Both the position numbers and the translations under genes were made by a program. From Pyrinomonadaceae bacterium (GTDB lineage Bacteria; Acidobacteriota; Blastocatellia; Pyrinomonadales; Pyrinomonadaceae), in contig JACMJZ010000018.1 in assembly GCA_014380365.1 (NCBI GenBank), positions 1 through 62,082 of the forward strand: a DNA stretch of 62,082 bases, written 5' to 3'. Below, in pieces: positions 1 through 62,082 of this stretch. The notes beneath the pieces were generated by a model. The model was given only the letters and a program-made list of their open reading frames with translations, was not told the origin of the DNA and made no database searches. Numbering within the stretch: position 1 is the stretch's first letter; each line of letters opens with the position of its first letter.

Positions 1-8
1 CCCGCTGG

Positions 9-178
9 CCCCCCCCCCCCACCCCCGGCTACTGTCTGCCACCGCTATGCGGTGAAGAACGACCCGCTAACACAGGAGCCCTTGCTGACGCGCGGGCTTC
101 TGCTGGCTGTCTGCTCACTGCCGACTGTTCACTGCCGACTGCTGACTGCTGACTGCTGACTGCCGTCTGCCGACTGTT
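9..178. repeat. Poly-C run and short CTGACTG-type tandem repeat
   Basis: A run of twelve C residues starts at position 9. Positions 105-178 consist of degenerate 7-8 nt units of the type ACTGCTG / ACTGCCG. No gene is supported between the window start and the stop of the fibronectin-III gene at 378. The only long reading frame here is made of this repeat. It resembles one arm of the palindromic short-unit arrays seen at 22.3, 31.4 and 59.7 kb, whose other arm would lie outside the window. Confidence 0.6.
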
Positions 179-377
179 GGCTGCACTCAAAGGTTGGCAG
201 GCGCGTCCCGTTGGTTCACGTGCGGGCTTCGGCACCGCCCGGTGCCGACTGCAAGCCCGCGCTCAAGTCCCCACGAAACGCGCCTGTTGGTCATGGGCCG
301 AGGCCCATGATCTCGTTCGTGACCCCCAGGCGTCATGATTGACATTTATTGAGGGGTCACGAATAGGGCGCGCTCCG

Positions 378-1004
378 CTAGGGCGCTATTTTCATGGCCG
401 GATCGCTCCAGCCGCTTTGGCCGTTGGCATTGATGGCCGCGACGCGGAACCAGTAGCGCGTGCCGCTCGTGAGACCTTCAATGGTCGCTCTCGATCTGGT
501 AGCCACGGCGGAATGAGTCCAACTTGCCGGCGTAGGCGGGTCGACGCTCTTCTCAATTACGTAACTCTTGGCCCCGGCGAGCGTGTCCCAGGTGAGATCG
601 ATTTCGCCGTCACGATCGCCAGCAGTCGCCGCCAGATTTGCAGGTGGACTGAGAATTCCACTGGCGCTGGACGCCGCGGCCCGCAAGTCCATCCCCGCGC
701 TCTGAATCAGCACCTCGTTATCGCCAGCTACCGCCTCCACGTAAGCCGCAAGCTGAGTCATGAGCCGATCAACTATGTCTTCCTTATTTTGCTGGTCGGT
801 GGTCTTCGCTTTCGCTTCCTGACGGGCCGCCTGGGTCGCGACGTAGGCAGATTCGAAATCGTCAATGGCGGTGGTCACCGCAGTCAGGGCGGGGGTGGGA
901 GATAGGAAAATCGGGTTTCCGGTAAGGGCCGCGACAATCTGCCGCGCGCGCGCGATTTTGTCGGTCAGGGGTAAACGGCTGAAGTTTAATTTGATTTTGG
1001 ACAT
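378..1004 (-). CDS. Fibronectin type III domain protein of unknown function
   Basis: The protein has 208 residues if translation starts at the ATG ending at 1004, which has an AGGAGC ribosome binding site just upstream. A longer frame reaches 1187 but has no such site. The first ~110 residues look alpha-helical and carry no domain I recognise. Residues ~115-205 form one fibronectin type III domain, with a PPANLAAT start, an LTW strand-B motif and the GLTSGTRYWFRVAAIN strand-F motif. No signal peptide is evident. It faces away from the next gene and is preceded by a 21-nt-period repeat array. Proteins of this shape are common hypotheticals in Acidobacteria and Verrucomicrobia (family recollection); the role is unknown. 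Confidence 0.7.
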   Translation of the reverse strand: MSKIKLNFSRLPLTDKIARARQIVAALTGNPIFLSPTPALTAVTTAIDDFESAYVATQAARQEAKAKTTDQQNKEDIVDRLMTQLAAYVEAVAGDNEVLIQSAGMDLRAAASSASGILSPPANLAATAGDRDGEIDLTWDTLAGAKSYVIEKSVDPPTPASWTHSAVATRSRATIEGLTSGTRYWFRVAAINANGQSGWSDPAMKIAP

Positions 1005-1183
1005 GAGGGCTCCTTGAGGTTGTGGGGTTACTTGGGCGTGAGCACCCCGGAGGTGAAGGACTTGAGCGTGAAGTACGAGCGCCAGAGTAATACAGAGCGG
1101 ATACGGGAGCAACACAATTCTCGCGGGCGCGGCAATCTGTGTCGTTTCAGCGGTTATGACGATTTTGCGTGGTTGCGTTAGCT

Positions 1184-1440
1184 TCAAGGTTGCTTACATT
1201 GCGCCGATGTAAGCTTGCAGTACTGCGTTGCTGACTTGCATTGGTGCTGTGCTGACTTGCATTGCTCCGTTGCAGACTTGCATTGGGGTGAGGTGAGCAA
1301 CATTGGCCCGAGGCAAGTTTGCATTGCTCCAATGTTGACCTGCATTTCTTTCGCGTAAGTTTGCATTGCTCTGGTGCTGACTTACATTCGTGCGGGGCAA
1401 GTTTGCATCAGCTGTGGGGAAGCTTGCATTGGACGGATGT
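1184..1440. repeat. 21-nt-period degenerate tandem array (TTGCATTG core)
   Basis: About ten units of roughly 21 nt share a core such as GACTTGCATTG followed by a variable half. Read on the minus strand, the period gives heptapeptides such as QCKSATE/QCKSAQH, but several frames stay open at once, as expected for a period divisible by three. It lies 5' of the fibronectin-III gene. A related array at 47.4 kb lies 5' of another hypothetical gene. Confidence 0.75.
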
Positions 1441-1492
1441 TGGCTGGAATTAGGTCAATGGAAGCTCGGGCTGTGGGGGGTGTTAATAAAGA

Positions 1493-1575
1493 ACGCCGAC
1501 CCGTCGAGGGTCGGCGAAGATGTTTGCTCAATGTGGCGATCCAGGGGCGTTGCCCCTGGCTATTTTATTGTGCAC
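1493..1575. repeat. Hairpin repeat cluster
   Basis: Three successive hairpins: GCCGACC/GGTCGGC around 1495-1515, CCAGGGGC/GCCCCTGG at 1541-1559 followed by a T-rich stretch, and GCACC/GGTGC at 1571-1583. The middle one resembles the CCAGGGGTGG hairpins at 52.9 and 57.8 kb. The rest of the region between 1441 and 1900 holds no gene I can support. Confidence 0.55.
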
Positions 1576-1900
1576 CTTCGGTGCGTTGACTCGACGCGCT
1601 GCGCGCGGCGATTTTGAAATGCGGGCGGGACGCCCGACGGTTCCAGGAGAAGAGGCAGGCAAACTCGCGTGGCGTCGCATTGTGAAGGCAGGTGAAAGTT
1701 TGCTGGCGAGGAAATTCTGATGACCCCCCAAAAAACAGTTGATACCCGATTTCTAGTCTGTATCTCTTTTCTGCTAGAGTCTTTCGCGCAGATTCCACAA
1801 TTTGCTTTAGTTTGGGGACTATATTGAGCTGAAGTTGACCAACCGGCCCCGCGATCCGGTCATCAAACGAGGGTCTGTTTGGATAAGGAAATATTAATTA

Positions 1901-3688
1901 ATGAATTCCAGTATCGCTACTCTACGTAATTGGCTTCTACCGGCACTCTTTCTCGTTGTTGTGGCATTGCCCTGCTTCGCTCAAGGGGCAGGCGCCGATG
2001 TGGTGATGGTGCTGCCCTTTGAGAACACGTCTAATCGCCCCGAATACAACTGGGTGGGCGAGAGTTTTGCCGACTCGATTTCGGAGCTCCTCAACAAACC
2101 CGGCCTGCTTGTTGTCACCAGCGACGAACGCCAATCTGTGTATCAAAGGCTGCGTGTGCCGCAGACGGTGCTCCCGTCGCGCGCGACCGCAATCAAGCTG
2201 GCGCGTGAAGCGAAGGCCTCGATGATCGTGATTGGCACTTACTCAGTCACGCTTGCGGAAGCGGAAACCAGGGAAGGCGAAGCTGAGAAGGACAAGGACA
2301 AGTCGTCCGGCGAGGCCTATGTGCAACTTACCGCGCGCGTGATTAGGGTAAACGAGGGCCGCACGCTCGGCGAGGTGTTTGACGGCAGTTGGGCCACTCG
2401 GCAGTTCGACCTGGGCGGACTGCTCACCACCTTGCAGAATATTCAGGGCCGGCTGGCTTATCAGATCCTTTATCAACGCGACAAGGCGCTGCCCTTTTCC
2501 CAAAATCAACTGGTGCAGGAAGCGACTAAAGTCCCGCAGCGTGCTTTTGAAGCCTATGTGAAGGGTGTCCAGTTAAGCGATCGCGATGAAAAGCGTTCCA
2601 ACTATTTGAAAAACGCTATGCGCTATTTTGCGGAAGCGAACGGCGGGGCCATCTATCCGCAAGCCGCCTTTGAGTTGGGTCGCTTTTATATGCTCGAAGG
2701 GAAATGGAAAGAGGCGACGGAGTATCTTACGAAACTGGAGAAGAAAGATCCGCATTATGCGGAGGCGGCTTTCTACGCCGGATTAGGCTACGCAAAGATG
2801 GGCGATCTGGGACATGCCCTCGCGGCCCTCGTTCCGCTCTCTGCCGAAGTGCCCCTGATTGGAATTTATAACAACGCGGGCGCAGTGGCCATTCAGGCCT
2901 CGCGCGAAGAGAAAAAGGAAGAAGAGCGCGTGCGCCTGCTAACTCAAGGCACTTCGTTTCTCGCGCGCGCGGCTGAGTCGGCTCCGGACGATCCGATGGT
3001 TCACTTCAACTACGCGCTCGCCTTGTTTCTCTCGGGCAAATACGCGGAAGCTGCCGATCAACTGAAGCCCGTGATCACGGCCGATCCACGCGACGGCCAG
3101 GCGTATTTTCTCTACGCCAAAGCTCTCGAGAAGATCGGCAAATCCGAAACCGCTACTGCCGCGGACGATCAAGCACGCCGCTTCCTGCCAACTTACGCAA
3201 AGTTTCAAACGCAATGGCAGAAATCACAGACGCTGTCTGGCGTGTCGCCACGGATGCGCGACGTGTTGAATCGCGACGACGTATCCGATCTCGTGAGAAG
3301 GAATGCGATGGCCGCGAGCGGCAACACCTCCGGGACGGAAGACCTCCTCGCGAAAGCAAGGGAGCTCTATCAAGCCGGCCGCGATGAGGAGGCTTTGCCG
3401 GAGTTGCACCGCGTTGTCATGCTCGAACCCACAAACGCCGAGGCCTATCTTCTTAGCGGACGTATCAATCAACGCCGCGGCGATCAGGAGGCGGCAATAG
3501 CGGCCCTCAAGACGGCAATTTTTTGGGATCCGAAACTGATCGACGCGCATATTCTGCTGGGTAGAATTTTCCTCGAACGCGGCGATCGCAGCGAAGCCAC
3601 CAAGTACGCGTCGAGCGCGATGACCATCGATCCCAACAATCAGGAAGCCATCGGGTTGCAGCGTCAGGTGACGATGGGCAAGAACTAG
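1901..3688 (+). CDS. Secreted TPR protein with TolB/FlgO-like N-terminal domain
   Basis: The protein has 595 residues and begins with a signal peptide (hydrophobic residues ~11-27, then a CFAQG cleavage region). Residues ~32-190 contain VVMVLPFENTSN and GESFADSISELL, which resemble the N-terminal domain of TolB/FlgO-like outer-membrane proteins that precedes TPR repeats in many Acidobacteria. Residues ~215-595 are a chain of tetratricopeptide repeats (for example AAFELGRFYMLEGKWKEA and AYLLSGRINQRRGDQEAA). An AAGGAA motif precedes the ATG. It is probably a periplasmic or outer-membrane scaffold. The partner is unknown and no operon mate is evident. Confidence 0.8.
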   Translation: MNSSIATLRNWLLPALFLVVVALPCFAQGAGADVVMVLPFENTSNRPEYNWVGESFADSISELLNKPGLLVVTSDERQSVYQRLRVPQTVLPSRATAIKLAREAKASMIVIGTYSVTLAEAETREGEAEKDKDKSSGEAYVQLTARVIRVNEGRTLGEVFDGSWATRQFDLGGLLTTLQNIQGRLAYQILYQRDKALPFSQNQLVQEATKVPQRAFEAYVKGVQLSDRDEKRSNYLKNAMRYFAEANGGAIYPQAAFELGRFYMLEGKWKEATEYLTKLEKKDPHYAEAAFYAGLGYAKMGDLGHALAALVPLSAEVPLIGIYNNAGAVAIQASREEKKEEERVRLLTQGTSFLARAAESAPDDPMVHFNYALALFLSGKYAEAADQLKPVITADPRDGQAYFLYAKALEKIGKSETATAADDQARRFLPTYAKFQTQWQKSQTLSGVSPRMRDVLNRDDVSDLVRRNAMAASGNTSGTEDLLAKARELYQAGRDEEALPELHRVVMLEPTNAEAYLLSGRINQRRGDQEAAIAALKTAIFWDPKLIDAHILLGRIFLERGDRSEATKYASSAMTIDPNNQEAIGLQRQVTMGKN

Positions 3689-3716
3689 AAACTGATAACA
3701 CGATTCACTGCAAGAG

Positions 3717-3742
3717 GCAGACAGGATGTCTGCGCTCCCAGC
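3717..3742. repeat. REP-like hairpin (GCAGAC/GTCTGC)
   Basis: GCAGAC and GTCTGC pair at 3717-3722 and 3728-3733, followed by GCTCCCAGC. The same element recurs in reverse at 20057-20087 and 23207-23233, where the matching flank reads GCTGGGAGC. It sits just after the TPR gene and makes up the upstream part of the longer reading frame of the next gene, which argues for the later start there. Confidence 0.75.
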
Positions 3743-3809
3743 TTTGAGGCATTTTCCTGCGGGGACCTGCCTCATTTCGTTTTATAGTGCCGCGAATGGG
3801 TTCAACTAT

Positions 3810-4106
3810 ATGGAATCAACCTTCCTTGTCGGTTTCGCTGCCGCAATCCTCGCCGCTGTCTCGCTGTTAACCCTTGCCTTGTGGCGCCACAAGAAGGCGA
3901 GCGGCGGCGAGGTTAGGTTGATCGGCGAACTGGGTCGAGTCGAAACGAAACTTGATCCCGAGGGGACGATAATCGTCGGCGGGGAGATGTGGCGTGCAAT
4001 ATCTAACGATGGCGCCTCCATCGGAGTGGACGCGAGCGTGCGCGTGGTTGGAATGAAAGGGCACCTTATCCTCGTTGAGATTTGTCCCAACCGCCTGCGG
4101 TACTGA
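3810..4106 (+). CDS. Small membrane protein with NfeD-like OB-fold domain
   Basis: The ATG at 3810 gives a 98-residue protein. An earlier in-frame start at 3726 would translate a dispersed repeat and is less likely. Residues ~3-25 form one transmembrane helix ending in WRHKK. Residues ~32-97 resemble the C-terminal OB-fold of NfeD proteins: GELGRVETKLDPEGTI, then GGEMWRAIS, then VRVVGMKGHLILVE. NfeD partners stomatin-like proteins or the ClpP-class protease NfeA in membrane quality control, but no stomatin gene is adjacent. Only a weak ribosome binding site is visible. Confidence 0.7.
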   Translation: MESTFLVGFAAAILAAVSLLTLALWRHKKASGGEVRLIGELGRVETKLDPEGTIIVGGEMWRAISNDGASIGVDASVRVVGMKGHLILVEICPNRLRY

Positions 4107-4170
4107 CAGTGCTTTTCCTGGTCCACTCCTTAACGCTCAATCACGTCTCGATTCCACAAATCATATTCTG

Positions 4171-4186
4171 TGGCACGGAAGCTGCT
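4171..4186 (+). promoter_or_regulatory. Sigma-54 promoter (-24/-12) of small RNA copy 1
   Basis: TGGCACG, four bases, then CTGCT matches the sigma-54 consensus TGGCACG-N4-TTGCW at all but one defined base. GG and GC are in the correct register (first G to first G is 12 bases). The same element stands at 4521. Upstream blocks TTAACG-TCAATC and GATTCCA are also shared by both copies and could be activator sites. Confidence 0.7.
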
Positions 4187-4196
4187 CTAGAGATAA

Positions 4197-4348
4197 CCGG
4201 CACGTACGGAACACTGACGCAAAGTTAATCCGTAACCCCGCCGCCATCTACCTCTGAGCGCCGCCTGCCGCTGCGCCAGCCGCCCGCCGAGCAACCCTTC
4301 AGTGCTTCTCCTTCCTATATGTGGACCCAGTCAGCAATGACTGGGTCC
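4197..4348 (+). ncRNA. Candidate sigma-54-dependent small RNA, copy 1
   Basis: No credible reading frame lies here, yet about 150 nt are conserved in a second copy 350 bases downstream. The start is inferred as 12 nt after the -12 GC. Features in order are a conserved GATAACCGGCA leader, a hairpin pairing TACGGA (4205-4210) with TCCGTA (4229-4234), a C-rich block nearly identical in both copies (CCGCCGCCATCTA through GAGCAACCCTTCAGTGCTTC), and an 11-bp hairpin with a GCAA loop at 4323-4348. No long U-tract follows, so the 3' end is uncertain. Both hairpins differ between copies by pairing-preserving changes. A hit to a known Rfam family has not been excluded. Confidence 0.65.
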
Positions 4349-4393
4349 TCCCGCGTTTAGAGTCATAGTTTCCTCGTCCGGCGCAAACCTATC

Positions 4394-4475
4394 AGTTATT
4401 TCTTTGCGCGTCTTTGCGGCACCTTTGCGTTCTTTGCGGTTTGAATCTTCTTAACCCTCACCGCAAAGGGACAGC
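4394..4475. repeat. TTTGCGG/CCGCAAA dispersed repeat
   Basis: A run of CTTTGCG units is followed by ACCGCAAAGG, an imperfect inverted repeat. Related copies lie at about 11296-11400 and, read in frame, inside comEC at about 18095-18205. Here it separates the two small-RNA copies. Confidence 0.7.
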
Positions 4476-4520
4476 CATCCCTTAACGTTCAATCGACTCT
4501 GGATTCCAAAAGTTTTTCTC

Positions 4521-4536
4521 TGGCACGCAAGCTGCT
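4521..4536 (+). promoter_or_regulatory. Sigma-54 promoter (-24/-12) of small RNA copy 2
   Basis: TGGCACG, four bases, CTGCT, in the same register as copy 1. The four spacer bases differ by one (CAAG against GAAG), which leaves only the promoter-defining bases conserved. Confidence 0.7.
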
Positions 4537-4546
4537 CTATAGATAA

Positions 4547-4696
4547 CCGGCAAGCACGGGAGACCAAAGTAAAGTCAAAACGTGCCCCCGCCGCCATCTA
4601 ACCTCTGAGCGCCGCCTGCCGCTGCGCCAGCCACCCGCCGAGCAACCCTTCAGTGCTTCCTTCCGAACTTGGGACCCAGCCAGCAATGGCTGGGTC
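4547..4696 (+). ncRNA. Candidate sigma-54-dependent small RNA, copy 2
   Basis: This has the same architecture as copy 1. The GATAACCGGCA leader comes first. The first hairpin is GCACG (4554-4558) with CGTGC (4581-4585), a different sequence from copy 1 at the same place. The C-rich block is almost unchanged. The 3' hairpin pairs GACCCAGCCA with TGGCTGGGTC around GCAA at 4673-4696. In copy 1 the corresponding stem position is a T-A pair and here it is C-G, a compensatory change. Between 4697 and lnt at 5032 I see no gene. Confidence 0.65.
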
Positions 4697-5031
4697 TTCC
4701 CGCGTTTAGGCCTGTGATTTTCACGCCCTCCATGATTCTTCTTCTGTTCGCGTCACTTTGTCAGTCATCATTGTGCTAACTGCCTTTCCCGTCGCACTCC
4801 CAGGATTACGCCCAGCCAGTCAACATGCGACGAAATTTGTCACACTGACCGTGACGGTTTCTGTCGTTTTGACCTTTATCCGACGGTATTGAGGGTTCGT
4901 GGATTGACCCGTTCGCGTTTACAGGAAATATTTTTTCGAGAGTCGTCGCCTCAGGTTCTTTTGCAATTTGCTGCGAAAGCCTGTGGGAAGCTTTCGCGCG
5001 CATATCCACTCTTTTGGTAGACTCCTGAGCA

Positions 5032-6684
5032 ATGCAGGACGTTACCTCTAAGCGGACGCGAGAAAGATTAGCGCGGCCGTCAAGATTGACCTCACTCGCT
5101 TCCCGAGTTCGCTCAAATGCGCCGTCACTCACCGATTCTGGAATAGTCGCCATTTCAGCTGCACTGCTCATCCTTTCGTTTCCAGATTTCGAGTTTTGGC
5201 CACTTGCATGGCTGGCCCTTGTTCCTTTCTTTATCGTGATTGCTCGAAAAGCCCGGCCACTGCACTGCTTCATCCTGGGTTGGCTGTTTGGAGGAGCCTT
5301 CTTTTACGGGTCTTGTTACTGGCTCACCTATTCCATGATCCACTTCGGCGGGATGCCTACGCTGCTCGCCTTCCTGGTGCTTATTCCTGCCGCGTTTACA
5401 GCAGGGATCTTTCCCGGCTTTTTCGCGTTAGCTTTGTCGCAGACGATTAGAAAATGGGGCGCTCCTGCATTGTTTCTCGGGCCGGTTTTTTGGACCGCGC
5501 TGGAATGGGCACGACTGGGAATCACCGGTCAGCTCTGGAATGCCATCGGATACTCGCAGGCTTACCAGCCCCTGCTGATTCAACCAGCTCGTTGGGGTGG
5601 AGTGTATCTGGTTGGCTTCCTGATCGTTGCGGTAAACGCCTCCCTGGCTTTTGCTTTCTTGAGGCGCAGCGCGCGGGCTATGCCGAGCGCGGGCGCTACC
5701 ATCGCGCTCGCGGCCACGGTGATCTTCATTTCATCGAGCATCGCCTTCCGGGCAGACGCCGACGCCGTCGAAGCTGATGCCGTAGTGGTGGCTATTCAGC
5801 CTAACGTGCCGATGGATCTGGTGAAGTCTATCGACGACATGCGGAAACTCGCCACTAGTCATTTCGAGATGAGCGAAGCCGCTTTGCGCAATCTCCCAAA
5901 CGATGGAAAACCTCGATTGGTGATCTGGCCTGAGTCGCCCATGAACTTCGGTTACGGAGGCGACTCGCTGCTTCGAGAACGCCTTGCCGCTTTCGTGAGA
6001 ACCAACAACACTTCCCTGCTACTAAACTCGCAGGAAGTTGCCCCCAATGACGGCATTTACAACTCGGCGCTGCTCATAAATGAAGCGGGTAGCCTCGTCA
6101 CTCAATATGATAAGATTCGCTTACTGCCGTTTGGCGAGTATGTTCCGCTGCCACAATGGTTGCCGGGGGCGGGTTTGATAAGAGGAATCGTCGGCGACTT
6201 CACGCCGGGCACGAACTATCGGCTCATGCCGGTGGGAAATGTGCGTGCCGGAGTTTTCATCTGCATCGAGTCGGCTTATCCATCGATCGCGCGCGAGTTT
6301 ACCGGCGAAGGCGCTGACGTGCTGATCAATATTTCAAACGATGGATACCTGGGGCCGACGGCGGTGATGCGGCAACATTTGGCGAATGCGGTTTTTCGCG
6401 CGGTTGAAAACGGTCGGCCGGTGCTGCGTGTGACGAACACCGGCATCACAGCGTTGATTACGCCAACCGGCGCAGTGAAAGATGCGACTGCGGGTTTCAA
6501 GCCGGAGGTCAGGACGTGGCGAATCGCGCGGTCGCAAAGTGAACCGACATTCTATACCGCCCATGGCGATCTGTTTGCAGCCTTCTGCGCAGTGCTTAGC
6601 TTGCTAGCGTTTGTACTTTCATTTAGCCGACGACTTGCGCCGGCCTTTAGAGCGGAGGCCAGGAGTTTAGAGTACAAGCTTTAG
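5032..6684 (+). CDS. lnt: Apolipoprotein N-acyltransferase Lnt
   Basis: The enzyme adds the third acyl chain to the N-terminal cysteine of apolipoproteins at the inner membrane, the last step of lipoprotein maturation. The 550-residue protein has about six transmembrane segments in residues ~38-245, then a periplasmic nitrilase-type domain. The Glu-Lys-Cys triad is visible: E301 in VIWPESP, K361 in YDKIRLLPFGEY and C411 in FICIESAYP. A last transmembrane helix lies near residue 520. The final residues and the stop codon fall inside a dispersed structured repeat (6669-6722), so the element has replaced or trimmed the original C-terminus. The stop lies within the first small hairpin. prfB follows after about 100 nt. 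Confidence 0.93.
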   Translation: MQDVTSKRTRERLARPSRLTSLASRVRSNAPSLTDSGIVAISAALLILSFPDFEFWPLAWLALVPFFIVIARKARPLHCFILGWLFGGAFFYGSCYWLTYSMIHFGGMPTLLAFLVLIPAAFTAGIFPGFFALALSQTIRKWGAPALFLGPVFWTALEWARLGITGQLWNAIGYSQAYQPLLIQPARWGGVYLVGFLIVAVNASLAFAFLRRSARAMPSAGATIALAATVIFISSSIAFRADADAVEADAVVVAIQPNVPMDLVKSIDDMRKLATSHFEMSEAALRNLPNDGKPRLVIWPESPMNFGYGGDSLLRERLAAFVRTNNTSLLLNSQEVAPNDGIYNSALLINEAGSLVTQYDKIRLLPFGEYVPLPQWLPGAGLIRGIVGDFTPGTNYRLMPVGNVRAGVFICIESAYPSIAREFTGEGADVLINISNDGYLGPTAVMRQHLANAVFRAVENGRPVLRVTNTGITALITPTGAVKDATAGFKPEVRTWRIARSQSEPTFYTAHGDLFAAFCAVLSLLAFVLSFSRRLAPAFRAEARSLEYKL

Positions 6685-6722
6685 CTTGCCCCTCCGCCAG
6701 AGCAACGTAAACGTTGTACTCT
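6669..6722. repeat. Three-way-junction repeat, copy 1
   Basis: The outer stem AGAGTAC (6669-6675) pairs with GTACTCT (6716-6722). Inside it are two small hairpins, AAGC-TTTA-GCTT and AACG-TAAA-CGTT. In the other intact copy (26656-26711) the second hairpin is CAACC-TGAA-GGTTG, so the stem sequence differs while the pairing is kept. It overlaps the end of lnt. Confidence 0.75.
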
Positions 6723-6786
6723 GAACTTCCGGCCTCAAGTAAACGAGTACTTATTTGCAAAACGGTTTTGGAGGATTACGGATCTA

Positions 6787-7897
6787 ATGATCGAGACTTT
6801 ATCAATTCAGGATTTAAAAACATCCCATGAAGAGCTAGGAACACGTGTTAGTCAGCTCGGGAGGTTTCTTTGATGTCGCCGCCGGCAAGGAACAGTTAAG
6901 CAGCATTGAGAAAGAAGCCTCGTCGCCGGATTTTTGGAACGATCAGGAGGCAGCTCAGAAACTTCTGCAAAAGCGAACTGTGCTGGAGAAAAAGATTCAA
7001 CGCCAGGAGCGTTTTGAATCTCAGATCGCGGATGGCGCGGTGCTCTTTGAATTTGCCGAGGAAGACGAAGACTCCCTGCAAGAACTCCGCTCCCTCGTTG
7101 AACGCCTGGAACATGAGATCGGCGTTGCGGAAACTGAAATGCTCCTCGGCGGCGACAACGATCAGTTAAACGCCATCTGCACAATTCATCCCGGCGCTGG
7201 CGGGACAGAGTCGCAGGATTGGGCCGAGATGCTTCTGCGGATGTATCTCAAGTGGGCGGAACAGCGTGGCTTCAAGACTGAAATCATTGACTATCAGCCT
7301 GGGGAAGAAGCCGGTATCAAGAGCGTGACGTTTAGAGTTGAAGGAGAATACGCCTACGGTCTGCTGGCGGCCGAAGCCGGCGTTCACCGGCTGGTGCGCA
7401 TTTCCCCTTTTGATCAAGCTGCGCGGCGGCACACTTCATTCGCTTCGCTGTTTGTCTATCCGGAAGTGGACGAGAACATAGAAGTGGAGATCAACGATAA
7501 GGACTTGCGTGTTGACACCTATCGCGCAACCGGCGCTGGCGGTCAGCACATTAACACCACCGACTCCGCCGTTCGCATAACGCATGCGCCGACAGGAATC
7601 GTGGTTCAGTGTCAGAACCAGCGTTCGCAACATCAGAACCGGGCCGTGGCAATGCAAGTCTTGCGTTCGCGTTTATACGAACTCGAGCTGGAGAAACGAA
7701 AAGCCGAGACTGCCGAGCTCGAAGCTAACAGACAGGAGATTTCGTTTGGATCACAAATCAGGAGTTATGTTCTCGCGCCCTATCAACTGGTGAAAGACAC
7801 GCGCACGAAGTTGGAGCGTGGAAATGTTGACGCGGTGCTCGGTGGCGACATCGATGATTTCATCAAGGCTTTTTTGTTGCTGAAGAAAGCGGCCTAG
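6787..7897 (+). CDS. prfB: Peptide chain release factor 2, with programmed +1 frameshift
   Basis: RF2 releases polypeptides at UGA and UAA codons. Translation starts at the ATG at 6787 and runs 28 codons to an in-frame TGA at 6871. Shifting +1 at CTT-T continues into GFFDVAAGKEQ and gives a 369-residue protein of normal RF2 length. The domain order is normal: helical domain 1, the GGQ loop in RATGAGGQHIN, and the C-terminal helix. The peptide-anticodon region lies in the AGVHRLVRISPFD segment. The frameshift autoregulates synthesis, since scarce RF2 lets the ribosome pause and slip at UGA. Reading only from 6845 would miss the true N-terminus. Confidence 0.95.
6861..6873 (+). other. RF2 programmed frameshift site
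   Basis: GAGG, then TTT CTT TGA. The Shine-Dalgarno-like GGGAGG ends three bases before the CTT slip codon, as in the classical AGGGGG-TAT-CTT-TGA site. The base after TGA is T here instead of the usual C. Confidence 0.93.
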
Positions 7898-7908
7898 TCA
7901 AGTAGTTC

Positions 7909-7962
7909 AGAGTACAAGCTTCAGCTTGCTGCTGGGAACTCACAACCTGAAGGTTGAACTCA
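7909..7962. repeat. Three-way-junction repeat, copy 2 (degenerate outer stem)
   Basis: AGAGTAC is followed by the hairpins AAGC-TTCA-GCTT and AACC-TGAA-GGTT, closed weakly by GAACTC. It lies between prfB and ftsK and contains the upstream TTG from which a longer ftsK frame could be read. Confidence 0.7.
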
Positions 7963-7989
7963 AAACTGCTTGACTCTCTGGAAGACGAA

Positions 7990-10557
7990 ATGGCAACTAC
8001 TGAATTTGAGGAGAAGCCCAGAATAATCAGTCCGCGCAACAGTCGGCGGAACGAGATTATCGCGATCTCACTGCTCGCTGTTGGCTTGCTGCTCGCGCTC
8101 TGCCTTGTCTCCGCCACTTTTTACCCAAACGACCCATCGTGGAACTCAGCGGGGCAGACCGAAACGCACAACTGGGCCGGCTCCATCGGCGCGAATGTCG
8201 CCGCACTCCTTTTCCAATCGATTGGACTGGCGGCCTACCTACTTCCCTTCTTACTACTGGCGGCAGCCTGGCGGCGATTCAAGACGCGCAGCTTTCGCGC
8301 GCCATTGTCACGCTTGCTCGGGCTTGTAATTCTTACCTTGGCTGCGGCTGCGCTGCTGTCGATCGCCAATATCCAACCGATTTTTGATGCCAGCGTTCTG
8401 CCGGGTGGACTTGTGGGCACGGTAATCTCGCGTGGCCTCGCCAGTGGACTCAATACCGTCGGCGCGACCGTTCTCCTGATCGCCGTCGCCGCCACCGGGT
8501 TGCTGCTCGCCACAAACTTCTCGTTTATTGGTTTCTATCAAAAAGTCGTTGCGCTCTTCAGCGGTCGTTTCGCCTTCATGACCGCTATTCCGGAAAGGTT
8601 CGCGGGCTGGCGAGAAACGCGGAGCGAGCGGTCGCGGATCCGCAAAGAAGAACGCGAGGTTAGAAAAGCAGAGAAACTTGCCGCACGCGCCGCCATGGCC
8701 GATGCGCTCAGCGGTAACTTGAAAGACGCCAACTTGAGTCCCGAGCAACGCGTCGCTGAATTCATGAAAGGGACGGGCTCAACGTCCGTCACTTCCGGCG
8801 CGATTAACCGTAGCGAGCCTCAGATGTCCGCAGGCACGACGATCGAGCCTCCCAGCGCATCGGCTCGCGCCGCCGCTGCCGGCGCCGCAGGTACAGGCGC
8901 GACAGTGGTAACGGGTGCATCGGGCAAACGCTCAATCTTCCCCGGCGGAAACAGCGGAGCTTCATACGGCACAGCTGCTGGAGTTGAGAACATGGTCGAG
9001 GGCGCTTCGGTCTTGCGTCCAAAGGGTGAAGCGCCCGCCACGGGAAAACTTCCGTTCGACGCAGACCGCACGAAGCGCGTCTCTTACAGCGACTACTCGA
9101 TGCCTCCACTCGAGTTTTTGAACGAGGCGCCGCCGCACAGCGAGCAGGCTGACACAGAATTGCTTAGCCTGGCGACTCGGCTGGCCGAGAAGTGCAAAGA
9201 GTTTAATGTGACCGGCCAAATCAAACACATCTGCCCCGGCCCGGTGGTCACTACTTACGAATTCAAGCCTGACCCCGGCGTCAAATATTCACGCGTCGTT
9301 TCGCTGGTAGACGATCTTTGCCTGGCTCTCAAAGCCGAGTCGATTCGCATCGATCGCATGCCGGGCAAACCGCACGTCGGCATTGAAGTGCCGAATCCTC
9401 GTCGCGAAACTATCTTTCTGCGGGAAGTGATCGAGTCACGAGCGTTTCGTGAGTCGGGTTCCAAACTGACAATCGCCCTCGGCAAGACCATTGATGGACT
9501 CAACTACGTCGCCGATTTGGCGAAGATGCCCCACCTCTTGATCGCAGGCACGACGGGCGCGGGTAAGTCTGTCGGTGTTAATGCCCTGATCGTTTCCATT
9601 CTCTACCGCGCGCGCCCCGATGAGGTTAAGTTTATTCTGATCGATCCGAAACGCCTGGAGTTGGGTCTCTACGCTGATATTCCCCACCTCGCGACGCCAA
9701 TCATTACCGACCCGAAAGTTGCGGCCCGCTCGCTCAAATGGGCAGTAAAGGAGATGGAACAGCGTTACAAGGATCTCGCGGGTTGGGGCGTGCGCAACAT
9801 CGACGGCTACAACACGGAGATCATGCGCCGCAACCTCGTCAAGGAATACGACGATAAGGGCGAGCCGCACAAACCACTTCCCTACATCGTGATTATCATC
9901 GACGAGCTCGCCGATTTGATGATGACTTCGGGACGCGAAGTTGAAGAGTCGATCACGCGTCTGGCGCAGATGGCGCGTGCGGTGGGAATTCATCTCGTGC
10001 TGGCAACGCAACGTCCTTCGGTTGACGTGATTACGGGTTTGATCAAGGCCAACTTCCCTTCCCGCATTTCATTCCGCGTTTCTTCGAAAGTGGACTCACG
10101 CACGATCATCGATACCAACGGCGCGGAACATCTGCTTGGCCGCGGCGACATGTTGTTTCTGCCGCCGGGCACTTCGCGGCTCATCCGCGTTCATGGCGCC
10201 TACATCGACGAATCTGAGATTGGTCGCATCGTTAATCATTCCAAGGCGCAGGGCGCGCCGGAGTACAACGAAACGATTACCCAGTCGGAGGAAGAGGCGC
10301 TGGGGCTGGAAGAGGGTAACGGTGAACACGATGAGCTGTTTGAAGAGGCACTACGAATTTGCGTTGAGATGAAACGCGCCTCCACTTCAGTGCTGCAGCG
10401 CCGGCTGCGTATCGGCTATGGCCGCGCCGCCGCCATCCTCGACATCATGGAACGCGAAGGACTCATTGGCCAGGCCGACGGCTCACGGCCACGGCCCGTG
10501 CTCGGCCGCGCTTACGAGATGATGGCGCAGTGGGACGAAGCCGGGGCCGAAGAATAG
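7990..10557 (+). CDS. ftsK: DNA translocase FtsK/SpoIIIE
   Basis: This hexameric motor pumps chromosome termini across the division septum and activates XerCD at dif. I chose the ATG at 7990 (855 residues), which has TGGAAG upstream. A TTG at 7954 is in frame but lies inside a repeat. Residues ~15-180 hold four transmembrane helices. Residues ~200-370 are a low-complexity Ala/Gly/Ser linker. The motor follows, with Walker A GTTGAGKS at residues 520-527 and Walker B YIVIIIDELADLMM. The last ~65 residues form the gamma winged helix (ALRICVEMKRASTSVLQRR region), which reads KOPS-type guide sequences. All parts of a full-length FtsK are present. Confidence 0.95.
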   Translation: MATTEFEEKPRIISPRNSRRNEIIAISLLAVGLLLALCLVSATFYPNDPSWNSAGQTETHNWAGSIGANVAALLFQSIGLAAYLLPFLLLAAAWRRFKTRSFRAPLSRLLGLVILTLAAAALLSIANIQPIFDASVLPGGLVGTVISRGLASGLNTVGATVLLIAVAATGLLLATNFSFIGFYQKVVALFSGRFAFMTAIPERFAGWRETRSERSRIRKEEREVRKAEKLAARAAMADALSGNLKDANLSPEQRVAEFMKGTGSTSVTSGAINRSEPQMSAGTTIEPPSASARAAAAGAAGTGATVVTGASGKRSIFPGGNSGASYGTAAGVENMVEGASVLRPKGEAPATGKLPFDADRTKRVSYSDYSMPPLEFLNEAPPHSEQADTELLSLATRLAEKCKEFNVTGQIKHICPGPVVTTYEFKPDPGVKYSRVVSLVDDLCLALKAESIRIDRMPGKPHVGIEVPNPRRETIFLREVIESRAFRESGSKLTIALGKTIDGLNYVADLAKMPHLLIAGTTGAGKSVGVNALIVSILYRARPDEVKFILIDPKRLELGLYADIPHLATPIITDPKVAARSLKWAVKEMEQRYKDLAGWGVRNIDGYNTEIMRRNLVKEYDDKGEPHKPLPYIVIIIDELADLMMTSGREVEESITRLAQMARAVGIHLVLATQRPSVDVITGLIKANFPSRISFRVSSKVDSRTIIDTNGAEHLLGRGDMLFLPPGTSRLIRVHGAYIDESEIGRIVNHSKAQGAPEYNETITQSEEEALGLEEGNGEHDELFEEALRICVEMKRASTSVLQRRLRIGYGRAAAILDIMEREGLIGQADGSRPRPVLGRAYEMMAQWDEAGAEE

Positions 10558-10730
10558 TGGTTAAGTGCGGGAGCGAGCAGCTACGCTAAGGCATTTTCCA
10601 CCTTCGTTGTGGAAAACTCTGAGGATAACTCGCCATAAAACATACGAAGTTTTGGAATCGTTAGACTTCCAGCATCGTGCACACGCGAGCGGCAGACTCG
10701 CAAACTCTCTGTGATCATTTACTTGCATAC

Positions 10731-11075
10731 GTGAAACAAAATTTCCCGACAGCAAGATTTGCTTCTCGGCGCATCAGCTTCTTGTTGACACTTGCGCTAC
10801 TCAGTTCAGCCTGCGCGACGCTTCCTCACCATAGTTATGTGACGCAAGCAACCCTTCACGAACCGCCAATTGAAAAAGGTTCACGCATAAACATCAACGC
10901 CGCCACCGCGCCTGAACTTGAAAAGCTTCCGGGCGTTGGCAAGGTTATCGCTGAGCGCATCATCGAGCATCGCGCGAAGTACGGCGCCTTTCGCCGCGCT
11001 GAACACTTAATGATGGTGCGCGGCATCAGCGATCAAAAGTTTCATCAGATACGCGATTTGATCACTACAGAATAA
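10731..11075 (+). CDS. ComEA-like helix-hairpin-helix lipoprotein
   Basis: I read 114 residues from the GTG at 10731, because this places a lipoprotein signal (hydrophobic stretch ending LLSSAC) at the N-terminus. A GTG at 10677 would add 18 residues. The C-terminal ~65 residues are the ComEA helix-hairpin-helix domain: ININAATAPELEKLPGVGK, then IIEHRAKYGAF, then RGISDQKFHQI. ComEA binds incoming double-stranded DNA during natural transformation, and a full comEC lies in this window (17-20 kb), so a DNA-uptake role is reasonable. A general DNA-binding role cannot be excluded. No ribosome binding site is clear at either start. Confidence 0.75.
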   Translation: MKQNFPTARFASRRISFLLTLALLSSACATLPHHSYVTQATLHEPPIEKGSRININAATAPELEKLPGVGKVIAERIIEHRAKYGAFRRAEHLMMVRGISDQKFHQIRDLITTE

Positions 11076-11295
11076 ACAGCGTTCCTCCGACATCAACGCC
11101 AATTCAATTGATAATTAGTTTGAAAAGGAGTATGAAGGGCGCGTCATGATCAAGGCCGAAGTCAGCTCGAATTAGAATCTCAAAGCGGCGTTGTATTTAC
11201 TCACTAAGAGTTGGAGATCTGTGGCAAACTCGCAGAATACTTCGTTCAAATCGCAGGCAGTTCAGACTTCATTGTTTTTTAAGCTGGATAAGTGG

Positions 11296-11400
11296 TTTTC
11301 CTTTGCGGCTCTTTGCGAACACTTTGCGTACTCTGCGGTTACGTCTTCCTTACCGCAAAGAACGCAAAGATCGCGCAAAGACACGCAAACTAAATTGCGG
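11296..11400. repeat. TTTGCGG/CCGCAAA dispersed inverted repeat
   Basis: CTTTGCGGCTCTTTGCG units are followed about 45 bases later by ACCGCAAAGAACGCAAAG units, so the region can fold back on itself. It belongs with the copies at 4394-4475 and within comEC. The rest of 11076-11488 shows no supportable gene. Confidence 0.75.
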
Positions 11401-11488
11401 CCGCACAGTTCGTGGTCGCAAACAGGGCGGTTTTCGAATTGTTGTCTTCTGAAGGCAACTGAAGTCTCACGCACAATAGGAGAAACAA

Positions 11489-13240
11489 ATGACCAGGAAA
11501 AAGAAAGGCTTGACCCGACGCAGCTTTCTCGAGCGCGTCGGCATCGCAGGCGGTTCCGCAGCCATGTACGAAACCATGACTGCGCTTGGGCTCGTCAATC
11601 TTCCGGAAGCCTGGGCCGGACCGCCTGAGCTTCCGCAAGGTTCGGGAACCGGCAAGTCAGTGGTCATCCTGGGCGCCGGCATCGGCGGCCTGACCGCGGC
11701 TTACGAGCTGAGCCGCGCCGGCTATGCTGTTCAGATTATCGAATTGACTGACCGGGCAGGCGGGCGCAACCATAGCGCACGACGCGGCACGGTGCTCACC
11801 GAAAAACGATCGAACGGCACCACTCTGAGGCAAGTCTGCAACTTCGACGAAGGCCTTTACCTGAATCTTGGCCCGGGCCGACTCCCTTACCATCACCGGC
11901 GCGTGCTGCACTACTGCCAGGAACTCGGCGTGGCGTTGGAAATCTACGTCATGGAGACGATGGCCAACCTGTTTCAGAGCGACAAGGCCTTTGGCGGCAA
12001 GGCCCAACTCAGGCGTCGCATCGCCAACGACACCCAAGGCTACATCTCCGAAATGTTGGCCAAGGCGGTGAACCAAAATGCGCTCAACGCCGAGCTGGAC
12101 GAGGGCGACCGCAATAACCTTCTCTGTCTTCTGAAAAGCTTCGGCGATCTCGGCGCGAACGAACTTTGCCATTCATGTGGCCAAACCAAGTGCAAGAATT
12201 GCAACGCCAGTTGTCAGAACTGCGTCAGTTGCGGCAAGGAATGTGTCACCTGTTTTGAGTACACAGGCTCGACGCGCGACGGCTGCCCGATCACCGTTTA
12301 CGAACCTTGCGAACCGGGGCCAAAACTCGCGCTTAAGGAACTCCTCGGTTCCGACTTTTGGCGCTTCCGCTTTTTCCAGTCGTTTGAATACGAATGGCAG
12401 CCGACACTCTTCCAACCTGTCGGTGGAATGGACAAGATCGTCGACGGCTTCGTCAGAAAAGTCGGCGAGCTTATCCAGTACACCACTGAAGTACTGGATA
12501 TTGAGACTCGTGTTGACGGTGTAACCATCGCCGTCAGGAACCGCAAGACTGGCGCTCGCCGTAGTATTCAAGCGGATTACTGCATCAGTAACATTCCTTT
12601 GCCGCTGTTAAGCAAGATCAAAAACAACTTCGTCAAGAATTTCAGTGATGCAGTCGATCTGTGTGTATACGATCCCACCTGCAAGCTCGGCTGGCAGGCG
12701 AACCAACGCTTCTGGGAGAACGATCAGAACCAGATCTACGGCGGCATCAGCTACACCGACGATCCGATCACGCAGATGTGGTATCCGTCGTATGACTACT
12801 TCACCAAGAACGGGACCCTGACCGGCGTTTACAACTACGACAACGACGCCATCGCCTTCGGCAACATGAGCCTGGAGCAACGGATCAGGACGGCTCGGAA
12901 AGGCGCCGTCAAGTTTCATCCCGAGTTTGCCGACACCCGGGTCGTGCCCTCAGATAAGGCTATCTCCATCGCCTGGCAGAATATTCCCAACGAAGGCGGC
13001 GGTTGGGCCAATTGGGATCCCACCAGCGGCGATCACACGAAAGCATATGCGCGATTGCTGGCGCCTGACCGCCGTTTCCACGTAGTCGGCGATCAGGTCT
13101 CCCAACTGCCGGGCTGGCAAGAGGGCGCAATGATGTCGGCCCAACATGTCGTCGAACAAATTGGCGGACGTCGCTTGAAGACTGTGCCGACGATCATCCG
13201 CGCGCCGAACACGCGACGCCTGATTCACGGCCGCAGCTAA
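11489..13240 (+). CDS. Tat-exported flavin amine oxidase with cysteine-rich insert
   Basis: This 583-residue FAD-dependent oxidase belongs to the monoamine/L-amino-acid oxidase superfamily. The N-terminus is a twin-arginine signal (LTRRSFLERVG), so the folded flavoprotein should be exported. The dinucleotide-binding motif VVILGAGIGGLTAA lies at residues ~58-71. The C-terminal FAD motif includes RRFHVVGDQVSQLPGWQEGA. The odd part is residues 227-255, where nine cysteines occur in 29 residues (C227, C230, C235, C238, C242, C245, C248, C252, C255), mostly CxxC spacing, with C266 and C275 just after. This insert is not part of the usual fold and could bind Zn or an Fe-S cluster. AGGAGA precedes the ATG. 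The substrate is unknown. Confidence 0.85.
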   Translation: MTRKKKGLTRRSFLERVGIAGGSAAMYETMTALGLVNLPEAWAGPPELPQGSGTGKSVVILGAGIGGLTAAYELSRAGYAVQIIELTDRAGGRNHSARRGTVLTEKRSNGTTLRQVCNFDEGLYLNLGPGRLPYHHRRVLHYCQELGVALEIYVMETMANLFQSDKAFGGKAQLRRRIANDTQGYISEMLAKAVNQNALNAELDEGDRNNLLCLLKSFGDLGANELCHSCGQTKCKNCNASCQNCVSCGKECVTCFEYTGSTRDGCPITVYEPCEPGPKLALKELLGSDFWRFRFFQSFEYEWQPTLFQPVGGMDKIVDGFVRKVGELIQYTTEVLDIETRVDGVTIAVRNRKTGARRSIQADYCISNIPLPLLSKIKNNFVKNFSDAVDLCVYDPTCKLGWQANQRFWENDQNQIYGGISYTDDPITQMWYPSYDYFTKNGTLTGVYNYDNDAIAFGNMSLEQRIRTARKGAVKFHPEFADTRVVPSDKAISIAWQNIPNEGGGWANWDPTSGDHTKAYARLLAPDRRFHVVGDQVSQLPGWQEGAMMSAQHVVEQIGGRRLKTVPTIIRAPNTRRLIHGRS

Positions 13241-13265
13241 CAAAACTTGGCTAGTGGTTGATTTC

Positions 13266-13294
13266 GAGGAATCCGTTCGCCGGACGGATTCCTC
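13266..13294 (+). terminator. Hairpin downstream of the amine oxidase
   Basis: GAGGAATCCGT pairs with ACGGATTCCTC around a 7-nt loop, 26 bases after the stop codon. There is no U-tract, so it may be a Rho-independent-like stabiliser or a repeat. The remaining sequence to 13486 contains further short palindromes (CACCACTCGGCGTGGTG and others) but no gene. Confidence 0.4.
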
Positions 13295-13486
13295 GATCCA
13301 GGCAGTGTTGGACGCGGTCCGATGAGGTCAGTACCACCACTCGGCGTGGTGCGTCAAAACTGAAGAATCCCAGCACCGTCCGCGGCTCTGCCGCCGCACT
13401 GACGGTGTTCGCTGAACCTTGTCGCTACAGCTCGGGGTTCTGACATGACTCTTGCCAAATGGCCACCGGGGGTTATAGCCTGAACC

Positions 13487-15862
13487 ATGCGCAGGTACCC
13501 GGTCTTACTGAGTCTAGTCGTGCTCTTGCTGGCGAGTTCGGCACACGCGCAGATTCAAATCGGCACCGTTAAAGGTGCAGTGACAGACCCGAGCGGCGCT
13601 CTGGTCTCCGGCGCAGACGTAACTCTTGATAGCTCACTGACGGGTTTTCGTATCTCAGCAATTACAGACCAGCAGGGAGAGTTCATTTTCAATAACGTCC
13701 CGTTTGGCTCTTACACTTTGCGCGTCAAGGCCTCAGGCTTCCAAAACACCACATCCGGCATAAGCATCCGCTCCAACATTCCGGTTCACACTAACGTAAT
13801 CCTGAGCGTCGCTGGAGTAACCGAGTCGCTAAGCGTGGTTACCACTGAGACGCTCGTTCAACCTGATTCCTCTGGTACGTCGACAACTGTTGACGAAACC
13901 TTCATCGGCCGCACTCCAGGCGCGGTCCGCAGCCGTCAGCTTCCAAAAGTGATCGCGACCACGCCCGGTTGGAGAGCTGAGAATGACGGGCTACTTCATG
14001 TCCGCGGGGTTGACGATGGGATTCTCTACGTCGTTGATGGCGTCCCCATCACCGATCGAATCGACCTGGTCTCCGGCAATGCCCACGACACCGAAACGAT
14101 TCGCTCGCTCAATGTGATTACCGGAAATATTCCCGCCGAGTTTGGCGGGCGCTCCGGCGCTGTCGTCACAATCCAATCCAAATCGACCATCGGCATGCCC
14201 TTTACAGGCGGCTTCAGTATCGGCGGTGGCAACTTCAGCACAGGTGAGATGAATGCGACGATAGGCGGCGGAGGAAAAAAAGAGAAGCTCGGATTTCTGG
14301 TGAACTTTTCGGGCAATCGGTCCGGGCGTTTTCTTGATCCCGTCGATCCCGGCAACTTCAACAATCGTGGCGGCACACTCGGATTGCACGTTAGAACTGA
14401 CTGGCACCCAACCGCCGACGACTTCGTTTTGTTTACCTTCGCAACTGGCGGAGCCGACTTTCACATTACGAACGATCGTGAGCAGGAGCTCGCCGGGCAG
14501 CGCCAGCGGCAGGAGCTGCGGGACAACCGCGAGTCAATACGCTGGCAGCGTGTGTGGTCTTCGTCAACCGTTACGAACCTTGCCCTTTTCCGCCAGGCGA
14601 CTACGTCGGGACTGTTTGGCAGCAGCTTCGATACACCGTTATTTGCCAGTCAGGATCGCGGTAACTCGCGTTTGGGAATCGTCGCCAGTCTGACGCAATC
14701 TCAACGGAACCACGTCGTCAAACTGGGGTTTGAAGCTTCGCGCGTGTCGTTGCGCGAGTTTTTTACGTTTGCCGTTACTGATCCTGAAGAGGCAGAGGAA
14801 GCACACATCAGCGAAGCAGCGCTCCGGTTTGATCGCGCGCATCCATTTCTGTTTCGCGACCGCAAAACGCGCGGACAGTTTTCCGGCTACATTCAGGACA
14901 CTTTCTCGCCCTTGAGAAATCTCACCATCAACGCAGGCCTGCGTTACGATTATTCCAACCTGCTCGTTTCCGAGCAGCAAGTCAGTCCGCGTCTCGGCAT
15001 TGTGTATTTCATTCCCAAATCGAAAACAGCTCTGCGCGGGTCGTTTGATCGGCTGTATATGCCGGCGCAAGTAGAGAATCTGTTGCTGGCATCTTCAGAG
15101 GAGGCACGCCGGCTCTCGCCGTTTGCGACTGACCAGGGCGGCGGTAGCGCTGCGATCCGCCCCGAAAGAGTTTCAGCTTTCGAAGTCGGGTTCGCGCAGG
15201 ATCTGTTTGGAGTCTTGAAGCTGGACGCTGCCTACTGGTCACGTTCCTTTCGCAACTACGACGATCCCAACGTCTTTTTCAATACCACCATCATCTTTCC
15301 GAATAGTGTGGCCGAGGGTTTTGCGCGTGGCGTGGATGTCAGAGTAGATGTTCCTGAGCGGCAGGGTTGGTCAGGGTATATCAGCTATGGAAACGCGCGG
15401 ATAGTGCAAACAGGACCGATCAATGGAGGGCTTTTTCTCACCGACGAAGTGATTGAGATTGGACCCGGAACACGCTTTACTCCTGATCAGGACGTTAGAA
15501 ACGCCGCGTCGTTTGGGGTGACTTATCAGTTTCGACCTAAAGGATTTTGGATCTCGTTAATGGGAAGGCATGAGAGCGGAGTACCGCTGGAAGTCGACGA
15601 TGAAGGGCTGGAGGAATTGCGTTCTCGGTCCGGCGCTGAACTGGTTAACTTCGAACGCGGCCGCGTGAAGCCATGGACAATCATCGATGTCGCCGGCGGG
15701 TTCGAGTTGTTTAGTGAAAAGCGGGTAACACTCCAAACTCAAATCGGGATCGAGAATATCGCCAACAAGAGATTCGTTTATAACTTTGGCAATCCCTTTT
15801 CCGGCACTCACTTCGGCCATCCGCGTATGTTAAATGCACGGATCAAGTTCGTCTTTCGCTAG
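13487..15862 (+). CDS. TonB-dependent outer-membrane receptor with carboxypeptidase-like regulatory domain
   Basis: The 791-residue protein starts with a signal peptide (MRRYPVLLSLVVLLLASSA, cleavage near AHAQ). Residues ~22-110 are a CarboxypepD-regulatory/CnaB-like beta-sandwich (GTVKGAVTDPSGALVSGADV), followed by a plug domain (LHVRGVDDGILYVVDGVPI) and a 22-strand-type barrel ending in a C-terminal aromatic strand (RIKFVFR). Such Oar-like receptors are abundant in Acidobacteria and import large or siderophore-type ligands using TonB energy. No TonB, ExbBD or ligand-processing gene is adjacent, so the substrate is unknown. Confidence 0.88.
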   Translation: MRRYPVLLSLVVLLLASSAHAQIQIGTVKGAVTDPSGALVSGADVTLDSSLTGFRISAITDQQGEFIFNNVPFGSYTLRVKASGFQNTTSGISIRSNIPVHTNVILSVAGVTESLSVVTTETLVQPDSSGTSTTVDETFIGRTPGAVRSRQLPKVIATTPGWRAENDGLLHVRGVDDGILYVVDGVPITDRIDLVSGNAHDTETIRSLNVITGNIPAEFGGRSGAVVTIQSKSTIGMPFTGGFSIGGGNFSTGEMNATIGGGGKKEKLGFLVNFSGNRSGRFLDPVDPGNFNNRGGTLGLHVRTDWHPTADDFVLFTFATGGADFHITNDREQELAGQRQRQELRDNRESIRWQRVWSSSTVTNLALFRQATTSGLFGSSFDTPLFASQDRGNSRLGIVASLTQSQRNHVVKLGFEASRVSLREFFTFAVTDPEEAEEAHISEAALRFDRAHPFLFRDRKTRGQFSGYIQDTFSPLRNLTINAGLRYDYSNLLVSEQQVSPRLGIVYFIPKSKTALRGSFDRLYMPAQVENLLLASSEEARRLSPFATDQGGGSAAIRPERVSAFEVGFAQDLFGVLKLDAAYWSRSFRNYDDPNVFFNTTIIFPNSVAEGFARGVDVRVDVPERQGWSGYISYGNARIVQTGPINGGLFLTDEVIEIGPGTRFTPDQDVRNAASFGVTYQFRPKGFWISLMGRHESGVPLEVDDEGLEELRSRSGAELVNFERGRVKPWTIIDVAGGFELFSEKRVTLQTQIGIENIANKRFVYNFGNPFSGTHFGHPRMLNARIKFVFR

Positions 15863-15868
15863 CCTTGG

Positions 15869-15893
15869 CAGAAGCCTGACCGTCAGGGAGGGC
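15869..15893. repeat. Dispersed CTGACCGTCAGGGAGGGC repeat
   Basis: CTGACCGTCAGGGAGGGC here matches the reverse of CCCTCCCTGACGGTCGGGC found at 29953 and inside rlmD at about 20452. Confidence 0.6.
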
Positions 15894-15969
15894 TCTCTTG
15901 GCTATGAGCGCTTGCTTACGCGCGGCCCCCGCTTGGGTTACTTGCTCGACGCTGTGGAGGGAAAGACTA

Positions 15970-16191
15970 ATGTCAGATGACCCAGTGGTCTTACACACTT
16001 TCGACAATGAAGCAGATGCCGAGATGGCGCAACAGCTGCTCGAAGACTCAGGAGTGCGCGCCTTCGTTTCCAAGGATGACGCCGGCGGCATGGAACCTCA
16101 CCTTCAGCTAACCGGAGGCGTACGTCTCGTAGTCGGACGCACAGACGCTGAGCGTGCACGGGAAATACTCAAGCAGATGATTTCAGACTGA
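15970..16191 (+). CDS. DUF2007-type signal-transducing-like small protein
   Basis: This is a 73-residue protein from the ATG at 15970, preceded by GGAGGG at good spacing. The frame continues upstream to 15898 but through a repeat. The sequence VLHTFDNEADAEMAQQLLEDSGVRAFV, continuing to the LVVGRTDAERAREIL end, is typical of the DUF2007/PII-like ferredoxin-fold proteins. They are often said to be signal-transducing, but the function is not established. It is probably cytoplasmic. Confidence 0.75.
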   Translation: MSDDPVVLHTFDNEADAEMAQQLLEDSGVRAFVSKDDAGGMEPHLQLTGGVRLVVGRTDAERAREILKQMISD

Positions 16192-16405
16192 ATAGGATGC
16201 CGCTTTGAGCTTTTTTGGATCTTTACCTGAACTGATCTCTGTGCGTCAGAGAAAATTGGAAAACTGAAAGTAGGACTGTAGTTGTCAGTAGTGTCTTGAC
16301 TCCATTCCTGCGAGAGACTATAAGGACACGGCGTCATCGTTCACGCACCAGAACCGTACCCGCTCCACCTTGATTGCATTTAGATTTCCCTGGGAGACCG
16401 CACGC

Positions 16406-16975
16406 TTGTCAACTTACCTCGATAGAACAGACACGATTGAAACCGATGAAGTTTCGCGTACTCCCTTTTCCCTTCCGGCTTTGGTGGACGCGTTGGAGTC
16501 GCAAACGAGCGCGCCCACACTCGAACAGATTTATAACTGGTTAGAGAATGCCGAAGTGTCCGCGGAAGAGTTGGCGCCTTACCGCGGTTTCAAAGACGGC
16601 AACTACTGGAGGCATTTAGTCTGCCGAAATAAGTTCGTCGAGATGCTGGTGTTATGTTGGCGGCCGGGCCAACGCACTCCGATTCACGATCACAATGGCT
16701 CCCACGGCGGCGTGCGTGTCTGCGAAGGCACCATGTGGGAAACGACTTTCACGTATGATCCGACGAAAGGTCTGGAATACAAGTCTGCCAGCGAATACCA
16801 AACCGGCGCGGTCACGGGTTCTGACGTGCCCGACATTCACCAGCTCGGCAACCCGGATGTGAGCGAGCAGGACATGATCACGATTCACATCTACTCGCCG
16901 CCACTCGGCGTCCTTCATACGTATAAGCCCGGCAGCGCCGCCATCGACCTCTACACTCCACCAGATCCTGAATAA
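16406..16975 (+). CDS. Cysteine dioxygenase family protein (cupin)
   Basis: Cysteine dioxygenase oxidises cysteine (or 3-mercaptopropionate in relatives) to the sulfinate using non-haem Fe(II) and O2. The start is unsure. A TTG at 16406 has GGGAGA upstream and gives 189 residues; a TTG at 16370 adds 12. The cupin core shows the metal ligands in PIHDHNGSHGGVRV (H94 and H96 by this start) and a later histidine in TIHIYSPPLG (H161). The WRPGQRTPIHDH motif is that of type I cysteine dioxygenases. The gene stands alone and converges with comEC. Confidence 0.82.
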   Translation: MSTYLDRTDTIETDEVSRTPFSLPALVDALESQTSAPTLEQIYNWLENAEVSAEELAPYRGFKDGNYWRHLVCRNKFVEMLVLCWRPGQRTPIHDHNGSHGGVRVCEGTMWETTFTYDPTKGLEYKSASEYQTGAVTGSDVPDIHQLGNPDVSEQDMITIHIYSPPLGVLHTYKPGSAAIDLYTPPDPE

Positions 16976-17008
16976 ACCAGAGAAGGGCCGCGGTACGAAC
17001 AGGCGTTC

Positions 17009-17058
17009 AGAGTTCAAGCTTCAGCTTGCGTCCGGCGAAACCACTAAAGCTTTACTCT
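17009..17058. repeat. Three-way-junction repeat, copy 3 (partly degenerate)
   Basis: AGAGTTC with the AAGC-TTCA-GCTT hairpin is intact. The second small hairpin is degraded to AAAGCTTT, and the element is closed by ACTCT. It lies between the convergent cysteine dioxygenase and comEC genes. Confidence 0.6.
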
Positions 17059-17090
17059 GCGCTCAAGGTCGATATTCTTAATTCGAATTG

Positions 17091-20000
17091 TCAGGGACCG
17101 GGCGTCCGAACGAAACTCTCAAGTCTGAAATCGCGTCCGTCGGTGATCACGGTTATCGTTCCCTGCTGTCCGGTCGTAAGCACTTGGGCGCCGCTCGCCT
17201 GCCATCTATTAACTACTTGACGATGAGGGTGCCCGAACATCGACGTTTGGCCGACGGGAATTACTGCCAGGCGTGCGCCGGTTGCCGCGATGAAGTCCGC
17301 AGTAGAAGAAGTCCTGCTGCCATGATGCGCGACTTTGACAACGTCAGTTTGAAGACTATCGTGACCGTCGAAATTTTGCCGTACCTGGTCCGAAACGCTG
17401 GTGCGGGCCTTATCCAGCTTGACCAACGCATTCTCGGCAGGCGTTTCAATGTCAGCCGTCAGCAGAATCGATCTCCCGCCCAGAGAGAGTCTGAGCACCA
17501 CTGAATCGTTATTAGCCGAGGGCGCATCGGTGTTTTTCGCCGCCGTCGGCCATAACACGGTGGCCGAGACATTCCCAAATCGAAGCACATCGCCTGCGCC
17601 AATAGTGTGAATAGGAACTGTTCTGGCCGCCAGCGTGTGCAGAAATTTCGAGTACTCCGCATCACGGCTGGGCGTCCGGGCCACCAGGGCCGCGCGCACC
17701 GCGAAGTTCCGAGCCACGTCGTTGAGTCCGTCAATGTGGTCGGCATCGGCGTGCGTGGCAATGATGTAGTCAACGTGGTCCAGCCCTCGCCACCATAGAT
17801 ACTCCGACACAACCGCCTCGCCGATGCTTCGTGTGTCGCGTTCAAATGCGTAACCCTCGCTTTCCTCATGCACGTCTCGATGAAAAGGCCCCGGTTGTCC
17901 TCCGCCATCGATCAGGAGCGTCGTGTTGTCCGGCATCGTAACGAGCGCCGCGTCTCCCTGGCCTACATCGAGGAAGTCTATGCGTAGTTTTCCATCCGGC
18001 GCTGCTTCGCTGAACGGATGAAAGACAATCAGCGCTACTGCGATGAGTTGACCCGAAAACGCAAGCAACGTAATTCTTCGCGGCTTATGCGAAGTCTTCG
18101 CAGCCCTTTGGGACACCTTTGCGTCCTTTGCGGTTTCGCTGTCTGCGTGGCTTGGGTTTAACCGCAAAGAGCGCAAATGAACCGCAAAGGAACGCGAAGA
18201 TCGGACGTTCGATATCGGCAGTCTCAGCGGCTGCCAGCACGCCAGCAAAACTGCCAGCGTAATCAGTGGAACGTAGTAAAACCCATACACAGCGCTGGCC
18301 CATCCCGTGTATTCTGGCAAACGAATTGAAGCCACGCCTATGCGCGCAAAGGGATCCACGCTATGAACCATGAGCCAGTTCAAAGCATTCGTGAGGCCGA
18401 TCAACGGTTCGGCGAGCGCAGAACTAATCTGGGCGAGCAGCAACCCCAGGGCCGCGGTGATCGCCACTGCCGCCATCAACAAGCTCACAAAGATATTCAG
18501 CACGAGCGAGGCAAACGAGAGTCGATGAAAATAGACGACCAGAAAAGGCAGCAACGTCATCTGCACACTCACCGAGACAACTGTGGCCGCAAACGCATAT
18601 CGCAACGCGCGTTGTAAGTGAAATCGCTCGAGTGTTTTAGCCAGCGGTGATTTGAAGAGTTTGTAAGTGTAGTTTGTGCGTTTGAGTTCGCGTTTCCATT
18701 CGCGTTCGCTCCAGAAAAGATTTTCACAGCTCGTGCGCAGCCACGGCGCGACTGATGGGGGCACGGGTGTTTCGCGCGTTGGTCGCCATGAACCAATCTC
18801 CGACGCTTTCTGAAGTAACGGCCAGGCCAATACGACGATTGCCAGCACGGAAACAAATGTTAGCTGGAACGACGGATCCAGAAGATCACTCGGACGCCAG
18901 ATGAGCAGTGCCAGAGCGGCGCCGCCCAGGGCGCTAAGCGAGTTTGCCCGACGGAAAACCAGCGGCGCCAGCAGCACGATAGTAAACATCAGCGCCGCGC
19001 GCACGACGGACGACTCGGCGCCGACCGCAAGGGAGTACGCCCACAGAACCGCCACCGAAAGCGAGAACCGCGTGGCATTGTTTTTGGTCAACCTGCGAGC
19101 GATCAGAAAGACCAGACCACCGAGAAATGTAATGTGCAGGCCACTGATGACCAGTACATGAAACGTGCCACCTTCACGAAACCGTTCCGAAGTGGGGCGC
19201 GAAAGGTTGTAGCGATTGCCCAACAACGTCGCGTCAAGGACACCTGCTGTCTCCTTCGAGAAGCGCGAGTCAATCTCCTTTTGCAGCATGCGGCGCCATT
19301 CGTATAACCAGGCGAGGGGTAGGAACACGCGCGTGTTCTCCAGGCGTTCAATCAGCAGTGGACTTTTTACGAAGCCGGTAGCGTCGTAGCCTTTGCGGTC
19401 CAGGTATTCTGTGAAGGACGAGACGCCCGGATTTCGGAAACTATCGCTGCGCTCAAGCAGCGTCATCACGCGAATGCGCGCGCCGTAGCGAAGGTCGAGG
19501 TGGCCGAGTTTCTCTCGGTTAAATCTGGACGAAACCGGAACAAGCAGCATCACGACACCTGACACTTCACTTTCAAGCCCTCGCGATCTGATGTTCTCCA
19601 CACGTACGTTTAGATACCAACGCTCGGGCGCAATCTCAGAATCGCGTTCCAACACGCCGGTTACCTCGACCGGCTCGCCCACCGCAATCGTTTTCTCACC
19701 CTTCTCCGCAGTCTCGCTTAGCAGTCGCTTTAGTTGATTCGACGGGACGCGTGTCTTTTCTATCGACGCCAACGTCGCTCCCAACACGAGCGCCGACGCT
19801 GTTACCAAAATCGTGGCGAAGCCAATCCGGTTAGTACGAAAGGCGGTGACGGCGAGGAGCGTGGTTAACGCAGCGATGGAGATGAGAGCCGTTAATGAGA
19901 CCGCGAACACAGCGTGAGCGAGAATGCCTAACGAAAACGCGGCAGCAAGCTGCGCGAGAGGATAGGGATGAATGAGTTGAGTGTGAAGACGTTGCTGCAT
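17091..20000 (-). CDS. comEC: ComEC/Rec2 DNA internalisation protein
   Basis: ComEC is the inner-membrane channel that carries single-stranded DNA into the cytoplasm during transformation. All three parts are present in 969 residues: an N-terminal OB-type region after two transmembrane helices (residues ~25-210), the multi-pass Competence domain (~225-590, with VLVISGLHITFLGGL), and a C-terminal metallo-beta-lactamase-like domain with HADADH at 750-755 and VKVAHHGSRTSS further on. Residues ~600-640, the linker between the last two domains, are encoded by a dispersed TTTGCGG/CCGCAAA repeat kept in frame. No clear ribosome binding site precedes the ATG. Confidence 0.93.
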   Translation of the reverse strand: MQQRLHTQLIHPYPLAQLAAAFSLGILAHAVFAVSLTALISIAALTTLLAVTAFRTNRIGFATILVTASALVLGATLASIEKTRVPSNQLKRLLSETAEKGEKTIAVGEPVEVTGVLERDSEIAPERWYLNVRVENIRSRGLESEVSGVVMLLVPVSSRFNREKLGHLDLRYGARIRVMTLLERSDSFRNPGVSSFTEYLDRKGYDATGFVKSPLLIERLENTRVFLPLAWLYEWRRMLQKEIDSRFSKETAGVLDATLLGNRYNLSRPTSERFREGGTFHVLVISGLHITFLGGLVFLIARRLTKNNATRFSLSVAVLWAYSLAVGAESSVVRAALMFTIVLLAPLVFRRANSLSALGGAALALLIWRPSDLLDPSFQLTFVSVLAIVVLAWPLLQKASEIGSWRPTRETPVPPSVAPWLRTSCENLFWSEREWKRELKRTNYTYKLFKSPLAKTLERFHLQRALRYAFAATVVSVSVQMTLLPFLVVYFHRLSFASLVLNIFVSLLMAAVAITAALGLLLAQISSALAEPLIGLTNALNWLMVHSVDPFARIGVASIRLPEYTGWASAVYGFYYVPLITLAVLLACWQPLRLPISNVRSSRSFAVHLRSLRLNPSHADSETAKDAKVSQRAAKTSHKPRRITLLAFSGQLIAVALIVFHPFSEAAPDGKLRIDFLDVGQGDAALVTMPDNTTLLIDGGGQPGPFHRDVHEESEGYAFERDTRSIGEAVVSEYLWWRGLDHVDYIIATHADADHIDGLNDVARNFAVRAALVARTPSRDAEYSKFLHTLAARTVPIHTIGAGDVLRFGNVSATVLWPTAAKNTDAPSANNDSVVLRLSLGGRSILLTADIETPAENALVKLDKARTSVSDQVRQNFDGHDSLQTDVVKVAHHGSRTSSTADFIAATGARLAVIPVGQTSMFGHPHRQVVNRWQASGAQVLTTGQQGTITVITDGRDFRLESFVRTPGP
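18095..18205. repeat. TTTGCGG repeat embedded in comEC
   Basis: CACCTTTGCGTCCTTTGCGG and, about 45 bases on, ACCGCAAAGAGCGCAAA match the non-coding copies at 4.4 and 11.3 kb. Here the element is translated without disrupting the frame. Confidence 0.75.
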
Positions 20001-20056
20001 TGATCAAACGAGAACGCAGCGGAGGGTAATCAGGCAAATAGTTCAGAATCGTCGAA

Positions 20057-20087
20057 GCTGGGAGCGCAGACATCCTTGTCTGCTGCC
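20057..20087. repeat. REP-like hairpin GCTGGGAGCGCAGACA...
   Basis: GCAGACA and TGTCTGC form a hairpin after GCTGGGAGC. This is the reverse-orientation relative of 3717-3742. It lies between comEC and rlmD. Confidence 0.75.
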
Positions 20088-20109
20088 TTTATGTTCGTCC
20101 CAGTAGATT

Positions 20110-21375
20110 CTAAACCACGCTCGTGGCGGACAAGCGCGCGACGGTTTCCACGTGATGGGTCTGCGGGAACATATCAAATGCTACGACGGAGTCAAGAGAA
20201 TAACCGCCGGCGATTAGTTTTTTGAGGTCGCGTGCGAGGGTGGCAGGGTCGCAGGAGACGTAAGAGATTTGTGTCGGACGCAGCGCCAGGATGCCGGCGA
20301 TGTCTTTGTTTTCGGCGCCGGTACGCGGTGGATCGAGCAGCAGAAAATCTACGGGGCCAAGTGAACTTGAATGCTGTCGTAACCAATCGCCGACGCGGGC
20401 GGTGACGATTTCTGCGTTTCCACTAGCCTCCGTCTCGACGCCCTCCCTGACGGTCGGGCTACTGCCCCGCGACCCTGACCGGGCGGATTCCAGGTTGCGG
20501 CGGGCAGAGTCGGTGGCCAGCGGGTTCGCTTCGGCGCCGATGACGCGTGCAAATCGTCTGGTTAGCGGAAGCGTAAACAGACCGACGCCACAATAGAGGT
20601 CGACGGCTGTCTTCCCTCTGGCGTCGCCCAGGGCTGCTTCGATCAAGTGGTCCAGCAGGTTGTGATTGATCTGGAAAAAACCCTCGGCGCTGAACTGGTA
20701 CGTTTCATTTCCAATGCGGCGGCTCACCACGGGCGCGCCTGAGCCACTGACGTCAGCATTCCTTACCGCCACTGAAACGCCCTCATCACCTGCAACAGCG
20801 TCAATGTGCTTTGGCAACTGCCCCGAAGGAATTTCGTTGCGTAACTGTTCGAGCGTTTGCTGCAGCTCCGGAACGAGCACGGCGCAGTACTCAACGTCGC
20901 AAACGTCATTCGAGCCCCGGACAAAGTAGCCCAACCGATCCGTTGACCTGTCAAACTGCCAGGTTGCGCGAGCGCGATATTGCCACTGCTTTGGCGAAGC
21001 ATGCATCGGAATATCCAGCGGCGTTTCAATCTTTGCGATGCGATGCAGACAGTCGCGAATGATCTCCACCTTGGCATTGAGCTGCGCTTCGTAACTTAGC
21101 TGCTGAAAATCGCAGCCGCCGCAAAGTCCGAAATAAGGGCACGGTGGCTCGACGCGAACAGGAGACGGCTCGATAACCTCGACAATTGAAGCAAAGCCCA
21201 CCTTGCCGGAAATTCGATCAATTTTAACGCGGGCAACATCGCCCGGAGCCGCCAGCGATACGAACAGCGTCAGACCGTCCGCGTGGGCCAGGCCAACACC
21301 GCCGGGCAGCAGCCGCTCGATCTTCACTTCGATGGTCATTTGTTCTTCAACTGACTCCATATTCATGCGGAACAC
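20110..21375 (-). CDS. rlmD: 23S rRNA (uracil-5-)-methyltransferase RlmD/RumA
   Basis: This SAM-dependent enzyme makes 5-methyluridine in 23S rRNA. Of 421 residues, ~13-70 form a TRAM domain. The Fe-S cysteines C79, C85 and C88 stand in CPYFGLCGGC, with a fourth in the DVCDVEYC region. The methyltransferase fold has AVDLYCGVGLFTLPL, LLLDPPRTG, and the catalytic cysteine in YVSCDPATLARD. Between NLESA and NAEIVTARVGDW lie about 21 residues encoded by a dispersed repeat that relatives should lack. An ATG 12 codons later (MTIEVKIERL) is an alternative start. Confidence 0.9.
   Translation of the reverse strand: MFRMNMESVEEQMTIEVKIERLLPGGVGLAHADGLTLFVSLAAPGDVARVKIDRISGKVGFASIVEVIEPSPVRVEPPCPYFGLCGGCDFQQLSYEAQLNAKVEIIRDCLHRIAKIETPLDIPMHASPKQWQYRARATWQFDRSTDRLGYFVRGSNDVCDVEYCAVLVPELQQTLEQLRNEIPSGQLPKHIDAVAGDEGVSVAVRNADVSGSGAPVVSRRIGNETYQFSAEGFFQINHNLLDHLIEAALGDARGKTAVDLYCGVGLFTLPLTRRFARVIGAEANPLATDSARRNLESARSGSRGSSPTVREGVETEASGNAEIVTARVGDWLRQHSSSLGPVDFLLLDPPRTGAENKDIAGILALRPTQISYVSCDPATLARDLKKLIAGGYSLDSVVAFDMFPQTHHVETVARLSATSVV
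20446..20497. repeat. CCCTCCCTGACGGTCGGGC repeat embedded in rlmD
   Basis: The sequence GCCCTCCCTGACGGTCGGGC followed by TACTGCCCCG occurs almost unchanged in non-coding DNA at 29951-29977. Here it codes, in frame, for an RSGSRGSSPTVREGVE-type insertion in the methyltransferase. Confidence 0.8.
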
Positions 21376-21416
21376 TAGCCGCGGATTAACGCCGATCTTC
21401 GCGGATCAGAATAAAT

Positions 21417-21507
21417 CAGAACCGGGAGCGGTAGCGACCGGGTTGGAGGTAGTTTACAAAGTGTTGTTGGCTAAGCATTCACCCGGTCGCTACCGCTCCC
21501 GGTTCTG
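21417..21507. repeat. Perfect 27-bp inverted repeat
   Basis: The arm at 21417-21443 (CAGAACCGGGAGCGGTAGCG...) is the exact reverse complement of 21481-21507, with 37 bases between. It lies upstream of rlmD and downstream of the next gene. It could serve as a terminator-like hairpin or be a non-autonomous mobile repeat. Confidence 0.85.
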
Positions 21508-21550
21508 ACTCATTGTGCCGAGACGGCTTGCTTGAAGTTCGCAAAGGGTC

Positions 21551-22294
21551 TTAAAGATAAAACAAACTGAGGCGCGGGACACCAAATTGCTCCCGCAGTT
21601 GCTTGAGCAAGAGGTTGTCAAACGTCTGCTGGTAAACTGCCTTCTCCATCTGTTTGCGGTAGGGACTGAGCTGCTCCTTAACTTCCTGCTTCAGCCGATC
21701 GAGTTGATCCGATTCGATTACTAAACCGACCGCATCGCTCAACATTCTTTCCAGACCTGACAGCGACTGTTCCAGCTTCTGCGCGTCAGGCACCGCGGTA
21801 GCGGTGAAGTCCTGTGCAACCTCGCGAAGTAACGCGGCGGCCCGCACGAGCGTTTCAGAAAAAGTATCGCTGCTGGCTTGCTTCCCCGCCAGTTGTGCTT
21901 CGTAAGCAGTGCCTGCAGCCAGCAGACTCTGGTGGCCTCCCTGCAAGTGTTCGAGGATCGCTACCCGCGAAAATGGTAGGCTATCTGCGCCACCTTCGTT
22001 TTGATCTCCCTCTGCCGGCGCATCCGCCGCACCGACACGCGCCTCACGCCACTCCGCGAACTGCGCGTCAACTTCTTCCTGGCAGTACATCAACGACTTT
22101 ACACTTCGCTTACGCGGCTTCGATTCCCACGAATCGAAGGCCTTCTCGATTCCGCGCAATACTATGTGCAACGGAACGCCCATCTCCTTCCATGTCTCGA
22201 TGAGCGACCAATCAATCGAGCTAACGAGGAGATGCTTTCCCCGCCGGCGAACAAATGCATCTTCGATTTCGGTGAAGTAATTAAAGTAGTTCAA
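21551..22294 (-). CDS. Conserved hypothetical protein, helical
   Basis: I do not recognise a named domain. The best start is the TTG at 22294, giving a 247-residue protein beginning MNYFNYFTEIEDAF. Reading further upstream translates a palindromic repeat. The N-terminal ~90 residues (FVRRRGKHLLVSSIDWSLIE, then GVPLHIVLRGIEKAFD, then SLMYCQEEVDAQF) look like a compact domain I recall from Acidobacteria hypotheticals. The C-terminal ~130 residues are strongly helical with coiled-coil character. It follows coaX in the same direction, separated by the repeat at 22302-22424. Confidence 0.65.
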   Translation of the reverse strand: MNYFNYFTEIEDAFVRRRGKHLLVSSIDWSLIETWKEMGVPLHIVLRGIEKAFDSWESKPRKRSVKSLMYCQEEVDAQFAEWREARVGAADAPAEGDQNEGGADSLPFSRVAILEHLQGGHQSLLAAGTAYEAQLAGKQASSDTFSETLVRAAALLREVAQDFTATAVPDAQKLEQSLSGLERMLSDAVGLVIESDQLDRLKQEVKEQLSPYRKQMEKAVYQQTFDNLLLKQLREQFGVPRLSLFYL

Positions 22295-22301
22295 GAAAAG
22301 A

Positions 22302-22424
22302 TGTCCAAAGTCCAATGTCCAAAGTCCAACGTCAAAAGTCCAACGGTCCGGCGTCGAACGTCCGAAGGAATAAGAAGCCTTCAAATCTCGGACTTCGGAC
22401 TTTGGACTTTGGACTTTGGACTTC
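22302..22424. repeat. Palindromic short-unit array (GTCCAAA / TTTGGAC)
   Basis: The left arm has units of GTCCAAA(G/T)TCCAA at 22303-22350. The right arm, about 40 bases on, has repeated GGACTTTGGACTTT units at 22388-22424. The two arms can pair to form one long imperfect hairpin. The right arm is translated as the C-terminal tail of CoaX. Confidence 0.85.
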
Positions 22425-23190
22425 CTGTGGCTGTGCGCTCGTAAATCAGTCGTAGGCCTTCCAGCGTCAGGGTCTCGTCGACAAGCTCGATAAACTCTGA
22501 ACCGGTCGCGATCAGCGAAGCGAGTCCGCCGGTTGCTATTACCCGTGGGCTACCACCGATCTCCTCGATCATTTTCCGCAGCACTCCGTCCACCAGTCCC
22601 ACAAAACCGTGATACAACCCGGACTGCATCGCCGTGACTGTCGATGAACCGATGACGCTTTGCGGCCGCCTGATATCAACCCGCGGCAATTTCGCGGTAC
22701 GCGCAAACAGCGCCTCGGAAGAAATCATGATGCCGGGCGTGATCGCGCCGCCGACGTATTGGCCTTCCGCGTTGATTGCGTTGAAGGTGGTGGCGGTACC
22801 AAAATCCACAACGATGCAGGGCGCGCCGTATTTCTGAATAGCAGCCACTGCGTCAACTATCCTGTCGGCTCCTACATCGGAAGCGGGCTCGTAGAGTATC
22901 CGGAGTCCCGTGTCAATGTCCTGGTCCACGAAAAGCGGCGTCACGTGAAAATAAGTCTCCGCCATTGTCTTCAGGGTGTAGTTTAGCGGCGGGACTACCG
23001 AAGCAATCGCAATCGCGTTGATTGCATTAAAATCAATTCCTGCTAACTCAAACAAGTTGCGAGCGTGCACGCCATACTCGTCTACGGTGCGCGAGCGCGC
23101 GGTAGTTAAGCGCCAATGCGCAACCAGTTCGGTGTGGTTGAAAACACCGAGCGAGGTGTTTGTGTTTCCTGCGTCAATAACCAGTAACAT
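22381..23190 (-). CDS. coaX: Type III pantothenate kinase
   Basis: CoaX phosphorylates pantothenate in the first step of coenzyme A synthesis. I start at the ATG ending at 23190 (269 residues, MLLVIDAGNTNTSLGVF). The frame extends 15 codons further but through a REP element. Visible motifs are the phosphate-binding DAGNTNTSLG, the catalytic VGADRIVDA, and DFGTATTFN. The last ~12 residues (PKSKVQSPKS) are encoded by a repeat and are unlikely to matter for function. Placement in a minus-strand run with birA fits a cofactor theme; birA and coaX are often neighbours in bacteria. Confidence 0.92.
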   Translation of the reverse strand: MLLVIDAGNTNTSLGVFNHTELVAHWRLTTARSRTVDEYGVHARNLFELAGIDFNAINAIAIASVVPPLNYTLKTMAETYFHVTPLFVDQDIDTGLRILYEPASDVGADRIVDAVAAIQKYGAPCIVVDFGTATTFNAINAEGQYVGGAITPGIMISSEALFARTAKLPRVDIRRPQSVIGSSTVTAMQSGLYHGFVGLVDGVLRKMIEEIGGSPRVIATGGLASLIATGSEFIELVDETLTLEGLRLIYERTATGSPKSKVQSPKSEI

Positions 23191-23206
23191 AATCGGTTCC
23201 GTTGGT

Positions 23207-23233
23207 GCTGGGAGCGCAGGCATCTTGCCTGCC
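23207..23233. repeat. REP-like hairpin GCTGGGAGCGCAGGCA
   Basis: GGCAGGCAAG pairs with its partner across GCAGGCATCTTGCCTGC. Same family as 3717 and 20057. It abuts the coaX start. Confidence 0.75.
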
Positions 23234-23285
23234 ATTGAGCGCCGCCCCGGCGCGAACTTCTGAAACTCCTTAGCGACGAGTTAAT

Positions 23286-24581
23286 TTAATTGTGGGTCAA
23301 TAACACTTCCTCGATCGCATCTGCTGCCGAACGCGCGCCGCTCTCATTACGAACTCGCTCGCCAACTTCTTTCGCGCGCGTAAACGCGCTGGGGTTTTCC
23401 AATATCGCGCCCAATTCTCTGATCGCGGTGCGCGCATTGTAACGTGGACGGGCAACCATGCGCCCGCATCCCAACCTTACCACGCGCGCGGCGTTGTCGA
23501 ATTGATCGTGCGCATGAGGGACTATCAGTACCGCACGTCCTGAACGCAATCCCTGTCCCGTCGTCCCCACGCCACCCTGGTGCACTATAACCGACGCGCG
23601 TGGGAACACTTCGCCAAAAGGCGCATACTCAAACACAGCCATGCCCGCGGGCAACAGCTCCGTGGGTCGATTACGGGCGTGGCCGATCAATAGTAATGCC
23701 CTTTGACCCAACTCCTGCGCTGCTTTGATTGAGTCACGATAAAACTGATCCGCCACCCAAAAGGCGGCCGACCCGAGGGTAAAAACAATCGGGGGCGGTC
23801 CGTCAGCCAAAAACTTCATCAGCGCTGGCTCTGCTTCGGTCTCACCAAAAAAATCCCTTCGATCATAGAAAGGAAATCCGGTCACGCGTGTGTTCGCGGG
23901 CCAGTCGGGTTGAGGCCGCGCCAGCAACGGTGAAAACAGTGCCAATACCATCGTCGGTGAATGTTGCCCCACAAGAAGCGGTTGCGCGCCACGTGGTAAA
24001 CCCAGTTCAGCACGCAGACGATAGATCGGCTCCATAATGTTTTCCAGCCGGGAGGATGCGATGCGATAGGCCAGCCGGCTTGCTGCCCAACTCCTTTTCA
24101 TTAGATGGTAAAGCGAAGGCAGCTGCGGTAGCACCGGAGGATCATGGGACGAGAAGAAGGAAATTGGCGCCAGCACACTCGACACCCACGGCAAACCTCG
24201 CTTCTGCGCCACGATTGGCCCAACGAAGGGCAGCGGATGCGTTAGTAATAAGTCGGCGCCTTCGACTGCCGCATCGAGGTCCTCGTAGACCTCCCGAGGA
24301 TTCTCCGCCACTAATTGCAGCACCTTCTCGGTACCGCCTCTCGGATTCATCAACTCGACGGACAGCCTCAACATTTCCTCAGTATCATCATAGGAGGGCA
24401 TGTTAGGCCGGATAGGATAAAACTGAATCCCTGCCGCAACCATCTTTTCCCGGTAGACTTCGGAAGTGGCCATCACCGGCGTGTGACCGCGCGACTTCAG
24501 TTCAAGCGCGATTGCGATGTATGGATGAATATCGCCGAACGAGCCGAAGGTTGAGAGGACGATACGCTTGCCCTTGATCAT
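23286..24581 (-). CDS. Glycosyltransferase, MGT/UGT-type (GT1-like)
   Basis: This 431-residue GT-B fold enzyme transfers a sugar from a nucleotide donor to a small or lipid acceptor. The N-terminal acceptor domain starts VLSTFGSFGDIHPYIAIALEL, typical of the UDP-glucuronosyltransferase-like family. The C-terminal donor motif is VIVHQGGVGTTGQGLRSG followed by PHAHDQFDNAARV. Related enzymes decorate macrolides, sterols or glycolipids. The acceptor cannot be read from sequence. It starts only about 5 bases after the birA stop, so it is probably co-transcribed with it. Confidence 0.85.
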   Translation of the reverse strand: MIKGKRIVLSTFGSFGDIHPYIAIALELKSRGHTPVMATSEVYREKMVAAGIQFYPIRPNMPSYDDTEEMLRLSVELMNPRGGTEKVLQLVAENPREVYEDLDAAVEGADLLLTHPLPFVGPIVAQKRGLPWVSSVLAPISFFSSHDPPVLPQLPSLYHLMKRSWAASRLAYRIASSRLENIMEPIYRLRAELGLPRGAQPLLVGQHSPTMVLALFSPLLARPQPDWPANTRVTGFPFYDRRDFFGETEAEPALMKFLADGPPPIVFTLGSAAFWVADQFYRDSIKAAQELGQRALLLIGHARNRPTELLPAGMAVFEYAPFGEVFPRASVIVHQGGVGTTGQGLRSGRAVLIVPHAHDQFDNAARVVRLGCGRMVARPRYNARTAIRELGAILENPSAFTRAKEVGERVRNESGARSAADAIEEVLLTHN

Positions 24582-24586
24582 AAGAT

Positions 24587-25345
24587 TCAGTTTGACGCGG
24601 GTCGCACCCTAGACACGTCGCCAGTTCGCACGATTCTAATATCGCCGTCAGCGGTTTCCACGCGCAACGCTCCATCGCGTTCAAGCCCGCGAGAGATGCC
24701 TTCGAGGATCTCGTCGCCGTTGGCAACGCGAATTCGTTTACCACTCGCGTAGGTCGAGCGCCTTGACCACTCGCGAATAATCACCTCCCGCCCATCTGGC
24801 GTTTGCAGCATTTGATAGTACTTCGCAATTGCGCCGACTAAAGCTTCGAGCAAACCTTCGAGGTCAGGCCTTTGTCCAGTAACGGCTTCGACTGAAGTGG
24901 CAACCTTGTTGAGCTCATTTTGAAACGCATGGTTGGTCAGATTAATCCCGATGCCAACAACCACCGCGCGCCCGATTGACGTTTCGACTGTTTCGGCAAG
25001 TATGCCGCACAGCTTCTTGTCATTAGCCAGCACGTCGTTTGGCCATTTTATGTCCGTCTGCAACGCGCACGAATCGAGCAACGCTTCAGAAACTGCAACT
25101 GCGGCCATCAGAGTAAGCAGTGGCCAGGCACTCTGGTCGATGTCAGGACGAAGGACGATAGTGAAATAGAGCCCAGCACCCTCGGGCGACAGCCATTCCC
25201 GTTCTAGCCGGCCGCGCCCGGCCGTCTGCTCACTTGCAACAACACAGAGCCCTTCAGGAGCGCCTTCGATGGCGCGCCTGGCAGCTTCGAGATTGGTAGA
25301 AGGCAACGACTCGAACCGCAGAATCTGTGGAGTAAGTAGGGTCAC
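24587..25345 (-). CDS. birA: Biotin-[acetyl-CoA-carboxylase] ligase
   Basis: BirA activates biotin to biotinyl-AMP and attaches it to the carrier lysine of biotin-dependent carboxylases. The 252-residue protein starts at a GTG and consists only of the catalytic and C-terminal SH3-like domains. The DNA-binding helix-turn-helix of E. coli BirA is absent, so it should not act as a repressor. Motifs include LPSTNLEA, the biotin/ATP loop TAGRGRLEREW, and DIKWPNDV. The downstream glycosyltransferase follows immediately. Confidence 0.92.
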   Translation of the reverse strand: MTLLTPQILRFESLPSTNLEAARRAIEGAPEGLCVVASEQTAGRGRLEREWLSPEGAGLYFTIVLRPDIDQSAWPLLTLMAAVAVSEALLDSCALQTDIKWPNDVLANDKKLCGILAETVETSIGRAVVVGIGINLTNHAFQNELNKVATSVEAVTGQRPDLEGLLEALVGAIAKYYQMLQTPDGREVIIREWSRRSTYASGKRIRVANGDEILEGISRGLERDGALRVETADGDIRIVRTGDVSRVRPASN

Positions 25346-25370
25346 TTTGGTACCAGTTTCAGCGGGTGCA

Positions 25371-25505
25371 AGAGCGGGGGCAAGCCCACTTTCCCGACCA
25401 CAACTAACTATAGTCGACTGGTAACTCTTCGAAGATCTTCAAGGTTGAGAGAAACAGGCAACCCACAGTGTCTCTCAAGTTGGGAAGGCGGGCTTGCCCC
25501 CGCTC
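25371..25505. repeat. MITE-like ~135-bp element A
   Basis: The ends are inverted: AGAGCGGGGGCAAGCCCACT at the left and GGCGGGCTTGCCCCCGCTC at the right. The inner ~80 bases are unlike element B at 28015-28148, which has the same ends and almost the same length. It contains no reading frame. Confidence 0.75.
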
Positions 25506-25520
25506 ATATGCTGCGCCTTT

Positions 25521-26621
25521 TCAAATCCCCGACTCGTGGGCCAAAGCAACGGCATCACGCGCCAGCTCCAACACAAGTTGATTAAAACTGCGGAAGCGTT
25601 CGTCGCGAGTCTGACCTTTTACATAACGAAAGTAGATTTGCTGAATGACCACGGCGACTTTGAACCGCGCAAACGTTTCATAAAACACTATTCGGGACAG
25701 ATCGCGTCCGGTCTTCGCGCGATATCTGGAGATGAATTCCTCTCGGGTAAACCAACCCGGTCCATTTGTGATCGCCCGCAAAGAACTATTCGGATCACCA
25801 TCTTTGCTCCCGGACCGTCCTGCTGACATAGTCCAGTAGGTAAGCGCCAACCCAACATCAATCAGCGGATCGCCGACCGTGCACATCTCCCAGTCGAGCA
25901 CGGCGACCACGCGCGCGGGATCGTCTTTGTCGAGCATGAGGTTGTCGAGTTTGAAGTCGTTGTGAACAATTGTGGCGCCAACTTCTGACTCAGGCGGAAT
26001 CCGATCGCTCAGCCACCGGATCACTTCGTCCATCTCCCGCACTTCGCTGGTCTTCGAACGCTGCCAGCGTTCGGCCCAACCCCGCACTTGTCGCGCGACA
26101 AAACCGGCGGGCTTTCCAATATTTACAATTCCCGTTGGATGGATATCTACCGTGTGAAGATCAGCCAGTGTGTCCACCACCGCCGCGCTTAACCTGCGGC
26201 GCAACTCCCGGTCTTCGCCAATCTCGTCGGGAACTCCGGAGCGCACGATGAAACCATGGCGGCGTTCCATTAGATAGAACGGAACTCCAATGATGGATGC
26301 GTCGTCGCAGAGTAGCACCGGCGCTGGAGCAAGAGGAAAGCTCGGATTGATCACTGATAGCAGCTTGTACTCGCGCGGCATATCGTGAGCCGTCGGCGCG
26401 ACGGGTCCCACCGGTGGGCGGCGCAGAACAAATTCCTGTGCACCATATCGAACCAGATACGTGAGGTTTGAATGTCCGCCGGGAAACTGCTCAATCTCGA
26501 TTTTCGCGGTTCCAGTTCCCGGAGCCTTTTCGGCCAGGTGTTCGCGCAGATAACGATTGAGCGCCGCGAGATCCAACTCCTCGCCGACCCGCACTGCGGT
26601 GCTGTCTCGACTAGCCGTCAT
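25521..26621 (-). CDS. Aminoglycoside-phosphotransferase-like kinase (ACAD10/11 kinase type)
   Basis: This is an APH-superfamily kinase of 366 residues from the ATG at 26621; a TTG at 26648 adds nine. The nucleotide loop lies near [15 protein letters not shown]. The catalytic loop is [13 protein letters not shown] and the metal-binding DFG equivalent is [15 protein letters not shown]. The close relatives are the kinase half of human ACAD10/11 and bacterial 4-hydroxyacyl-CoA kinases, which phosphorylate a 4-hydroxyacyl-CoA. The next gene on this strand side is an acyl-CoA dehydrogenase, which strengthens that reading. Antibiotic resistance is unlikely. Confidence 0.82.
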
Positions 26622-26655
26622 AAAGTCTTTTACTGGAGGATGCGACAAGCAGTTC

Positions 26656-26711
26656 AGAGTACAAGCTTTAGCTTGCCGTTCCCCAAAGCAGCAACCTGAA
26701 GGTTGTACTCT
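26656..26711. repeat. Three-way-junction repeat, copy 4
   Basis: AGAGTAC (26656-26662) pairs with GTACTCT (26705-26711). Inside are CAAGC-TTTA-GCTTG and CAACC-TGAA-GGTTG hairpins. This is the best-preserved copy. It sits between the dehydrogenase and kinase genes, which read the same way. Confidence 0.8.
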
Positions 26712-26734
26712 AAACCACTTGAATGTCCTCGCAG

Positions 26735-27919
26735 TTAATTGTTGGTATTGAAAGTTTTCAGTATGCGTTGGGCCACGGACTGACGGTGAACTTCGTCCGG
26801 CCCATCGTAGATTCTGGCCGCGCGTGCGTCCCGATAAAACATTTCCAGCGGCGTGTCTTTTGAGTATCCGAGCGCGCCATGGACCTGAATCGCCCTGTCA
26901 ATCACGTCACACATCACCCGCGCGCCGTAAAACTTGATGAGCGAAATCTCCACCCGCGCATCGTCGCCTCGATCCATTTTCCAGGCGGCGTTCAAGGTCA
27001 TCAACCGCGCGGCGTTGATCTCAGCGGCTGAGTCGGCAATCCAGTTTTGCACGGTCTGCTTTTTCGCCAGCGGTTCCCCAAACGATTTCCGTTTGAGCGA
27101 ATAAGCGCACATCATTTCAAAGCTACGCTGCGCCACGCCAACCCAGCGCATGCAGTGTTGAATGCGACCGGGGCCGAGACGCGCCTGGGCCAGCTTGAAT
27201 CCCCGCCCCGCTTCGCCGAGAAGATTGCTCAAAGGTACGCGACAGTTTTCAAAACGAACCTCGCAATGGCCGCCAACGCCACCCGAGCCCATCACCGGCA
27301 CGGAGCGGACAATCGTAAACCCCGGCGTGTCGGTCGGGACGAGAATCATACTGGCGCGTGCGTGCGCTTCGGCCGTCGGGTCGGTGACGGCCATCACAAT
27401 CGCGAAGGCGGAGCCAATGGCGCCGCTGGTAAACCACTTGTGTCCGTTGATGACCCAGTCACCACCGTCACGGATTGCGGTCGTTTGCAAGCCCGTTGGA
27501 TCCGAGCCCGAGACTTCGGGCTCGGTCATAGCAAAACATGAGCGCACGTTGCCGTCTGCGAGTGGTCGCAGGTACTTCTCCTTTTGTTCGGGCGTAGCGG
27601 AGATGATTAGCAACTCAGCATTGCCCGCATCCGGTGCGGCGTTGCCAAAGATGCGCGGTGCAACCACTGACCTGCCGATGATTTCGTTAACGAGGGCTTG
27701 GCCAATAAACCCGATACCCATCCCGCCCCATTCGCGCGGCAGGTGCGGCGCCCAAAGCCCGTCAGCTTTTACCCGCTGTTGTAGTTCATGCTCGAGGCTC
27801 GCGGGTAGACCTTCATCTTCCACGATCTGATCTTCGTTTGGATAAACATACTCATCCATGAAAGCAGTTACGCGCTGACGCGTGTTTTCCAGTTCGGGGG
27901 GAATGCTGAAGTCAATCAT
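26735..27919 (-). CDS. Acyl-CoA dehydrogenase (ACAD10/11-like)
   Basis: A 394-residue flavoprotein with the full acyl-CoA dehydrogenase fold: an N-terminal helical domain (to ~120), a beta domain with [21 protein letters not shown] and GHKWFTSGA, and a C-terminal helical domain with the [19 protein letters not shown] signature. AAGGA lies upstream of the ATG. In ACAD10/11 and the levulinate pathway, such enzymes work after a kinase of the type encoded next door: the phosphorylated 4-hydroxyacyl-CoA is converted to an enoyl-CoA that enters beta-oxidation. Here the two functions are separate adjacent genes, the dehydrogenase first. Confidence 0.9.
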
Positions 27920-28014
27920 GCCGGTTAGTCCTTCGCGCGATGGTTCAGGTTATGAGCAGACGGATTGTAGCGGTAACAAGCCTCCTTAACCAGACGGCCG
28001 TCTCGGGCGAAGGA

Positions 28015-28148
28015 GAGCGGGGGAAAGCCCACCTTCCCAACAATCGAGATCACTAAATTGCCTCGATGGCTATCACCTCGAAAGGCTTCGAAGTTTGGCA
28101 TTCAAGCGTCGTCAGCTTGCGGTCAGGAAGGCGGGCTTGCCCCCGCTC
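28015..28148. repeat. MITE-like ~135-bp element B
   Basis: GAGCGGGGGAAAGCCCACCT at the left end and GGCGGGCTTGCCCCCGCTC at the right end match element A at 25371-25505. The pair flanks the kinase-dehydrogenase genes. Confidence 0.75.
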
Positions 28149-28259
28149 TTCTTTGCTCCTGTTTTCGATAAGCGCTATTGCCATGCAACGGAGACCAACT
28201 CTGCGCTAACATGCACGCCGCAATCTTCTAACCTGGCCCACAATCACTGGAGGATTACG

Positions 28260-29078
28260 ATGAAACGACTCGGCTTGTTGCTTTCGCTCGCGTTGTTCGC
28301 AAGTTCCGCCCTGAATATCGCCGCCGCGGTTGCTCAGCGGCGAACCGTCTCATTTCCGCCAGGCGAAGTTATCGATCTGTCGTATCCATTTGATTCCGAC
28401 ACCATCTATTGGCCCACGGCCGGGAGCTTCCATCTCGAAAAAGACTTCGAGGGAAATACTGAACAGGGATACTACTATTCCGCTTACAAGTATTCGGCAG
28501 CCGAACATGGCGGCACACACATCGACGCGCCGGTCCACTTTGCTCGCGGCCGAAATTCTGTGGACGAGATCCCACTCAAACAGCTCATGGGGGCCGCTGT
28601 GGTGATTGATGTGACGGGCCAGGCGTCGAAGAGCAGAGACTACCAGGTAACTGTGTCCGACTTGCGCAACTGGGAGCGACATTACGGCAGGATTCCTGCG
28701 GGAGCGATCTTGCTGCTGCGCACCGGGTTTGGAAAACACTATCCCGAGCGGAAGAAATACATGGGCACGGACGAGCGGGGACCGGCGGCAGTAGCGAAGC
28801 TTCACTTTCCCGGACTGCATCCTGACGCAGCTCGGTGGCTGGTTGCGAACCGTCAAATCAAAGCCATCGGATTAGACACGCCCAGCATCGACTACGGGCA
28901 GTCGACATTATTTGAAAGCCATCGCATTCTCTTCGACAAGAATATTCCCGCGTTTGAAAACGTCGCCAACCTCGACAAGTTGCCTGTCAAAGGCTTCACC
29001 GTGATTGCGCTGCCGATGAAAATCAAAGGCGGTAGCGGCGGGCCGTTGCGGATCATTGCGTTGCTGGGCGCTCAATGA
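28260..29078 (+). CDS. Secreted cyclase-family (KynB-like) hydrolase
   Basis: The ATG at 28260 has GGAGG seven bases upstream, so the longer frame from 28095 is rejected. The 272-residue protein begins with a signal peptide (LLLSLALFASSALNIAAAVAQ). The cyclase/kynurenine formamidase family metal motif appears as HGGTHIDAPVHFA, with the later histidine in the FESHRILFDKNI segment. Members hydrolyse aryl formamides, isatin or other cyclic amides. Secretion makes a role in tryptophan catabolism less likely. The actual substrate is unknown. Confidence 0.85.
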   Translation: MKRLGLLLSLALFASSALNIAAAVAQRRTVSFPPGEVIDLSYPFDSDTIYWPTAGSFHLEKDFEGNTEQGYYYSAYKYSAAEHGGTHIDAPVHFARGRNSVDEIPLKQLMGAAVVIDVTGQASKSRDYQVTVSDLRNWERHYGRIPAGAILLLRTGFGKHYPERKKYMGTDERGPAAVAKLHFPGLHPDAARWLVANRQIKAIGLDTPSIDYGQSTLFESHRILFDKNIPAFENVANLDKLPVKGFTVIALPMKIKGGSGGPLRIIALLGAQ

Positions 29079-29118
29079 ACAAAGCGCCGACGCGCGGCGG
29101 GTTTTTCAGGAACAATAG

Positions 29119-29191
29119 GAAGCGATCCACGAAATTCCACTAAAGACACCAAGGAAGTTTAGTGTAAGTTCGTGTGATTTCGTGGATCGCT
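29119..29191. repeat. CACGAAAT inverted repeat
   Basis: AAGCGATCCACGAAAT at the left pairs with ATTTCGTGGATCGCT at the right, with a nested CACTAAA/TTTAGTG pair. It ends about 10 bases before the modB ATG and leaves no room for a normal ribosome binding site. Confidence 0.75.
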
Positions 29192-29201
29192 GCTTCTGTC
29201 A

Positions 29202-29861
29202 ATGATTGACTGGTTTCCAATCAAGCTGTCTTTCGCCGTGGCGGGTGCGGCGACGCTGATCGCTCTCGTGGCTGGGTCGGCGCTCGCCTGGCTGTTGGCG
29301 CGCAAACGTTTTCCAGGACGCAATATTCTCGACGCGCTCATCACGTTGCCGCTCGTGCTGCCGCCGACGGTGCTGGGTTACTACCTGCTCGTGTTGCTGG
29401 GAACACGTTCTGCCTTTGGCGGGTTCCTCTATCATCGGTTCGGCATCCGGCTCACCTTCACGGTAGGCGCGGCTATCATTGCCGCCACCATCCACGCCCT
29501 CCCATTGGTTACGAAGAGTCTGCGTGCGGCGTTTGAAGGAGTTGATACCGAACTCGAAGCGGCGGCGCGAACATTAGGAATGGGCAGCCGCATGATCTTC
29601 TTTCGCGTAACGCTGCCGCTGGCTTCGCGCGGGGTGCTCGCCGCCACCGCGCTCGCCTTCGCGCGTGCACTCGGCGACTTTGGCGTAACGATCATGATCG
29701 CCGGAAACATTCCCGGCCGCACGCAGACTGCGTCGGTCGCGATTTACGATGCGGTACAGGCAGGACGAGACAATGAAGCGTTCACGCTGGCGGTGATCGT
29801 GTCGTTGATAGCGGTGGTGATGCTTTATTTTATTAACAGGTTTGGACGGTTGAGGTGGTAG
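29202..29861 (+). CDS. modB: Molybdate ABC transporter permease
   Basis: A 219-residue inner-membrane permease with about five transmembrane helices. The cytoplasmic EAA loop that contacts the ATPase is visible (LEAAARTLGMGSRMIFFRVT, then LPLA). The sequence ITLPLVLPPTVLGYYLLVLLG is typical of ModB. The usual partners ModA (binding protein) and ModC (ATPase) are not next to it on either side, so this copy is an orphan, or its partners lie elsewhere. An inverted repeat occupies the position of the ribosome binding site. Confidence 0.87.
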   Translation: MIDWFPIKLSFAVAGAATLIALVAGSALAWLLARKRFPGRNILDALITLPLVLPPTVLGYYLLVLLGTRSAFGGFLYHRFGIRLTFTVGAAIIAATIHALPLVTKSLRAAFEGVDTELEAAARTLGMGSRMIFFRVTLPLASRGVLAATALAFARALGDFGVTIMIAGNIPGRTQTASVAIYDAVQAGRDNEAFTLAVIVSLIAVVMLYFINRFGRLRW

Positions 29862-29872
29862 CCGACTCCGGG

Positions 29873-29980
29873 GCAGTAGCCCGCGCGTGAGCAAGGGCGT
29901 GGTTTTGGTGAACGGATCTGTTTACGGCGAGCGCGGAGTATACAGCGCCCTCCCTGACGGTCGGGCTACTGCCCCGAATC
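29873..29980. repeat. GGGGCAGTAGCCCG / CGGGCTACTGCCCC inverted element
   Basis: CGGGGCAGTAGCCCG at the left is matched by GGTCGGGCTACTGCCCCG at the right, about 80 bases on. The right arm carries the CCCTCCCTGACGGTCGGGC unit found inside rlmD. Confidence 0.7.
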
Positions 29981-30027
29981 AGGTAAGTTGGCGCACGGTC
30001 GGTTAGCATCTGGTATCGGAAAACGAA

Positions 30028-31296
30028 TTACCCGAGAAATCCTTTGAACTTCGCGTCGCTTGCCGCGTAACCGGGAAACACGGCCTGAAGATTTGAAGTT
30101 CCCAGGTGCCTCTTCGCGATCTCACCGAAGACGTCGCGGAAGTCTGTAGTCAACGCCAGGTCGCGTCCTTCATAGAGCTGTTCGGTCTTGAGTCCCGGCC
30201 ATTGCCCATAGACCTTGCCGCCGCGAACAGCATTGCCAATCACAAACATTCCATTCGCGTGTCCATGGTCTGTGCCGCGATTGCCGTTTTCGCGCGCAGT
30301 GCGTCCAAACTCCGACATCGTCAGGATCACCACGTCGTCCATTCGCTCGCCAAGATCTGTATAGAGCGCGGCAATGCTGTTGCTAAACTGCTGCAGCAGA
30401 TTTCCGAGTTGACCCCGTGCGCTGCCTTCATTCACATGCGTGTCCCAGCCACCAAGGTCGGCGAAAGCCACCTCAAGACCGACACCCGCTTTGATCAGCT
30501 GCGCGATTTGCAATAGCCGATTGCCAAACGGCGTGCGCGGGTACTGTGCGCCATTCTGTGGTTGATATTGCGCCGGGTTAACTTTCTTGAGGTAGTTAAC
30601 CGCCTCGAAGGTTTCCTTGCCCGTGCCGCCGAGTGAGTCGTTTACAGCTTGATCGTAGATTTGTTCAAATCCGCCCTGCACACTCGCCGAACTTCGGCCG
30701 GCACGAATCGTAAAGTCGGCCAGGTTTGAAATCGCCAGGGTGGGAGCCTTTCCCTGGAACACCCGCGGCATGTTTTGCGTCATCGAAACGGCGCGAAAGA
30801 CACGTCCGTCAGGGTCGGCCTTACTTTGCAAATAACGATTGAGCCAACCATCGGCAGTTGATTTCACACCTGGTGTGGCCGACTCCATGTAGTCCTGCGC
30901 ATCGAAATGCGAGCGTGTGTTGTCCGGCGAGCCTGCGGCATGAACGATAGCCAGTCGCTTCGAATCCCACAAAGATTTGAACGGCGCCATCCCCGGATGC
31001 AAACCAAAGAACCCATCGAGGTTGATTGCTGTCTCCGCATTCCCCGCCGCGGGTTTGGCAATCGCGATTGACGGCCGCAGGTCGTAGTACGCACGCTCGC
31101 CGAACGGCACGACCATGTTTAGTCCGTCCACCGCGCCGCGCTGAAAAATCGCGATCAGGGTCTTCCGACGGGCCCCGGTCATTCGCTCACGCGCCTCGGC
31201 GAGTACAGTGCGCTGCAAAAACGAAGGCGCAATATTCATCACGCCAAAACTCGCGAGGGCGATACCACCGGATCTAATAAAAAATCGTCTATTCAT
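30028..31296 (-). CDS. DUF1501 domain protein
   Basis: A 422-residue exported protein of the alkaline-phosphatase superfamily. The N-terminus MNRRFFIRSGGIALASFG resembles a twin-arginine signal, and GGAG precedes the ATG. Typical DUF1501 sequences are present: IFQRGAVDGLNMVVPFGE, then DLGGWDTHVNEG and VILTMSEFGRTARENGNRGTDHGHANGMF. The upstream same-strand gene encodes a DUF1800 protein, and the two families are usual partners in Planctomycetes, Acidobacteria and Proteobacteria. They are believed to be exported, but their biochemical role is unknown. Confidence 0.9.
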   Translation of the reverse strand: MNRRFFIRSGGIALASFGVMNIAPSFLQRTVLAEARERMTGARRKTLIAIFQRGAVDGLNMVVPFGERAYYDLRPSIAIAKPAAGNAETAINLDGFFGLHPGMAPFKSLWDSKRLAIVHAAGSPDNTRSHFDAQDYMESATPGVKSTADGWLNRYLQSKADPDGRVFRAVSMTQNMPRVFQGKAPTLAISNLADFTIRAGRSSASVQGGFEQIYDQAVNDSLGGTGKETFEAVNYLKKVNPAQYQPQNGAQYPRTPFGNRLLQIAQLIKAGVGLEVAFADLGGWDTHVNEGSARGQLGNLLQQFSNSIAALYTDLGERMDDVVILTMSEFGRTARENGNRGTDHGHANGMFVIGNAVRGGKVYGQWPGLKTEQLYEGRDLALTTDFRDVFGEIAKRHLGTSNLQAVFPGYAASDAKFKGFLG

Positions 31297-31304
31297 AACT
31301 CAAC

Positions 31305-31490
31305 TCCGGGTGCCAGGTGTCAGATGCCAGGTATCGGGTGTCAGGTGTCAGCGTCAGATGCCAGGTATCGGGTGTCGGGTGTCGGGAGACAAGCTTGCAC
31401 GTTATCCCCGATAACCGCCACCAGTCCCTACCGACACCTGATACCCGACACCCGATACCAGTTTCCGGCACCTGACACCCGACACCAGTT
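31305..31490. repeat. Palindromic short-unit array (GGTGTCAGG / CCTGACACC)
   Basis: Units such as GGTGTCAGGT and GGTATCGGGTGTC fill the left arm (to ~31390). ACACCTGATACCCGACACC units fill the right arm (from ~31432). The whole can fold as one long hairpin. It sits between the DUF1800 and DUF1501 genes, which are expected to be co-transcribed. Confidence 0.85.
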
Positions 31491-31491
31491 C

Positions 31492-33561
31492 TTACTGTCT
31501 CTGAAACTCAGGCGAGCCCAATATCAATCCCACAATCTTCGTTACCGGATCGGTGATGTTGGCATCAGCGCGCCCCAACTGCTGACGTCGCTGGCGTTCT
31601 CTGAAGGGCGGCTGCGCTTCCATCACCAATTCTTCCTGCATGCCGTCGTTGGCCCTTGGCGTCTGGGTCACCGTCGGAACGACCAGAGCAGTTTTCTCAT
31701 TTAGCTGTCTCATCAGCGCTTCTTTGGTTTTCGGAGAAATGTCCCCCGCAACAATCAGGCTGAGAAACCGGTCTGTGATCTGAGTGTTGTTGAGCGCTTT
31801 TGCGCCAGCGTCGGGCTCCAAGAAGCGTTGCAGATCGACGCGAGTTCCCGGTATTCGATTGCTGGCCAAGCTTAGACCAAAATTTAACCGTTCCAGGAGT
31901 CCGCCGGTGTTAACCCAGCTTTCCGCCAAGTCTGAATAACCGTTAGGCGTCTGGAAACCGTAAAGCGGCTCACCCATTCGCGCGATCCACTGGTGCAGTT
32001 GCGGTCCCCCGGTGGTTTCCGCGCCCAAGGTGCGAATGGCGCTGATGGCGAGTTCGAAAGGACGCTTAACTTTCGCGCGATAAGCCTCAGGCGAGTTGAA
32101 CTCGGGCGAAGAAAAAATCGAACGCAGCGTCTCTCGAATGTCGCCGTTGCTTTTCGTAAAGACGCCGGCCACTCGGGTCACCAACGCAGGCGGAGGACTG
32201 TCCGAAACGAAATACCGCGCGAGCTTTGTAGCCACAAACTTCGCAGTAGCCGGGTGGTGCGCCAGAATGTCCAGCACCATCAGTCCATCTTTGAATCCGC
32301 CCCCCGCGGGAATCTTCTGACCGAGGACCGTTTTCTCGCCGTCGTCGTGGACGCGCGGATTAAAGAAAAACTTGCCGGCACTCTCACGCAACCGCTCGGC
32401 GCGCTGGCCATTTCCCATACCCTGGGCTACCGCCGCACCACCGCGTGGCGCCAGGATGGTCCAGCCGGTAAAACAGCGCGCAACTTCTTGCACGTCCTTC
32501 TGCGTGTAACCGCCGTCAACGCCGAGCGTGTGCAACTCCATCAGCTCGCGCGCGTAGTTCTCATTTATTCCACGCCGCCGTCCCTGTAGATTGGCCGGCA
32601 GTTCAGGCGTGCCGGCGGCTCGTTGCGCGCGCCGCCCCACACGTCTCGGCATTCCTTGCCCGCCCGCCTTCGCGTCCGGGCTCACGCTCTGAAAGTTGTC
32701 GAGGTAAAAAAGCATTGCCGGACTCTGCGCCGTCGCGCTCAACAACTCTGAGAACTTACCCATCGCGTTTGGCCGAATCGTGTCGCGGTCGTAAGAAATC
32801 AGTAGCCAACGATCAGCGCCCTTTCCGGCAAAGACGTTGAAATGGTTAGTCCAGAAATCAACCATCACTTCCTGCAACTGGCGTTCGCTGTATACCGCTC
32901 GCAGAATCCGCGAAGCCTGCAACTCGGCAGTGATGCGTTGCGGCAGTTGCAATCCGTTCTCCTGGTAGTAACTGCGGAGTGCCTGGCGATATTTCTGGTT
33001 ATCCTGCGGGTTGCCGTCGGGGATCGGGTTACTCACTCCGGGTTGATCGGCCGCTGCATTCCCCTGAGCAACTTTTGTATCTACGGTTGTGTGCGTCGCC
33101 GGTGCGGGTGATCCGGCCCGGGCACGGCCATCGCGCGCGGTTGCAAGACCTGCGGGCAGTTCCCCCCGACGCTCAAGTTGCCTTAGCAATTGTCCCGGCT
33201 GCGGATATTTTTCATATAGCTCGGCGGTGGTCATTTTCAGCACGGCCAGATCCTTGACCTTCGCTTCGCTCACCGCATCACTGATCTTCTCCGGACTGAG
33301 TTGCTGATTGATGTAACTCTCCAAACCCATCGCTCTTACGCGCTCGACGTCGCCAGGACGCGCGCCGAACCCGAGACGGTTCAAAACGTGGAGGATGCGC
33401 TGCTCATCGTTGAGGCGGGCCTTTTGGGCGTCTGTCCTTCGCTGTGCGCTCACGCCAAAGGAGAATGTCCCGACGAGAAGCGCGAACAAAGCTAAGAAAG
33501 CGACTGCTCTGCTGGCGATTCCCTTTGTCCTTTGCGCTAGAGTTCGTTTCGAGTTTTTCAT
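31492..33561 (-). CDS. DUF1800 domain protein
   Basis: A 689-residue exported protein from the ATG at 33561; a TTG five codons earlier is possible. A signal peptide ends near FSFGVSAQR. DUF1800 features include HVLNRLGFGARPGDVERV near the start, MVDFWTNHFNVFAGKGADRWL, ENYARELMELHTLGVDGGYTQ in two halves, and DVQEVARCFTGW. Residues ~150-200 are an Ala/Pro/Gly-rich segment that looks like a linker. The final residues KIVGLILGSPEFQRQ are the family's usual end. Its DUF1501 partner follows. Confidence 0.9.
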   Translation of the reverse strand: MKNSKRTLAQRTKGIASRAVAFLALFALLVGTFSFGVSAQRRTDAQKARLNDEQRILHVLNRLGFGARPGDVERVRAMGLESYINQQLSPEKISDAVSEAKVKDLAVLKMTTAELYEKYPQPGQLLRQLERRGELPAGLATARDGRARAGSPAPATHTTVDTKVAQGNAAADQPGVSNPIPDGNPQDNQKYRQALRSYYQENGLQLPQRITAELQASRILRAVYSERQLQEVMVDFWTNHFNVFAGKGADRWLLISYDRDTIRPNAMGKFSELLSATAQSPAMLFYLDNFQSVSPDAKAGGQGMPRRVGRRAQRAAGTPELPANLQGRRRGINENYARELMELHTLGVDGGYTQKDVQEVARCFTGWTILAPRGGAAVAQGMGNGQRAERLRESAGKFFFNPRVHDDGEKTVLGQKIPAGGGFKDGLMVLDILAHHPATAKFVATKLARYFVSDSPPPALVTRVAGVFTKSNGDIRETLRSIFSSPEFNSPEAYRAKVKRPFELAISAIRTLGAETTGGPQLHQWIARMGEPLYGFQTPNGYSDLAESWVNTGGLLERLNFGLSLASNRIPGTRVDLQRFLEPDAGAKALNNTQITDRFLSLIVAGDISPKTKEALMRQLNEKTALVVPTVTQTPRANDGMQEELVMEAQPPFRERQRRQQLGRADANITDPVTKIVGLILGSPEFQRQ

Positions 33562-33787
33562 TTCCACAGGTCTCAATCTACTAGATTCGGTGATTCTGGG
33601 TAGTCTACCTCAACCTACTCCTTATTTCCTTCGGGCAACACTTAGACGCGGCTTCGCTGCATAAGGTCTGGAAAAAGGAGCTAGCCTCTCCTCGTATGAT
33701 AATACAAGAGAGTTTTTATCTGGCCAGCGCAACGGTTCCTTTCCCGACCATTGCAGGTCGAGTTGTTTCCCGACTAACTTCCCTCTT

Positions 33788-34081
33788 GTGTATTTTGAAT
33801 GGGACGAGGACAAGAATCAGGGGAGTATCCGCAAGCACGATCTTGACTTTGCCGATGCTTGGGAGATATTTGAGGGTCCGTTGCTCCTGGAGACTGATCG
33901 GCGCACTGACTATGGCGAAGATCGTTTGACTGCTATAGGCTTGTTAGGGACCCGGATTGTTGTCGTAACCTTTACTGAGAGTGATGCACAAACACGGCGC
34001 ATTATTTCTTTGCGGAAGGCATTAAAACATGAGCGTAAGAGACTTGAAAAAGAAATCAGGAACCGACTGGGCGCGGATTGA
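33788..34081 (+). CDS. brnT: BrnT family toxin
   Basis: A 97-residue protein from a GTG. It matches the BrnT ribonuclease toxin family from end to end: YFEWDEDKNQGSIRKHDLDF, then DAWEIFEG, RLTAIGLLGTRIVVVTFTE and RRIISLRKALKHER. In type II brnTA modules BrnT cleaves RNA and is held inactive by BrnA, which also represses the operon. The gene overlaps the next one by 53 bases, more than is usual. No clear ribosome binding site is visible; the DNA just upstream is A/T-rich and could hold the promoter. Confidence 0.85.
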   Translation: MYFEWDEDKNQGSIRKHDLDFADAWEIFEGPLLLETDRRTDYGEDRLTAIGLLGTRIVVVTFTESDAQTRRIISLRKALKHERKRLEKEIRNRLGAD

Positions 34082-34685
34082 CAAAATGACGGACGATGAA
34101 ATCGACACGTCAGATATCCCGCCGTTAGATGATGCCTTCTTTAAGTCAGCCAAGTTGCTGATGCCTCGCTGGAGCATCGACTTGGGCGATTTTAGGCAAG
34201 CCAAAGAATTCGCTGAGCACATTCTCAAAAGAAAGTGGCAGCAGAACGTTAATGAGACTCCGGTGCGGAGCTTGGAGCACAGAGCTTTCAATACGTCGTT
34301 GATTGTGTCCTACGCGAGGCCCTTTCACAACAACACGACCCTTAAAGGAGCGCCCGGGTTGTCGTTGAGAAAGCACGTTGTGGAAGTTTTGAATGAGGCT
34401 GAAGTAGAACTACACGATCGAATCTTGAGAATGCGAGACACTGTGGTTGCCCATTCGGATGGGCGGGCGCTCCGGGTTTTCAGTACCCATTTCGGCCTCA
34501 CTTTCAGGCGAGTAGTTGAAAACTTGAGCGAGTCAGAAGTTAGATTGCTGAAGAGCATGACTAAGAAATGGATCGATTATCTTGGAATTGAACGATCGAA
34601 ATTGAAAACACGGATTGCCCAAGCCGTTCAAGGAGACGGTCACAGGACAGTATCTGTCAAGAATCATGTTCGTGCGAAGAGATAA
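34029..34685 (+). CDS. BrnA-like antitoxin N-terminus fused to a HEPN-like domain
   Basis: The 218-residue protein has two parts. Residues 1-47 (GTDWARIDKMTDDEIDTSDI, then PPLDDAFFKSAKLLMP) are the N-terminal, toxin-proximal half of BrnA. Normal BrnA then continues with a ribbon-helix-helix-type DNA-binding segment, which is missing. Instead residues ~50-218 are a helical domain with LHDRILRMRDTVVAHSD. R136 and H142 there form an Rx5H pattern like the HEPN nuclease/toxin active site, and similar RNK-AH motifs occur in AbiU2-like HEPN proteins. The fused domain may be a second nuclease or a dead scaffold. The fusion itself is seen directly; the HEPN label is inference. Confidence 0.65.
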   Translation: MSVRDLKKKSGTDWARIDKMTDDEIDTSDIPPLDDAFFKSAKLLMPRWSIDLGDFRQAKEFAEHILKRKWQQNVNETPVRSLEHRAFNTSLIVSYARPFHNNTTLKGAPGLSLRKHVVEVLNEAEVELHDRILRMRDTVVAHSDGRALRVFSTHFGLTFRRVVENLSESEVRLLKSMTKKWIDYLGIERSKLKTRIAQAVQGDGHRTVSVKNHVRAKR

Positions 34686-34695
34686 GGCCAACTCC

Positions 34696-36117
34696 TTATC
34701 GCACCGGACGCGGAAAGCTGACTGGGGATTTATATCCCTGTTTATCCACAGCGCGGACGCCGAAGAAGTAGTTGTCCTTTGACATCCCCTTCATTGTGTA
34801 GCTCGTTACGTTTCCCACCCACCGAGAGTTTGTCCAAACGGGCGAGGTCGTATCTCTCCAGACAAGTTCGTAACCAGCAAGGTCAGGTTCTAGATTCGCA
34901 TCCCACTTCAGTTCTGTATCGTTGGTCAGACGGCTGGTGACTAACCCTGCGTTTTTCGGACGCGCTGGGGCGAATGCCAACATCGCCAGCGAGGCGGCGT
35001 TTATTCGCGCGACGTTAGCCGTGTAATTGAAGTCGACGAATTGCGGCAGGTCTCCATATTGCACGCCGTTCTCGATACGCACATTTTGATGCTGATGGCG
35101 GTAATCTTCGTTTGGCTCGGTAAACCGGACTGCGGCAAACCCGTGCTCGAGAAATGGAATATGGTCGCCGCCGCGCAGATATCGATCGCGTCGATAAACC
35201 ATCGTGACCCGCATGCCGCGCACATACTGCTCACCGGTTTCTTTGATGAAGCGGGCCAATTGTCTCGATGAGGAATCGTTCTCCCCACCCACGCCGCGTC
35301 GCACCGTGGCCTCTTCCGTCTTCTCGTTTGACGGAACTCCTTCGGAGAAAACGCGGACTGAACGAGCGTCGCGCACGCCGTTGCCGCCTAGCGAGTTGCC
35401 GATGATGTCGTTGGTAAACATCGCTTCGATGTCTATTTCCTTCTGCTTCGCCTGCTCAGCGAAATAGGTGGCGCCCAGAAGTCCCTGCTCTTCGCCGGCG
35501 ACAGCCATGAAGACGATAGTCGCGTCAAACTTGTGCCGCGTCATCACCCGCGCCATCTCGAGAACGGCAGCAGTGCCCGAAGCGTCGTCGTTTGCGCCGG
35601 GTGCATCGCATTTGCCATCGGTGGGGCTGCTGCACATCGAATCGTAGTGTCCGCTGACTACGTATGTGCGACGCTCGGATTCAGGCTGAGTTCCTCTTAG
35701 CGTCGCGACTACGTTTGTAATCATTGTCGGCGTGGCGATGCGCGGCGCTTTCGGTTGTTCGAAAGTTTGCTTCTCGACAGTCATCCTTCCGCCAGACTGC
35801 GCCGCCAGTTTAGAAAACTCGGCGAACAGCCAATCTCGTGCCGCGCCGATTCCTCGCGCTGGATCGTTTTGCGAAGAGAGCGTGTTACGGGTATCGAAAG
35901 ACACAAGCTTTCGAACTGAGCGCTCAATATTCCGTGCGTCGATCTCGCGAACAATCTCCGCAATCTCTGGATTAATAATTGTGCGCGGCGCCGATCGCGC
36001 AACTCCTGGACGGCGTGCGGCGTTGTCCTGCGCGGTGCCGGGAAGCACGCTAAACGAAACGCAGGAGATGATGGTCAGGGCAGTCAGCCTTCTCGCTGTG
36101 CCAATTAAATTTTGCAT
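34696..36117 (-). CDS. Secreted M28 family zinc aminopeptidase
   Basis: I start at the ATG ending at 36117 (473 residues), which places a signal peptide (ALTIISCVSFSVLPGTAQ) at the N-terminus. The longer frame to 36204 has no such merit. M28 peptidases remove N-terminal amino acids using two zinc ions. Visible ligands and catalytic residues are the VVSGHYDSM histidine, the GANDDASGTAA aspartate, the VAGEEQGLLG glutamates, and a C-side histidine in DHIPFLEHGFAAVRF. The last ~90 residues resemble a fibronectin-III-like module (TNDTELKWDANLEPDLAGYE). The gene converges with the toxin-antitoxin pair. Confidence 0.88.
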   Translation of the reverse strand: MQNLIGTARRLTALTIISCVSFSVLPGTAQDNAARRPGVARSAPRTIINPEIAEIVREIDARNIERSVRKLVSFDTRNTLSSQNDPARGIGAARDWLFAEFSKLAAQSGGRMTVEKQTFEQPKAPRIATPTMITNVVATLRGTQPESERRTYVVSGHYDSMCSSPTDGKCDAPGANDDASGTAAVLEMARVMTRHKFDATIVFMAVAGEEQGLLGATYFAEQAKQKEIDIEAMFTNDIIGNSLGGNGVRDARSVRVFSEGVPSNEKTEEATVRRGVGGENDSSSRQLARFIKETGEQYVRGMRVTMVYRRDRYLRGGDHIPFLEHGFAAVRFTEPNEDYRHQHQNVRIENGVQYGDLPQFVDFNYTANVARINAASLAMLAFAPARPKNAGLVTSRLTNDTELKWDANLEPDLAGYELVWRDTTSPVWTNSRWVGNVTSYTMKGMSKDNYFFGVRAVDKQGYKSPVSFPRPVR

Positions 36118-36267
36118 AGGTGTAGTTAGCCTGTGGACAGATTTGGTGGAGGGTAATCTACCACCATCATGCGCAGGATGGGAACGCAGGCTATTTCGGC
36201 CCACGTGGTGAAAAATGAAGTTCTGAATGCGAAGAGTCGAACGGAAGCTTTCGAACTGAACAGTGGA

Positions 36268-37440
36268 TCAACGAATCCGATACGCTCTGTTTTTCCAAAC
36301 CACAACAACTTCACCGCCCAACTGCTGAACAATCGCGCGCAGGCCAGGTTCGTCAGCCATCAGTGCTCGAAACTGCTCCGAGCCCCGGCCAACATTCGTG
36401 GCGCCGCGCGATGCTTCAAAAGCCGTATCCACCCAGGCATTGCCTTGTCGGCGAAAACGTCTCCCTGACACCGCTCGCGTTTCGACTTCTTCAGCAACCT
36501 CTTTCTTTTCCTTGTTGGAGGCGCGGTCTTCGGTCGCTACATCCGCATCACGTCTACGTCCAGAAGGCGACATCGTACGACTCCTCGCTGGCCCATGAGT
36601 AGGGGAGTCATCTTTCGAAAGCAGTTTGCCTTCGTCTTGCTGACGATTCACGGTTTCGCGGGCGAAGGAGTCTTCCTTCCGTGCCGCTGATTTGATATCT
36701 ACTTCACTGGACACTTTAGGCGGTGGCGCGGGTTCAGGCGCATATCGCGGTGGCGCCGTCGCTGCGCCAGCGACTTGGGGAAATTCCGGCGCATCTTTCG
36801 CTGCCGTCCCGTCCGTTGTTATGCCCCCGATATTTGAACCCGGCTTTTGTGCCAGCAGGCCGCTGTTATCAACCGGATTGTTCTTCGGGTCGCTTGCCGC
36901 GATGTTCTTATCGGATCCTTGCCTTTGCAAAGCCGATGAAGGTGAAGCGCTCGACGAGGCGTTTCCCGAAGTCTCACTCATTTGCTCTCCAGCCACGGGC
37001 GACTCAGCCGGCTGGTTTACAGCAATCAAGTCTGAACGTCGTTGTTCGCGCAAAGCCATTAGACCGATTGCTATGACACCAGTCAGCAGCAGGGCTGGAA
37101 GCGCGTAGCGCAGGACCGGTAGCGAGAATAGCGTGGCCAGACTACGCCAAAAACTCGCGCCGCCCTGTTGGGTCGTTTTCTCCTGCCGAACTGTGTGGCC
37201 CGCTGACTGCGCCAGTCCAACGACGAGCGTGCGGCATCTTTGGCAATCGGCCAGGTGCTCGGTGTATCGAGTTCGGGCAGGCGCAGGAAGCACACCTTCG
37301 GCAAAGAGGTTCAACTCATCCGCATCAAGGTGCTCCGAAACCACTACGTTCCAGGATTTTTCGTCCACCCACGGCTCCTCCTCGCTTCGCGCGAGCGAGC
37401 GTAGCAGGAGATCGACGTCATTGTGGTTAGATTGCTTCAT
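36268..37440 (-). CDS. Anti-sigma factor, zinc-finger type
   Basis: A 390-residue single-pass membrane protein. The cytoplasmic N-terminus carries an anti-sigma zinc-finger motif, H62-x3-C66-x2-C69 (EHLADCQRCR). A transmembrane helix follows at residues ~105-130. The long periplasmic part is low in complexity and rich in Ser, Ala, Pro and Lys. The end (QFRALMADEPGLRAIVQQLG, then EVVVVWKNRAYRI) is conserved-looking. It lies directly downstream of a sigma factor gene (98 bases apart), so the pair is expected to work as sigma and membrane-tethered inhibitor. Confidence 0.82.
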   Translation of the reverse strand: MKQSNHNDVDLLLRSLARSEEEPWVDEKSWNVVVSEHLDADELNLFAEGVLPAPARTRYTEHLADCQRCRTLVVGLAQSAGHTVRQEKTTQQGGASFWRSLATLFSLPVLRYALPALLLTGVIAIGLMALREQRRSDLIAVNQPAESPVAGEQMSETSGNASSSASPSSALQRQGSDKNIAASDPKNNPVDNSGLLAQKPGSNIGGITTDGTAAKDAPEFPQVAGAATAPPRYAPEPAPPPKVSSEVDIKSAARKEDSFARETVNRQQDEGKLLSKDDSPTHGPARSRTMSPSGRRRDADVATEDRASNKEKKEVAEEVETRAVSGRRFRRQGNAWVDTAFEASRGATNVGRGSEQFRALMADEPGLRAIVQQLGGEVVVVWKNRAYRIR

Positions 37441-37538
37441 CTGATGTAAGTCTGCGCCGACTTAAGAACGCTTTGCCACGCCGTCGCTTGCAATACGAGA
37501 TATGGCAGTTAAATGCCGTGTTCATGTTTACGGTACCC

Positions 37539-38489
37539 TCACCCTGCGATCTCATTTTCCTTCTTCAACAAAACCTGTTCCCCGGCAAGCAAGGGTTCTA
37601 TATCTGCTTCGAGATGAAGCGCTATTTCTGAAAATGCTCGCTTCGTCTCCGGCTTTGACCAGCCCTGCTCCATCAATATCGTTTCCACGCGCTGTTTTAG
37701 GTCCCCATAAATCCGCGTGAGCCGGCGACTGGCTGTGGCCTCGTGGAAACCGAGCAGGGCGCCGGCCTCGTGCAGCTTAAGTCCATCGAAGTAGTACAGC
37801 TTTACCAGGAGACGATCCTCAGCAGAAAGCTGTCTGAGTGAAGCGGAGAGCGCTTTCTGTAATTGAGCTCCGGCAAGTTTCGTTGAAACCTCCTGCTCCG
37901 GATTCACCACTCCGCCGTGGCCCGACCAGTTATTGTCGTCCTGGCTTTGCTGAATTATTCGATCAAAATCAGCGTCTTCTTCTGTCTGCACCAAACGCGA
38001 TTGTTTGCGATGTTGGTCCACTGCGAGTTGACCAACCACTGCCCGCAGCCAGCCTGCCAACGAACCTCGCCCGGAATAGTAGGCAAGTTTCCCCGCCGGC
38101 TTTCCCTCGGCGCTAACTCTTAGGCCATAGAGCTCTGCCCAAATCGACTGCGCCAGGTCTTCGGCGCCTTCTTCATTTGAACTTGCGGAACGCGCGGCGG
38201 AACGAACCGTGGCGGTAAAGCGTTCTACGAGGTCGTTCCACGCATGTTGATCGCCCAGTTCGCACGCGACAATCAAACAGAGGTCGTCCGCCTGTAGCTT
38301 ATCAATGAAATCTTCAACCAATCCCGACGCGGTTTGGGGATCGTCTCGGAGGAGATATTTCTCGACTGCCCCTCTTATTCGCGGAATCAGATTCTGCTCG
38401 GTTAGTTTTCGATTGTCTGCGGCGCGCGCCAGCAAACGGCCAGCAGCCGCAACATAGACCTTCTCGATGTGTTCCGTTTTTCGACTCAC
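37539..38489 (-). CDS. ECF-like sigma-70 family RNA polymerase sigma factor
   Basis: A 316-residue protein from a GTG. Region 2 spans ~70-160 (ERFTATVRSAARSASSNEEG, then AEDLAQSIWAELY), and region 4 spans ~225-290 (LSASLRQLSAEDRLLVKLYY, then GLKLHEAGALLGFHEATASR). It is longer than a normal ECF sigma factor by about 65 N-terminal residues with no recognised domain and a ~25-residue C-terminal tail. The downstream anti-sigma gene suggests stress- or envelope-responsive control. Target promoters are unknown. Confidence 0.85.
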   Translation of the reverse strand: MSRKTEHIEKVYVAAAGRLLARAADNRKLTEQNLIPRIRGAVEKYLLRDDPQTASGLVEDFIDKLQADDLCLIVACELGDQHAWNDLVERFTATVRSAARSASSNEEGAEDLAQSIWAELYGLRVSAEGKPAGKLAYYSGRGSLAGWLRAVVGQLAVDQHRKQSRLVQTEEDADFDRIIQQSQDDNNWSGHGGVVNPEQEVSTKLAGAQLQKALSASLRQLSAEDRLLVKLYYFDGLKLHEAGALLGFHEATASRRLTRIYGDLKQRVETILMEQGWSKPETKRAFSEIALHLEADIEPLLAGEQVLLKKENEIAG

Positions 38490-38699
38490 GGGGGATTCGT
38501 TTCGAACCGCGATACGCTCTTCATGCTAACACGCCATAACCGTCAAATGCTTCGTTCTTGCCAGGTTCCAATTGGCTTGGATGTGGAATTGTGGCTCAAG
38601 TTGCCGACAGCAATTCTTTCTCAGCCGATCTTTGACACGCCTGCATGTGTGGGCTAGATTCAAATTTCGCAAGGTAAACAGGAGTGAGTTGGTACTAAG

Positions 38700-39344
38700 A
38701 TGCTGCGAGTTACGGAAATTTTCCGTTCAATTCAGGGTGAATCCACTCATGCGGGCCGGCCGTGCACATTTGTTCGCTTAACTGGTTGTCCGATGCGGTG
38801 TGTTTGGTGTGATAGCGAATACACTTTCAGTGGCGGCGACCACATGACGCTCGACGACGTGATGAGCCGGGTACGGGCGTTCAGTTGCAAGCTTGTCGAG
38901 GTGACTGGCGGCGAGCCATTGGCACAAGCAGAGGCGCGGACCCTGATCGAAACGCTCTGCGCGGAAGAATATGAAGTTTTGGTCGAGACAGGAGGTTATG
39001 TATCAACCGAAGGCGTCGATCCCCGAGCTAGGATTATCCTGGATGTGAAGTGTCCGACGTCCGGCGAAGAAGCGCGCAACTATTGGCCTAACCTCACGCG
39101 TTTGCGAGCCGATAGGGACGAAGTCAAGTTTGTGATCGCGAATGCTGATGACTGGGCGTATACAATCGAAGTTATCAGACAGTATGAGTTGGTTAGCCGG
39201 GCACGGGCCGTTCTGATTTCGCCTGCGTGGGGAGCGATTGATTTGAAAGACCTGGCGGACTGGGTCTCCTCCAGCGGGCTCGAAGTGCGTCTGCAGTTGC
39301 AGCTTCATAAGTATATTTGGGGAGCGGAGGCGCGAGGAGTTTAA
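38700..39344 (+). CDS. queE: 7-carboxy-7-deazaguanine synthase
   Basis: This radical-SAM enzyme converts 6-carboxy-tetrahydropterin to 7-carboxy-7-deazaguanine on the way to queuosine in tRNA. The 214-residue protein has the Fe-S motif C30-x3-C34-x2-C37 (GCPMRCVWCDS) close to the N-terminus and FRSIQGESTHAGRP before it, both typical of QueE. VEVTGGEPL is the SAM-contacting GGEP motif. The stop overlaps the queC start (TAATG). QueD and the reductase QueF are not in the window. I see no preQ1 riboswitch upstream. Confidence 0.93.
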   Translation: MLRVTEIFRSIQGESTHAGRPCTFVRLTGCPMRCVWCDSEYTFSGGDHMTLDDVMSRVRAFSCKLVEVTGGEPLAQAEARTLIETLCAEEYEVLVETGGYVSTEGVDPRARIILDVKCPTSGEEARNYWPNLTRLRADRDEVKFVIANADDWAYTIEVIRQYELVSRARAVLISPAWGAIDLKDLADWVSSSGLEVRLQLQLHKYIWGAEARGV

Positions 39345-40096
39345 TGGGTGGTAGCGACGAAGGAGTTTACGAGCCTTCCGAGTTGATGGCGGCTGAAAGC
39401 ACCAAGGGCGGCTTGGCGGTTTGTCTCGTTTCAGGCGGCATGGACTCATGCGTCACCGCGGCGATCGCCCACCGCGAAGTTGCTGACCTTGCTTTCCTTC
39501 ACGTCTGCTATGGGCAACGCACGCAGGCGCGCGAGCTGCGCGCATTTGAAGAAATCGCCAGCTTTTTCGACGTACAACAACGACTCGTTGTTTCCATAGA
39601 CCACCTCGCGGCCATCGGCGGCTCTTCGCTAACGGACAAAAGGATTGCCGTCTCCTCAGCAAGTCCTGCAGCGCTCGGCATACCCACCAGCTATGTGCCT
39701 TTTCGTAATGCTCATTTGCTATCGATTGCCACGAGCTGGGCAGAAGTGATAGGGGCCACGAAGGTCTACATTGGCGCGGTCGCGGAAGACTCTTCTGGTT
39801 ATCCGGATTGCCGGCCCGAATTCTACGAAGCATTTCAGCGCGTAATCAGTTTGGGAACAAAACCGCAGACGCAGATTGAAATCAGCACGCCGGTTATCAC
39901 AATGAAGAAGTCACAAATAGTCGAATTAGCCCAAAGCTTGAAAGCTCCGCTAGAACTAACCTGGTCGTGTTATGCGGAGATGGAGCAAGCGTGCGGCGAA
40001 TGCGATTCGTGTGCGCTTCGGCTCAGAGCGTTTCGTGCGGCCGGGGTAAGAGATCCAATCCCATATGTGCTTGACAGTGCGCGGTTTGCTTATTAA
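39344..40096 (+). CDS. queC: 7-cyano-7-deazaguanine synthase
   Basis: QueC uses ATP and ammonia to turn 7-carboxy-7-deazaguanine into preQ0. The ATG at 39344 shares a base with the queE stop and has GAGGAG six bases upstream. It gives 250 residues. The PP-loop is VCLVSGGMDSCVTAA. The C-terminal zinc-binding cysteines are in WSCYAEMEQACGECDSCALR. Tight coupling with queE indicates a two-gene operon for preQ0. Use in tRNA queuosine is most likely; the DNA-modification (dpd) use of preQ0 would need other genes that are not seen here. Confidence 0.93.
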   Translation: MGGSDEGVYEPSELMAAESTKGGLAVCLVSGGMDSCVTAAIAHREVADLAFLHVCYGQRTQARELRAFEEIASFFDVQQRLVVSIDHLAAIGGSSLTDKRIAVSSASPAALGIPTSYVPFRNAHLLSIATSWAEVIGATKVYIGAVAEDSSGYPDCRPEFYEAFQRVISLGTKPQTQIEISTPVITMKKSQIVELAQSLKAPLELTWSCYAEMEQACGECDSCALRLRAFRAAGVRDPIPYVLDSARFAY

Positions 40097-40206
40097 GTTA
40101 GGGCGCTTCTTTTAGTCAGGAAAGTTACAACCAGGGGCAGCCCGGAGACATCTCATGGGCTCTCCCGTAATTCAATCTCTTGACAGATCCCTGGAGGATT
40201 TATTCG

Positions 40207-41493
40207 ATGTTTCACAGATATTTTTTCCTCGTCCTTGCCTGCACGGCTTGGTTCCTTTCCACAAGCATCGTTGCGTCTGCGCAGTCAGGAGCGCTTCGCG
40301 GGCACGTGATTATGAAGAACGCTGACGGAACAACAACCCGTGTTGCCGGGGCAACAGTAGACGTTTTTCGCACTGACCTTGCGGCGAAATACGAGGCCAA
40401 GGCAAACGCAAAGGGCGAGTTCCAGTGGGCGGGTTTGCCGTTCATTGGGGAGTACATCATCGCGGCCAGCCACCCAGGAGCGCACCCTAATTTCCTTGAA
40501 GGTGTGAAGGTCGGCAAAGACATCGATTATGAGATCGAATTGGGTGCTTCCGGGGATGGAAAGCGTCTGACGCTTGCGGAGATTAAGACTCACATGGCGA
40601 GTAGCGGCACTGCCGCTGGCAACGCAAAAGCTAGCCCCGGAGACGCAGCCAAGAACGCGGAGATCTTAAAGAAAAACAAAGAGATTGAAGAGTCCAATAA
40701 GCGTAACCTCAACATCAATGAGATCGTCGGCCGCACGTTCAAGGCCGGCAACGAAGCGCTCAAACTGAAGAATTATGACGAAGCCATAAAGCAGTATCAG
40801 GAAGGCATCGGGGCCGACCCAGAACAGGGTGTGCTTTACCTACAAATGTCGGAAGCGCTTCGCCAGCGTGGTGTTGAGCGCTTCAACGCAACCATCAAAT
40901 CCGCAGACACCGATAAGAACCCAGGATTCGACGCTGCGAAGCAGGATTTTCGTCAAGCTGCTGAGAACGCCCAGAAAGCCGTGCAGTTTACGCAGAAGGA
41001 GGAGGCGCGTACAGATGCACCTGGCATTGCCGCACAGACCACACGCAAGCTCAACTCGCTTATCGCCCGCATGGAATCAATGCGTCTTTTTGTCACGAAG
41101 GTCGATCAGACCCAGGCGGACGCTGGCCTTACGGCCTATAACGAGTACATAGCCGCCGAGCCTGATCTCGCCAAGAAACAAAAAGCTCGGATGGAAGTTG
41201 CCCAGATGCTCGTTGACGCTGGAGCTGCTGACAAGGGGTTCTTGGAATATGAGAAGATCCTGGCCGAGAAGCCTGACGACCCCGATGCTATTTACGGCGC
41301 GGGACTCGCGCTCTTTGCCACGGGCAACGAAGCGAAGTATAAGGACGCCGCCAATTATCTACAGCGATTCGTGGAAAAGGCTCCTGATAGCCACAAGGAT
41401 AAGGAAGCGGCTAAAGCAGTACTCGCGGAGTTAAAGAATACTGCGAACGTGGTGCCGGAAAAGACTCCTCCAACTCGCCGTCGTCGACCCTAA
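40207..41493 (+). CDS. Secreted TPR protein with carboxypeptidase-like N-terminal domain
   Basis: The ATG at 40207 follows GGAGG by nine bases; the frame upstream to 40180 is not needed. The 428-residue protein has a signal peptide (ends SIVASAQSG), then a CarboxypepD-regulatory-like beta domain (residues ~30-115; GALRGHVIMKNADGTTTRV, then YEAKANAKGEFQWAGLPFIG), a helical charged segment, and TPR repeats from ~175 (GNEALKLKNYDEAIKQYQEG). The end is PTRRRRP. This is a common Acidobacteria periplasmic type of unknown role. A strong terminator follows. Confidence 0.82.
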   Translation: MFHRYFFLVLACTAWFLSTSIVASAQSGALRGHVIMKNADGTTTRVAGATVDVFRTDLAAKYEAKANAKGEFQWAGLPFIGEYIIAASHPGAHPNFLEGVKVGKDIDYEIELGASGDGKRLTLAEIKTHMASSGTAAGNAKASPGDAAKNAEILKKNKEIEESNKRNLNINEIVGRTFKAGNEALKLKNYDEAIKQYQEGIGADPEQGVLYLQMSEALRQRGVERFNATIKSADTDKNPGFDAAKQDFRQAAENAQKAVQFTQKEEARTDAPGIAAQTTRKLNSLIARMESMRLFVTKVDQTQADAGLTAYNEYIAAEPDLAKKQKARMEVAQMLVDAGAADKGFLEYEKILAEKPDDPDAIYGAGLALFATGNEAKYKDAANYLQRFVEKAPDSHKDKEAAKAVLAELKNTANVVPEKTPPTRRRRP

Positions 41494-41519
41494 GGTAAGT
41501 ATTTGCTGGTAGGTATAAA

Positions 41520-41561
41520 GGCCGGAGCGGAAAGTGGTTTCCGCGCCGGCCTTTGTTTTTT
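41520..41561 (+). terminator. Rho-independent terminator
   Basis: GGCCGG-A-GCGGAAA pairs with TTTCCGC-G-CCGGCC around GTGG, followed by a T-rich tract (TTTGTTTTTT). It lies 27 bases after the TPR gene. This is the clearest intrinsic terminator in the window. Confidence 0.92.
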
Positions 41562-41708
41562 GGAACGAACATCGCGGATTTCGGCGTCCCGCTCTCAATG
41601 GGCTTGAATCCGCCACCCCTCTAAAATCCCTACATTTGGGCCTTTAAGAGGGTTTAGCAGCAACTCCACCTCACGAAGCGCGGCGCGTCTGCACCCTTAC
41701 AATTCGCC

Positions 41709-41737
41709 TTGACACTATCGCGGCCAACTTGTACTAT
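41709..41737 (+). promoter_or_regulatory. Sigma-70-type promoter upstream of pilB
   Basis: TTGACA, a 17-base spacer, and TACTAT match the housekeeping -35/-10 consensus closely. The predicted start at ~41744 gives a 5' leader of about 115 nt before pilB. Only pilB and its followers lie downstream in this direction. Confidence 0.7.
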
Positions 41738-41858
41738 GCATGGCCAACGGTGTTTGCCACCGTTCCGCTGTAGTCCAAACAACCAGCCTGCAAGTCTTTC
41801 AGGGTACGGCTGGCCCTTCTCATGAACAACTCTTAGACACTCCAGGACCGGGGTATCA

Positions 41859-43664
41859 ATGTCGGCAAAATTAGGCGAAATTCTCGTTCGGGAGAATCTC
41901 ATCAGTCCGCAGCATCTTCGTGAAGCGCTTGATTACCAGCGCGAACACGGCGGGCGGTTGGGATTCAACCTTGTCAAATTAGGGCTCGTTTCGGACGACA
42001 TGATCACTGCCGTCCTCTCGCGGCAATATGGTATTCCCTCCGTTAATTTGGACCTGTTCCAAATCGACGAGCAGGTACTTCACCTCATTCCCCAGGAAGT
42101 TGCGCAGAAATACTCCGTCCTGCCGCTCTCGCGGGTAGGCGCCAGCCTCACGCTCGCAATGGTCGATCCGACTAACGTATTCGCGATGGACGACATCAAG
42201 TTCATGACCGGCTTGAACGTTGAGCCCGTCGTCGTCGCGGAAGCCAGCATTCACCACGCCATTTCAAAGTATTACGGCAGCTCCCGAGAAATCGAGTTGG
42301 CCGCGATAGCTGTGGATGAAGTGGTCTTTGAACCGGTGAACGCCAGGAGTGCGAACGGCGGCGGCGGTATTACCCACGCCGATCTCGTCTCTCTCGACAC
42401 GATTGACTTCGACACTGACCGCACGGAAGACGTTGAGGTTGTAGAAGACAACGAAGAGATTGACCTTACGACACTTTCTCGAATAAGCGAAGACGCACCT
42501 GTCGTGCGGCTCGTGAACGTGCTGCTCGTAGATGCACTTCGTCGCGGGGCCTCCGATATTCACATCGAACCATACGAGAAGGAACTACGCATTCGCTTCC
42601 GCATCGACGGTGTTCTTTACGACGTGATGCGGCCGCCACTCAAAATGCGCGACGCCCTGATTTCGCGCGTCAAGATTATGTCGAAGTTGGATATCTCCGA
42701 AAAGCGATTGCCGCAGGATGGTCGAATAAAGATTAAAGTCAAAGTTGATGCGCGGTCGCGCGAGCTGGACTTCCGCGTTTCCACCTTGCCGACTTTGTTT
42801 GGCGAGAAGGTTGTGCTTCGTCTTTTGGACAAAGAGAACCTGATGCTTGACATGACGAAGCTGGGCTTTGAACCGGAGTCGCTGGTCAAGTTTCAGCGAA
42901 ACATCTCCAAGCCTTATGGGATGGTGCTGGTTACAGGACCGACGGGAAGTGGTAAGACGAATACTCTGTATTCCGCGCTGCAGTCTCTCAACACGGTCCA
43001 GACCAACATCATGACCGCCGAGGATCCGGTTGAATTCAACATGATGGGAATCAATCAGGTCCAAATGAAAGAGCAGATTGGACTGAACTTCGCGGCCGCG
43101 TTGCGGTCTTTCCTCCGCCAGGATCCCAACATCATCCTCGTCGGTGAGATTCGAGACTTTGAAACCGCAGAGATTGCGATCAAAGCCGCCTTAACCGGAC
43201 ACTTGGTTCTCTCGACCCTGCATACCAACGACGCACCGTCCACGATTTCCAGGCTCATGAACATGGGTATCGAGCCTTTCCTCGTGGCCACCAGCGTTAA
43301 CCTAATTCAAGCGCAGCGCCTCATTCGTCGCGTCTGCAAAGATTGCAAACAGGAACATGCAACGCCCTCGGAAGCCCTCATGGAAGTTGGCTTCTCCGCT
43401 GAAGATGCGAAGACGCTCAAGACGTTCAAAGGTAAGGGTTGTTCCACTTGTAACAACACGGGCTACAAGGGACGAATCGGCCTTTACGAAGTAATGGAAG
43501 TTAACGACGACATTCGCGAGTTGATTCTGATCGGCGCTTCATCCCTGGAGTTGAGGAAGAAGGCTGTCGAAGACGGAATGATTACGCTGCGCGAGTCTGG
43601 CTTACAAAAGGTCCGGGCCGGCGTCACCACCCTCGAGGAAGTTGTCCGCGAAACGGTTGCCTAA
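41859..43664 (+). CDS. pilB: Type IV pilus assembly ATPase PilB
   Basis: PilB is the cytoplasmic hexameric ATPase that powers pilus extension. The 601-residue protein has an N-terminal GspE/MshEN domain (ILVRENLISPQHLREALDYQ), a middle domain with FRIDGVLYDV, Walker A GPTGSGKT at residues 360-367, the Asp and His boxes (VGEIRDFETAEIA; LSTLHTND), and a C4 zinc motif (CKDC with CSTCNNTG). It begins the pilus cluster, with a sigma-70-type promoter upstream. The next gene starts 18 bases after the stop. Confidence 0.95.
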   Translation: MSAKLGEILVRENLISPQHLREALDYQREHGGRLGFNLVKLGLVSDDMITAVLSRQYGIPSVNLDLFQIDEQVLHLIPQEVAQKYSVLPLSRVGASLTLAMVDPTNVFAMDDIKFMTGLNVEPVVVAEASIHHAISKYYGSSREIELAAIAVDEVVFEPVNARSANGGGGITHADLVSLDTIDFDTDRTEDVEVVEDNEEIDLTTLSRISEDAPVVRLVNVLLVDALRRGASDIHIEPYEKELRIRFRIDGVLYDVMRPPLKMRDALISRVKIMSKLDISEKRLPQDGRIKIKVKVDARSRELDFRVSTLPTLFGEKVVLRLLDKENLMLDMTKLGFEPESLVKFQRNISKPYGMVLVTGPTGSGKTNTLYSALQSLNTVQTNIMTAEDPVEFNMMGINQVQMKEQIGLNFAAALRSFLRQDPNIILVGEIRDFETAEIAIKAALTGHLVLSTLHTNDAPSTISRLMNMGIEPFLVATSVNLIQAQRLIRRVCKDCKQEHATPSEALMEVGFSAEDAKTLKTFKGKGCSTCNNTGYKGRIGLYEVMEVNDDIRELILIGASSLELRKKAVEDGMITLRESGLQKVRAGVTTLEEVVRETVA

Positions 43665-43682
43665 CCGAAAGAGGAATTCATC

Positions 43683-44435
43683 ATGTTGCGAACAGTAACG
43701 CTATCACTTTTGATGTTGTTTTCAGTCGTAGTCATGCTGCCCTTTGCCAGCTCTACGGCTCACGGCATTCGCCAGGCTTCCGCCTCCCAGCAACAACGGC
43801 GCTATCGCCGGCATTCGCGCGCCTGGTGGCGACGCTACCGCGCCCGTCTCAGACAACGACGTGCAGAGGCGCGCGCACATCGCAACGCTCCGCTTGCACA
43901 AGGTGTGGCTAGAGCAAACAACGGTTTCACCACTCCGGCGCTGCAAACTCTTCCCGCCGGTTGGAACAACGCCAGCTTGGCGAACACCGGTGAAATGAGG
44001 TTTCGAACTGAAGCCAGCGCACCGTTACTGGGCCAGGCAAGTCTGGCCGTAGTCGCGCGCAGCCGCCCCAACCCCGCTTACCTGACACACCGGGAGCAGA
44101 GTCGGATGCTCGCCGGGGTCGCTTTTTCAGACTTACGACGCATTGTGATCGACAAAATGATCAACACCGGTGGCTGGGTCATAAACGATTACGAACGCCA
44201 GATTAACGGCGGCCGTGTCTTCACCGTGATCGCACACACTCCTGCCGACGGTCGTTCCCCTGAGAAGTCGTGGAACTTCTATTTTGCTGAAGTTGACGGG
44301 CAGATTTACAGTTTGACTCTCAACGCGCCTTCACAGTTCTCCGACCGGTTAGCCGGCGAAGGTGAAAAGTTCATTTCTTCAATGCGCGCAAAGTCCCTGG
44401 CCAACAGTTCCAAGTCGGTCGAACCAGCTAAGTAA
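43683..44435 (+). CDS. Secreted arginine-rich protein of unknown function, in the pil operon
   Basis: I do not recognise this 250-residue protein. It has a signal peptide (LLMLFSVVVMLPFASSTAHG) followed by a very basic stretch, residues ~35-70 (RRYRRHSRAWWRRYRARLRQ). A mixed region and a C-terminal ~100-residue domain follow, with WVINDYERQINGGRVFTVIA and WNFYFAEVDGQIYSLTLNAP. GAGGAA lies before the ATG. It is placed between pilB and pilT with short gaps (18 and 38 bases), so it is almost certainly co-transcribed and may act in the pilus envelope machinery. pilBTC clusters I know lack a gene at this point. Confidence 0.75.
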   Translation: MLRTVTLSLLMLFSVVVMLPFASSTAHGIRQASASQQQRRYRRHSRAWWRRYRARLRQRRAEARAHRNAPLAQGVARANNGFTTPALQTLPAGWNNASLANTGEMRFRTEASAPLLGQASLAVVARSRPNPAYLTHREQSRMLAGVAFSDLRRIVIDKMINTGGWVINDYERQINGGRVFTVIAHTPADGRSPEKSWNFYFAEVDGQIYSLTLNAPSQFSDRLAGEGEKFISSMRAKSLANSSKSVEPAK

Positions 44436-44473
44436 GCATTAACAATCCTTCAGGTCTCCAGGAGTAAGCCTAG

Positions 44474-45658
44474 ATGTCATTAAACGAAACTGCCCCACCG
44501 ATTTCCCTTTCCGAGCTTTTACGGAAACTTTCCGAACTCGGCGGTTCGGATCTGCACATCACTACCGGCACAGCTCCACAGGTTCGTGTCGACGGACATC
44601 TGCGACAGCTCGAGGGCTATCGCCAGATGACCTCCAGCGACACCAAGCAGCTCGCTTACTCCGTGCTCACCGACGCGCAGAAGCATCGTTTCGAAGAACA
44701 ACTGGAGCTGGACTTCTCTTTCGGCGTCAAAGGTCTCTCACGCTTTCGCGCCAACCTTTTTAACCAGCGCGGCGCTGTTGGTGCGGTTTTCCGTGCCATT
44801 CCTTATGAGATCAAGCCCTTCGAGGAACTCGGTCTGCCCGCGGTCGTGCAGAAGTTATGCGATAAGCCCCGCGGCTTAATTCTGGTCACTGGCCCAACCG
44901 GCTCCGGCAAGTCAACTACGCTGGCGGCGATGGTCGACAAGATCAATCGCGACCGGCACGAACATATTCTGACCATCGAAGACCCAATTGAATTCCTGCA
45001 TAACCACAAAGGCTGTTTGGTTAACCAACGCGAAGTTAACGCTGATACCCACGGCTTTTCCGCAGCGCTGCGCACCGCGTTGCGACAGGATCCCGACATT
45101 GTGCTTGTGGGTGAAATGCGCGACCTGGAGACAATTGAGTCAGCCTTACGCATCGCTGAGACGGGCCACTTAACCCTCGCAACGTTGCACACAAATTCCG
45201 CCGCCTCCACGATCAATCGCATCATTGACGTCTTCCCTTCCGATCAACAAGCGCAGATTCGCGCGCAACTTTCACTGGTACTCGAAGGCATCCTGTGTCA
45301 GGCGTTACTTCCCCGCGCGGAGAAAACCGGGCGCGCCATGGCTCTGGAGATTCTGATTCCCAACGGGGCCATCAGAAACCTGATTCGCGAAGACAAAGTT
45401 CACCAGATTTATTCGATGATGCAGACCGGCCAGGACAAATACGGGATGCAAACTTTCAACCAGGCGCTCGCGACGCTGTATCACAAACGACAGATAACGA
45501 TGGATACCGCCATGCAGCGTTCTTCAAACGTTGACGAACTAAAAGAGCTGATCGAGCGAGGTTCGGGAATCAACGTCAACAGCAACGGCGGCAATACGCC
45601 AAAGAACCCCAGCCCATACGCCCAGGCGCGGCCAATCGGCACCCGACCGGCAGTTTAA
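44474..45658 (+). CDS. pilT: Twitching motility retraction ATPase PilT
   Basis: PilT is the hexameric ATPase that depolymerises the pilus and drives twitching. The 394-residue protein has the N-terminal PilT domain (GSDLHITTGTAPQVRVDGHL), Walker A GPTGSGKS at 140-147, an Asp box (VLVGEMRDLETIESALRIAE), a His box (TGHLTLATLHTNSA), and the retraction-specific AIRNLIREDKVHQI in place of PilB's zinc motif. A C-terminal tail of ~40 residues rich in Asn, Pro and Gly is probably disordered. pilC follows after 30 bases. Confidence 0.95.
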   Translation: MSLNETAPPISLSELLRKLSELGGSDLHITTGTAPQVRVDGHLRQLEGYRQMTSSDTKQLAYSVLTDAQKHRFEEQLELDFSFGVKGLSRFRANLFNQRGAVGAVFRAIPYEIKPFEELGLPAVVQKLCDKPRGLILVTGPTGSGKSTTLAAMVDKINRDRHEHILTIEDPIEFLHNHKGCLVNQREVNADTHGFSAALRTALRQDPDIVLVGEMRDLETIESALRIAETGHLTLATLHTNSAASTINRIIDVFPSDQQAQIRAQLSLVLEGILCQALLPRAEKTGRAMALEILIPNGAIRNLIREDKVHQIYSMMQTGQDKYGMQTFNQALATLYHKRQITMDTAMQRSSNVDELKELIERGSGINVNSNGGNTPKNPSPYAQARPIGTRPAV

Positions 45659-45688
45659 CTAACAGACTCAAACCTGGAGCACTCAGCT

Positions 45689-46918
45689 ATGCCTACTTAC
45701 GTATTCAAGGGCCGCAACAAACTCAACGAGATCATCGTCGGTGAACGTGTCGCCGACAACCGCGAGGCGTTGCGGCAGATACTCCGCCGCGAGCAAGTCA
45801 CGCTCACGTCCGTGAAAGAAAAGGGACGCGAGATCGGCATTCCCAAAATCGGCGGACGCAAGAAAGTAAAGGCCAAAGACCTTTCGATATTTACGCGCCA
45901 GTTTTCGGTAATGATCGACGCGGGTCTGCCTCTCGTGCAGTGCCTGGACATCCTGGGCCAGCAGCAGGAGAACAAATACTTTCAGCAAGTCCTGATGCAG
46001 GTGAGACAGGATGTTGAGGAAGGTTCGACTTTGGCCGCCGCCATGGCGCGCCACCCCAAGGTTTTCGATCAGCTTTACTCGAACATGGTCGACGCGGGCG
46101 AGACCGGCGGTATTCTTGACCTGATCCTGCAGCGTCTCTCAACCTTCATTGAAAAGCTGGTGAAGTTGAAACGCGATGTGATCTCGGCAATGGTTTATCC
46201 CGCGGCCGTGATCGTCATGGCTATCGCGGCGGTGGCCGTGATCATGGTGGTCGTAATTCCGCAGTTTCAAAATATCTTCCTCGGTCTGCTCGGTCCCGAC
46301 GAGCAGTTGCCGCTACCCACGCGAATCGTAACCGGCATCAGCGGCTTCCTGGCTGGTTGGGGCGGCCTGGTCATCCTCGTGACGATCATCGCCACCGTAG
46401 TAGCGATACGCTTCTACTACAAGACTCCGGGCGGAAGAAAAGTTATTGACAGGGTCATGTTGAAGCTTCCGGTGCTGGGCGACATCATGCGCAAGATTGC
46501 GGTTGCCCGATTTGCTCGGACCCTTTCGACCCTGCTGTCTTCAGGCGTACCTATTCTTCAGTCGCTTGATATCACTGCTCGCACTGCCGGCAACGTGATC
46601 ATCGAAGAAGCGATCACCAGCGTGCGCGTGGGGGTGGAACGCGGCGAAAACTTTGTCGATCCTTTGAAGGCCACAGATGTCTTCCCACACATGGTGGCGC
46701 AGATGATCGGAATCGGCGAACAGACCGGCGCGCTCGATGCGATGCTTGGAAAGATTGCTGATTTTTATGAACAGGAAGTGGACTCGGCAATCGCAAACCT
46801 GCTGACGATGATCGAACCACTCCTAATCGGCTTCCTCGGCGTCACCATCGGCTCGATCGTCATCGCGATGTATCTGCCTTTGTTCACCCTAATCGGAAAA
46901 CTTTCGCAGGGACACTAA
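45689..46918 (+). CDS. pilC: Type IV pilus inner-membrane platform protein PilC
   Basis: PilC is the inner-membrane platform that couples PilB/PilT to pilus (dis)assembly. In its 409 residues it has the two duplicated T2SSF helical domains (FTRQFSVMIDAGLPLVQCLD and FARTLSTLLSSGVPILQSLD), three transmembrane helices (~170-195, ~218-240, ~378-400), and an N-terminal cytoplasmic segment. The gene ends the first half of the pil locus. In Myxococcus pilS comes next, but here about 11 kb intervenes. Confidence 0.95.
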   Translation: MPTYVFKGRNKLNEIIVGERVADNREALRQILRREQVTLTSVKEKGREIGIPKIGGRKKVKAKDLSIFTRQFSVMIDAGLPLVQCLDILGQQQENKYFQQVLMQVRQDVEEGSTLAAAMARHPKVFDQLYSNMVDAGETGGILDLILQRLSTFIEKLVKLKRDVISAMVYPAAVIVMAIAAVAVIMVVVIPQFQNIFLGLLGPDEQLPLPTRIVTGISGFLAGWGGLVILVTIIATVVAIRFYYKTPGGRKVIDRVMLKLPVLGDIMRKIAVARFARTLSTLLSSGVPILQSLDITARTAGNVIIEEAITSVRVGVERGENFVDPLKATDVFPHMVAQMIGIGEQTGALDAMLGKIADFYEQEVDSAIANLLTMIEPLLIGFLGVTIGSIVIAMYLPLFTLIGKLSQGH

Positions 46919-47054
46919 TCAGTTAATTCGGTTCACACTGTCGCATCCTTCGGGTCGCACAATTTAGTGGTTCATGGACGGAAGCCCGCATAGCCTCAAA
47001 CAGCTTGCGGGCTTCACTTCTAAGATACGAAGAGGATTGGAGGAAAGATTAGCC

Positions 47055-47285
47055 ATGCGCACCATTGATTTCAGTCTTTACTTCGTTACTTACAATTTTG
47101 TGATCGGGTTGTTACTCATGCTTTCAAGTGAAAAACTTGGCGCGTATGCAGGCTGCTTGATTAGATCGTCCAGTGTGAAAGCCGAGAGATTGACGCGAAT
47201 AGTGACTCTTACCTTCGGCGCTTGTATAGCCAGTTTGTCAGCCTCTGTTTACCTCTTCTTTCATGTATTGAGAATAGGTTTGTGA
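47055..47285 (+). CDS. Small two-helix membrane protein, unknown
   Basis: From the ATG at 47055, with GGAGG about ten bases upstream, the product is 76 residues. It has two hydrophobic segments (FVTYNFVIGLLLMLSS and IVTLTFGACIASLSASVYLF), so it is probably a double-pass inner-membrane protein. I do not recognise a family. It stands at the junction between the pil genes and the accessory region and could be the last gene of the pilBTC transcript. Confidence 0.55.
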   Translation: MRTIDFSLYFVTYNFVIGLLLMLSSEKLGAYAGCLIRSSSVKAERLTRIVTLTFGACIASLSASVYLFFHVLRIGL

Positions 47286-47439
47286 TTTGCGCGATTGGCG
47301 GTTGGCGGCAGCCGTGAATCTTCGTAGGACCGAAACTATAAACTTCCGCTTTAGACAGTCAGACTATTCCCATCGCCCGCAACTCCTCATGCACAGGATT
47401 GGCGGGCGATATCGTGCGCATCCACACTCGCTCTTCAAA

Positions 47440-47712
47440 AGTCTCCATTCAGCCGTGCAAAGCCTCGATTCTGACCTGCAAACCACCTATTCAGGGGCGC
47501 AGAGCCTCGATTAAGCGCTGCAAAGCATCCATTCAGGCCTGCAAAGTCTCCATTCTGACCTGCAAACTCCCCATTCAGACGTGCAAAGTCTCGATTAAGC
47601 GCCGCAAACTCCCCATTCAGCTGTGCATCGCCTCGATTAAGTGCTGCAGAGTACCCATTCAGGCGTGCAAACTCTTCATTCAGACGTGCAAAGTCCCCGT
47701 TCAGCGGTGCGC
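47440..47712. repeat. 21-nt-period degenerate tandem array (CATTCAG..GTGCAAA)
   Basis: About thirteen units with period 21 alternate CATTCAG and GATTAAG starts with GTGCAAA(C/G)TC halves. One frame reads a heptapeptide of CKxxIQT type, but it has no ribosome binding site or start and shows the constraint expected of the DNA period. It lies upstream of the hypothetical gene at 48153, much like the array at 1184-1440. Confidence 0.75.
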
Positions 47713-47775
47713 AATCTGGCCTAAAGGCGTGGTTTCCTCAGTAAATCACGCGTTTCCATCGTAAACAACTACAAT

Positions 47776-47990
47776 AATGAATAACGCTGAAAGCGTTAGC
47801 TAATTCCTGCCCAGGGTTGCAGCAACCCTGGGACAGAGCGCCCTTAGAGAATCAAAACGCTGAAAGCGTTGTTGTGCCAAAGCGAGTAGCGAACTCCTTC
47901 AGAGTTCGCTAACAGACTTTTGTGCATTGGCATCCCAGGGTTGCAACAACCCTGTGCTGACATTAGCCAACGCTTTCGGCGTAACTCTTG
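47776..47990. repeat. Hairpin cluster (AACGCTGAAAGCGTT / CCCAGGGTTGCAGCAACC)
   Basis: The sequence alternates AACGCT-GAA-AGCGTT hairpins (47787, 47861) with CCAGGGTTGC-A-GCAACCCTGG (47813) and its relative at 47935, plus AGCGAACTC..GAGTTCGCT. The pattern, nested and mirror-like, resembles hairpin repeats common in Planctomycetes and Acidobacteria intergenes. Confidence 0.75.
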
Positions 47991-48152
47991 GCGCGCGCGG
48001 GCCCCACACGTGCTAAAATCCGCCTCGCATTGACTCATGGACGGCAGTCCCCACCTCGCTGCAGAGGGACTGCGATCCATTTAAGCTCACTCCTCGATCC
48101 TCATAAGACCGGGTGGTGAAAACCTTCAACCCCATTCCCAGGAGGTTTCCCA

Positions 48153-48851
48153 ATGGACGATTCAGACAACAGGAAACATCAGACCTTTACCCGCATGCAG
48201 GGTTTCGGAGTAGCGCACACTTCCGACTTTGCACCCACCAGCCTTGCTACTCAACTCTTCGCCACGCTCGCCGGCATTGTCACCAGAATGGACGCGCACG
48301 CAGCTACGCAGGTATCCAGCCGCGGCGCCGCGCGCGAGGGCACGACCACCCGCGGTCAGGCGCGAGAGGAGTTGCGCGCGGACTTGATCGCCATCAACCG
48401 CACCGCGCGCGCATTGGCCGCCGACGTGCCCGGAATCAACGACAAGTTTCGCGTGCCGCCTGTCGGCAACGATCAGGCTCTGTTAAATGCCGCGCGCGCC
48501 GCCGCTGTGGACGCGGCGCCACTCCAGGCCCGGTTCATCGCGCTCGAAATGCCCGCCGACTTTCTCACCGACCTGAACGATGACATTGCTCGCCTTGAAG
48601 AGACCATGGGCAAACAATCGAGCGGCGTTGGCAACGCGGTGGCGGCAAAGGTGGCGATTGAGGCAACAGTCGATCAGGGAGTTGCGGTGCGCGACAAACT
48701 CGACGCGATCATGAAGAACAAGTATGCAAACGATCCGGCTACGCTGGCGGAGTGGGCCAGCGCCAGTCACATCGAACGCGCCCCGCGCCGCAAGAAGGCA
48801 CCCGCGACACCCGGCACCGGCGAAACCAATGAGCCGCCAACCGGCAGCTGA
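48153..48851 (+). CDS. Hypothetical helical protein with basic tail
   Basis: A 232-residue product from an ATG with AGGAGG eight bases upstream. No signal peptide or transmembrane segment is visible. The middle (residues ~40-190) is rich in Ala, Arg and Asp and predicted helical (AREELRADLIAINRTARALA; DFLTDLNDDIARLEETMGKQ). The C-terminal ~30 residues are basic and Pro/Thr-rich. I recall similar unnamed proteins with FN3-type or repeat neighbours in Acidobacteria but cannot give a function. It is GC-rich compared with the genes at 52-53 kb. Confidence 0.65.
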   Translation: MDDSDNRKHQTFTRMQGFGVAHTSDFAPTSLATQLFATLAGIVTRMDAHAATQVSSRGAAREGTTTRGQAREELRADLIAINRTARALAADVPGINDKFRVPPVGNDQALLNAARAAAVDAAPLQARFIALEMPADFLTDLNDDIARLEETMGKQSSGVGNAVAAKVAIEATVDQGVAVRDKLDAIMKNKYANDPATLAEWASASHIERAPRRKKAPATPGTGETNEPPTGS

Positions 48852-48854
48852 GTA

Positions 48855-48942
48855 GGACAGGCATTCCTGCCTGTCCCTTGCGCCGAACGAGTGATGGGCA
48901 GGAGTCCTTAATAAATTAATGGACAGGCATGAATGCCTGTCC
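48855..48942. repeat. Paired GGACAGGCAT hairpins
   Basis: Two hairpins, GGACAGGC/GCCTGTCC at 48855-48876 and GGACAGGCAT/ATGCCTGTCC at 48921-48942. The first is 3 bases after the hypothetical gene and could help end its transcript. Confidence 0.75.
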
Positions 48943-49026
48943 CTACAAATTTCCTGGTCTCCGCTGCGAGGCTAGACCCCGGCGGATGCGGGTTTCAGTC
49001 GCTAATTCGTCTATTCCAATGGCGAT

Positions 49027-49135
49027 GCCCAACAAAGCCTTGCAGCTGATAGCGAGGTAGCAGGCTTCTCAAGTAGTTTCTTACTTCGCGTCTTGAATGC
49101 TGATCGCGCGCCGCAGTTGAAGGCAGTCGTTGGGC
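49027..49135 (+). other. Integron attC site 1 (109 nt)
   Basis: The outer boxes GCCCAAC (RYYYAAC) and GTTGGGC (GTTRRRY) are exact inverse complements. Inside, CCTTGCAGCTG near the left box pairs with CAGTTGAAGG near the right one with one extra G, the kind of unpaired base that orients attC recombination. Length 109 nt is within the attC range. It shares AACAAAGCCTTGCAGCTGA with the site at 51815. Confidence 0.75.
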
Positions 49136-49194
49136 GGCGATGGAGCTACTTCCCGGAACGAAAGTCTGGCAGCAAATGAAGGAGGATTAAGGTA

Positions 49195-50847
49195 ATGACA
49201 ACACGTTCGATAACGAAGCACCCGAAGGCATCTCACGCCAACAGTGAAGAACTCAGTGTGAAGATCCAGCCCTTCGGTCCCAGCGCGGAGCAAGTTCAGG
49301 CGCTCACGCAATCCGTTACGAAACACCCGACCATCCAAAAGTATCTGGCGAAAACTCGCCACCGTCTGTTGCGCATCGATCTGCTCGACCCCGCCGAGGA
49401 GGCGAAGTCTGCCCGGCCGAAGCCGCCAAATCGCTTCCAGGCCACTTTTTTCGACTACACGAACAACCGTACCGTGTTCGCGACGGGTAGCCTGTCCAGG
49501 CCGGCGACGCTGGAGCTCGCTGAATCAGGACTTCAGCCGAGGCCGAGCCAGGAGGAGTTCGACGAGGCCGTCCGCATCGTCATGAGGGATCCTGAAATCG
49601 GCGCGGCGTTGCGCGAGCAGCGCCTGCGGCCCTACCGCCCGATGCCGCCGCTCGTGCTGGAGGAAATGCCCGACGGGCGAGCGGAGCGCACGGTCGCGGT
49701 GGGCCTGCTGCCGCCCGAGGGCGCGCGTGACCACGAAATCGTCGGCGTCAACATGATCAAACGGAAGCTGGTTCGCTATGCGCCCAGCGAGCGCGGTCGC
49801 GCGCCGGCGATGGCGGCGGCCCACAATCCGATCTGCGGCCTGCCGAACGCCAACCAGGCCACGGCCAGCGGCGTCGCCGGCAGCGTCTGGGTGACCGTCA
49901 AGCAGGGTGGTATCACGGTCTGGAAGTTTCTCCTGGTGCGCCCCGCGGCCTCCTCTGGAACCAACGGTTCCGGTGTCGAATTGCGTTTTGTCGACTACCG
50001 CGGCAAGCGCCTGCTTTACCGTGCGCACGTGCCCATCCTCAACGTGAAGTACGATGGCAACGCCTGCGGTCCCTACCGGGACTGGCAAGATCAGGAAGGA
50101 ATGATTGTGGCCAATGGCACCGATGTGGCGCCCGGTTTCCGCCTCTGCCCCACGCCTGCGACGACCATTCTCGATACGGGATCCGACGTCGGTAATTTCC
50201 TCGGCGTCGCCATCTACGTGCAGGGACAGGAGGTCGTCCTCGTCAGTGAGATGGAAGCGGGCTGGTATCGTTACGTCAGCCTTTGGCGGCTGCACACGGA
50301 TGGCACCATCCGCCCGCGCTTTGGCTTCTCGGCGGTGAAGAGTTCATGCGTGTGCACGGTGCATCATCACCACGCGTATTGGCGGCTCGACTTCGATGTC
50401 CGCACGGCGGGCAACAACCTCGTCCGCGAGTTCAACGATCCGCCCCTCGTCGGCGGTTCCAACTGGCACAACAAGAACTACGAGATCCGCCGCCCGCGCG
50501 ACCTGGCGCGGAAACGGAAATGGCGGGTGGAAAACAAATCCACCGGCGAAGCCTACGACATCGTCCCCGGCGCCACCGACGGCGTGGCGACGGCGATGCT
50601 GGACTGGCCGTTCCCGCGCGGCGACGTCTGGATGCTGCGCTATCGCGGCTCCGAGATCGACGATGGCGTGGTCGCCGTGGGCCCACCGTACGAGGCCGGC
50701 CTCGATGCCTGGGTAAACGACGAATCGCTCAACGGCGCCGATGTGGTCGTCTGGTATGGCGCGCATTTCAGCCACGACCTCGCCCACGAGAAGCCCGGCG
50801 AGTTCGGTCATATCGTCGGCCCGGACCTGAAGCGGGTGAAGTGGTGA
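49195..50847 (+). CDS. Divergent copper amine oxidase-like protein in an integron cassette
   Basis: The 550-residue protein resembles copper amine oxidases through its C-terminal ~330 residues. The clearest matches are the copper-binding HxH region followed by RLDFDV (VHHHHAYWRLDFDVRTAGNN, H390-H393), a WRLHTDGTIRPRFGF strand pair, and the end VVVWYGAHFSHDLAHEKP, where the third copper histidine is expected. Where normal enzymes have the topaquinone-forming N-Y-[DE]-Y, this protein has G-W-Y358-R-Y, so the tyrosine is kept but its flanks are changed. No signal peptide is seen. attC sites flank the gene. AGGAGG with AATGA-type spacing precedes the ATG. Activity is uncertain. Confidence 0.72.
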   Translation: MTTRSITKHPKASHANSEELSVKIQPFGPSAEQVQALTQSVTKHPTIQKYLAKTRHRLLRIDLLDPAEEAKSARPKPPNRFQATFFDYTNNRTVFATGSLSRPATLELAESGLQPRPSQEEFDEAVRIVMRDPEIGAALREQRLRPYRPMPPLVLEEMPDGRAERTVAVGLLPPEGARDHEIVGVNMIKRKLVRYAPSERGRAPAMAAAHNPICGLPNANQATASGVAGSVWVTVKQGGITVWKFLLVRPAASSGTNGSGVELRFVDYRGKRLLYRAHVPILNVKYDGNACGPYRDWQDQEGMIVANGTDVAPGFRLCPTPATTILDTGSDVGNFLGVAIYVQGQEVVLVSEMEAGWYRYVSLWRLHTDGTIRPRFGFSAVKSSCVCTVHHHHAYWRLDFDVRTAGNNLVREFNDPPLVGGSNWHNKNYEIRRPRDLARKRKWRVENKSTGEAYDIVPGATDGVATAMLDWPFPRGDVWMLRYRGSEIDDGVVAVGPPYEAGLDAWVNDESLNGADVVVWYGAHFSHDLAHEKPGEFGHIVGPDLKRVKW

Positions 50848-50865
50848 CGCCAGACACCTCGCGCC

Positions 50866-50926
50866 GCCCAACAATCGGCTGCAGCGGACGCCCGGAAGCG
50901 GGCGCCGCTGAGCCGAGGCGTTAGAC
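50866..50926 (+). other. Integron attC site 2 (61 nt)
   Basis: GCCCAAC and GTTAGAC bound a textbook hairpin: TCGGCT pairs with AGCCGA, then an unpaired G, CAGCGG pairs with CCGCTG, and ACGCCC meets GGGCG around a short loop. Size and structure match a classical 59-base element. It lies 18 bases after the amine-oxidase-like gene, in the orientation expected at a cassette 3' end. Confidence 0.88.
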
Positions 50927-51000
50927 GCCACGCCCTCATCAAAACTGCGGATGCGTGGATGGGAATTGACTATGATCGCTTGATAATTGAAAAGGAGAAT

Positions 51001-51663
51001 ATGATGATACTGCCCGAACCAACAAAGGAAGAAATTGATCACCGGACGCTGAAACTACTGGTTGGCCTCATGGCTTTGAGTCTTGGAAGTCTCACCAGTT
51101 TCTTCGCAAGTTCAAAGATAGAATCCATTAGCGCTTCGTACTGGGAGGCTGGCTGGTCGCAGAGCATCTTCGTTGGATTCTTGTTTGCAATCGCAGCTTT
51201 CCTGCTTGCCTACAACGGCTTTTCAAAATCTGAGATGCTGATGAGCAAGTTTGCGGCGGTGGGGGCACTTGGCGTCGCACTCTTCCCATGCGGTTGCAAA
51301 GGCAATCCAGAAATAATCCCGTACGTTCATTTTGGATCGGCGGCAGTCATGTTCCTGATCCTAGTCTACTTTTGCTATGTGTTCTACAAGCGTTCTCGCG
51401 CAAAGGGCCACACTGAGGCGAATCGGCGTGCGTTCATCTATGTCCTCTGCGGAATTGTAATCATTGCTTCCATTCTGACAATGGTTATCGACAAGGCTAC
51501 TGGTGGAGTTTTAAGTTCCAGGATTGTGCGCTTAGTCTTCTACTGTGAGAGAGCAGGATTGGTGGCCTTCGGAATATCATGGCTTACGGCTAGTCGGGTG
51601 CTTCCCGTCCTCACGCGGAGCGATGAGCGGTTCTCACCCTTGGAGACAGGCGCTGCTAAATAG
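51001..51663 (+). CDS. Polytopic membrane protein, unknown (cassette gene)
   Basis: The ATG at 51001 has AAGGAG five bases upstream; the frame upstream to 50959 is not needed. The product has 220 residues with about six hydrophobic segments, beginning TLKLLVGLMALSLGSLTSFF, then SIFVGFLFAIAAFLLAYNGF, and ending LVAFGISWLTASRVLPVL. The pattern ESISASYWE..FVGFLFAIAAFLLAYNGF recalls a family of unnamed DUF998-like integral membrane proteins, but I cannot be certain. It lies in the cassette between attC sites 2 and 3. Its cysteine pair FPCGC is unusual for that family. Confidence 0.65.
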   Translation: MMILPEPTKEEIDHRTLKLLVGLMALSLGSLTSFFASSKIESISASYWEAGWSQSIFVGFLFAIAAFLLAYNGFSKSEMLMSKFAAVGALGVALFPCGCKGNPEIIPYVHFGSAAVMFLILVYFCYVFYKRSRAKGHTEANRRAFIYVLCGIVIIASILTMVIDKATGGVLSSRIVRLVFYCERAGLVAFGISWLTASRVLPVLTRSDERFSPLETGAAK

Positions 51664-51814
51664 CGTCGAAACTCCTCGGAGATCGCAGGCGCCGTCAGGC
51701 GTGGCAGAAAACCATGCTTGCGATTAATGAGAGAGGCGGCAAGCCGTTTGCCCAAAGTAAACCTAGAGAGCTTCGGAGGCAGACCTTGTGGAAATCCGTT
51801 ACCCCAACGGCAAC

Positions 51815-51889
51815 GTCTAACAAAGCCTTGCAGCTGACGGCCCGATAGCCTGCTTCTCAAGCAATCCGTTGCAGCTGTCTGAGTTGGCC
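51815..51889 (+). other. Integron attC site 3 (probable)
   Basis: GTCTAAC (a perfect RYYYAAC box) is followed by AAAGCCTTGCAGCTGA, the same left half as attC 1. CAGCTGACGG pairs with CCGT-TG-CAGCTG. The right box is degenerate (GTTGGCC instead of GTTRRRY), in the position held by GTTGGGC in attC 1. DNA from 51664 to here carries no gene. Confidence 0.6.
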
Positions 51890-51948
51890 ACATAACTCAC
51901 AGCTCACCTGTCCCTTGCACCAATGTGGGATATCAACTGGAGAACATC

Positions 51949-52719
51949 ATGCCAAACAAGCCGACCATAGCTTTCCCGGTAACAGTAACCAAAGAAGATT
52001 TGGACGAGCGATTGGGCGGATGGCGATGCCCTTCGCTTAAGATTCCGGGGGCCAGAGTTGAAGATCTTCTAGTTCTCGGCAATCGCGTAAACAGTTCTCA
52101 CTTTGTCGTGGATCATGAGCTTGGCATCGTGCGCTGGGCAGGTCCCGAACCTACTCCGGAAGGAGCGACCATAATTATCAAGTTAACTGAGGAATTGTCG
52201 ACGAAAGAATTAACCCTCAGGTGGAAGAAGCTCGCAATTATTATTCCGATTATTACTGTAGTTCTCGCTGGGATATTTTCATATCAGTTTAGGAGGCCGG
52301 AGCAGATCGATAATCCACCCTTGCCATATCTGCCTTCGACTTGTGAAAAGAACGTAAGGATTTCCGTACCGGTTGACATGCAACATATTTCTCTCAACGA
52401 AGACATTAAAGGAACATACAAAGATCTACCCCCAGGACATAAGATCTGGATTATGGTTTATCCCCCAACTATTAGAAGATTTTACCCGCAAGGTGAGGCC
52501 GCCCTAACTCATAATACATGGTCAGTTAAAGCTCACACCGGACTCATGCAGGAGGCGGGGAGAACATTTGAAATCTATGCTGTGCTCGTCAACGAGAGTG
52601 CTCATAATGCACTGAATTTTTATGCTGTGCGGGCCAGTGAGACAAACGTGTCTCCAGGAATGCCGGATTTACCGGAAGGGGCCGTGATCTGCCAAAGAAT
52701 ACAAGTCACACGACAGTAG
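51949..52719 (+). CDS. Single-pass membrane protein of unknown function (cassette gene)
   Basis: The ATG at 51949 follows CTGGAGAACATC. The protein has 256 residues. Residues ~1-85 form a soluble N-terminal domain (SLKIPGARVEDLLVLGNRVN; FVVDHELGIVRWAG). A transmembrane helix spans ~102-122 (LAIIIPIITVVLAGIFSYQF). The outer C-terminal part is beta-rich, with KDLPPGHKIWIMVYPPTIRR followed by FYPQGEAALT. I recall similar YPP..YYPQ modules attached to membrane anchors in bacterial conflict-type loci, but this is only a resemblance. The gene is distinctly A/T-richer than its neighbours, which fits independent capture as a cassette. Confidence 0.65.
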   Translation: MPNKPTIAFPVTVTKEDLDERLGGWRCPSLKIPGARVEDLLVLGNRVNSSHFVVDHELGIVRWAGPEPTPEGATIIIKLTEELSTKELTLRWKKLAIIIPIITVVLAGIFSYQFRRPEQIDNPPLPYLPSTCEKNVRISVPVDMQHISLNEDIKGTYKDLPPGHKIWIMVYPPTIRRFYPQGEAALTHNTWSVKAHTGLMQEAGRTFEIYAVLVNESAHNALNFYAVRASETNVSPGMPDLPEGAVICQRIQVTRQ

Positions 52720-52859
52720 AACAACGGGAAGTCACTTATGCGCAGGTCCTCGGTCGATTAAGTAGGTAGGCGACCTCCCGCCGGCGCTGCATGTTAGTTC
52801 ATTCAGGAGGAAGTTTATGTCTGGCACATCAACCGGGCATAGAAGATTTTCGCCATCGG

Positions 52860-53075
52860 CTTAGCTGGCACCCCGCGAAGGGTGGAAGATAGTAGTCAGG
52901 GGTAGGCGCTGTTTCAGCGCGCCACCCCTGGGAACGGTCAATTATCAAACGCACCCTGGAGGGGTGCCAGAAAATCTCATGCGCCCTTACAGGGCGATCC
53001 ATTAAACATGACTGATCCAGGGGTGGCGCGCTGCAGCAGCGCTTACCCCTCGCACCCCACGCGGGCTGCCCGCCT
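52860..53075. repeat. Large inverted hairpin element (CAGGGGTAGGCGCT / CCAGGGGTGGCGCG)
   Basis: GGGGTAGGCGCTGTTTCAGC at 52899 is answered by CGCGCTGCAGCAGCGCTTAC before 53050, with GCACC-CTGGA-GGGGTGCC and GCGCCCTTACAGGGCG hairpins between. A shorter relative lies at 57800-57905. From here to the next gene at 53418 I see nothing further. Confidence 0.75.
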
Positions 53076-53417
53076 GGGGACCCCGCACCAATGCGCGACA
53101 AGGCTCTTACTTCGGTCAACTTCGCGGGACTCGGATTAGATTCATGCCAATTCATTGACCCGAGGTTAAGCGGGCTGTATGATTCGCCCACATCCGGGAA
53201 ATCCTGGACAGAGTTAACGGCTGGACCTCAGAGCCTGCGACCACCTGCCGCATCCTTCTTGCTCCAGTTTACGCATATCACGAGTACGAACTGAAAACCT
53301 GTCCTGCTTCCTCGAGCAGCCACTTAGATCCAAGATTCTTTGCTTTTGTAACCAGAGAGAGCAGATGAAAAATCCTGAGCTCCAAACCAGTTTGATCTTC
53401 GTGACCAGGAGACTCCT

Positions 53418-55862
53418 ATGAGCTTTCCAAAGACTTGCCTCAACCTCGTCCGCCGATATGAGACCCCAAACGTGCTCTTGTCTGTGCTGATCCTGATGCA
53501 TCTGGCGTCCCTCAGTATCAGAGCTCAGGGGAGGATTACGGCATTAGAAAAGAACCTCAGGAAGGCCGATCCGACTACAGAGGTTACGTGCAGCCGACAA
53601 GGCCAGCGGAATAATCGACTCCCAGTGACGGTTTCCATGGCTCTCAACATGGGGGATGAATTGATTAGCGAGAGCGGGACTGTGACCGTAAAAGCACGCT
53701 GCGGCACCGCCACTGATCTGGTGCTTTCGGGGCCGTTTCGGGTCCGCTTTCTGCGGCCGAATAATAAAGGCTGTAAGATCTACAGTTATCCGAAGGCGGG
53801 CGGGAGTGTGAACGTCTCAAGCTCTGTTCCAACCAACATGCAATCCGGCGAGATCAAATTGGGAACGCAACACACCATATACGAAGTCAAGACTCAACTG
53901 GTTACGCGCACCAAACTCCCGCGCGCAAGCAGCAAGATGCTGGAGCAGCAACTGATCGCTTATGACGGTAAGGTTTCTGCAAGGCTGCCCCGCTCCTCAA
54001 AGCCGGTCATCGTCGAAGAAGGGAAAAAGATTGTTACTGCCGGGACCGCTGTTGCGAGAGTCGACATCACAACGCAAGACATCGAACGGACGGCAAGCGC
54101 TGTCGCCAGGATTGAGATAAGTCAGTCTGCCGTCCCAGACGCAGCCAGGCCCGCAGCATTTCTCCGGCTCAAAGCTCTACATCAAGAGGTCCTCGCTGAT
54201 CCAAACAGCCGGCCCAAACTGATCAATCTTGTGAATGAACAGCATGGACTCGGCATCCCCACGGACCCCCGTCTGACCGGGACACCAACCCCAACGCTGA
54301 CGCCAACACAAGCAGAGCTGTTTGGGTTGCTCCGTCAGCGTAGATACAACGAAGCCATCGCCGGTTTCGATCGACGCGTGCAGGAGCTGGGGCGGGCGGA
54401 TTCAAGGGATTACTACGGGCTGGCCGTTGCCGCCAAACAATTGAGAGACAATAAGCAGGCCGTCTCTTACGCAAACGTAGCACTTAAATTGTTCGAAGTT
54501 GATGGTCGGATGTCCAGGGAAGAACTGATTGACTCCCAGCGAATCGCAAAGCCCACTCCACAGCCAACAGGAATGTCGGTTTGGGCGCTGGAGCTTAACG
54601 CAAACGCAAAGACTGTCATAACCCTCGTGTTGGCTAACCCATGCCAGAAGATGGTTAGGATCAAAATCAAAGCCAAGCTGAGGTTCGGTCGCCTTCTATC
54701 CGGGGACGAAATAGAAATTGCCCCCGGTAGTAACACTGAGATTCGCTTCGAGTTTGACACCACGCGACGGAAGCCCGGAGATTACCAGGATGAGCTGGGC
54801 TTCGAATGCTTGAACTGCTCCGAGGGTGATACATGTTTCGGTCGCAAGGGCTTTTCCGTCAACGTGCACGTCAAAGAGGGGCAAGCTGAATCGACGGGGC
54901 CAACGGACCAAACAGAGCCGCAGGCTGAGCAAGCAGAGCTGTTTGAATTGCTCCGCCAGCGTCACTACAAGGAAGCCATTGCCGGTTTTGAGCGTCGAGT
55001 GAAAGACAAGCGCGGCGATTCAAGAGACTACTACGGTTTGGCAGTTGCTTATGAACAACTGAAACTTAATGAGCGAGCAGCCGCTTACGCAAACAATGCT
55101 CTCAAGTTTTTCGCAGCCGACCGTCGGATGTCCAGGGAGGAACTGATTGACTGCGAACGAATCGCAAAGCTCACTCGACCGGCGACGCCAACCTCAACAC
55201 CTACGCCTACGCCTACACCAATTCCCAGTCCTCGGACAACAGGGACGTCGGTCTGGGCGGTGGAGCTTAGTGCAAACACGAAGACCATCAGGGACCTCAC
55301 GTTGCGCAACCCATGCAAGACAATGGTTAGGATCAAGATCAAAGCCAAGCTGAGATTCGGTCGCCTTCTATCCCGTGACGAAATAGAAATCGCCCCCGGT
55401 GGTGTCACTAACATTCGCTTCGAGTTTGATACCACGCGACGTAGGCCCGGAGATTACAAGGAGGAGTTGGTTTTCGAATGCCTGACCTGCTCCAAGGGTG
55501 ACCCATGTTTCGATCTTCGCAAGCGTTTCTCCTTCAACGTGCACGTCACTGAGGGACAACCTGAAACGACGGGGATTCCGGACCAAACTGACTCGCAGGA
55601 TGAGCGAGCACAGTTGTTCAAGTTACTCGGTCAGGGTCACTACAAAGAAGCCATTGCCGGTTTTGAGCGTCGGGTAAAGGAGCAGCGCGCAGATTCAAGA
55701 GACTACTACGGTTTGGCGGTTGCCTATGAACAACTGCAAGACCTCAAGCTCGCAGCCCTTAACGCGAACAAAGCCCTCAGCTTTAACCAAGACGATCGCC
55801 GCCTTTCCAAAGAGGAGCAGAATGTCTCCCGAAGAATTGCCGAACGCAACCGCCAGCAGTAA
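53418..55862 (+). CDS. Exported FecR-like protein with duplicated TPR/Ig-like modules
   Basis: An 814-residue product from an ATG preceded by AGGAG. A signal-like hydrophobic stretch (VLLSVLILMHLASLSIRAQG) is followed by a FecR-type domain (~65-220; GDELISESGTVTVKARCGT). Then come three short TPR-like units (LFGLLRQRRYNEAIAGFDRR; LFELLRQRHYKEAIAGFERR; LFKLLGQGHYKEAIAGFERR), separated by two near-identical ~150-residue beta modules (SVWALELNANAK / SVWAVELSANTK). Pro/Thr linkers join them. The repeats are similar at DNA level, so the duplication is recent. The gene overlaps the CHASE2 gene by 41 bases. FecR-like/CHASE2 pairs are known as envelope sensors in cyanobacteria; that link is inference. 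Confidence 0.75.
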   Translation: MSFPKTCLNLVRRYETPNVLLSVLILMHLASLSIRAQGRITALEKNLRKADPTTEVTCSRQGQRNNRLPVTVSMALNMGDELISESGTVTVKARCGTATDLVLSGPFRVRFLRPNNKGCKIYSYPKAGGSVNVSSSVPTNMQSGEIKLGTQHTIYEVKTQLVTRTKLPRASSKMLEQQLIAYDGKVSARLPRSSKPVIVEEGKKIVTAGTAVARVDITTQDIERTASAVARIEISQSAVPDAARPAAFLRLKALHQEVLADPNSRPKLINLVNEQHGLGIPTDPRLTGTPTPTLTPTQAELFGLLRQRRYNEAIAGFDRRVQELGRADSRDYYGLAVAAKQLRDNKQAVSYANVALKLFEVDGRMSREELIDSQRIAKPTPQPTGMSVWALELNANAKTVITLVLANPCQKMVRIKIKAKLRFGRLLSGDEIEIAPGSNTEIRFEFDTTRRKPGDYQDELGFECLNCSEGDTCFGRKGFSVNVHVKEGQAESTGPTDQTEPQAEQAELFELLRQRHYKEAIAGFERRVKDKRGDSRDYYGLAVAYEQLKLNERAAAYANNALKFFAADRRMSREELIDCERIAKLTRPATPTSTPTPTPTPIPSPRTTGTSVWAVELSANTKTIRDLTLRNPCKTMVRIKIKAKLRFGRLLSRDEIEIAPGGVTNIRFEFDTTRRRPGDYKEELVFECLTCSKGDPCFDLRKRFSFNVHVTEGQPETTGIPDQTDSQDERAQLFKLLGQGHYKEAIAGFERRVKEQRADSRDYYGLAVAYEQLQDLKLAALNANKALSFNQDDRRLSKEEQNVSRRIAERNRQQ

Positions 55863-57183
55863 ACCCTTTGACGCAGAACTCCGCAAGGATCTGCGCAAGT
55901 CGTTGGCACTGGCCTTTCCCATGTTGCTGATCGGGATGATTGCGGGATGGCTCCAGAACAAAATTGCCAATCAACCCGGTCAGGCCCTATGGCTCGTGGT
56001 ACCCGGGATTATCGTCCTTGGCTTGATCTTCCTGAGTGCAACAACCAGACAAAAACTAAAACTGGGCTGGCCCTTTCTCGTTTTTCTCCCCATTTACATT
56101 CTGACTTTTTTCATCGCCGCACAAAGCAATCTATTGGACTGGAAGCGCTCGCTCGTGGGGTACGAGACAACCGTACCGCCCAATTTTCTTGCCCTGAATC
56201 GCTTTGGCGATTGGCATTACCGTTTTGCAACCGAGGAGCTCGCCGACAAGGATATGGTCATTGTCTGGATGAAAGCTCCCGAAACAGTCGAAGCCGGCCG
56301 ACTGCAAATTGCAGACCTCATCCAACTGGCCCAATCGAATGATGCCAAAGGTGTCGCGCTCGACTTCTACTTCGAGAACGGCGGGGAAGATTCGGGAGTG
56401 GATGAAGTTCTTTGCGAGGCGGTCGATAGCGCCGGCAAGGCGGAAAAACCGCTACCGGTTTTCGTAGCTTACAACTACCGGCCCAAGGAAGACAGAATAG
56501 ACCGCCTTCCTATTGATCCGGATTTGAAGAGTTGCTTTCCGGAATCTAACCAGGGGCACCTGGTCGGTTATGCGGAATGGGATGGAATGGTTCGCTCAGT
56601 GCCCTTATTTTTCCATGGAGACCGCGAGCTCGAGTCCTTGAGTCTGAAAATCGCCAGGAGGTTGAATCCGCAGGTTAAGCTGCCGGACCACGGACTATTG
56701 CAGTTCATTAAGCCTGAAAAGGATTTTCCGGCGATCACTTACGAGGAGTTGGACCAGGGTTCGGACGAAGATCGAGCAATCCTGCGAAGTCGTTTCATAC
56801 TCGTTGGGGAGGACTCGGAACGAGATAGCTTTCGAACACCCTACGGAACTAAGCCCGGAATTGTTATTCATGCCTATGCAGTTCACTCCCTCAGGCACTC
56901 ACGCTTCATCACGCGAGCGAATTGGTGGGTCAGTCTGCTGATGATTTCTCTTTTGTGTTATGTGATTATGGTACTGACATCGCGCGGCGTCAGGAATCTC
57001 AAACTGATTCTCATTAATCTCACCTTCTCTGTTTTCATAGTGGCGATCTCGATTCTGGCGATGTACCTCTGGCTCACTTGGATTGATCTGGTATATCCCC
57101 TTTTGGCCACGTGGGTATTCCTGATTGTGCTCCTCGTATTGAGGTCACTGCGCAAAAGAAATCCCAAGCTGGCCGCCCCCTGA
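55822..57183 (+). CDS. CHASE2 domain membrane sensor protein without output domain
   Basis: The ATG at 55822 follows GAGGAG and overlaps the end of the previous gene, so the two are translationally coupled. Of 453 residues, ~25-110 hold three hydrophobic helices. Residues ~115-360 form a CHASE2-type extracellular sensor domain (KGVALDFYFENGGEDSGVDE; LVGYAEWDGMVRSVPLFFHG; FILVGEDSERDSFRTPYG). Three transmembrane helices end the protein. CHASE2 normally precedes a kinase, cyclase or GGDEF domain; none is present here, so the signal must go to another protein, perhaps through the coupled FecR/TPR partner. Confidence 0.8.
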   Translation: MSPEELPNATASSKPFDAELRKDLRKSLALAFPMLLIGMIAGWLQNKIANQPGQALWLVVPGIIVLGLIFLSATTRQKLKLGWPFLVFLPIYILTFFIAAQSNLLDWKRSLVGYETTVPPNFLALNRFGDWHYRFATEELADKDMVIVWMKAPETVEAGRLQIADLIQLAQSNDAKGVALDFYFENGGEDSGVDEVLCEAVDSAGKAEKPLPVFVAYNYRPKEDRIDRLPIDPDLKSCFPESNQGHLVGYAEWDGMVRSVPLFFHGDRELESLSLKIARRLNPQVKLPDHGLLQFIKPEKDFPAITYEELDQGSDEDRAILRSRFILVGEDSERDSFRTPYGTKPGIVIHAYAVHSLRHSRFITRANWWVSLLMISLLCYVIMVLTSRGVRNLKLILINLTFSVFIVAISILAMYLWLTWIDLVYPLLATWVFLIVLLVLRSLRKRNPKLAAP

Positions 57184-57258
57184 AACTCATCCTTGCCCCG
57201 CCGGGTTGCGCTGTGTTTACCCTTCCCGCATGCTGATCGAGACAGAGGAGGATTCGGC

Positions 57259-57753
57259 GTGACTAGCTCCAGCAAGCTTCGCATTGAACCAGCGAGTGAA
57301 AAAGATGTTCCACTACTGTTGACGCTGATTCGTGGTCTGGCCGAGTACGAAGGGTTTCTCGAGAGCGTGACCGCAACTGAAGAACGTTTGCGCGCGTCGC
57401 TGTTTGGCGAACGTCCCTATGCGGAAGCCATTATTGCTTATGACAACGACCAGCCAGTCGGGTATGCAATCTATTTTTTCACTTACTCAAGTTTTCAAGG
57501 ACTCCCGGGATTCTACCTTGAAGATCTCTTCGTGTTGCCGGATTCACGTGGTGCGGGGATTGGTCGTTATTTGCTCGCGTTCCTGGCTAAGAAAGCGATC
57601 GAGTGGGGATGCTGCCGGATTGAGTGGGCTGTGCTGAACTGGAATGAGCCGGCTATCAAGTTTTATAGGAAGCTCGGCGCGGAGCCTATGAACGAATGGG
57701 CGGTATTTCGCCTTTCCGAAAATAAGTTGGAAGAATTGGCGCGTGAAGCCTGA
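57259..57753 (+). CDS. GNAT family N-acetyltransferase (spermine/spermidine-like)
   Basis: A GTG at 57259 with GAGGAGG upstream gives 164 residues. The fold is GNAT: SKLRIEPASEKDVPLLLTLI start, PVGYAIYFFTYSSFQG, then LEDLFVLPDSRGAGIGRYLL, which is the acetyl-CoA-binding V-x5-RGxGxGxxL motif, and WNEPAIKFYRKLGAEPM. The closest relatives known to me are the SSAT-like diamine acetyltransferases. It lies at the right edge of the accessory region, just before pilS, and reads the same way. Confidence 0.87.
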   Translation: MTSSSKLRIEPASEKDVPLLLTLIRGLAEYEGFLESVTATEERLRASLFGERPYAEAIIAYDNDQPVGYAIYFFTYSSFQGLPGFYLEDLFVLPDSRGAGIGRYLLAFLAKKAIEWGCCRIEWAVLNWNEPAIKFYRKLGAEPMNEWAVFRLSENKLEELAREA

Positions 57754-57799
57754 GACGAACTAAATCTTATTACGCACACCCGAAAGCTTCCCACAACTT

Positions 57800-57910
57800 C
57801 TTGCGCCCCTACAGGGCGCGATCCCTAATCTAACGTGATCCAGGGGTGGCGCGCTGAAACAGCGCTTACCCCTGGCTATTCTCTGTTGCCCTTTTCAGGG
57901 CAATTCGTAA
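57800..57910. repeat. Hairpin element (CGCCCCTACAGGGCG; CCAGGGGTGG...CCCCTGG)
   Basis: GCGCCC-CTACA-GGGCGC, then CCAGGGGTGGCGCGCTGAAA with its inverse CAGCGCTTACCCCTGG, then TGCCC-TTTTCA-GGGCA. It is the same family as 52860-53075. It separates the acetyltransferase from pilS. Confidence 0.75.
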
Positions 57911-57956
57911 ACGGGTGTGCCTGTCGTTTCCTGCGATGTGGTAGGCTTGCAGTTCG

Positions 57957-59600
57957 ATGGGCCTTGATGACGCGATAGAACGCCGGCACTCACAAAGTCG
58001 GAAACTGTGGTGGCTTATTCTCGGCCGTCTCGCTGCCGCACTGTTTCTGTTTTTTACTCGCCTCATCTGGGTTCGCGGAAGCACTCCGCAGGTCCGGGAA
58101 ATGATTCCCCCGCTCCTCATTATTTTTGCTCTCACCGCTGTCTACTCGCTCGCTCATCGCTTCACTCGCTCGCTTTTGTTTCAGGCCAGAATTCAATGTT
58201 TCATAGACATCCTGCTGGTGACCTGGTTGGTCTGGAACACTGACGTCATTCATTCACCGTACATCGCGCTCTACATCGTCATCATTGCGGTGTCGAGTTT
58301 GTTTCTCGGCCCGAGAGACGCAATTGTCGCTTCCGTCGGTTGCGCCGTCGCGTTCACCGCCAGCGCCATCGCGGTGATCTACGGTTTGGGCGACCAGCCC
58401 GCGCATAACTTGCTCGAGGCCAGCCGCGTGCAGGCAATTCAGTCGATCGGCCTTTTCGACGCCGCGTTTCTTATCGTGGGCCTTCTCTCAGCGCGTTTGG
58501 CCGAACGTCAATCGCGCTCCGACGTCCGACTGATTGCCGCCACGCAGTCTCTGGCAACTCTCCGCGCGCTGCACGAAAGGATCGTACAGTCGATCCGCAC
58601 GGGCCTGGTCACCACAGATCTCCAGGGGCGCATCTATGTGTTCAACGCAGCCGCAGCGGAGATTACGGGTTACCGCGAAGAGGACGTTCGCGGTCAGGAT
58701 GCCTCCATTTTTTTTGGTGAGATCAAGGAGATCATCGCCAACTCGCTTCATCCCTCCGCTGCATCGGAACCCGGGCCGCGTTTTGAAGCCGACTGCCTGA
58801 CGCCTGACGGACTGCGGCTGCGACTCGGGTTCAGCGTCTCGCCTCTTTTCTCTGAAACGGGCGAGACCACCGGCACTGTGATCACCTTCCAGGATCTCAC
58901 ACATATTCGCGCCCTCGAGGAAACGTCACGCCGCCAGGACAGGCTCGCAGCGATCGGCCGGATGGCCGCCTCCATCGCCCACGAGATTCGGAATCCCCTC
59001 GCGGCCATGCGCGGCTCAATTCAAATGCTGCGGTCAGACATGCAGGACGATTCATCGCAAACCGAACTGATGGAAATCATCCTGCGGGAATCAGATCGGC
59101 TGAACCGGATCATCAGCGACTTTCTGAATTATGCGCGTCCGCGTTCCATCACCCAGTCGCAGGTGGACCTGGGAGAGTTGTTGAAACAAACATTTACCCT
59201 CCTGCGACACAGTGCGGAAATTCTTGCGAACCACGTGATTTCAGAAGACGTGCCGGCGGTCCCGGTATTGACTAGTGCTGACGCTGAGCAATTGCAGCAG
59301 GTCTTTTGGAATCTTTCGCGCAACGCCCTGCAGGCGATGCCCGGCGGCGGAACACTTTCCGCCGGACTGTTGAAGACTTCGCATAACCGCCTGCGAATCA
59401 CTTTTTCTGATACAGGACGTGGAATGGCGCCCGAGCAAGTGGAACATCTGTTTGAGCCATTTTCTTCCACTACCGGAGGGACCGGGCTGGGACTCTCAAT
59501 TGTCTATCAAATCATTCGCGATCATGGTGGTACAATCAACGTTCGCAGCCGTGAAGGGCAAGGAACAACTATTACCATTGAGTTACCGGGGGCCGGGTAA
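57957..59600 (+). CDS. pilS: Sensor histidine kinase PilS
   Basis: PilS senses pilin levels in the membrane in the model systems and phosphorylates PilR. The 547-residue protein has about six transmembrane helices (residues ~20-185), a PAS domain (~205-315; GRIYVFNAAAAEITGYREED), the dimerisation/phosphoacceptor helix with H342 in SIAHEIRNPLAAMRG, and the ATPase domain (VFWNLSRNALQAMPGGG; DTGRGMAPEQVEHLFEPFSS; GGTGLGLSIV). All catalytic boxes are present. A repeat array of about 190 bases separates it from pilR. Confidence 0.9.
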   Translation: MGLDDAIERRHSQSRKLWWLILGRLAAALFLFFTRLIWVRGSTPQVREMIPPLLIIFALTAVYSLAHRFTRSLLFQARIQCFIDILLVTWLVWNTDVIHSPYIALYIVIIAVSSLFLGPRDAIVASVGCAVAFTASAIAVIYGLGDQPAHNLLEASRVQAIQSIGLFDAAFLIVGLLSARLAERQSRSDVRLIAATQSLATLRALHERIVQSIRTGLVTTDLQGRIYVFNAAAAEITGYREEDVRGQDASIFFGEIKEIIANSLHPSAASEPGPRFEADCLTPDGLRLRLGFSVSPLFSETGETTGTVITFQDLTHIRALEETSRRQDRLAAIGRMAASIAHEIRNPLAAMRGSIQMLRSDMQDDSSQTELMEIILRESDRLNRIISDFLNYARPRSITQSQVDLGELLKQTFTLLRHSAEILANHVISEDVPAVPVLTSADAEQLQQVFWNLSRNALQAMPGGGTLSAGLLKTSHNRLRITFSDTGRGMAPEQVEHLFEPFSSTTGGTGLGLSIVYQIIRDHGGTINVRSREGQGTTITIELPGAG

Positions 59601-59602
59601 AA

Positions 59603-59795
59603 AGAAGACAGGAGACAGAATTCAGAAGTCATGAGTAAAGAGAATACAGGAGTCAGAATTCAGAAGTCAGGAGCAAGACGTGGCGAACGAAGTAGTCCGA
59701 GAAGGACCGTGACCACTGGCTTCTGTCTCCTGGCTTCTGTCTTCTGTCTCCTGGCTTCTGTCTTCTGACTTCTGTCTCCTGACTCCTGACTACTG
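59603..59795. repeat. Palindromic short-unit array (CAGAAGTCAGGAG / CTCCTGACTTCTG)
   Basis: The left arm has GGAGACAGAATTCAGAAGTC units to ~59680. The right arm has CTTCTGTCTCCTGGCTTCTG units from ~59719. They can pair as one long imperfect hairpin between pilS and pilR. Same design as 22302-22424 and 31305-31490. Confidence 0.85.
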
Positions 59796-59799
59796 TTTT

Positions 59800-61320
59800 A
59801 TGGCGAATCTTCTAATCGTTGACGATGAATTAGGGATGCGACAGTTTCTGACGCATCTCTTCCAGCGCGAGGGGCACACTGTGCGCGCGGCCGAGAACGG
59901 TCGTGAGGCGATGAAGTTCCTCCGTGAGGCTCCTGCTGACTTGATTGTCTCTGACGTGAGAATGCCGGACATGAATGGCATCGAGTTGCTCGAGTCAGCT
60001 CGCGCGCTGCTGCCAAATGTGGAAGTGGTAATGATGACGGCATTTGCCAACGTCGATACCGCTCGCAAGGCTTTCATGCTCGGTGCGTATGATTTTGTTC
60101 AAAAGCCTTTCGACAACGACGTGCTGAAAGAAACTGTGGCCCGGGCTCTGCAAAAGCTTTCGCTCGTCAAAGAGAAGGAAGCGCTGCTTGAAGAAAACAA
60201 AGTACTAATCCAGGGACAGCGGAGCCGCGGCAAACTCAACAACATCATCGGCCGCTCCCCGAAGATGCAGGCGCTCTACCAAATGATCGAAACGGTGGCG
60301 CAGGTGCAATCGACGGTGCTGGTTACTGGAGAGTCCGGAACGGGAAAGGAGCTGGTCGCTCGCGCCATACATGATTTAAGCCCGCGTGCGGAGCGGCCCT
60401 TCGTATCGATCAACTGCGGCGCTTTCACCGAGACGTTGTTGGAGTCGGAACTGTTTGGTTATGTGAAAGGCTCGTTCACGGGCGCGAATACCAATCGCAA
60501 GGGCCTGTTTGAAGCGGCAAATACCGGGACGATTTTTCTCGACGAGATCGGTGAGATGTCTCCGGCGATGCAGGTAAAACTTCTGCGCGTGCTCCAGGAA
60601 CGAAAGCTGCGGCCGGTTGGCGCCACGGAAGAAACGACGGTTGACACCCGCGTTATAGCCGCGACCAATCGTGACCTGGCCGCGATGGTGAAGGATGGCA
60701 CGTTCCGTGAAGATCTTTATTATCGAATCTCTGTGATTCCCATCGAGCTGCCGTCGCTGCGTGAACGCATGGAAGACATTCCCGACCTCGCCGCGCATTT
60801 CGTGGAGAAGTTCTGCGCCGGAACAGGCCGCACCTTGTCGATTGGCGAAGTCACCGGGCGGTTGCTGGAGAACTACGTCTGGCCGGGCAATGTACGCGAA
60901 CTTGAACACACCATCGAACGTGCAGTGGCGTTGGAAACCACCGGCGCGATTCAACCCGAGCGCCTGCCTGACAGGATTACAAACTACAACCCGCACCTCA
61001 TCGCCGAAACGTTTGAGTTTCCCGAAGAGGGCGTTAACCTTACGGCTCACCTGGACCAACTGGAAAAAACCTACGTCCTCGAAGCGTTGCGCCGCACCGC
61101 CGGAAACCAAACGAACGCGGCCGCACTACTCGGCCTCTCGGTGCGATCTCTGCGGCATCTCCTCGACAAGCACAGCATCCGCGGCCTGACTGCCCAGATG
61201 CGAGATGAACGGCGCAATGCAGACTCGACCCCTCGGCGTCGCGCAACTGACTCAACTCCGCGCCGGCGCGACGAAGACGAAGACGAATCCGAGCTTGCCG
61301 CTGGCGCCGGAGAAGGCTAG
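59800..61320 (+). CDS. pilR: Sigma-54-dependent response regulator PilR (NtrC family)
   Basis: PilR activates sigma-54 transcription of pilA when phosphorylated by PilS. The 506-residue protein has a receiver domain with phosphoacceptor D52 (LIVSDVRMPD), an AAA+ domain with Walker A GESGTGKE (177-184), and the sigma-54-contacting loop GSFTGA at 224-229 (a common variant of GAFTGA). Walker B lies in GTIFLDEIGEM. It also has a FIS-type helix-turn-helix (NQTNAAALLGLSVRSLRHLL) and an unusual ~45-residue tail with a repeated STPRRR motif and acidic stretch. pilA follows. No normal ribosome binding site is visible because the upstream repeat abuts the start. Confidence 0.93.
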   Translation: MANLLIVDDELGMRQFLTHLFQREGHTVRAAENGREAMKFLREAPADLIVSDVRMPDMNGIELLESARALLPNVEVVMMTAFANVDTARKAFMLGAYDFVQKPFDNDVLKETVARALQKLSLVKEKEALLEENKVLIQGQRSRGKLNNIIGRSPKMQALYQMIETVAQVQSTVLVTGESGTGKELVARAIHDLSPRAERPFVSINCGAFTETLLESELFGYVKGSFTGANTNRKGLFEAANTGTIFLDEIGEMSPAMQVKLLRVLQERKLRPVGATEETTVDTRVIAATNRDLAAMVKDGTFREDLYYRISVIPIELPSLRERMEDIPDLAAHFVEKFCAGTGRTLSIGEVTGRLLENYVWPGNVRELEHTIERAVALETTGAIQPERLPDRITNYNPHLIAETFEFPEEGVNLTAHLDQLEKTYVLEALRRTAGNQTNAAALLGLSVRSLRHLLDKHSIRGLTAQMRDERRNADSTPRRRATDSTPRRRDEDEDESELAAGAGEG

Positions 61321-61500
61321 GAGCAGGAGCAGACGGCAGGGCGCAGAGGCCAGTTCTCATTTTCCATTTCTGGCCAGGGGAGCGTTCTCAATGGAAGTTG
61401 AGAACTGATAAATGAGAAATGGAAAATACGCCTTTGCCCCTCGGCTGGCCCGGCCTACTGCTCCTCCTGCTGCATCTGCTCTTGCCCCTGCCGAGTGCTC
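61321..61500. repeat. Nested inverted repeat region before pilA
   Basis: ATTTTCCATTTCT (61359-61371) pairs with AGAAATGGAAAAT (61415-61427), and GTTCTCAA..TTGAGAAC (61384-61405) forms the inner hairpin. Outside them AGGAGCAGGAGCAG (left) faces CTGCTCCTCCTGC (right). It could stop pilR transcription ahead of pilA. No gene is seen from 61321 to 61744. Confidence 0.7.
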
Positions 61501-61626
61501 TTCTCTGACGAAAACCGTCATTGAATCCCTGCCGGAATTTGTCAGCCACTCTCCAACTTCCCTTGTTCAAACCTCATTTTCGTCTTAATCATTGCCATTT
61601 TCGCTGCTTTTTCTTCCGCCTCCATC

Positions 61627-61642
61627 TGGCACAGCCTTTGTT
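61627..61642 (+). promoter_or_regulatory. Sigma-54-like promoter of pilA
   Basis: TGGCACA, four bases, TTGTT. The -24 half matches the consensus well; the -12 half has GT instead of GC. It lies about 100 bases upstream of the pilA ATG, as expected for a PilR/sigma-54 target. Confidence 0.55.
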
Positions 61643-61744
61643 AATACGTCTTCGACACTTCGCGCTCTGCGCGGCACTATCGTAAGACGACGGCCGTTGG
61701 CGCGAGAAACAAATAACTACTTTCTCAATAGGAGCACGAAAGAA

Positions 61745-62082
61745 ATGACTACCAACAAACGCCAGGAAGGCTTCTCTTTAATAGAGTTGCTTATCGTCGT
61801 CGCGATCATCGGCATTATCGCCGCCATCGCCATCCCTAACCTTCTCGCCTCACGTCGCGCCGCCAATGAAGGCTCGGCCCAATCTTCACTTCGCACAACT
61901 CACAGTGCTGAAGCCACCTACCAGGCAACCACCGGTAATGGCGCTTTCGGAACTTTGGCTCAGTTGGATGGAGCCGACTTGGTTGACCCCGTGCTCGGCA
62001 CCGGTACCAAGAGCGGTTACAACTTCACCATTCCCGATATCGTTGCTCCCGCTGCTGGCGTACAAGCGCAGTTCTGGGCGCA
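61745..62082 (+). CDS. pilA: Type IV major pilin PilA (partial)
   Basis: This is the N-terminal 112 codons of a type IVa pilin; the 3' end lies outside the window. A short leader MTTNKRQEG is cleaved by prepilin peptidase before FSLIELLIVVAIIGIIAAIA, and the mature protein starts with N-methylated Phe1. Glu5 is present. GGAG lies ten bases upstream of the ATG. The sequence after the helix (SRRAANEGSAQSSLRTTHSA) matches pilins of Acidobacteria and Deltaproteobacteria type. It is adjacent to pilR. Confidence 0.92.
   Translation, partial: MTTNKRQEGFSLIELLIVVAIIGIIAAIAIPNLLASRRAANEGSAQSSLRTTHSAEATYQATTGNGAFGTLAQLDGADLVDPVLGTGTKSGYNFTIPDIVAPAAGVQAQFWA

Follow-up and report, generated by a model that had tools for sequence, protein, structure and literature searches.

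A tandem pair of predicted small RNA genes with conserved structure and sigma-54 promoter elements in a Pyrinomonadaceae genome

Sigma-54-dependent small RNAs are already known as a kind. The Qrr sRNAs of Vibrionaceae are small RNA genes behind TGGCA-N7-TGC sigma-54 promoters, TGGCA-N7-TGC being the canonical sigma-54 promoter motif (PMC10162802). CrcZ, CrcY and CrcX of Pseudomonas and relatives are RpoN-dependent non-coding paralogues (PMC8657755). GlmY and GlmZ of Escherichia coli are related sRNAs, and the sigma-54 promoter of glmY is activated by QseF (PMC7073468). Two RNA motifs of Acidobacteria, Acido-1 (RF01686) and Acido-Lenti-1 (RF01687), are marked as not cis-regulatory (PMC2864571). 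An Rfam-based count from 2022 gave 4 distinct annotated sRNAs in Acidobacteria versus 345 in Proteobacteria (PMC9029176, Table 1).

The window analysed here is a 62,082-nt stretch of DNA from a Pyrinomonadaceae bacterium (contig JACMJZ010000018.1). It contains two neighbouring copies of a folded small RNA gene, each with its own sigma-54 promoter. Copy 1 is located at 4197–4359 and copy 2 at 4547–4708, both on the plus strand, and with their promoters the genes extend over 4171–4359 and 4521–4708. The copies score 156.9 and 166 bits with R1, a covariance model built from 40 copies (alignment A2) of which both are seeds. The RNA is about 160 nt long, the two copies are 84% identical by BLAST, and their starts are 350 nt apart. 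An initial annotation, made from the letters of the window, had described two non-coding copies of about 150 nt, 350 bases apart; both were found where it placed them, and in each copy model position 1 falls on the start that it predicted, 4197 or 4547. The upstream flanks that it called conserved are common to the two copies of the window and, judged by eye, partly shared by other genera. In the genome as a whole (G000; 4.98 Mb, 34 contigs) the covariance models recovered the two copies of the window, and BLAST at E≤1 added three other matches, 18, 22 and 36 bases long, which look like chance.

Rfam includes the Qrr, CrcZ and GlmY/GlmZ families. At gathering score the window gave no Rfam match and the loci of 20 relatives gave 9 tRNAs, none of them over the RNA; at E≤10, only three weak unrelated matches were obtained over 4090–4760. 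The Rfam search proposed in the initial annotation was thereby carried out, and neither a family at threshold over the RNA nor the known RNA or repeat family that would have spoken against its reading was found in that database. Identity with RF01686 or RF01687 was considered and rejected, both being below gathering score in the window and in the 20 relatives' loci and absent at E≤10 over 4090–4760.

Like the Qrr genes, the present copies are small RNA genes, sometimes several, with TGGCA-N7-TGC sigma-54 promoters; unlike them, they belong to a different phylum, have a different structure, are mostly single and have no Rfam match over the RNA. The Qrr-type logic suggested earlier thus holds for sigma-54 control and for the occasional presence of several copies, and fails as an Rfam relation. 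With CrcZ/CrcY/CrcX the family shares RpoN-type control and the existence of paralogous non-coding RNAs; it differs from CrcZ in having no Rfam match, and titration of a protein is here a rival idea. The likeness to GlmY/GlmZ lies in related sRNAs and a sigma-54 promoter (that of glmY), and the differences are the lack of an Rfam match and the constitutive expression of glmZ in Escherichia coli. No description of this RNA was found in the portions of the open-access literature that could be consulted, and the family appears to be new.

The promoter element of copy 1 is TGGCACG-GAAG-CTGC at 4171–4185 on the plus strand (TGGCACGGAAGCTGC; −12 C at 4185) and that of copy 2 is TGGCACG-CAAG-CTGC at 4521–4535, also on the plus strand (TGGCACGCAAGCTGC; −12 C at 4535). 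The initial annotation had reported both in −24/−12 register at these positions. In both, the −12 C is 12 nt ahead of the first conserved RNA base. For the family, 74 copies were compared, leaving out three weak or partial rows (L090, L100 and L068) and one antisense hit in L008; these four rows were left out of alignment A4 and of the promoter, letter, coding, G-U, control and upstream-palindrome counts alike. Upstream DNA was readable for 72 copies, L016 and L034 being the other two. GGCAY-N6-TGC was present within 32 nt upstream of the RNA in 71 of these 72, a count that required GGCA and TGC and left the T before GG free; this T was present in 70 of the 71 elements, though not required. 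The family motif is the same as the canonical one. Its −12 C is 12 nt from model position 1 in 60 copies, 11 nt in 9 and 13 nt in 2. The same pattern was found in 0 of 504 windows of equal size 32–256 nt further upstream and in 9 of 14,400 shuffles of the same 32 nt. The sole exception among the 72 is L076, a syntenic copy in genome G039, which has no −24/−12 element within 32 nt; the absence of the pattern at homologous loci, which the annotation named as grounds for abandoning its reading, was thus not observed. The genome of the window encodes one sigma-54 (rpoN; PF04552, 4.4e-57) and 18 activator domains (PF00158) above 200 bits. With the element at a set spacing in 71 of the 72 readable copies, rpoN and 18 activator domains encoded in the genome and the stems covarying as described below, the assignment of the family to the sigma-54-dependent small RNAs is well supported by sequence comparison. 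Promoter distance, encoded sigma-54 and activators, and a non-coding structure under selection all agree with membership in this kind.

Three hairpins are predicted in each copy, all on the plus strand. In copy 1, the 5′ hairpin P1 occupies 4205–4234, UACGGA (4205–4210) pairing with UCCGUA (4229–4234), and its outer pairs, CGGC (4198–4201) with GCCG (4240–4243), are near-invariant and lack covariation support. The middle hairpin P2 (4254–4279; loop CUGCC) and the 3′ hairpin P3 (4323–4348), a possible terminator stem followed by the tail UCCCGCGUUUA at 4349–4359, are both supported by covariation. Between them, 4280–4322 is a C/U-rich stretch without conserved predicted pairs that carries CC-N2-CCGAGC-N3-CC-N2-CAG and is the proposed contact region. 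In copy 2, P1 lies at 4554–4585, with GCACG (4554–4558) pairing with CGUGC (4581–4585) and supported by covariation; P2 at 4605–4630 and P3 at 4673–4696 are supported by the single-sequence fold as well as by covariation, P3 being followed by the tail UUCCCGCGUUUA at 4697–4708. The corresponding C/U-rich stretch without conserved predicted pairs, 4631–4672, is marked by letter conservation. The paired changes that the annotation read between the copies, UACGGA/UCCGUA against GCACG/CGUGC in the first stem and T-A to C-G in the 3′ stem, are real. Its 3′ hairpin corresponds to P3; its GCAA loop is not a family feature, the loop letters and length varying across the family.

The 27-pair structure was derived by RNAalifold from the MAFFT alignment A2 without structure fitting, and 11 of its pairs were changed on both sides there. 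In A4 (74 copies), which was fitted to the structure of the model and leans towards it, standard pairs occupied 97.8% of cells versus 87.8% in shuffles, 20 of the 27 pairs showed changes on both sides, and covariation was 0.392 versus 0.206 in shuffles. None of 500 shuffles matched the A4 structure in any of five measures, a comparison in which kinship among the sequences can by itself beat shuffles, and slid versions of the structure paired 30–45%. Support from covariation sits in helices 2, 3 and 4, that is, inner P1, P2 and P3: 8 of 9 pairs in P2 were doubly changed, although 21 of 74 copies do not form pair 64-92, and 9 of 10 in P3, where 10 of 74 copies do not form pair 162-176. Folded alone, copy 1 gave z −4.43; copy 2 gave z −1.19, with 27 of 200 shuffles as good and a minimum free energy fold without P1. 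Outside the stems, the letters are best conserved in CCCGCCGCC, which is partly paired and lies where P1 ends, and in CC-N2-CCGAGC-N3-CC-N2-CAG, in the interval from P2 to P3. The letters of CC-N2-CCGAGC are identical in 74 of 74 copies, except the A (72 of 74). The alignment contains 107 G-U cells versus 10 A-C or C-A cells, which places the RNA on the plus strand. As the U stretch lies several nt 3′ of the P3 stem and does not directly adjoin it, termination at P3 is only presumed.

The GTDB family of the window is represented by 119 genomes, of which 53 gave a match in a DNA search (E≤0.001). With R1 at E≤0.01 the matches rose to 104 of 119, a count that includes the genomes from which R1 was built; they comprise 66 of 69 good genomes (at least 90% complete, at most 5% contaminated) and all 29 genera of the family. 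Four of the 104 have weak or short matches: G019 (0.0056), G094 (2e-4), G073 (1.3e-7) and G053 (1.9e-8). At E≤1, model R2, built from 74 copies, had matches in 105 of the 162 class genomes; the one addition, G093 at 0.34, is probably a chance hit, and the same goes for further second matches at 0.07–0.97. R2 found none at E≤1 in the 43 class genomes outside the GTDB family. In a phylum-wide draw of 396 genomes all 28 matches were inside the same GTDB family, with the caveat that the first look of the search tool and stricter filters may miss diverged copies. In the scan of Blastocatellia by covariance model that the annotation called for, all credible matches fell in this one GTDB family at the thresholds used. 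From the 43 genomes outside it, the DNA preceding lnt was read in 23 of 30 loci, one of which, L247, comprises 128 nt only; TGGCAY-N6/7-TGC was present in 0 of the 23, and L235 has one off-consensus GGGCAT hit there.

An exact-pattern scan of named genomes gave, among the matches listed, 117 stretches, of which 63 matched R1 (44 of 80 and 19 of 37). Within this list all 63 are from Acidobacteriota and the 54 non-matching stretches are from other phyla. The carriers listed are Pyrinomonadaceae, Blastocatellia, gp4, Chloracidobacterium, Aridibacter, which we take to be a member of the same group, and Pyrinomonas. These names identify Pyrinomonadaceae and their close kin as the host group; in the NCBI taxonomy Pyrinomonadaceae belongs to Blastocatellia, Acidobacteriota. 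The cultured isolate Pyrinomonas methylaliphatogenes K22 carries the RNA (L205, 123.8 bits with R1). That nearly all good genomes of one group have the RNA, with one sigma-54 element in copies from many genera, suggests a central regulatory circuit in a phylum that has received little study, and the family supplies an exact gene, start site and structure for testing, K22 being one organism in which this could be done.

We consider it most probable, at about two in three, that the two copies belong to one non-coding RNA family of about 145–175 nt that is driven by RpoN and acts in trans as an sRNA. A bacterial enhancer-binding protein would activate the sigma-54 (RpoN) promoter of each copy separately, and each short transcript would end at or just past P3. 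The RNA would form P1, P2 and P3 and leave the conserved C/U-rich stretches between the stems single-stranded. When sigma-54 is active, these stretches may meet mRNAs and/or an RNA-binding protein in trans; Hfq is encoded in G000, and a search of 59 genomes found it in 55, including 42 of 42 good ones. Several observations count against this explanation: the usual copy stays beside lnt, which a purely trans-acting RNA would not need, the three target tests given below were negative, no U run directly follows P3, L076 has no −24/−12 element within 32 nt, outer P1 is nearly invariant, P2 and P3 each contain a pair that is unpaired in some copies, and the fold of copy 2 is unremarkable. Overall, the first interpretation as tandem sigma-54 regulatory RNAs is partly supported. 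A sigma-54 sRNA agrees with the promoters in 71 of 72 copies, rpoN, the activators, covariation and weak coding signs; the tandem design is real in the window and is not a hallmark of the family. By match coordinates, tandem pairs occur in 12 of the 104 matching genomes, namely G044, G045, G074, G112, G118 and seven that share the genus of the window.

The annotation further proposed that the C-rich block pairs with ribosome binding sites (RBS), and three small tests lent this no support. Among 40 genes of the window, examined with simple ORF calling and single-letter shuffles, no RBS preference over shuffles was found (31 and 12 of 40 shuffles were as good for the two stretches). For the neighbours lnt, prfB and the TPR gene, pairing of the RBS windows did not exceed that of random windows taken from their loci. 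A 13-nt query, the perfect complement of the unpaired stretch as it reads in other genera and not in the window, had 58 sites in 49 of 119 genomes; 45 were inside the RNA itself, and the 13 outside it across the 119 genomes, versus 14 for the reversed control, are no excess. In view of the three negative results a protein-binding role may apply. Under such a role, the unpaired CC-rich stretches would bind an RNA-binding protein and titrate it, in the way that CrcZ acts on Hfq/Crc, and pairing with mRNA would not be involved. This reading is itself a version of trans action and overlaps the explanation preferred above. The core letters outside the stems are near-invariant in 74 copies while the stems covary, there is no sign of RBS pairing, and Hfq is present, all of which suit it; the target tests were small, and mRNA pairing could have escaped them. 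We hold it to be doubtful, and a shade more doubtful still is the proposal that this group-wide core RNA might be a structured protein-binding hub for sigma-54 output, working through the CC-rich stretches and not as an antisense sRNA.

The RNA is usually located between a TPR gene and lnt-prfB. In the window these are, all on the plus strand, a gene for a TPR-repeat protein at 1901–3688 (Pfam TPR models), lnt for apolipoprotein N-acyltransferase at 5032–6684 (TIGR00546, 2.5e-78) and prfB for peptide chain release factor 2 at 6845–7897 (TIGR00020, 2.3e-154). A small NfeD-domain gene at 3810–4106 on the plus strand (PF01957, 8.1e-13) lies between the TPR gene and the RNA, as in some other loci. 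Within the locus DNA compared, lnt is downstream in 58 of 64 loci, on the same strand, and the TPR gene upstream in 53 of 64. This arrangement would suit a cis-acting lnt leader, in which sigma-54 starts the lnt-prfB mRNA and the RNA serves as an attenuator or switch in its 5′ UTR, the stem at the 3′ end being able to attenuate. Against it, 6 of the 64 loci have no lnt match; they are extra copies (two in G022 and one each in G029, G039, G105 and G110), their neighbours differ as judged by eye, and each of these five genomes also has a copy beside lnt. The gap from the RNA to lnt ranges from 74 to 605 nt, with a median of 278 nt (n=54) based on extrapolated lnt starts, and where copies stand in tandem, each has a promoter and a 3′ stem to itself. 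Seven genomes from the genus of the window, each represented by its second or only copy, were compared pairwise. Identity was 82–96% in the RNA, 57–90% in the 30 nt before it, 31–55% in the 140 nt further upstream, 33–66% in the gap to lnt and 49–82% in the first 300 nt of lnt. The fall in identity on both sides marks the bounds of the RNA, whose DNA is also better conserved than the beginning of lnt. We therefore consider the leader improbable. Copies without lnt, the weakly conserved gap of variable length and tandem copies with their own promoters favour action in trans, and the extra copies elsewhere in five genomes make a stand-alone trans-acting sRNA the likeliest reading.

The RNA is very probably non-coding, as judged from its reading frames. 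No ATG occurs in 16 of 74 copies, and 52 of 74 have no complete ORF of at least 20 aa, in line with the earlier statement that coding is not supported. Any given frame is open from end to end in at most 18 of 74 copies, a count in which indels shift frames. A short protein-coding or dual-function mRNA might be suggested by the ATG in 58 of 74 copies and the complete ORF of at least 30 aa in 10 of 74; it is very unlikely in view of the ORF counts just given and since the conservation is accounted for by covariation and the G-U asymmetry. The two near copies of the window and the extra copies in five genomes might recall a mobile repeat, a reading that is hardly credible with 1–3 copies per genome, mostly fixed neighbours, and promoter and structure under selection. 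Copies paired within one genome are 71–98% identical.

Several copies are atypical. In G039, the lnt-adjoining L076 (at 3043) lacks the −24/−12 element and the extra copy L077 (at 2941) has one, and a hand-over of function between the two is possible. In G094, the RNA upstream of lnt is reduced to its 3′ hairpin and tail (L100, 2281–2448), either because its body was lost or through an error of assembly; the sequence before this remnant is NfeD-like by eye, and an NfeD search gave no match there. In G029, L090 (2944–3063) is a strongly reduced extra copy; judged by eye, it has lost P2 and still has TGGCAT-N6-TGC, the 3′ hairpin and a stretch reading CCTTCAG. L068 of G019 (3011–3187) is a much diverged copy adjoining lnt; by eye, TGGCAT-N6-TGC lies inside its model match, and its true start is probably further downstream for this reason.

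A palindrome-like element, TTTCCWGGAAA (at least 9 of 11 letters), was found in 22 of 71 upstream regions, L076 also being left out of this count, versus a mean of 3.9 and a maximum of 10 in 200 shuffles, and 20 of the 22 begin 18–21 nt ahead of the −24 T. The two copies of the window do not reach this score. The pattern was picked from these very sequences, which are also related to one another, and is therefore a lead only. An element near TTTCCAGAAAA or TTTCCWGGAAA was seen at a fixed distance before −24 in L012 (1869), L079 (2822), L093 (3034) and others, and in some genera a YAATC motif is visible by eye further upstream of it. Elsewhere in the window, a gene with a sigma-54 activator domain is located at 60244–60747, 55 kb from the RNAs, and 1147–1400 consists of low-complexity repeats with overlapping minus-strand ORFs and runs such as NASQHSTNASQ.
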